Origin: a virus
Virus record (IMG/VR): IMGVR_UViG_3300019766_000021
Coordinates: 1 to 22,289 of that record
DNA: 22,289 nucleotides
Strand: one strand, 5' to 3'
A model generated the notes under the pieces. It worked only from the letters and a program-made list of their open reading frames with translations, was not told the origin of the DNA and did no database searches. Position numbers and translations under genes: made by a program. Positions 1-22,289 of the stretch are shown in pieces; position 1 is the first letter of the stretch; every line of letters begins with the position of its first letter.

Positions 1-2
1 AC

Positions 3-332
3 GGAGAAAAGCAAAAAGATGTTATTTCGGATTTATTCGGATTAACAAACAATCATATAGATTTTGGGAATATCGCTGGACCTTCTTTTGCGCTCGGAAA
101 CGTAATGAAATACGTCCGCAGATACTCCTCCGACAGCGAAAAAGCTCTTTTGATTACAGACATTCAGAAAGCACGTGACTACACATTACGAGCAAAAGAA
201 AAAGTTTTTCATTCGGAATACGACAGGCTTATAGACTTGATAAACAAATCCGAGTTCGACACGGCCTACAAACTAGCAAAAATTATGCTCGGTGAAATAT
301 TAAGTAACGAGATACAGAAATACGCAAAATAA
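3..332 (+). CDS. DUF3310-like phage protein, C-terminal part
   Basis: The frame is open from the window edge (first complete codon at 3) to a TAA at 330-332, so the gene is truncated on its left; the ATG at 105 is internal. Visible part is 109 residues. The segment FALGNVMKYVRRY followed by DIQKARDYTLRA resembles the small phage family DUF3310 (sometimes labelled nucleotide kinase), whose hallmark is a G-N-x-x-K-Y-x-x-R-Y block followed by an alpha helix with a D-x-x-K-A pattern. I infer membership from this pattern alone; the biochemical role of the family is not firmly known. It would be the last gene of an upstream, probably early, operon: a terminator-like structure begins three bases after the stop. 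Confidence 0.6.
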   Translation, partial: GEKQKDVISDLFGLTNNHIDFGNIAGPSFALGNVMKYVRRYSSDSEKALLITDIQKARDYTLRAKEKVFHSEYDRLIDLINKSEFDTAYKLAKIMLGEILSNEIQKYAK

Positions 333-334
333 AG

Positions 335-418
335 AGCCGGGCAACACTTAAATTTATTTATTAATTAGATCTGATTTTTAAGTATGTGACTATGGGGATA
401 GACGAACCCGGCTTTTTT
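335..418 (+). terminator. Terminator-like two-tier hairpin after the DUF3310-like gene
   Basis: An outer stem AGCCGGG (335-341) pairs with CCCGGCT (407-413) and is followed by a T run to 418. Inside lies a second stem, ACTTAAA (346-352) with TTTAAGT (377-383). The outer loop of about 65 bases is unusually long for an intrinsic terminator, so this may be a folded 3' UTR or regulatory RNA that ends in a terminator. Confidence 0.6.
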
Positions 419-419
419 A

Positions 420-450
420 TTTGCAAATCAAAAAATAAACATTATATTTG
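420..450 (+). promoter_or_regulatory. Bacteroidetes-type promoter
   Basis: TTTG at 420-423 and TATATTTG (TAnnTTTG) at 443-450 are 19 bases apart, which fits the Bacteroidetes -33/-7 consensus. Transcription would start near 455 and meet the terminator at 479-504, giving an RNA of only about 50 nt with no ORF. Confidence 0.5.
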
Positions 451-478
451 AACTCTACTTTTATTTGGTTATTCTCAG

Positions 479-504
479 GCCCGGGCGTTGTTCGGGCTTT
501 TTTT
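479..504 (+). terminator. Rho-independent terminator
   Basis: GCCCG (479-483) pairs with CGGGC (493-497) around a nine-base loop, followed by seven T residues (498-504). It would end the short transcript from the promoter at 420-450, or read-through from upstream. Confidence 0.65.
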
Positions 505-505
505 A

Positions 506-537
506 TTTGGTAATCTAAAATAAATTATATACTTTTG
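506..537 (+). promoter_or_regulatory. Bacteroidetes-type promoter for a candidate small RNA
   Basis: TTTG at 506-509 and TACTTTTG (TAnnTTTG) at 530-537 are separated by 20 bases. The next thing downstream is not a gene but the structured terminator-like RNA at 560-614. Confidence 0.55.
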
Positions 538-542
538 TAATG

Positions 543-614
543 CTAAGTATAAAATATGGTATCCGGTGCGGTTCAGAATGAAAATTCAAAGAACGGTGTC
601 GGATATTTTTTTTT
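543..614 (+). ncRNA. Candidate structured small RNA ending in an intrinsic terminator
   Basis: Downstream of a good promoter the sequence folds into one long interrupted hairpin. TATCCG (560-565) pairs with CGGATA (600-605). Four more pairs (three G-U and one C-G) follow, then a G/G mismatch. GTTC (571-574) pairs with GAAC (591-594), and GAAT (576-579) with ATTC (584-587), capped by a GAAA tetraloop (580-583). Nine T residues (606-614) follow. No ORF lies inside. Predicted length is about 70 nt. It may be a free small RNA or simply a very strong terminator; the dedicated promoter favours the first. Confidence 0.5.
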
Positions 615-644
615 GCAAAATAATTTAAAAAAGATGAAAATAAA

Positions 645-676
645 TTTGCACATGTAAATTAAAAGCCTTACATTTG
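645..676 (+). promoter_or_regulatory. Promoter of the small operon at 721-1076
   Basis: TTTG at 645-648 and TACATTTG at 669-676 are 20 bases apart, a clear Bacteroidetes -33/-7 pair. Transcription would begin about 40 bases before the ATG at 721 and include the repeated leader at 683-723. Confidence 0.6.
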
Positions 677-682
677 TAATAA

Positions 683-723
683 CAAAAAGAGATAATCAAA
701 TCATTTAAAAAGTAGAAATCATG
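683..723 (+). repeat. 5' leader, copy 1 of a duplicated leader
   Basis: The 19-mer CAAAAAGAGATAATCAAAT (683-701) and the start-proximal GTAGAAATCATG (712-723) recur upstream of the gene at 1224. The start-proximal element also precedes the gene at 930. No Shine-Dalgarno sequence of the usual kind is present, so this AT-rich leader probably sets translation initiation. Confidence 0.6.
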
Positions 724-918
724 ACAAAAGTAATTATTCAAAATGCAACTTGGAGCGGAGACGAAAAAAGTGTTGATTTTTCATACAAAGGTAACTCTAA
801 AAGATACAACGTAGTTGTTGGAAATGACAATTGGGAAGAAGAAAACGAATCCGCATGCAAAGAAATAATAGAAAGAGAGATGCAGATTGAAATAGAAAAC
901 GAATTAGTAATTATGTAA
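721..918 (+). CDS. Small acidic phage protein of unknown function
   Basis: A 65-residue ORF behind a good promoter and a leader shared with the gene at 1224. I do not recognise the family. The N-terminal half could form beta strands (KVIIQNATW, VDFSYKG, RYNVVVG), and the C-terminal half is a highly acidic helix rich in Glu. No membrane segment or cysteine motif is seen (a single Cys). It is followed after 11 bases by another small gene, so the two are likely co-transcribed to the terminator at 1084-1112. The opposite-strand ORF over the same bases lacks any such signals and is a shadow. Confidence 0.6.
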   Translation: MTKVIIQNATWSGDEKSVDFSYKGNSKRYNVVVGNDNWEEENESACKEIIEREMQIEIENELVIM

Positions 919-929
919 AAGTAGAAATC

Positions 930-1076
930 ATGAGAAAAACTTATCAAGCATTCGCGAAAACAGACAAAAACGGACAGTTAGTATTGACCGAAATAAAAGC
1001 CAAAAATATTAAAGAAGCCCGGGAATGGTTTCAAGAAAATACAGTTGAACACGAAACTGTAAGGTTATCAAAATAA
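930..1076 (+). CDS. 48-residue small protein
   Basis: ATG at 930 sits directly behind GTAGAAATC, the same start-proximal sequence used by the genes at 721 and 1224, which supports this start. The protein begins MRKTYQAFAKTDKNGQLVL, with two short beta-like strands, and continues into an amphipathic helix (KNIKEAREWFQEN) and a short C-terminal strand, a compact beta-beta-alpha-beta pattern common in small phage proteins. Its function is unknown. It is the last gene before a strong terminator. The gene is short but has a clear start context and operon position. Confidence 0.55.
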   Translation: MRKTYQAFAKTDKNGQLVLTEIKAKNIKEAREWFQENTVEHETVRLSK

Positions 1077-1083
1077 AAAACAC

Positions 1084-1112
1084 AGCGCAAGCACTTTGTT
1101 TGCGCTTTTTTT
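1084..1112 (+). terminator. Rho-independent terminator
   Basis: AGCGCAA (1084-1090) pairs with TTGCGCT (1100-1106) around a nine-base loop and is followed by a T run to 1112. It closes the two-gene operon at 721-1076. Confidence 0.8.
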
Positions 1113-1146
1113 GTATCTTTTTTTAATTATTTTGTAAATAAATTTG

Positions 1147-1175
1147 TTTGTATCGTTTTTTTATACGTATCTTTG
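1147..1175 (+). promoter_or_regulatory. Promoter of the operon at 1224-2173
   Basis: TATCTTTG (TAnnTTTG) at 1168-1175 lies downstream of two possible -33 elements: TTTG at 1147-1150 (17-base spacing) and TTTG at 1143-1146 (21-base spacing). The transcript would carry the second copy of the duplicated leader. Confidence 0.55.
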
Positions 1176-1181
1176 TTATAG

Positions 1182-1226
1182 CAAAAAGAGATAATCAAAT
1201 AACAATTAAAAAAAGTAGAAATTATG
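1182..1226 (+). repeat. 5' leader, copy 2 of a duplicated leader
   Basis: CAAAAAGAGATAATCAAAT (1182-1200) is identical to 683-701, and GTAGAAATTATG (1215-1226) differs by one base from 712-723. Identity continues into the coding region: both genes begin ATGACAAAAGTAAT. The spacer between the two blocks differs in length and sequence. Confidence 0.6.
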
Positions 1227-1379
1227 ACAAAAGTAATCGACATTTCGGGAATGACAAAACAAGAAGTAAAAAATTTAGTATCATTAGAAGGATACAATAA
1301 GAATACATTTTATTCTATATGGAAAAGAGGGACAATGAAAGTATCAGTATCAACATCTAAAATTGCAGAAGATGAATAG
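1224..1379 (+). CDS. 51-residue small protein, first gene of its operon
   Basis: ATG at 1224 follows the repeated leader. The product starts MTKVIDISGMTKQEVKNLV and contains a short helix, then NKNTFYSIWKRGTMKV, which could be a basic DNA- or RNA-binding surface; I do not recognise a family. The first five codons match those of the 721 gene at DNA level, but the rest does not. It overlaps the next gene by 8 bases, indicating translational coupling with the helix-turn-helix protein at 1372. Confidence 0.55.
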   Translation: MTKVIDISGMTKQEVKNLVSLEGYNKNTFYSIWKRGTMKVSVSTSKIAEDE

Positions 1380-1542
1380 TTTAATAAATAAGTCCGAGTT
1401 AGCCCGAAAAATTGGGCTAACTTCTGGAGCTTTCAGAAATAAACTTTTAAATATTCAAAATAGAAGTTTTACCAAAGCCGAAAAAGAAAAAATAAAACAA
1501 GTTCTCATAAACCTTGCAAAAGAAATTTTAAAAAATGACTAA
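1372..1542 (+). CDS. Small helix-turn-helix (Cro/XRE-like) protein
   Basis: A 56-residue ORF from ATG 1372. Residues 4-31 (INKSELARKIGLTSGAFRNK and onward) have the spacing of a Cro/XRE-type helix-turn-helix: helix 2 around SELARKIG and a recognition helix around SGAFRNKLL. A C-terminal helix (KAEKEKIKQVLINLAKEIL) could serve dimerisation. Such proteins usually bind phage operators or modulate late transcription; the target is not evident here. The gene overlaps both neighbours by 8 bases, so all three are probably coupled. Protein length is at the lower limit for the family. Confidence 0.6.
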   Translation: MNSLINKSELARKIGLTSGAFRNKLLNIQNRSFTKAEKEKIKQVLINLAKEILKND

Positions 1543-2173
1543 AGAAGAGTTACTCCAAAAACAAGCCGAAAAAATCGCTGCAAAGAAAAAATCAGCGGTT
1601 CGGGTAATGTCCCCACAGGCGAAACTAACAATGAAATTAGTTAAGAAAAACGCTGTTTACGTGCCTAAAATGAAAGCAGACGTTTCTACTATCAAAGATT
1701 TAATTGATATTGTGAAAGACGGCGAAAATACGTTAAAATTAATTTCTAATAAATTCGATTCGCCAAATATTATTTCAACCGTGCAAAAATATTTTAAAAT
1801 AAAAGAAGTTTTTGTATCAACGTGGGCGGTTACGCCTATCGGGATTCAAAAATTAAAAGATTTGAATGATAAAGGTATACATTGCACGGTATTACTCGAC
1901 AAAACACATTCGTATAAATGGATGTTTGAAAGCGGGGCTACAAAAATATTAACTGATACAGATTTTTGTTTTACTGAAAATCACAGTAAGTTTATATTGT
2001 TCGATTTAGAAGAATCTTTACCGTTAAATTTTATCGGGAGTTTCAACTTGTCAAACAATCCGAGATATGAAAACATTGAGATTAACAGGATACCTCAAGA
2101 ATTTGAATTTTACCGAGATTTTGTATTAAACGTCAAAAATGGGAATAACGATTTTCAAAAGACGCTTTTTTAA
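1535..2173 (+). CDS. Phospholipase D-like (single HKD half-site) protein
   Basis: A 212-residue protein. H150-x-K152, D157 and G168-S-x-N171 reproduce the PLD-superfamily HKD signature (H-x-K-x4-D, then G-S-x-N), within HSKFILFD and IGSFNLSN. Only one HKD half is present, as in dimeric bacterial nuclease-type members. The basic N terminus (residues 1-45) may bind nucleic acid. PLD-family enzymes cleave phosphodiester bonds in lipids or DNA; for a phage gene directly before the terminase genes a DNA-directed role is plausible, but that is inference. The start overlaps the helix-turn-helix gene by 8 bases. The gene ends just before a strong terminator. Confidence 0.7.
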   Translation: MTKEELLQKQAEKIAAKKKSAVRVMSPQAKLTMKLVKKNAVYVPKMKADVSTIKDLIDIVKDGENTLKLISNKFDSPNIISTVQKYFKIKEVFVSTWAVTPIGIQKLKDLNDKGIHCTVLLDKTHSYKWMFESGATKILTDTDFCFTENHSKFILFDLEESLPLNFIGSFNLSNNPRYENIEINRIPQEFEFYRDFVLNVKNGNNDFQKTLF

Positions 2174-2180
2174 AAAGTTA

Positions 2181-2212
2181 AAAACCTTAATCAAAAGTTA
2201 AGGTTTTTTTTT
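2181..2212 (+). terminator. Rho-independent terminator
   Basis: AAAACCTTAA (2181-2190) pairs perfectly with TTAAGGTTTT (2198-2207) around a 7-base loop, with T residues on to 2212. It ends the operon carrying the PLD-like gene. Confidence 0.8.
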
Positions 2213-2213
2213 G

Positions 2214-2221
2214 TATCTTTG
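2214..2221 (+). promoter_or_regulatory. Possible -7 element of the late (terminase) promoter
   Basis: TATCTTTG matches TAnnTTTG and directly follows the terminator, 50 bases before terS. No TTTG lies at the expected -33 distance, so it is a weak or activator-dependent candidate, which would suit a late phage promoter. Confidence 0.35.
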
Positions 2222-2271
2222 TGCTAACTATTTATAATCGTTCTAAATAATAAAAACACACAAACAAGTAT

Positions 2272-2703
2272 ATGGCTTATTCTCAGGAAGATAAAAAACT
2301 TTTATTGCAATTTCTTGAAGCGTTTGATTTTAACGTAAAGAAGTCAGTGGAAAAATTCAATAAAAAAACAACACATTCACTCGAAAGAGGAACGGTTTAT
2401 GATTGGCTAAATAATGACAAACTTTTCAAAAAAGAGTTCGATACAAGACAAAAAGACTTAGTGCAAGATGCTGAACATTACCACGAACTTTTAAGAAAAG
2501 GTATTCCGATAACAGACCCGGAAACAAACGAGATAATCGCATGGCAAGAGAAACCTGACCGAGCTGCGATTGAATTTTTCTTGAAAAATAAAGGAGGTTA
2601 TGTAGATAAAGTAAACACCGACATAACCAGCAAAGGCGAAAGCATTAACGACATCAAAAAAATATCTTTTAAAAACACGACTAAAAAAGAAGATGATTTT
2701 TAG
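2272..2703 (+). CDS. terS: Terminase small subunit
   Basis: The 143-residue product recognises the packaging start on phage DNA and hands it to the large subunit. Residues 8-60 form a helix-turn-helix region (FNVKKSVEKFN, then RGTVYDWLNNDKLFKKEF), and residues 98-113 (DRAAIEFFLKNKGGYVDK) match a motif typical of TerS proteins, the run A-x-x-F-x-L-K-N before a G-x-x-x-K. The length is normal for the family. The ATG at 2272 is the first in frame after the terminator and putative promoter. It overlaps terL by 11 bases in another frame, and this coupling strongly supports the assignment. Confidence 0.85.
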   Translation: MAYSQEDKKLLLQFLEAFDFNVKKSVEKFNKKTTHSLERGTVYDWLNNDKLFKKEFDTRQKDLVQDAEHYHELLRKGIPITDPETNEIIAWQEKPDRAAIEFFLKNKGGYVDKVNTDITSKGESINDIKKISFKNTTKKEDDF

Positions 2704-3922
2704 TGAGAAATATGAACCGCTTTTTGATATAACGACATATCCGCATATACGGTATGTCGTTTTGGTAGGTGGCCGTGCCTCTGGGAAATCGACTGCACTT
2801 GCTCACTTTTTGCATGATTTTTCATTTACAGGGTCGCATGTGATTATAAATACTCGATTTACGATGGGGTCTGCAAAAGATTCTGTAATTGCTGAATTTG
2901 ATAAAGCTATTGAGGCAAGGGAATCGCAAAACTTCTTTGAACAGACGAACACGGAAAAGGATAATACTCATTCAAATTGCAAAATATTATTCAAAGGACT
3001 AAAGAGTTCATCTAAGGAACAGACGGCGAGGTTAAAGAGTATCACAGACTTAAATGTTTGGGTATTAGACGAGGCCGAAGAGCTACATGATGAAGAGGTA
3101 TTCGATGATGTAGATGATAGCATTCGCCGCGTTGGTTTTCAGAACTTAGTTATATTTGTTCTTAATTCGCATCATATAAATAAAGATCATTTCATATACA
3201 GAAGGTTTTTTGAGGATGCCGGCGTGCAATGGGGCTACAATGGGATGAAAGAAAACGTTATGTATATTCATTCTACATACTTAGATAATCTTGATAATTT
3301 GTCTGAATCGTATCGCTTGAAAATCAAAGCTACAAAGAAAAAATACCCGGACAAATATCGATATAATTTTATGGGTGATATTCGAACGGCTGCTGAAGGA
3401 GTTATTTTTGAAAATTGGACTTACGGTGAATTCGATGAGAGTTTGCCGTTTGGCTATGGCATGGATTTTGGATTTTTCCCTGATCCGGATGTTTGCGTAA
3501 AAGTTGCAATTGATAGGAAAAGAAAAATTATCTATGTTAAGAAATCACTGAAAATGAATAATGCAGGGCTCGATCATCTTGCAAACAAATTAAAGCAGTC
3601 AGTAAATTTAAGTAAAGTTATTTATGCAGATAGCGCTGAGCCTCGTCTTATTTCGGATTTAAAACGCAAAGGCATTCACGGCATCGAGAAAGTAAAAAAA
3701 GGAGCCGGCTCAGTTCTTGCCGGAATTAAGATAATGCAAGATTTTGATATTGTAGTAGATAATGATTCGCAAGAAATTGCAACAGAATTAAATAATTATG
3801 TATGGAGTGACAGAAAAAAAGGCATCCCGATCGATTTGTGGAACCACTTCATAGACGCGATAAGATATTATACACAATCAACGATAAAAATGAATCCAAA
3901 AAAAGGGCAAAGAGTATTATGA
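2693..3922 (+). CDS. terL: Terminase large subunit (PBSX-type)
   Basis: The 409-residue packaging motor and headful nuclease. The ATPase domain shows a Walker A motif GGRASGKS at residues 26-33, a Walker B VWVLDE around 122-127 with the catalytic Glu127, and a coupling motif near VIFVLNSHH (153-161). The RNase H-like nuclease domain carries the expected acidic residues: D258 in GYGMDFG, D313 in YADSAEP and D388 in HFIDAIRYY. All key residues are intact and the length is normal for PBSX-like TerL. It overlaps terS by 11 bases, and its stop overlaps the ATG of the next gene (ATGA at 3919-3922), so translation of the three genes is likely coupled. Confidence 0.95.
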   Translation: MIFSEKYEPLFDITTYPHIRYVVLVGGRASGKSTALAHFLHDFSFTGSHVIINTRFTMGSAKDSVIAEFDKAIEARESQNFFEQTNTEKDNTHSNCKILFKGLKSSSKEQTARLKSITDLNVWVLDEAEELHDEEVFDDVDDSIRRVGFQNLVIFVLNSHHINKDHFIYRRFFEDAGVQWGYNGMKENVMYIHSTYLDNLDNLSESYRLKIKATKKKYPDKYRYNFMGDIRTAAEGVIFENWTYGEFDESLPFGYGMDFGFFPDPDVCVKVAIDRKRKIIYVKKSLKMNNAGLDHLANKLKQSVNLSKVIYADSAEPRLISDLKRKGIHGIEKVKKGAGSVLAGIKIMQDFDIVVDNDSQEIATELNNYVWSDRKKGIPIDLWNHFIDAIRYYTQSTIKMNPKKGQRVL

Positions 3923-4470
3923 TAATAGAAGTAGAAGATATAAGTTTCCGAGAATATGTTGGAATGAATGCAGCTGATAAGATAAAGATTAATTTCTATC
4001 TTACAAACGGAAAATTTGAACCGGTCGATCTATTTGGGTTCGGGTCATTCTTAGAGCAAACATTTGAATTTGTAAAAGACTGGCAAGAGATTTTAAGGAG
4101 TGAAGATGGTCTGTCGTGGAAAATATTTATGGATGAAATTGAAAAAATAACAAAAATAGATGCCACCATTTTAGCGAAGAAATCAATTTTCGATTTACAG
4201 AAATGTAGATATTTCATTTTAAAAGAAGTAAACCAAATAAACGAAATCGAATCTATTGCGTTGAATCATGCACATTCAGCACGTGAACAGTCGGCAGGTC
4301 TTGAAATATTCGCTAACTATAAAAGCTTTTTACAGTTCGATTCTTTGGCCGATGGAGATTTAACTAGATTTAAAGAAGTTGGTAATTTGCCGTATTCGCT
4401 TTGCCTGACAAAATTAAAACTTGAAAAAGATCGTGCCGAATATTCAGAAAGATTTAGCAAACTAAAATAA
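3919..4470 (+). CDS. Conserved-position phage protein of unknown function
   Basis: I choose the ATG at 3919, which overlaps the terL stop as ATGA, rather than the in-frame ATG at 3838 deep inside terL. The 183-residue product starts MIIEVEDISFREYVGM. It is mostly helical and charged, with no membrane segment or recognisable catalytic motif. The C-terminal part ends in a probable coiled coil (KLKLEKDRAEYSERFSKLK). The spacing to terL implies co-translation, so a role in packaging or head assembly is possible, but I cannot identify the family. Confidence 0.75.
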   Translation: MIIEVEDISFREYVGMNAADKIKINFYLTNGKFEPVDLFGFGSFLEQTFEFVKDWQEILRSEDGLSWKIFMDEIEKITKIDATILAKKSIFDLQKCRYFILKEVNQINEIESIALNHAHSAREQSAGLEIFANYKSFLQFDSLADGDLTRFKEVGNLPYSLCLTKLKLEKDRAEYSERFSKLK

Positions 4471-4481
4471 TACTTTGTTTT

Positions 4482-4498
4482 TATGTTATAAAGCAGTA
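4482..4498 (+). promoter_or_regulatory. Partial copy of a recurring inverted-repeat motif before a structural gene
   Basis: TATGTTATAAAGCAGTA lies about 20 bases before the ATG at 4518. It shares its left half and spacer with the perfect inverted repeat at 14769-14784 and resembles the one at 7854-7867. It may be a degenerate operator or a leader element. Confidence 0.3.
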
Positions 4499-4517
4499 TT
4501 TTTACAAAAACTTTATT

Positions 4518-6140
4518 ATGGTAGTTTTAGAAAAAAAGAATAATACTCTAAAAATCACAGGCGAATCTGTGGAATATATCACTTCGCAAAATGGAGACTT
4601 TGAGATACGCAACAGCGTTTTCTTTCTGCAAGATAGTGTCTTCAAAAAAGAATACTGGCTTGGGCCTGCTACTAATGTGTCAGGATTTGCGACCGATGCC
4701 GAATTAGAAACGTATCTAACTGACTTCTTTTCTGTTGAAAGTTCAGGAGATACATTTGTCTCGCTAAATGACGAAAACGGCGACCCTATAAACGTTCAAA
4801 ATCCTCAATTTGTAAATTTAGGCAGTGTATTTGCATCGGATATTTGGGTTTCAGAATCGATTGTAACAAATTGGACAGACTTAGACGGTGCAGGCGGTGA
4901 CGTTGCATTAATCCCGTTCAATAATTTACATACAGCGATTGAAAACAGCACAGCAGATGCGATTAAATCAATAACATTTCATTTCAACCGAACAATTAGT
5001 CTATATAATGTCGGTTTAGGTTGTGCAGACCACCCCGGTAAAAGTTTTTCTAATGTAAAAATAATAGTTCTTGGCAGTGGTGCAGTAGAGCGTGAAGTAT
5101 TAGACGATAGCGCGAACAACGATAAGCTTACATCATATAATTACGAGTTTTCGCCACAGCTCGGTAACGCTATTCGCATCGAGTTTCACACAACAGATAC
5201 TGTTACGATAACAAATAATACAATTCAAAAAATAACTTACGTTGCATCACGATTACAAGCATTAAAGCCGGACGGGACAGTTACGGATATTGACGCGACA
5301 GCAGGAGGTAACTTAAAAATCAGCTTAGAAGAGTTCGATGGCGACTTTCAAAACAATCCTTTGCCGGTTGCGAATTATACTGATTTTATGCTTGATGTAA
5401 CGGAAGGATTAATTCCGGGCAAGCGTCCGGTCAATAAATACGGACGTTCTAAAAATGTAGATTCAGGAGTAGAAACTGATATTTGGGACGGGGCTAACGT
5501 AACAGACAATCAGCCGATTTGGTTGCCACCAACACAGGCAAGAGGACATAGCATTGTCAGTAGTTCAGCAAATGACACGCTACTTGGATCAGGAGCGCAA
5601 AAAATTAAAATCTTTGGTCTTGTTGATTGGGATACGAATGAAGTATCTGAGATTGTCGAAATGAACGGATTGACACCTGTTCCTACCGTAAACAATTATG
5701 TTATCATTCACCGAATGCGGCCTACAATTTGGGGGGCGGATGGCCCCGCAGACGGAGATATTTCAGCAACGGCCGATGTTGATTTAACTCTTACCGCAAA
5801 AATTATGGCAGGAGAAAATCAGACTCAAATGGCTATATACGGCATCCCATCAACGGCGGTAGCTTACATGACAAGATATTATGTGAGTTCAATAAAAGCG
5901 TCCACATCGCTTAGTGTAGAAGTGAATTTGGTTATAAATCCAATCCCGAACGTTCAAAGTTTAGGATTCATAATAAAAAACACATTAGGCGTAACAACAG
6001 AGGGCGCAAATTATGTATCGCAAGATTATAAGCCTTATAACCGTATCCAGGGGCCAGCAATAATAAAATTACAATGCAGCTCATCCTCTAACGATACTGA
6101 TGTAAGTGCAGGTTTTGACTTAATTTTAAAAGAAGATTAA
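4518..6140 (+). CDS. Large virion structural protein, fibre/decoration-like
   Basis: A 540-residue, beta-rich protein low in Lys/Arg and rich in Asn, Asp, Thr and Ser, as phage fibres and head decorations often are. Residues 300-400 carry a block I associate with structural proteins of marine and environmental phages: a K-x-x-x-V-D-x-G-x-x-x-D-I-W-D segment, then SSSANDT (348-354), then GSGAQKIKIFGL (357-368), then a short NG-containing segment. That domain is known to me only as a recurrent virion component of unproven function. Residues 1-75 look like a small attachment domain. It is separated from the other tail genes by the cassette array, so whether it is a head fibre or a tail fibre cannot be decided. 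Confidence 0.6.
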   Translation: MVVLEKKNNTLKITGESVEYITSQNGDFEIRNSVFFLQDSVFKKEYWLGPATNVSGFATDAELETYLTDFFSVESSGDTFVSLNDENGDPINVQNPQFVNLGSVFASDIWVSESIVTNWTDLDGAGGDVALIPFNNLHTAIENSTADAIKSITFHFNRTISLYNVGLGCADHPGKSFSNVKIIVLGSGAVEREVLDDSANNDKLTSYNYEFSPQLGNAIRIEFHTTDTVTITNNTIQKITYVASRLQALKPDGTVTDIDATAGGNLKISLEEFDGDFQNNPLPVANYTDFMLDVTEGLIPGKRPVNKYGRSKNVDSGVETDIWDGANVTDNQPIWLPPTQARGHSIVSSSANDTLLGSGAQKIKIFGLVDWDTNEVSEIVEMNGLTPVPTVNNYVIIHRMRPTIWGADGPADGDISATADVDLTLTAKIMAGENQTQMAIYGIPSTAVAYMTRYYVSSIKASTSLSVEVNLVINPIPNVQSLGFIIKNTLGVTTEGANYVSQDYKPYNRIQGPAIIKLQCSSSSNDTDVSAGFDLILKED

Positions 6141-6142
6141 TT

Positions 6143-6319
6143 ATGAAGACATACAATAAAATAAAAAGAATAGTATTACGTTTTGCGCGTGCAAATTGGC
6201 TTAAATTGCTATTCTCGGCATATATTGGAATTTGCATAATTGCCGATGAAAAAGACTCCATTCACTTTGTGTTTTTAGGCTTAGTCATTTATTTTGTGAA
6301 TAATTTAAAAAACAGATAA
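6143..6319 (+). CDS. Two-helix small membrane protein
   Basis: ATG at 6143 begins two bases after the preceding stop. The 58-residue product has a basic N terminus (MKTYNKIKRIVLRFARANWL), a hydrophobic helix (about 20-34, LKLLFSAYIGICIIA), a polar DEKDS turn and a second hydrophobic stretch (about 40-53, IHFVFLGLVIYFV), then a basic C terminus. This helical-hairpin topology resembles small holins or phage membrane peptides, but no family is recognised. It is the last gene before a strong bidirectional terminator. Confidence 0.6.
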   Translation: MKTYNKIKRIVLRFARANWLKLLFSAYIGICIIADEKDSIHFVFLGLVIYFVNNLKNR

Positions 6320-6325
6320 TAAAAA

Positions 6326-6350
6326 AATCCCTCATAATTTATGAGGGATT
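6326..6350. terminator. Bidirectional terminator between converging genes
   Basis: A perfect 11-bp stem, AATCCCTCATA with TATGAGGGATT, has a 3-base loop (6337-6339), a run of A before it and a T run after it. It can stop plus-strand late transcription and minus-strand transcription coming from the cassette array. Confidence 0.85.
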
Positions 6351-6359
6351 TTTTGTAAA

Positions 6360-6401
6360 GTATAACGCACTAAAGTGCACCAATCTGCCTTGTTAAAAGC
6401 C
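6360..6401 (-). repeat. attC-like site F, end of the left cassette array (weak)
   Basis: Read on the minus strand it starts with R'' GGCTTTTAAC, which overlaps the stop of the 106-residue gene, and ends with R' GTTATAC. R'' is the reverse complement, with one mismatch, of TTATAAGCC at the start of the same cassette (in site A). The arms are short and poorly palindromic apart from a self-complementary GCACTTTAGTGC. It may be a degenerate attC or a junction with a non-attC target. The R' half belongs to phage sequence next to the terminator. Confidence 0.5.
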
Positions 6402-6713
6402 ATTATAAAAATCTAATCCTATCTTAAGTGCTATTGTTAATCCTAATGTTTCGGTAAATTCATTAAAAGATAACCATTTTATCACAAAAGGTTTATCCCA
6501 ATCAGGGTAGTCAGATTTAGTTTTTTGTAAACAAATATTTTCATCTGTTAAATTGTAAATTAAAAGGTAACTACCTCTCCTTGCGATATATTCATAACCA
6601 CCCATTAACATAGGTTCAGCAGTATTACTATGTCGGTGTAGTATATTAAAACCAGCAGTATGTATTTCTCCAATAGCTGTGATTCTCTTAATTCTTTTTT
6701 CTTCCTCTGTCAT
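6393..6713 (-). CDS. Cassette gene, 106-residue protein of unknown function
   Basis: The ATG is at 6713, only about 20 bases from the presumed recombination point in site A, the tiny 5' UTR typical of gene cassettes. The stop lies inside the R'' box of site F. The product begins MTEEEKRIKRITAIGEIH, has a central beta-rich part (GGYEYIARRGSYLLIYNLTD) and a Trp-containing segment (DYPDWDKPFVIKWLSF). I do not recognise the family. It runs opposite to all phage late genes and is bounded by attC-like sites on both sides, so I interpret it as acquired cargo, not a virion gene. Confidence 0.65.
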   Translation of the reverse strand: MTEEEKRIKRITAIGEIHTAGFNILHRHSNTAEPMLMGGYEYIARRGSYLLIYNLTDENICLQKTKSDYPDWDKPFVIKWLSFNEFTETLGLTIALKIGLDFYNGF

Positions 6714-6730
6714 TTTTTGTAATTAAAAAC

Positions 6731-6832
6731 GGCTTATAACAAAGTGTATAGTTAAAAAGCCTAATTAATATTAGTTCATTTAATCAAAGTCTGTGTGTTG
6801 GCTTTCAAAACCATACACAAACCGTTATAGGC
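6731..6832 (-). repeat. attC-like site A (102 bp)
   Basis: On the minus strand: R'' GCCTATAAC (6832-6824), L'' arm ending GTGTATGG, a central region with further pairing (AAAGCC at 6756-6761 with GGCTTT at 6800-6805), L' arm CTATACAC, and R' GTTATAAGCC. The outer arms pair as GTGTATaG/CCATACAC. The R'' is the exact reverse complement of TTATAGGC, which begins the same cassette in site B. It separates the 62- and 106-residue genes. Confidence 0.7.
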
Positions 6833-6840
6833 AATAAAAA

Positions 6841-7029
6841 CTAATCTACGACAACTTGACGAGTAATTGTGTCAGGTTTAATTTTGCCTTGAATTTGCTC
6901 TTTGATTTCTTGACCAATAAAATCCGATACGCCTAATAGTTCAAGTGGATTAAACCCGTCATTTACTCTTTTCATACTTTGACTTCCGTCTTCAAAATGT
7001 GTAACTGTATAAGATTTTACAACTATCAC
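6841..7029 (-). CDS. Cassette gene, about 62 residues, unknown function, start uncertain
   Basis: The open frame starts at a GTG (7029) and yields 62 residues: a beta-hairpin-like N terminus (KSYTVTHFEDGSQ), then NPLELLGVSDFIGQEIKEQI, probably helical. I do not recognise it. An ATG at 7066 with a Lys-rich continuation is one base out of frame. It is linked to this frame through nine consecutive A residues (7030-7038, minus strand), so a homopolymer indel or slippage could give a longer protein starting MQENKKIK. The stop lies 9 bases before the R'' box of site A, as expected for a cassette. Confidence 0.5.
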   Translation of the reverse strand: MIVVKSYTVTHFEDGSQSMKRVNDGFNPLELLGVSDFIGQEIKEQIQGKIKPDTITRQVVVD

Positions 7030-7117
7030 TTTTTTTTTCTGTTTTGATTTTTTTATTTTCTTGCATTTTGGTTAAAATTATATGATTAATATTATTTGAT
7101 AATACAATGAAATAGAA

Positions 7118-7188
7118 GCCTATAACATTGTATTTAATTTAATTTTTGTGAAAAACAAAAACTGCATAAAGCAATTTCCGTTATGCAC
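7118..7188 (-). repeat. attC-like site B (71 bp)
   Basis: On the minus strand: R'' GTGCATAAC (7188-7180), an arm containing ATTG, a central hairpin (ACAAAAA/TTTTTGT with a five-base loop, 7143-7161), an arm containing CAAT, and R' GTTATAGGC (7126-7118). R'' is the exact reverse complement of the TTATGCAC that begins the same cassette in site C. The R'' flank AACGG and R' flank ATGTT recur in sites C, D and E. Confidence 0.75.
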
Positions 7189-7192
7189 AATG

Positions 7193-7504
7193 CTATTCAT
7201 CGAATGAATTAATAAAATCCCAAACGCCTGACTTACTATTTTCGCCATAAACACATTCAATAGCTTGCTCAAAAATATAATGGGCTCCATCTTTAAATCT
7301 TTTTTCTTCTGGCTGTTCTTTACTGTCAAGATAAGCTTCGCATAACTCTACTATTTTATCAAATTTAGCATCTTTTAATACTTTCGGGCGTTTCCCTTTT
7401 ATCTCTTCAAAAGTTTCAGGAGCTTCTGGATAAATTTCATAAAGCATTCCTATCTTTTTTAATTTATTAAATTCAATTTCTGATAGATTTTTTAATTGTT
7501 TCAT
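7193..7504 (-). CDS. Cassette gene, 103-residue acidic protein of unknown function
   Basis: The ATG is at 7504; the stop TAG at 7193 is followed within five bases by R'' of site B. The protein begins MKQLKNLSEIEFNKLKKIG and is charged and predicted mostly helical, with E-P-E-E and F-E-Q-A-I-E segments and a Trp near the C terminus (SGVWDFINSFDE). No membrane segment or family is recognised. The last bases, GAATAGCATTGT, are nearly the same as at the end of the cassette gene at 21694 (same stop, same distance to the attC-like site). The two genes otherwise differ, consistent with cassettes that share a class of recombination site and carry unrelated cargo. Confidence 0.65.
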   Translation of the reverse strand: MKQLKNLSEIEFNKLKKIGMLYEIYPEAPETFEEIKGKRPKVLKDAKFDKIVELCEAYLDSKEQPEEKRFKDGAHYIFEQAIECVYGENSKSGVWDFINSFDE

Positions 7505-7562
7505 TTTTATTAGTATTTATAAGTTAATAATTAAGTTTTATTTGATAAGCAAATGATATAAA

Positions 7563-7638
7563 GTGCATAACATTTGCTTAAAAACAATAAAATCTGAAAA
7601 AGATTTTACAGTTTTATAGCAGTCGCCGTTAGCTGCAC
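7563..7638 (-). repeat. attC-like site C (76 bp)
   Basis: On the minus strand: R'' GTGCAGCTAAC (7638-7628), then GG, a long interrupted hairpin, and R' GTTATGCAC (7571-7563). The hairpin pairs TAAAATCT (7588-7595) with AGATTTTA (7601-7608) and AAAAC (7581-7585) with GTTTT (7611-7615) around a GAAAA loop. R' ends in GTTATGC, like known chromosomal-integron repeats. The stop of the 59-residue gene lies in R''. Confidence 0.75.
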
Positions 7639-7808
7639 CGAAACAAGAAGCTAAAATAAAGCCAAACTTTAAACTCATAGTTCGGGCACGATTCTATATA
7701 TTCATTAAAATTTCGCTCGTATGCTTCGAGCCTAAGCGGATCGGTCGGCTTTTCGCAGTTATTTTCTGCGAATTGCCTTGCTAACTGTTTTGCTAAAACT
7801 TTTTTCAT
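7629..7808 (-). CDS. 59-residue protein at the head of the minus-strand array
   Basis: ATG at 7808, stop TAA inside the R'' box of site C (7631-7629). The product begins MKKVLAKQLARQFAENN, is helical and charged, and ends in an aromatic segment (EFKVWLYFSFLFRCS). Its family is unknown. A TAAATTTG element (7820-7813, minus strand) lies 4 bases before the ATG and may drive the whole minus-strand array. Unlike the other cassettes, no TTAGCTGCAC counterpart of its R'' is visible upstream, so it could be a resident gene behind which cassettes were inserted, or a first cassette whose left junction has decayed. Confidence 0.6.
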   Translation of the reverse strand: MKKVLAKQLARQFAENNCEKPTDPLRLEAYERNFNEYIESCPNYEFKVWLYFSFLFRCS

Positions 7809-7812
7809 TCTG

Positions 7813-7820
7813 CAAATTTA
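7813..7820 (-). promoter_or_regulatory. -7 element for the minus-strand array
   Basis: On the minus strand TAAATTTG (TAnnTTTG) ends 4 bases before the ATG at 7808. No -33 TTTG is at the expected distance. Start-site geometry would give an almost leaderless transcript. Confidence 0.4.
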
Positions 7821-7853
7821 AGGCATAATTTGATATTTTCGCTACATTTTAGC

Positions 7854-7867
7854 ATGTTGTAAAACAT
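7854..7867. promoter_or_regulatory. Inverted repeat between divergent genes
   Basis: ATGTTGTAAAACAT is an inverted repeat (ATGTT/AACAT, 4-base spacer) placed between the divergent promoter elements. It is closely related to the perfect repeat at 14769-14784 and so is a candidate operator. Confidence 0.4.
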
Positions 7868-7874
7868 AATATTG

Positions 7875-7882
7875 TATATTTG
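7875..7882 (+). promoter_or_regulatory. -7 element for the operon beginning at 7887
   Basis: TATATTTG (TAnnTTTG) ends 4 bases before the ATG at 7887. A TTG at 7857-7859, within the inverted repeat, is the only -33-like sequence and is closer than usual (15 bases). The geometry again suggests a nearly leaderless mRNA. Confidence 0.4.
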
Positions 7883-7886
7883 TAAA

Positions 7887-8003
7887 ATGAGACTTATAAA
7901 AGATTTATTCGAGTTGCCGTTTGTTGTTGTTGCCGTAATTTTCGGAGTTGTAGCAGTTTGGACAATCGCAATTTTTAACGTTTTAGTATTTAAAAGAGAT
8001 TAG
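7887..8003 (+). CDS. 38-residue single-span membrane peptide
   Basis: ATG at 7887 follows a TAnnTTTG promoter element. The product starts MRLIKDLFEL and is then almost entirely hydrophobic (about residues 11-34, PFVVVAVIFGVVAVWTIAIF and on), ending in KRD, so a single transmembrane helix with a basic C terminus is likely. It ends one base before the next gene, which also begins with a membrane segment. The gene could be a phage membrane or lysis-associated peptide; no family is recognised. Confidence 0.55.
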   Translation: MRLIKDLFELPFVVVAVIFGVVAVWTIAIFNVLVFKRD

Positions 8004-8004
8004 C

Positions 8005-8697
8005 ATGTTTACATTTTTACAAGCATTAACCGAAGCTGAAGCCATAACGCCTGATTTAATTTTGAAAACAGGTGTTGCGTTTGTTTCTGCTGTTTTGTTG
8101 AATTTTTCTCGAGGCATTATTTCTGATGTTATGAAGAAAAAAAAGGAAAAGAAAAAAGAAAAAACGACAGTAGAGGCGCGTGAGAGTCTAATTGGAAAAA
8201 TCGATAAATCAATTGAGCTCGGAGAAGCTAACAGTAAAGGAATATCTGAACTTTATGAGATGCACAAAAACGACACCGATATTCAGACACTTAGCGAGCG
8301 TATAGAATTCACAAATTCTTTTAAAAGTAAGATTCTTCCTGCCGAATTAAAACGCACAATTAAAGTAGGAACAGTAGAAGCTAATTCGATTTTTACACAT
8401 ATATTAAGAAATGATTTCGCACTTGAACATGAGTATATAAAAGCTAGAATAAAAGATAGTTTTGAAACAATAGCAGATTCATTTGATAGTAGCGCGTTTG
8501 AAATAAAAGACTATGACAAATTTAAAGCGGACCTAGTCGGGCAAATCGAAAGTTTAAAAGATAGATATTTGATTGATTTAGTTGAAATATTTAAACAGAC
8601 AAACGGAGTAAGAAGAAAAGCATTTAGCAATAAATCTTATGATCTTATTATAGACATAATTTTAGCAACTGAACGAATATACAAGAAACACAAATAA
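8005..8697 (+). CDS. Membrane-anchored, lysine-rich phage protein, unknown function
   Basis: A 230-residue product. Residues 16-40 (PDLILKTGVAFVSAVLLNF and on) form one hydrophobic helix followed by a run of Lys and Glu (MKKKKEKKKEK, 43-53), the pattern of an N-terminal membrane anchor with a cytosolic basic stop. The rest is soluble, helical and charged, with possible coiled coil. It sits one base after the 38-residue membrane peptide and directly abuts the tail-terminator-like gene at 8698. A role in lysis or at the host membrane is possible from topology alone; I do not recognise a holin or spanin family. Confidence 0.65.
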   Translation: MFTFLQALTEAEAITPDLILKTGVAFVSAVLLNFSRGIISDVMKKKKEKKKEKTTVEARESLIGKIDKSIELGEANSKGISELYEMHKNDTDIQTLSERIEFTNSFKSKILPAELKRTIKVGTVEANSIFTHILRNDFALEHEYIKARIKDSFETIADSFDSSAFEIKDYDKFKADLVGQIESLKDRYLIDLVEIFKQTNGVRRKAFSNKSYDLIIDIILATERIYKKHK

Positions 8698-9138
8698 ATG
8701 ATAAATTTTGATATAATAGGAGCTTTACGAACATACGCCGAAAATTTAGGATTCGTTTTTATTTGGCAATATGATCAGTTCTATGCGAATATCGCAAGCG
8801 GGCAGCAATACGATCCTGAGCAGCTTATCCTTGTTGCTGATTTGAAACCAACACCGCAAATTAACGGAGCATCTGTTGGTGATATTGTGTATAATGGCTT
8901 GCTAATGATAGGACGTAAATTTGATGCAGACGGAATCGCTTCGACGTTAGATGAGAAAGCTTTACAAAAATACGATAGACGTTTATTATCGCTTACATCG
9001 GCACTTGTAACGCACGCGGCAACATTCGCATGTAATAACAGTCTATTAATGGAAATGGGGCAAATAGACTATTTGTTTAATTCATTCGATGCAAATATTG
9101 ATTTTGTCGCAGCCCAAAATATTAAATTTACTCAGTAA
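8698..9138 (+). CDS. Putative tail terminator/neck protein
   Basis: A 146-residue protein that starts immediately after the preceding stop and shares one base with the next gene (TAATG). The sequence reads as an alpha/beta protein (INFDIIGALRTYAENLG, a LVADLKPTP strand, GLLMIGRKFDADG) with a C-terminal strand. Proteins of this size and pattern are found next to HK97-gp10-like genes in Bacteroidetes siphophages, where a tail terminator is expected. The assignment rests mainly on size, position and fold impression, and I would not exclude another head-tail joining role. Confidence 0.45.
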   Translation: MINFDIIGALRTYAENLGFVFIWQYDQFYANIASGQQYDPEQLILVADLKPTPQINGASVGDIVYNGLLMIGRKFDADGIASTLDEKALQKYDRRLLSLTSALVTHAATFACNNSLLMEMGQIDYLFNSFDANIDFVAAQNIKFTQ

Positions 9139-9614
9139 TGGAGGAAATTATAAACAATTGGCTCACACAGTTAGAGACCGACCTCATCAAAAATTATGAT
9201 AGGCTCGGGCTTCGTGCTTCAGGTCGATGGGCTAAAAGTTTAGATAAATTCATTGATAATAAAAATAATAAGATAAGCCTTGGTATCAAAGGCGAACGAT
9301 ATACAGGCGCGCTCGAATACGGACGTAAAAAAACAACAAGCACACAAGCAAGCTCGCCAACATTACGCGAACAGATACGCAAATGGATTGATGACAAAGG
9401 TATAACGCCGAAAGATAAGATTAGCAAAGATTCATTAGCTTATTTAATAGCACGAAAAATACATAAAGAAGGCATTAAGGTTCCGAACAAATACAATGCA
9501 GGCGGATTAGTTACGGACGTAATAACAAAAAAAAGAATACAAGAACTGAACAAGGCAATAGGATTAAATTTAATCGCAACCTTCAAAAGCGATATAATTA
9601 AAGATTTCAAATAA
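9138..9614 (+). CDS. HK97-gp10-like neck / tail completion protein
   Basis: The 158-residue product shows the layout of the HK97 gp10 family: an N-terminal helix, a basic core with Y-T-G-A-L-E-Y-G-R (residues about 55-63), a proline-containing linker, then a helix LREQIRKWIDDKGI followed by SLAYLIARKIHKEGI. The A-L-x-x-G and W-I-x-x-K-G-I elements are typical. These proteins join head and tail in siphoviruses. It overlaps both neighbours by one base. Length is normal for the family. Confidence 0.6.
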   Translation: MEEIINNWLTQLETDLIKNYDRLGLRASGRWAKSLDKFIDNKNNKISLGIKGERYTGALEYGRKKTTSTQASSPTLREQIRKWIDDKGITPKDKISKDSLAYLIARKIHKEGIKVPNKYNAGGLVTDVITKKRIQELNKAIGLNLIATFKSDIIKDFK

Positions 9615-10681
9615 TGGCTACAACGATAACAGACATAACGATAACACAAGACAATCTATATGAAGGATCGAGTATTATACCGATACATTCGCCTGTTGTT
9701 TATATTGCTGAGGTAACGTATTCAGGCGATGCACCCGATTATGTCAACGTGCAAATTATAGATGAATCGATTTTCCTAGTTGGAACTTATAGAGCTATTT
9801 ACTTAGACGACCAAAGCGCAACGGTTAGAAGGTTTGCATTCATTGCGAATGATGCAATAAAATCATTAATGGGCGACTTTGAAGATGTTGAACAGCTTTC
9901 TGAGACACTTGTAGAGCGCCCTGATATTAAGACGCGTTATCTTATACGATTTATTCACCCTGATTTTATCACAATCTATGATACAGCAACAGGGGATTTT
10001 GCACACGGAGCAGCTCAGTTCGGTAGTTATCCAAATTTAACACATGTTTACTCGAATTCTAATCAAAAATTTTACGGGTTAAAAGATGACTATTGTTATG
10101 TCTATTTTTACGCTTCCGGAATTGCCACAACCGTAAGTATTACAGATAACGGTGTGCTAAAAGGAACATTTGCTACTCCGAATGCCGGATATTACGCCTA
10201 TAAAACATTATGCGACACGAATAAGACGGTTAATTTTGACGATTCTCATTCTTCTTATGATAAAACGGTCAAAATCGTTGATGAATGCAGCGAAGGTAGG
10301 TATTTAAAATGGCTAGATAATGATGGATATTACCGTTTTTACCCATTCAATAAATTTTATGAAACTCAATTAAGCGCTGAATTAATCGGAACGGCAAATA
10401 AATTTATCACAAATATTTTGACAGACCAAACAAACAGAGAGAATATAGGTTCTGATGTAGATAAGATTGAGAGTTTAACAGCTACAAACGTTGATTCTGA
10501 GGCTTTAGATATATTTAGTTCTATTTATGCGAGTCCGCGAGTATTAGCCCGTATATCGAATGATAAATGGGTGCAAGTTACTCTGACAGGTGACGGGATT
10601 TCTAGGAGAAGAAAATCAACAGGAGGCAAAATAGATATTCAGATAACATACCCTGAGTATTTTAATATAAAAATGATATAA
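9614..10681 (+). CDS. Conserved Bacteroidetes-phage tail-associated protein
   Basis: A 355-residue protein. I recognise the pattern, not a named domain. It has a beta-sandwich-like N-terminal half (residues 1-200), then VKIVDECSEGRYLKWLDNDG (about 220-239) and GYYRFYPFNKFYE. It ends with a conserved-looking tract containing GTANKFITNIL, TDQTNRENIGSD, SPRVLARISNDKWVQVT and GDGISRRRKSTGGKI. I associate this with tail proteins encoded just before the tape measure in Bacteroidetes phages and prophages. The gene overlaps both neighbours by one base (TAATG), showing tight coupling within the tail operon. Its biochemical role is unknown; baseplate or tail-tip structure is the best guess. Confidence 0.55.
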   Translation: MATTITDITITQDNLYEGSSIIPIHSPVVYIAEVTYSGDAPDYVNVQIIDESIFLVGTYRAIYLDDQSATVRRFAFIANDAIKSLMGDFEDVEQLSETLVERPDIKTRYLIRFIHPDFITIYDTATGDFAHGAAQFGSYPNLTHVYSNSNQKFYGLKDDYCYVYFYASGIATTVSITDNGVLKGTFATPNAGYYAYKTLCDTNKTVNFDDSHSSYDKTVKIVDECSEGRYLKWLDNDGYYRFYPFNKFYETQLSAELIGTANKFITNILTDQTNRENIGSDVDKIESLTATNVDSEALDIFSSIYASPRVLARISNDKWVQVTLTGDGISRRRKSTGGKIDIQITYPEYFNIKMI

Positions 10682-12342
10682 TGAGGATTCTACGGATAAA
10701 TGATATAATTGCAGATATTGACGATGAAACTGCGTTAGGAATTACTTTGCAAAGTTACGACATAAAAGATGTTGCAAATACATTTGTGAACGTAAGTAAT
10801 ACCTTCTCAATACCGCGCACATCTAAAAATTTATCTTTATTCGGGAATCCCCAAGATGCTCAATCAACGAACACAAAAATATATGAGTTATCGACCGTGG
10901 AATATTGGATTGATAACGAACAATTTTTAAGGAATGCAAAAGTAAAAGTAACAGAAATAAACGAGCGTATAAATTTATTTATTTATCAGAAAGATACAGT
11001 TTGGGATGAGTTGAAAAGCTTAGACTGGCCAACATTAGGGAGTGAGCTTATCACGTGGTTGCAAGATACAGGTAGTTTACCGAGTGTTACAAATCAATAT
11101 ACAGGAACATACGCTGATTTAATTACAGGATATACAACAGCGACAGAAGGGATTGTCCTGCCGTTCTATAATGGGAACTTATACAATCAAGAATTTACAC
11201 TTTCAGGATTCACATATGCGCTTGAAACAAGCAACTCTATTTTATTAGACGACAACAGAGGTACGACTAAATATAAGGGGGGGCATTTCTGTATTTATAT
11301 AAAAACAATATTTGAATTTTTTGAATATAAATATGGCGTCAGTTTTTCAACATCCGGGAGTAGTTTAACCGGAAATATTTTTAATGATGCGATTGCGTCT
11401 AAAATGGTTATTCCTATCCGAGATCTTGTTTTGCAAAAAGATACAGGTTATTATTTCCGTTTTGCTCCAACAATATTACAAGTCCCTTTTGTTTATTCAT
11501 ATTTTTATCCTTTTACAGACGTAGAAGATAAGCCTGACAAAACTGCCAGCGATTTTGTAAACGCATTTATAAATCATTTTAATTTAATCAAAGATGAATT
11601 TTATATTGACGATGTTTATACAGTTCGTTTTGCTAGATTTGACGACTTAGAAACACTTGCTGATGTTGTTGATTTTTCAAGCCTTATAAGTAGAGTTAAT
11701 ACATTTAAGCCAACGATAGAAGGCTACGCTCAAAATACATATATCAAATTCGCTGAGGTATATCCGGGTGGTTCTGAATATTCAAACTCTAAACTTTTAA
11801 CAGTCCAAAACAAGAACATTGATATTACAACAGATTTATTTGAGATAGACGGATATGTTCCAAATTTAACAGAATCTTTTTATTTAGATTTATCGTTAAT
11901 TGAAAGTTTCAGCACTTTTGTATTCATTGAATTAAGCGAAACGACTGAATCAAAAAATGTAATATTTTTACCGAATGGAACGATCTTAGGAGAATCAACG
12001 GCGGCAGATATGTTTATTGCAAAATTATACAATTTAGATGACGAATACAATTTCCTTAACGAGGCTATAAGTTATCCAAAATATTATGAGGTTGAAAAGT
12101 GGTTAAGAATTTCAGATCTAAAAGACTTTGAATTTTTTAAACAATATTACATCCGTGAATTAAACGGATCTTTTTTCATAAATAAAATTTCAGGATTTAA
12201 CCCTGAAAAATCAAAGCAAGCGACCACAATCGAACTTTTGAAAATTAGCAATCGAACACCAAATCCATCAGGAGATACATTTTTTTGGGTCGATGGTGTC
12301 GATGATATTTTTGCAGACGGTTCAGGTGATTATTTTTATTAA
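10681..12342 (+). CDS. Tail-associated (baseplate/tail tip) protein
   Basis: A 553-residue protein beginning MRILRINDIIADIDDETALG. The N-terminal 130 residues (NTFSIPRTSKNLSLFGNPQD and following) resemble a start I associate with large tail proteins of Bacteroidetes siphophages, in which a strand-rich domain carries an S-x-P-R-T-x-K-N motif. The middle is rich in Tyr, Phe and Asp; the C terminus ends in an aromatic, acidic tail (FFWVDGVDDIFADGSGDYFY). It sits between another tail protein and the tape measure, a place normally filled by tail-tip or baseplate genes. Exact function is not visible from sequence. Confidence 0.55.
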   Translation: MRILRINDIIADIDDETALGITLQSYDIKDVANTFVNVSNTFSIPRTSKNLSLFGNPQDAQSTNTKIYELSTVEYWIDNEQFLRNAKVKVTEINERINLFIYQKDTVWDELKSLDWPTLGSELITWLQDTGSLPSVTNQYTGTYADLITGYTTATEGIVLPFYNGNLYNQEFTLSGFTYALETSNSILLDDNRGTTKYKGGHFCIYIKTIFEFFEYKYGVSFSTSGSSLTGNIFNDAIASKMVIPIRDLVLQKDTGYYFRFAPTILQVPFVYSYFYPFTDVEDKPDKTASDFVNAFINHFNLIKDEFYIDDVYTVRFARFDDLETLADVVDFSSLISRVNTFKPTIEGYAQNTYIKFAEVYPGGSEYSNSKLLTVQNKNIDITTDLFEIDGYVPNLTESFYLDLSLIESFSTFVFIELSETTESKNVIFLPNGTILGESTAADMFIAKLYNLDDEYNFLNEAISYPKYYEVEKWLRISDLKDFEFFKQYYIRELNGSFFINKISGFNPEKSKQATTIELLKISNRTPNPSGDTFFWVDGVDDIFADGSGDYFY

Positions 12343-12354
12343 AAATATAAACAA

Positions 12355-14694
12355 ATGGCAGATATAATTAATGTAGTTGAAATAGATATTGACGTAAACA
12401 CAGCGGTTGCGAATTTAGCCGAAACGCAAAAAGAAGTTGCTAAATTAAAAGCTGAGATTAAAGCGTTATCGAAAGCGGAAGGCGATAATTCAAAAGCTAT
12501 TGCAGAAAAAACAGGACAGCTGAAAGTCGAACAAGCTCAGTTAAGGCAAAACACAAATGTATTAAAAGCGAATATAATAGCAAGTAAAGATAACGTTTCG
12601 ACACTTGACGAACTTGCAGCAAAGAATACGATTCTTAGGGCCGAACGCGGTAAACTGAACATAGCAACAGACGAAGGCAGAAAGCGAACTGAAGAAATAA
12701 ACGCACAGCTTGATATTAATAATGAGATAATAAAAGAAAACTCAGATAAACAAAAGCAAAATAAGCTGTCTGTCGGTGGTTATGCAGACGGCATAAAGGA
12801 AGCTTTACCCATAACAGCACAATTTAACAGCGGATTAAAAGCACTTGCGGCAAATCCGATAGGATTAGTTATTACCGCGATTGTAGTAACTGTTAAAGCC
12901 TTATTTGATGCGTTTAAAAAAACGCAAGGCGGCGCGGATAAATTAAGCAAAATTACAGCTGTATTGAGTGGCGTTTTTGAGGTATTACAGGGCATTCTCG
13001 CCGTAGTCGCGACAGAGATAGTCGGTGTATTTGAAAAACCGCGCGAAGCGATGGACACGTTTATAAAGAACTTTAAAGAAGGTATTGTTAACCGTTTCGA
13101 GGGATTATACGAACTAATCCCACGACTTGCTGATGCAACCGTTAAGCTATTCGAAGGCGATTTCTCGGGAGCAGCAGAAACGGCCGCCGATGCAGTTGCA
13201 AAAGTTACTCTAGGCGTTGAAGATTTTACAGAAAAAGCAGGTGATTTTTACGATGAGACAAGCGACAAGATTAAATCAGCTGCGGAGCGTGCTTTGGCTT
13301 TAAAAAACGCACAAATAGCATTAGAAAACACAGTGATTGCAAATACAACAGCATTAGCAAAATTAAATAAAGAAGCTGAAAAGCAACAACAAATCGCAGA
13401 CGATAGCACACAATCTTTCGAAGAAAGACAAAAAGCGGCGGATTTGGCACGTATAGCAAGTGAGAAAGCCCTACAATTAGAATTAAATTTAGCACGACAA
13501 GAAAGTGCAATAGTCGCATTACAGATAAAACAAAAACGTGAAGCGGGATTTGAAACACGTGCTTTGAAATTGCAGGAAGCCGATGCAATCGCAAAGGTTA
13601 TAGATGCAGAAAGCGCCCTCACCCTGAAAATTGCAGAAAACGCAAAATTAAGGGAAGAACTCGACCGAGATGTTTTTGAGAAAAATCTTGACTACCTTTT
13701 AGATAATTACGATAACATAAAAACTATAAATGAAAAACTTTCGACCGATGAAAAAAAATCGTATGAAGAGAGGTTAAAAATCATTCAAGTAACACGCGAT
13801 CTTGGTAACGCTTCTTTTAATGAACAAATAAAAGAATTACAAACACGAACAGACGAAACGATAAATGCTAACGACTTGATAAATGAAAGCGATTCGAGAA
13901 GGTTAATTGAAAAAGTTAGACTTTTGAAACTTGATGAAATCGAAGAGACTAGATTATTAGAAGTTTTACGAGACAGACGAACAGCTGTTCAGGATTTAGC
14001 AGATGCTGAAATTGCAATAACCGAGACAAAAAACGAAGAATTAAAAGCGTTTAACGATAGCGCACGAACTAGAGAATTAGAAGCACAGAAACAAACTATT
14101 TTTACTGAATTAGAGCTAAATCGTGTTAAATTACAGGCACAAGAAGAGCAGGAAATAATGGCAGCCGAGCGTATCGGAGCAAGCACAACCGAAATAGAAC
14201 AGAAATACGCTAATGCACGCGAAGAAATTAATAAGGCTGAATTAAATGCAAAATTAAGCCTTGCCGGTGGATTTGCTGATAACCTTGCGACAATAGCCGG
14301 TGAAGGAACAGCGATAGGCAAGGCTGCTGCAATTGCAAGCACTACAATATCGACATATCAAGGTGCAACAGCTGCCTTTGCTAGTTTGGCCGGCATTCCA
14401 ATTGTAGGCCCAGCATTAGGAGCAGCCGCCGCAGGTGCAGCAGTAGCTTCAGGATTAGCAAATGTAAAAAAAATATTATCTGTCGATAGCGGTTTGCCGG
14501 GCGGTTCATCTAGTAGTTCAAGCTCCGTTTCAGCGTCAGCACCGACAGCTCCATCGGTGAATCAGGGAATTATTTCACGCGAAACAAATGAAGCACAGAA
14601 CCAAAATATAACCGTTCAGCCGACACTGGTCATCGATGACGTGACGAACGCGCAAACGAATGCGAATAATAATACTAATACAGCAACGATATAA
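12355..14694 (+). CDS. Tape measure protein
   Basis: The 779-residue product is the longest in the window. Residues 20-135 are coiled coil (ETQKEVAKLKAEIKALSK and on). A hydrophobic segment follows (162-187, ALAANPIGLVITAIVVTVKA), then a long central helical region dominated by Ala, Glu, Lys and Gln. Next is a second hydrophobic, Gly/Ala-rich stretch (about 650-705, containing GIPIVGPALGAAAAGAAVAS), and a Ser-rich and Asn/Thr-rich C terminus. This is the classic architecture of tape measure proteins, which set tail length and later help DNA entry. At about 0.15 nm per residue the tail would be roughly 115 nm, an inference from known phages. Minus-strand ORFs inside it are shadows caused by the Ala/Glu/Lys codon bias. 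Confidence 0.9.
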   Translation: MADIINVVEIDIDVNTAVANLAETQKEVAKLKAEIKALSKAEGDNSKAIAEKTGQLKVEQAQLRQNTNVLKANIIASKDNVSTLDELAAKNTILRAERGKLNIATDEGRKRTEEINAQLDINNEIIKENSDKQKQNKLSVGGYADGIKEALPITAQFNSGLKALAANPIGLVITAIVVTVKALFDAFKKTQGGADKLSKITAVLSGVFEVLQGILAVVATEIVGVFEKPREAMDTFIKNFKEGIVNRFEGLYELIPRLADATVKLFEGDFSGAAETAADAVAKVTLGVEDFTEKAGDFYDETSDKIKSAAERALALKNAQIALENTVIANTTALAKLNKEAEKQQQIADDSTQSFEERQKAADLARIASEKALQLELNLARQESAIVALQIKQKREAGFETRALKLQEADAIAKVIDAESALTLKIAENAKLREELDRDVFEKNLDYLLDNYDNIKTINEKLSTDEKKSYEERLKIIQVTRDLGNASFNEQIKELQTRTDETINANDLINESDSRRLIEKVRLLKLDEIEETRLLEVLRDRRTAVQDLADAEIAITETKNEELKAFNDSARTRELEAQKQTIFTELELNRVKLQAQEEQEIMAAERIGASTTEIEQKYANAREEINKAELNAKLSLAGGFADNLATIAGEGTAIGKAAAIASTTISTYQGATAAFASLAGIPIVGPALGAAAAGAAVASGLANVKKILSVDSGLPGGSSSSSSSVSASAPTAPSVNQGIISRETNEAQNQNITVQPTLVIDDVTNAQTNANNNTNTATI

Positions 14695-14732
14695 AAAAAT
14701 ATAGCGAAATATGTAATTAATTATAGTTTTTA

Positions 14733-14763
14733 TTTGAATCATTGTAAAAAAAACGTATATTTA
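14733..14763 (+). promoter_or_regulatory. Promoter of the head operon
   Basis: TTTG at 14733-14736 and TATATTTA at 14756-14763 (one mismatch to TAnnTTTG) are 19 bases apart. It lies in a 95-base gap, the longest in the head/tail gene run, so head genes may have their own start of transcription. Confidence 0.45.
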
Positions 14764-14768
14764 CCGCA

Positions 14769-14784
14769 TATGTTATAAAACATA
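14769..14784. promoter_or_regulatory. Perfect inverted repeat just downstream of the head-operon promoter
   Basis: TATGTT-ATAA-AACATA lies between the -7 element and the ATG at 14790. It resembles the sites at 7854-7867 and 4482-4498. It could be an operator, or a small RNA hairpin near the start codon. Confidence 0.45.
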
Positions 14785-14789
14785 CTTTT

Positions 14790-15839
14790 ATGAAGATATT
14801 ACAAGGCGAAGTAGGATTCGATATTAATTTAGATGCAATTCAAGGATTGACAGAATTTGCAATAAATTCTTATGGCGGTTCACTTTTTGAAGGGTTAGCC
14901 CTTTACGATTATATTAAAAATTCAGGCGTCAATGTAGGCGTTATCGGATTAGCGGCAAGCGCGGCAACATTACCACTTTTGGCAAGTTCTAAACGTTGGG
15001 GAACGCCAAACAGCCGATATTTAATTCATAATCCGTCAAATTTTGCAGGAGGCGAAGCAAAAGACTTACAGAAAACAGCTGACCAATTAAAAGCTGAAGA
15101 AGCAAGAGCGTTAAATCTATATGCTGAAAACTTCACAATTGACAAAGACGAGATTAAGACGTTAATGGATGCAGAAATCATAATTGATGCAACCGAAGCG
15201 CTACGAATAGGTTTAATTACTGAAATCAAAGAATTTAACCCGCTGCCAAAAAACTCCAAAAACGAAGGCAGCACAATAAATCAATTATTTACAAATTTTA
15301 AAATGCAAATCGAAATGAACGAAGCAGAAAAAAACGAATTGTCAGGCATTCGCTTGGCGCTCGATGGTCTGATAAACTTGTTCAAGAAATCACAGCCTAA
15401 GATGGTTGTTGTTCAAGATGTGAACGGCATAGAGCTTGATTTTGCGGACGTTGAGACATCGGACTTAATTAAGGTAGGCGATAATGCCACCGTTGAAGGA
15501 TTGCCCGCAATTGGCGAGTATGTCATGCAGACAGGCGAAACTTTTAAATTTGAAAGCGGTGCAATTGTCGAAATTGTAGTTCCTGAAGTTGAGGCTGATC
15601 CTTTAGTCTTAGAAAACGAAGCACTCAAGGCCGAAAACGAAGCTTTAAAAGAACAAGTGCAAAATTCAGCCACAGAACTTGACAAGATCAAAAATCAAGT
15701 TTCAGACGTTGAAACGAAATTTAACGACTTCAAAAACAAATTTTCAGATGAAAAGGCCGAAGATGTAAAGCCTGAAGTTTCTGAAGAAAAACAAAAAACA
15801 AACAGAGTATCTTTTAATTTTAACAAAAAAAATAAATAA
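14790..15839 (+). CDS. ClpP-like head maturation protease with scaffold-like C terminus
   Basis: A 349-residue protein. Residues 20-60 contain INSYGGSLFEGLALYDYI and GLAASAAT, the ClpP/S14 phage-protease pattern with the likely nucleophile Ser57; His80 in YLIHNPSN is the likely second catalytic residue, and the acidic partner probably lies in 127-133 (DAEIIID). The protease domain ends near 150. Residues 205-255 form a beta-rich stretch (VGDNATVEGLPAIGEYVM), and 270-320 a coiled coil (ENEALKAENEALKEQ). The highly charged C terminus is typical of scaffolding parts, so protease and scaffold appear fused. It immediately precedes the capsid gene, the expected partner. Confidence 0.85.
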   Translation: MKILQGEVGFDINLDAIQGLTEFAINSYGGSLFEGLALYDYIKNSGVNVGVIGLAASAATLPLLASSKRWGTPNSRYLIHNPSNFAGGEAKDLQKTADQLKAEEARALNLYAENFTIDKDEIKTLMDAEIIIDATEALRIGLITEIKEFNPLPKNSKNEGSTINQLFTNFKMQIEMNEAEKNELSGIRLALDGLINLFKKSQPKMVVVQDVNGIELDFADVETSDLIKVGDNATVEGLPAIGEYVMQTGETFKFESGAIVEIVVPEVEADPLVLENEALKAENEALKEQVQNSATELDKIKNQVSDVETKFNDFKNKFSDEKAEDVKPEVSEEKQKTNRVSFNFNKKNK

Positions 15840-15841
15840 TT

Positions 15842-16930
15842 ATGGCATCAAACATTGATATTTCCGCATTAACAATGAATCCGCTGGAAGTGGAAAGCAT
15901 TGGAAATTTCGTTATCGAAAAAACATTTACTGATCCTGTATTACGCGCTATCCATGCAGTTTGGACAGGAGTCAAAATGAAAGAGCAAATTGTTCTTGCA
16001 TCCCAACTCGGCAAAACGGGTATTACAGACAGTGCTTGCGCACGTCCGAATTCCGGTGCTGAAAGCGTATTAACACAAAAGTATTGGGAACCTGCAAACA
16101 TCGGCGACACCTTAGTGCATTGTCAAACAGATGTAAACGGTTTATTTAAAGCGTATTACACAAAAATCCAAAAATATACGGATTTGTTCGACATTACCGG
16201 TTCAGATTTGGAAAAACTTTTAATGGTCCTTCTCTCAGAATCAGCAATGAAAACGATTTTGCGTGTTGCTTGGTTAGCGGATACTTCAGTAGCCGTTTCA
16301 GGTGCTGCCGCTTCAGGATTAAAGGCCGCCGCAGATGTAAAATATTACGATCAAATTGACGGACTTTGGAATCAGATTTTCGCAGCCGTTACAGCCGGAG
16401 ATGTTGAGCACACGACTACAAAAGTAGCCGCGTTAAATGCTCAAATTACAACCGCAGCGCAAACAGCACTTGCAACTGATGACGCTATTACAGTGTTTGA
16501 AGATATGCTTGCAAAAGCTGACTCACGATTGAGAGCCGAACCCGATGCACAATTTTTAGTATCTCGTGAGCTGTTCGACAATTACAAAAAAACATTGAGA
16601 ACAGCCGGCGAAAACTTCACTATAGACTACACGATGGAAGGTTTCCAATCTTTGAAGTATGAAGGATATACAGTTGTAAATATGGAAAATGTATGGGACC
16701 GTTTGTTACGTGCCGACTTTGAACAAGACAGCACAAACAATGCTTATTTCTTACCGAACCGCGCCGTATTTACGACACCGGCGAATATTCCGATCGCAAC
16801 ATTGAACGAAAGCGACATGTCAGAGATTGACGCTTGGTATGAAAAGAAAGAACGACAAATGTATTCCGCTTATGGTTATACGCTTGACGCGAAACTCATT
16901 GAAGAATACATGATTGTAGTTGCATACTAA
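15842..16930 (+). CDS. Major capsid protein
   Basis: A 362-residue protein directly downstream of the head protease (2-base gap), the standard partner arrangement. The product starts MASNIDISALTMNPLEVESIG. It has a central helical, Ala-rich region with features of a capsid core (QFLVSRELFDNYKKTL, YEGYTVVNMENVWDRL) and a C-terminal strand-rich end (EYMIVVAY). The pattern of a residue-250 segment with an S-R-x-x-F-x-N-Y-x-x-x-L motif and a late FLPNRAVFTTPANIPIAT segment is what I expect of HK97-fold capsids of Bacteroidetes phages. Length fits. A terminator follows 12 bases after the stop, consistent with very high expression of this unit. Confidence 0.8.
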   Translation: MASNIDISALTMNPLEVESIGNFVIEKTFTDPVLRAIHAVWTGVKMKEQIVLASQLGKTGITDSACARPNSGAESVLTQKYWEPANIGDTLVHCQTDVNGLFKAYYTKIQKYTDLFDITGSDLEKLLMVLLSESAMKTILRVAWLADTSVAVSGAAASGLKAAADVKYYDQIDGLWNQIFAAVTAGDVEHTTTKVAALNAQITTAAQTALATDDAITVFEDMLAKADSRLRAEPDAQFLVSRELFDNYKKTLRTAGENFTIDYTMEGFQSLKYEGYTVVNMENVWDRLLRADFEQDSTNNAYFLPNRAVFTTPANIPIATLNESDMSEIDAWYEKKERQMYSAYGYTLDAKLIEEYMIVVAY

Positions 16931-16942
16931 ATAAATTCATAT

Positions 16943-16973
16943 AAAAAGGCTTTGCGAATTGTATTGCCTTTTT
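16943..16973 (+). terminator. Terminator after the capsid gene
   Basis: AAAAAGGC (16943-16950) pairs with GCCTTTTT (16966-16973) around a 15-base loop. Probably a partial terminator, since downstream structural genes have no clear promoter of their own in the short gap. Confidence 0.6.
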
Positions 16974-16997
16974 ATTCACTTTTAAAATTTTGAAAAA

Positions 16998-17570
16998 ATG
17001 GGATGTTTAGATGACATTACAAAGAGCATAGTTTCAGACTGCACTACACAAGGTAGTGGCGGCAATGAAGTAAAGGGATGGATTTTTAAGCAAAACGAAC
17101 TTATTGCAGTTTATGACTCGACTAATCCTTCAAAAATTACTTCTTTAAGCCTTCCGATCGGATCACAGGGCTATACGTTTACAGGCGTTAAGAAAATGCT
17201 TAATTCAGGACACGATATTGTAATTGAAGATGCACGTGCAGACGGTTATACGCATTATGTCGGTTTTACCGGTTTCAGTTTCAAATCTGAAGACGTGGAA
17301 AATTTTGATGCACTTAATAATTTGGTTTTCGTAGTTGAATCGAAAGATAAAACAGATGATGGAGACGGTGTATTTAGAGTTTACGGCATCAAACAGGGCC
17401 TAGTGAAATCAAGTGACACGATGCGAGCAAACGATAATTACGGCAGCCGAATTATTGAAATGGCCACTCCGGATGGACAGATTGAATCTTATTCGAATTA
17501 TACTTTCTTAGATACAGATTATGCGACAAGTTTAGCCGCACTCGAAGCACTCGAAGCAGTTCAAGCATAA
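16998..17570 (+). CDS. Virion structural protein, tail-tube-like
   Basis: The 190-residue product starts MGCLDDITKSIVSDCTTQGS and continues with an alternating strand pattern (GWIFKQNELIAVYDS, then ITSLSLPIGSQGYTF) and a D-G-D-G-containing loop before the C terminus. A small start with two cysteines, G-C and D-C, and an all-beta body of about 190 residues match what I associate with tail-tube-like structural proteins in Bacteroidetes siphophages, usually made in high copy. Its position directly behind the capsid gene and its terminator fits a high-abundance protein. It shares a TAATG overlap with the next gene. The functional call is inference. Confidence 0.45.
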   Translation: MGCLDDITKSIVSDCTTQGSGGNEVKGWIFKQNELIAVYDSTNPSKITSLSLPIGSQGYTFTGVKKMLNSGHDIVIEDARADGYTHYVGFTGFSFKSEDVENFDALNNLVFVVESKDKTDDGDGVFRVYGIKQGLVKSSDTMRANDNYGSRIIEMATPDGQIESYSNYTFLDTDYATSLAALEALEAVQA

Positions 17571-18025
17571 TGAGCAGAGTTAGGAGGTTGATTAATAGTA
17601 ATGTTCAGGATATAATTAAAAGTCCTGAACTTATTATACTAATGCTTAGAACTTATTCAGACTTGTATGCGGGAGGCTGTCAAGTTTCCACATGTGAAAA
17701 ATCAATACAAAAATACTATAACCAGCTAAAAATTGACGGCATGGAAAAAGAAAAAAAATTTAACGAAGCAAAAGAGCGCACGCTTGTTCCGAGTTGGAAC
17801 GGTTTGTTGTATATTACAGGAAATCAGAATAAACATTTTAACAGCGCTACAATTACAGACAAAGAAGCCGTTGAGCTTTTAAAACTTGGATATTTGCAAG
17901 AAAAAATGTTCAAAAAATTACCGGATGCGATTTTAACAAAAAAAGCAAAAAAAGATGAAACTTTTAAATCAAGAAATACAAAATCGAGTAAGCGTAAAAC
18001 TGGACAAGTCGATAAAAAAGACTGA
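17570..18025 (+). CDS. Conserved-looking phage protein of unknown function
   Basis: A 151-residue protein starting within the stop of the previous gene. It has a helical N-terminal half with two cysteines five residues apart (GGCQVSTCEKSIQKYY), a W-x-G-L-x-Y-I segment and a helix (DKEAVELLKLGYLQEKMFKKLP). The Lys/Ser-rich C terminus (KKAKKDETFKSRNTKSSKRK) is probably disordered. The last 71 bases overlap the portal gene in another frame. Position between a tube-like protein and the portal suggests a virion or assembly role; I do not recognise the family. Confidence 0.65.
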   Translation: MSRVRRLINSNVQDIIKSPELIILMLRTYSDLYAGGCQVSTCEKSIQKYYNQLKIDGMEKEKKFNEAKERTLVPSWNGLLYITGNQNKHFNSATITDKEAVELLKLGYLQEKMFKKLPDAILTKKAKKDETFKSRNTKSSKRKTGQVDKKD

Positions 18026-19181
18026 TCAAGGCGTAAATGGTTTAATGATTTTCGGACTTCAGAACGATTATCCTCAAATCATTGAAAAGCTCATTAACGG
18101 ATCCGTTACAGCAAAAACAAGCGCAAATATTTATGCTAAATTCTTGTCCGGTTTAGGTTTTGAAAATGAAGCGATCAACAATATTGTAATCGGTACTGAC
18201 TCGCGAGGGAAAAAAATCACATTGAAAGGCCTACTTTCACAGGTTGCAATATCTGTAAGCCGGCATAATGGGTTTTATATCCATACAAATCTAAATTTAG
18301 ATCGTAAGGTTGTAAACGCTCATTTGAAGCCATTTAAGTCCATGAGATTTGCCAAACCTGATGATGATGGATATTCAGCAAAGTTACTGTATTACGATAA
18401 TTGGACAAAGCAAAACGGCAAGTTTGACAAAAAAGACATTAAGAATTACAATGTTTTTAATTTAGACGAAAACGCTTTTATATCTCAAATAAATAAAGTA
18501 AAAGGTATTGAAAATTTTCCGGGTCAAATATATTTTGAATTCCTTGATAATGAATATTTTTATCCGCTTTCACCGTTCGATGATGTTTATCTCGATTTAG
18601 ATACTGAAGCGCAAATAGCTATTTATAAAAATCGCCAAATTCGTGACGGGTTTTTTGAAAAAATAGTATTCAGAGTAGCACCACAGCCTATTGAACTAGA
18701 TGAAGACGGAAACGAGATAAATCAAAAGAATACAGAACTAGCGGACTCGATACGCTCGTTTATGGGTCCGGACGGAGAAACAGCTTTAATCCTAGAAGAC
18801 GACTTCAATACTGAAGGCGAAATCGAGCAAAACGGCGGTTTTAGAATTGATAAAATAGAATCAAACATTGACGATAAACTGTTTGAAAGTTGGGAGCAGT
18901 CTTTGATGAATAATATTAGAAAATCTTCAAAACTACCAACTATCTTAATTGATTATGAAACCTCGAGTCTAGGCACAACAAGCGGCGAAGCTATCACGGT
19001 AGCAACAAAATTATATAACGCGCTTACGGCAGATGATCGAGCAATAATATCAAATTCGTTTGCTGAAATATTCTCACATTCGGAAAATGAAACGCTTGCA
19101 AAAAACACAAATTGGAATATTAAACCTTTAAATTTAGGCGAATATGGCACTACTGACAGTAGCACAACAGCAAGCAATTAA
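17955..19181 (+). CDS. Portal protein
   Basis: A 408-residue protein. The N-terminal part (NDYPQIIEKLINGSVTAKTSANIYAK, about 37-62) and the segment PLSPFDDVYLDLDTEAQIAIYKNRQIRDG (about 208-236) fit the portal proteins of Bacteroidetes phages: a helical wing with an A-x-I-x-Y-K-N-R-Q-I-R-D-G patch followed by a strand (FFEKIVFRVAP). Later come ILEDDFN and a helix-rich C-terminal part near STTSGEAITVATKLYNALTADD. The portal forms the dodecameric DNA channel and binds terminase. The ATG at 17955 gives a 71-base overlap with the previous gene; a start at 18045 would remove residues that look portal-like. It overlaps the next gene by 38 bases. Confidence 0.75.
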   Translation: MKLLNQEIQNRVSVKLDKSIKKTDQGVNGLMIFGLQNDYPQIIEKLINGSVTAKTSANIYAKFLSGLGFENEAINNIVIGTDSRGKKITLKGLLSQVAISVSRHNGFYIHTNLNLDRKVVNAHLKPFKSMRFAKPDDDGYSAKLLYYDNWTKQNGKFDKKDIKNYNVFNLDENAFISQINKVKGIENFPGQIYFEFLDNEYFYPLSPFDDVYLDLDTEAQIAIYKNRQIRDGFFEKIVFRVAPQPIELDEDGNEINQKNTELADSIRSFMGPDGETALILEDDFNTEGEIEQNGGFRIDKIESNIDDKLFESWEQSLMNNIRKSSKLPTILIDYETSSLGTTSGEAITVATKLYNALTADDRAIISNSFAEIFSHSENETLAKNTNWNIKPLNLGEYGTTDSSTTASN

Positions 19182-19692
19182 GCCGATTTCACCAAATTGG
19201 GCGATTGCTATAAAGATGACAGGCGGAGTAAATAATTTTACTCAATTACAGGCGGAAGTAGAAGAAAAGGAATTGAAACAGCTCCTTAGTCCTGCATTCT
19301 TATACGATATTCAACAAAATCTAACAGAGGAAAAATATATCACCTTGCTGGATGGTTCAGAATTTACTACCGAAAGCGGGAATAAATTATATTTTAGCGG
19401 ATTAAGATATATCTTAGCTTATTTTAATTGGTCAAAATACGTTGCTGAGTCTCATTTCGCCGATACTTTCGGGGGTATGGTTCAAAAGAATAGAGCTGAA
19501 TCAACTGCATTAAGCTCAGGCGATATTAAACGAACACAAACAGATGCACGGGAGATAGCTTTGCAAGATTTTGAGATAATGAAAATTTATTTAGACGAAA
19601 ATACGGATATTTATCCGCTTTGGGAATCTTGCAAAAAAAAGCGCAAATTATTTACAACAAGAATAACAGGTATTAAAAGAACAATAATGTAA
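19144..19692 (+). CDS. Putative head-tail adaptor (DUF6712-like)
   Basis: A 182-residue, mostly helical protein starting inside the portal gene (38-base overlap). The pattern of an N-terminal helix bundle, a Q-x-x-L-x-P-A-F-L-Y-D-I segment, a YITLLDGSEF turn, an FSGLRYILAYFNWSKY helix and a G-x-V-x-K-x-R motif is what I associate with a family of Bacteroidetes phage proteins (DUF6712) thought to act as head-tail connectors. The position immediately after the portal supports this. The C-terminal end is basic (ESCKKKRKLFTTRITGIKR). Confidence 0.6.
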   Translation: MALLTVAQQQAIKPISPNWAIAIKMTGGVNNFTQLQAEVEEKELKQLLSPAFLYDIQQNLTEEKYITLLDGSEFTTESGNKLYFSGLRYILAYFNWSKYVAESHFADTFGGMVQKNRAESTALSSGDIKRTQTDAREIALQDFEIMKIYLDENTDIYPLWESCKKKRKLFTTRITGIKRTIM

Positions 19693-19696
19693 AGAT

Positions 19697-21109
19697 ATGG
19701 CAAAAGAATTATTTAATCAAACAGAAATTATAAGCCCAAACGTGCCTGCGGATACGGAGCGCATCGCATTAGGCACTCCGTCTGTTTCAGGGGCAAAAAA
19801 TATAAAATGGTCTTATTTTAAGTCTATTTTAAAAAATGTATTAAATATCTCACACACAGTAGGAATAGGCGGCGATTATGCCACACTTGCGCTTGCTGTT
19901 GCTTCGACAAACACACGATTTAAATTAATTTCAAACACTACCGAAGCGGGGAATATTGATATTAATAGGCTTATTGTTATTGATTTTGGGATATATTCAG
20001 TTAATATGGGTGCGTTCACGCTTACTTTATCTCAAGATAATCTGATAATTCAAAATGGGGCGATAAATGGAGCGATAAGCGTCACGGGTGATAATATTAT
20101 TGCATCAGGGATAAAGAATATAACCAGTACAATTACAGTTAATGCAGTTGCTGACAATACAATTATAGATAGTTGTAATACATTAACAGCAATATCAAAT
20201 ACCGGGACCAATACAAGGATAATTAACTGCGATGGTTCGAATAATATTTTACAGGAAAAAACGTTTTTCAACGACTATATAGATGTAGATACAGTTTACA
20301 CGACAAACGTAAAAAAAAGAGGTTCTGGACAAATGTCCTTCACAGCTGCCACATCTTATGCATTCGATAAAGATTTATATTTCGGGAATACTACCACAGC
20401 TTTTTTCTCAGGAGGATATAGATTCCTAAAAAAGACAGATACGGGAGGAACTAACTGTTCATCTACTTCTTTGTTCTCACGTAATTATTTGGCAAGTATA
20501 GATCCTGCATTGCATCGAGAGCGTAGAGGTTCGTTAAACTTAGGTGCATTTGGACAAACCCAGTTCGGAGGTGATAACAATGTGCCGACTGAGGATTTAA
20601 TCAGAATTTACAATGGCACTGGAATTGGAACAATTTACGCATCAAGTATAAGTATTTCAAACGGTTCGAACATAATAACAGCATCGTCAAATTGTCCTAA
20701 TTTTTTATCTCAATTCAAAGTTGGTGACACGCTCGACATTTATAATATTGGAGATACCACAACCGAAACAGTTACGATTGCGAGTATAGATAGCTCTACA
20801 CAAATCACTACTACATTAAATTATACAGGAACTACAGCAGGTGGCAAAATTATTTACAATAATACTGCATCTCAAGCCGTTGGAGATTCTTTCGTATTAA
20901 ATAGAAATGGTAATTTACTTATAAAAGATGGCAATGATTCCGATTATGTAGCTTCGGATAAATTAGAAGTAAGAGGAAACATTAAAGCATCAGGTATACT
21001 AAAGGCAACAGGAACAACAGAATACGCAGATAATACAGCCGCATTAGCAGGAGGTTTAATTGCAGGAGATATATATCGAACAGGTGATTTACTTAAGATA
21101 GTTCATTAA
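19697..21109 (+). CDS. Tail fibre/spike-like receptor-binding protein
   Basis: A 470-residue protein. Residues 1-50 may be an attachment domain. Residues about 55-185 show regular short strands with polar turns, rich in Ile, Asn and Thr (DNLIIQNGAINGAISVTGDN, then NITSTITVNAVADNTIIDS), the look of a beta-solenoid/pectate-lyase-like fold used in tailspikes. The middle contains Gly/Ser/Thr-rich strands, and the end (EYADNTAALAGGLIAGDIYR then TGDLLKIVH) resembles a C-terminal peptide frequent in tail fibres of Bacteroidetes and marine phages. It is likely to bind host surface glycans. No chaperone domain is visible. Confidence 0.65.
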   Translation: MAKELFNQTEIISPNVPADTERIALGTPSVSGAKNIKWSYFKSILKNVLNISHTVGIGGDYATLALAVASTNTRFKLISNTTEAGNIDINRLIVIDFGIYSVNMGAFTLTLSQDNLIIQNGAINGAISVTGDNIIASGIKNITSTITVNAVADNTIIDSCNTLTAISNTGTNTRIINCDGSNNILQEKTFFNDYIDVDTVYTTNVKKRGSGQMSFTAATSYAFDKDLYFGNTTTAFFSGGYRFLKKTDTGGTNCSSTSLFSRNYLASIDPALHRERRGSLNLGAFGQTQFGGDNNVPTEDLIRIYNGTGIGTIYASSISISNGSNIITASSNCPNFLSQFKVGDTLDIYNIGDTTTETVTIASIDSSTQITTTLNYTGTTAGGKIIYNNTASQAVGDSFVLNRNGNLLIKDGNDSDYVASDKLEVRGNIKASGILKATGTTEYADNTAALAGGLIAGDIYRTGDLLKIVH

Positions 21110-21120
21110 ATAATTAAATT

Positions 21121-21624
21121 ATGAAACAATTAAATAACGCGAATGGCAGAGTAATATCAATAGATAAAATTGATATTCAGAATAATAGAATAGTATATAG
21201 TATACATGAATTTGGTGATAAAAATGTTAAATTATCACAAGAATCACATAAATTTACTGAAATAAACCTACAGGATTATCTGTCAGAAACAGTAAACTAT
21301 ACTGATTTAGTTAATGAACAATTAGCTGTTGAAAAGGAAACAGGATATACTTATAGTGATGACAATCAAAATTGGACTATATTAAAAGGGTCGGAAGGGA
21401 ATGATACTTTAATTAGAGTTTATATACCTGCAAGCCTTATAAATAAAGAAGTAAATACAGGCAGCGCATTTGATTTACTTATGAAACAGATGAGTCCATT
21501 GGCGCCATTTACGCAAAGAAACGGAGTTGGAAGTATGCAGTATTTAGAAGAATTAACTGAGCCGGCAATAAGTATTTTAAATAGTCATTTAGAAGATGGT
21601 GTTAAAATTGAAAATAAAATTTAA
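21121..21624 (+). CDS. Unknown protein at the end of the structural operon
   Basis: A 167-residue protein beginning MKQLNNANGRVISIDKIDIQ, 11 bases after the tail-fibre stop. It is strand-rich in its first part, then a helix and a hydrophobic turn (YIPASLINKEVN), and ends in a helix with a G-V-x-S-M-Q-Y-L-E-E-L motif. It may assist or accompany the preceding fibre, but no family is recognised. It is the last plus-strand gene: about 6 bases after its stop the second minus-strand array begins at site D, so the array seems to have entered at the end of this operon. Confidence 0.65.
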   Translation: MKQLNNANGRVISIDKIDIQNNRIVYSIHEFGDKNVKLSQESHKFTEINLQDYLSETVNYTDLVNEQLAVEKETGYTYSDDNQNWTILKGSEGNDTLIRVYIPASLINKEVNTGSAFDLLMKQMSPLAPFTQRNGVGSMQYLEELTEPAISILNSHLEDGVKIENKI

Positions 21625-21630
21625 AAAGAC

Positions 21631-21689
21631 GAACACAACATCCGAATAAAAGCCATAGAAAAAACGGCTTTATTCTTTCCGTTATAAAC
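21631..21689 (-). repeat. attC-like site D, end of the right cassette array (59 bp)
   Basis: On the minus strand: R'' GTTTATAAC (21689-21681), then GG, an arm GAATAAAGCC, a loop, an arm GGCTTTTATTC, and R' GTTGTGTTC (21639-21631). The arms pair over 10 bp with one unpaired base, like the extrahelical bases of attC sites. R'' is the exact reverse complement of TTATAAAC, which begins the same cassette in site E. R' is phage sequence. Confidence 0.75.
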
Positions 21690-21693
21690 AATG

Positions 21694-21984
21694 CTATTCA
21701 ATCTTTAACCCTAATTCGATATTAATATAAGGGTCTATCTGGTCAACAGCAACTTGAAACTCACCTTCATCTCTTTTAATTTCTTCCCAACCGCTGCCAA
21801 TTAAATGATTATATAATTTCTCAATGCAATCAAATGAAAAACCGCCAATAGTTGTAAGGCAATCATATTTTATAAATTTATAATCAGGGTCGTTTTTATC
21901 TGGATAGTGAGTTTTGTAACTTCGCTTATCAATGGATAATTCATCTATTTTTCTTAATTCTTCTGGAATGTTTGATGTTTTCAT
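21694..21984 (-). CDS. Cassette gene, 96-residue protein of unknown function
   Basis: I take the ATG at 21984 (MKTSNIPEELRKIDELSIDK) rather than an upstream in-frame ATG at 22020. The downstream start has the AT-rich leader seen elsewhere, and the added 12 residues look unrelated. The product is charged and mostly helical, with a central hydrophobic part (CLTTIGGFSFDCIEKLYNHL) and a W-E-E-I patch. It has no recognised family. The stop TAG at 21694 lies four bases before R'' of site D. Its 3' end (GAATAGCATTGT) is nearly identical to that of the cassette gene at 7193, although the proteins differ. Confidence 0.65.
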   Translation of the reverse strand: MKTSNIPEELRKIDELSIDKRSYKTHYPDKNDPDYKFIKYDCLTTIGGFSFDCIEKLYNHLIGSGWEEIKRDEGEFQVAVDQIDPYINIELGLKIE

Positions 21985-22047
21985 TTTAATATATTTTAGT
22001 AAATAATTGTGATTTGACACACTAAGACGAATATTTCTAATAAAAAA

Positions 22048-22118
22048 GTTTATAACATTGCACTGGTCGCAACCGTTCGTGCCTCACGGCTTCGCCAGTG
22101 CAGTGCCGTTATTCAAAC
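22048..22118 (-). repeat. attC-like site E (71 bp)
   Basis: On the minus strand: R'' GTTTGAATAAC (22118-22108), GG, arm CACTGCACTGG, a GC-rich core with a secondary 4-bp stem (CCGT/ACGG), arm CCAGTGCAATG, and R' GTTATAAAC (22056-22048). The arms pair over 11 bp with one G-U pair. It is the most classical attC-like site in the window. The stop of the gene to its right is inside R''. Confidence 0.8.
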
Positions 22119-22289
22119 ATGCTCAAAATATCAGCATCGCTATTGCCGAGATTCAAAGATTCTAAAATCCGTTTTAGTCCTGTTTCGCCTAAAATTGTTT
22201 TATTATTGCAGATTTCGCCTAAATATTGACGCGATAAACCTGTATCTTTAGCCATATCAGCTCTGTTACCGTCATATTTTTCGGCAACT
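22109..22289 (-). CDS. Helix-turn-helix (XRE-like) protein, C-terminal part, cut by window edge
   Basis: The minus-strand frame is open from the right edge to a TAA at 22111-22109, giving the last 59 residues of a longer protein. NRADMAKDTGLSRQYLGEIC looks like the helix 2-turn-helix 3 part of an XRE/Cro-type DNA-binding domain. It is followed by KRILESLNLGNSD and a short acidic tail ending in MFE. The stop lies inside R'' of site E, the position expected of a cassette gene. It would be a cassette-borne regulator or antitoxin; the start and any partner gene are outside the window. Confidence 0.6.
   Translation of the reverse strand, partial: VAEKYDGNRADMAKDTGLSRQYLGEICNNKTILGETGLKRILESLNLGNSDADILSMFE

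Follow-up and report, generated by a model that had tools for sequence, protein, structure and literature searches.

Can small genes that lie antisense between the late genes of a phage be the cassettes of an integron-type array? The question was raised by a 22,289-base IMG/VR virus record, called here the window (the whole stretch of DNA analyzed), in which four small minus-strand genes with boxes had been read, from the sequence alone, as an integron-type cassette array inside a phage structural gene cluster. This original prediction held at the positions given in Table 1; it is supported, and a second array is added to it. Its description of such an array as 'highly unusual' was too strong, because integrase-less arrays (CALINs) have been published for phages (PMC9892861). 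Array 2, the inverted polarity of the cassette genes and the probable acceptor status of site A were not part of it and were found here.

Layout of the window and agreement of the cassette boxes

The window is a fragment with nearly all of its genes on the plus strand, among them genes for a terminase, a portal, a tape measure and a Clp-type protease. The terminase has its best match within the phage collection in Nonlabens phage P12024L (44.7%), and in the explanation that we favor the window belongs, as is likely, to a tailed phage of Bacteroidota. Array 1 (6393-7636) has its own ORFs on the minus strand and is located between two groups of plus-strand genes, with phage genes on either side. 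Array 2 (21631-22116), detected by a scan for attC-type sites, consists of a 108-residue ORF flanked by sites G and H, with 9/9 boxes. Elsewhere in the window (14790-15839) a single gene, immediately ahead of that of the head protein, combines a Clp-type protease domain with a coiled region; the fusion is probably a protease joined to a scaffold.

Table 1. Positions of the features of arrays 1 and 2 in the window.
Feature	Positions	Strand	Remarks
Inverted repeat with T-run, end of plus-strand operon	6322-6357	+	15-pair stem (listed on the minus strand by the scan); array 1 lies just past it
Site A, probable acceptor (attI-like) junction, inferred, ...CTGCCTTG^TTAAAAGCC	6358-6400	+	crossover between 6392 and 6393
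Cassette 1, 106-residue ORF 6393-6713	6393-6824	-	R'' GGCTTTTAA against start TTATAAGCC, 8/9
attC site B	6732-6832	-	top match of the attC scorer
Cassette 2, 62-residue ORF 6841-7029	6825-7180	-	exact box pair TTATAGGC...GCCTATAAC
attC site C	7118-7188	-	boxes exact, stem weak
Cassette 3, 103-residue ORF 7193-7504	7181-7628	-	exact box pair TTATGCAC...GTGCATAAC
attC site F, distal end of array 1	7563-7636	-	third scorer match; stem with 6/3 spacers
59-residue ORF beyond array 1	7629-7808	-	stop codon within box; no matching start box
attC site H, array 2	21631-21689	-	fourth scorer match
Array 2 cassette, 108-residue ORF 21694-22020	21682-22108	-	exact 9/9 pair TTATAAAC...GTTTATAAC; attC stem on each side
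attC site G, array 2	22048-22116	-	second scorer match
Cro/CI-type HTH ORF, runs off contig end	22109-22288	-	next cassette or backbone, both possible

The agreement of the boxes links the start of a cassette with the end of that same cassette; it does not link the two halves of a single palindrome. An integron gene cassette is expected to show this complementarity between its start box and its own R'', and all four cassettes do so (9/9, 9/9, 9/9 and 8/9): R'' GCCTATAAC matches the start GTTATAGGC in the cassette of the 62-residue gene (9/9), and R'' GTGCATAAC matches the start GTTATGCAC in that of the 103-residue gene (9/9). The agreement originally predicted for array 1 (9/9, 9/9, and 8/9 for 106 residues) was thus confirmed. 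The 59-residue gene is not an intact cassette, since a matching start box is lacking.

Dinucleotide shuffles of the window were used as control. Two chained exact TAACG/GTTA links were obtained in 1 of 2000 shuffles and three exact links, each in contact with a good attC stem, in 3; none of the 2000 fulfilled every criterion. The box mosaic of array 1 therefore exceeds chance. Counts of box chains that allowed one mismatch were frequent in shuffles and were dropped.

attC sites, gene polarity and the absence of an integrase

The sites were scored by combining arm position weights with DNA duplex energy, the scorer being trained only on chromosomal attC located beside integron integrases (72 distinct sites from Bacteroidota genomes). 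Applied blind to both strands of the window, it gave the four highest ranks to B, G, F and H, with scores of 30.3 for B (0.0025 expected per shuffled window), 28.1 for G (0.005), 18.7 for F (0.25) and 13.3 for H (0.75). Known chromosomal attC had a median score of 38.9 and a 5th percentile of 22.7 (leave-one-locus-out), and the best sites of phage P12002L, two of whose attC sites have been assayed by others, scored 14 to 24. Sites F and H are not significant by the scorer when taken alone; they are supported because they are placed in the box-matched chain. At slightly looser settings two unrelated places in the window scored 14.0 and 14.5, above H, which therefore rests on its box match.

Sites B, F, G and H fold as attC-like sites: each has R''/R' and L''/L' stems, with asymmetric spacers of 5-6 and 2-4 and with 9-10 pairs. 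This secondary structure is weak in C, where the L''/L' stem reaches only -4.0 kcal/mol, the reference sites having about -8 to -15, and it is lacking in A. Site A has the box (8/9 with the start and end of cassette 1) and no attC stem, and is not an attC. The boxes read originally at C, B, A and F are where they had been placed; the corrections concern the nature of A and the stem of C.

Scoring with attC models had been proposed as a check of the original prediction. The chromosomal-trained scorer puts B, G, F and H first, and our home-made covariance models, R1 and R2, called none of the window sites significantly; site C was rank 4 in R1, again without significance. R2 also missed the known arrays L045, L083 and L092. 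Being too specific or insensitive to long loops, both models were set aside as evidence in either direction.

The attC is asymmetric, so that its direction can be read, and the scorer gave the correct direction for 119 of 120 chromosomal sites. In chromosomal arrays the ORF was found opposite the 'TAACG' strand, the canonical arrangement, in 80 of 88 cassettes, whereas at the phage sites it was on the 'TAACG' strand in 24 of 24. These 24 sites (5 in the window, 11 in the related phage G399, 3 in G397, 3 in P12002L and one each in L103 and L013) belong to a small number of related phages, so that they cannot be counted as 24 separate, independent events. The phage cassettes hence do not meet the canonical ORF direction, which is usual for integron cassettes and not strictly defining. 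The chromosomal array L125 has an attC type near that of site B and canonical gene polarity; the inversion is therefore not a property of the site-B attC type. Inverted cassette-gene polarity in phage arrays is a new observation for the sites tested. No paper on it, or on exchange of phage cassettes between strains, was found in the open-access literature searched, which excluded subscription journals and preprints.

No PF00589 match, that is, no tyrosine recombinase or integrase, was found in the window, itself a fragment, or in the relatives searched; the arrays are therefore CALINs. The two properties that define such elements were both present: two or more attC sites no further than a few kb apart (array 1 has B and F, array 2 has G and H) and no integron integrase in the element, with the reservation that the window is a fragment. 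A complete integron, with intI, attI and a Pc promoter, is not present, for there is no integrase and A is no more than an attI-like candidate. We consider it likely that the arrays are CALINs with a deviation, working like integron arrays without being complete integrons. In a sample of 395 Bacteroidota genomes, integron integrases that pass the TIGR02249 cut-off were encoded by 105, in many cases at contig ends; integrons may be commoner in Bacteroidota than assemblies suggest.

Arrays and breakpoints in related phages

A search with the portal protein retrieved relatives at 49-58% identity, namely G397, G398, G399 and shorter contigs, which have the core gene order in common with the window. 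The interval between the homologues of genes 3838-4470 and 8698-9138 is 4.2 kb in the window, 573 bp in G397 and G398 and 43 bp in G399. A comparison with related phages lacking the block had been called for, and in these three no array lies between the same core genes; the block is therefore not core. No close relative of the window phage was found, and hence its own empty site was not seen.

G399 (38.7 kb) carries three arrays of its own. On the minus strand six exact cassettes are chained from 28413 to 25008 and three from 17102 to 16028; on the plus strand there is a chain of two, from 32557 to 33303. A chain of at least three was not obtained in any of 2000 shuffles of the half of G399 that holds the six-cassette chain. 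The arrays of the window and of the relatives differ in content and in place. One G399 cassette encodes a D12 adenine methyltransferase 37% identical to a cassette methyltransferase of P12002L.

Several other features of the relatives were observed. Two G399 cassettes from different arrays (L111 8022-8363 and L115 16033-16407) encode homologous proteins (36% identity) and look as if one were copied between arrays. In G397 (L109) a lone attC at record positions 17076-17177, with perfectly self-complementary outer boxes (ACCGCTAAC/GTTAGCGGT), lies amid co-directional small genes and adjoins a replicative helicase. Another lone, strong attC (L013 4895-4952) follows a 99-residue ORF in a recombination gene cluster of a short phage contig. 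Structural genes of relatives, such as that of the major head protein, contain in-frame extra domains (L100 880-1560, 2440-3030 and 7900-8400; L104 1180-1780), and at these loci an inserted 149-residue ORF divides one gene into two parts; cassette insertion was rejected for such splits, most of which are domain insertions that keep the frame.

L103 and G399 represent two strains of a single phage, with 98.2-98.6% identity in stretches of 4.5 and 1.7 kb. Their identity stops exactly at ...GCTTTATG^TT (in longer form, GAGGGTGCGTAAAGCTTTATG^TT): it is 100% in the last 50 bases on the left side and drops to 36-38% on the right, where L103 continues with TTAAACAC and G399 with TTATATGA, leading to different cassettes. 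At the break only GTTA is common to both, and the constant side has no recognizable attC stem. A position of this break on the R'' side was rejected, as the polarity test showed that the arrays are read on the other strand, which places it on the canonical R' side. One cassette, identical over about 245 bp, occurs in different arrays of the two strains.

The cultured Polaribacter phages P12002L and P12002S gave a similar picture: most ends of their common blocks (99.9-100% identity) fall at G^TT, as at CCGTTG^TT (37265/36675) and CG^TTA (32281/30777). Other blocks begin within a few bases of G^TT, one end (39700) is some nine bases away from the core, and a methyltransferase cassette has moved to another place. 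Junctions at G^TT, which are expected of integron gene cassettes and had been named as a check, were thus found in relatives (L103/G399 and P12002L/S), though not in the window phage itself.

Mechanism, rival explanations and known systems

We regard as the likely reading that the window holds two CALIN arrays whose cassettes are exchanged at G^TT by an integrase in trans, the latter being inferred. Along the attC polarity (plus strand of the window), array 1 would read as follows: terminator 6322-6357, CTGCCTTG^TTAAAAGCC (A), cassette 106, B, cassette 62, C, cassette 103, F and the 59-residue gene, starting at an acceptor junction G^TT just past the late-operon terminator. The acceptor role of A is inferred by analogy only, from a layout like that of the constant side of the L103/G399 junction. 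A position at the acceptor end, as at that constant end, would explain why A is not an attC; that of the 59-residue gene past the last attC would explain its missing start box.

The integrase would most likely be supplied by the host or by a co-resident element; it would recognize the single-strand-folded attC and exchange cassettes at G^TT, and the phage may thereby gain, lose and reorder small accessory genes, a benefit that is also inferred. Recombination by a host integrase is inferred for these cassettes, activity with IntI1 having been shown for other phage attC sites (PMC9892861) and not for these. Since the cassette genes run opposite to the usual direction, they lie antisense to the late operon and must rely on some promoter other than that of the late genes. 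The leader of cassette 1 is about 20 bp, so that expression of the array probably begins further up, by inference. A promoter-like (-7-like) element, TAAATTTG, at 7820 upstream of the 59-residue gene could possibly serve as array promoter; such expression is again inferred.

Three other explanations were considered. The array segments could be a frozen relic, copied in by homologous or illegitimate recombination, with no integrase now acting and with strain differences due to homologous recombination between similar attC repeats. No integrase gene was found in the window or in relatives, entry of this kind was suggested by Qi et al. (PMC9892861), attC stems common to cassettes could act as homology, for example in P12002L/S, and site C is weak. 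However, the L103/G399 break has GTTA alone in common and no recognizable attC stem on its constant side, the six exact box pairs of the G399 chain are not eroded, and the window and its relatives hold different arrays at different places, so that we think a relic unlikely.

It is very unlikely that these are ordinary phage accessory genes followed by terminator hairpins or REP-like palindromes with coincidental box agreement. The hairpins do come directly after stop codons, and F and H by themselves do not reach significance with the scorer; however, terminators match within one site and not across a cassette, and the shuffle tests, the six-step G399 chain, the attC spacers and the polarity also speak against this reading. 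An assembly chimera, in which integron DNA was joined to a phage contig, has in its favor that the window and its uncultured relatives are metagenome contigs without read-depth data. It is all but excluded by the phage genes flanking array 1, by the occurrence of arrays in several independent contigs and by the cultured, sequenced phages P12002L/S, which show the same.

The cassette proteins were given no function by Pfam, PHROGs, NCBIfam, PADLOC or plasmids. Two of them were searched for in 395 Bacteroidota genomes and were absent; one protein followed in genome contigs gained no function. An attC of type G was not found in 390 Bacteroidota genomes, and in pattern searches for phage-type attC in hosts the array in L125 alone rose above background. 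The donor pool is therefore unidentified. The 106-residue protein belongs to a small family with a MLMGGYEYIARRG motif and no known domain, whose other members occur in large phages, where no attC was seen close by; its relatives are in L001 (511-822, 47%) and in the huge phage LR756502.1 (291861-292112, 34%). Its structure model (pLDDT 71) had no convincing PDB match.

Two further observations concern the cassette genes. The 62-residue ORF has a GTG start directly after a run of nine A (7029-7066, minus strand), and the frame of an ATG further upstream (MQENKKIKTEKK) is shifted by one, so that slippage within the run would join the frames; phase variation and sequence error are both possible. 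The ends of cassettes 103 (7160-7200) and 108 (21675-21700, minus strand) have GAATAGCATTGTnnATAACGGAAA in common over the stop codon, R'' and first attC arm, in spite of their unrelated genes.

Qi et al. (2023; PMC9892861) screened 10,705 genomes and reported 21 phages with integron components, including 17 CALINs. Five of six phage attC sites were active with IntI1, and attC of P12002L and other virulent phages recombined with this enzyme in the assay. Divergent attC directions were noted in P12002L; gene polarity relative to attC was not discussed in general, and P12002S appears only in a reference title. How cassettes enter phages and whether they are mobile remained open after that report. 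Related phages that differ exactly at the bases cut by integrase suggest that phages take an active part in cassette exchange and that they may carry cassettes from one bacterium to another. Cassette genes are consistently inverted in the phage arrays; this is a clear, testable contrast to chromosomal arrays and may mark a phage-specific cassette pool.

A bolder reading is that a Bacteroidota phage lineage has a standing accessory-gene system, with fixed backbone acceptors, several arrays per genome, a host integrase and a phage-specific pool of inverted cassettes. We lean slightly against it; were it true, the inverted genes would be silent behind the host integron promoter and expressible in the phage.

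Phage morons are transcriptionally autonomous accessory genes in late operons. The arrays resemble them as small extra genes on the opposite strand between late genes, variable among relatives, but differ in that each gene is bounded by recombination sites which explain the exact breakpoints. With the sedentary chromosomal integrons of Bacteroidota (TIGR02249) the arrays have in common the attC architecture, the G^TT boxes and the complementary cassette ends, whereas the phages have no integrase and their ORFs are on the opposite strand relative to attC polarity. The closest likeness is to the P12002L CALINs (Qi 2023): integrase-less attC arrays in a Bacteroidota phage, small cassette genes that include DNA methyltransferases, and agreement with the window in attC spacers and gene polarity. 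The window differs from them in that a 22-kb fragment carries two arrays (G399 has three), which are placed between late genes and run antisense to these, and strain-level exchange at G^TT in relatives is added here.
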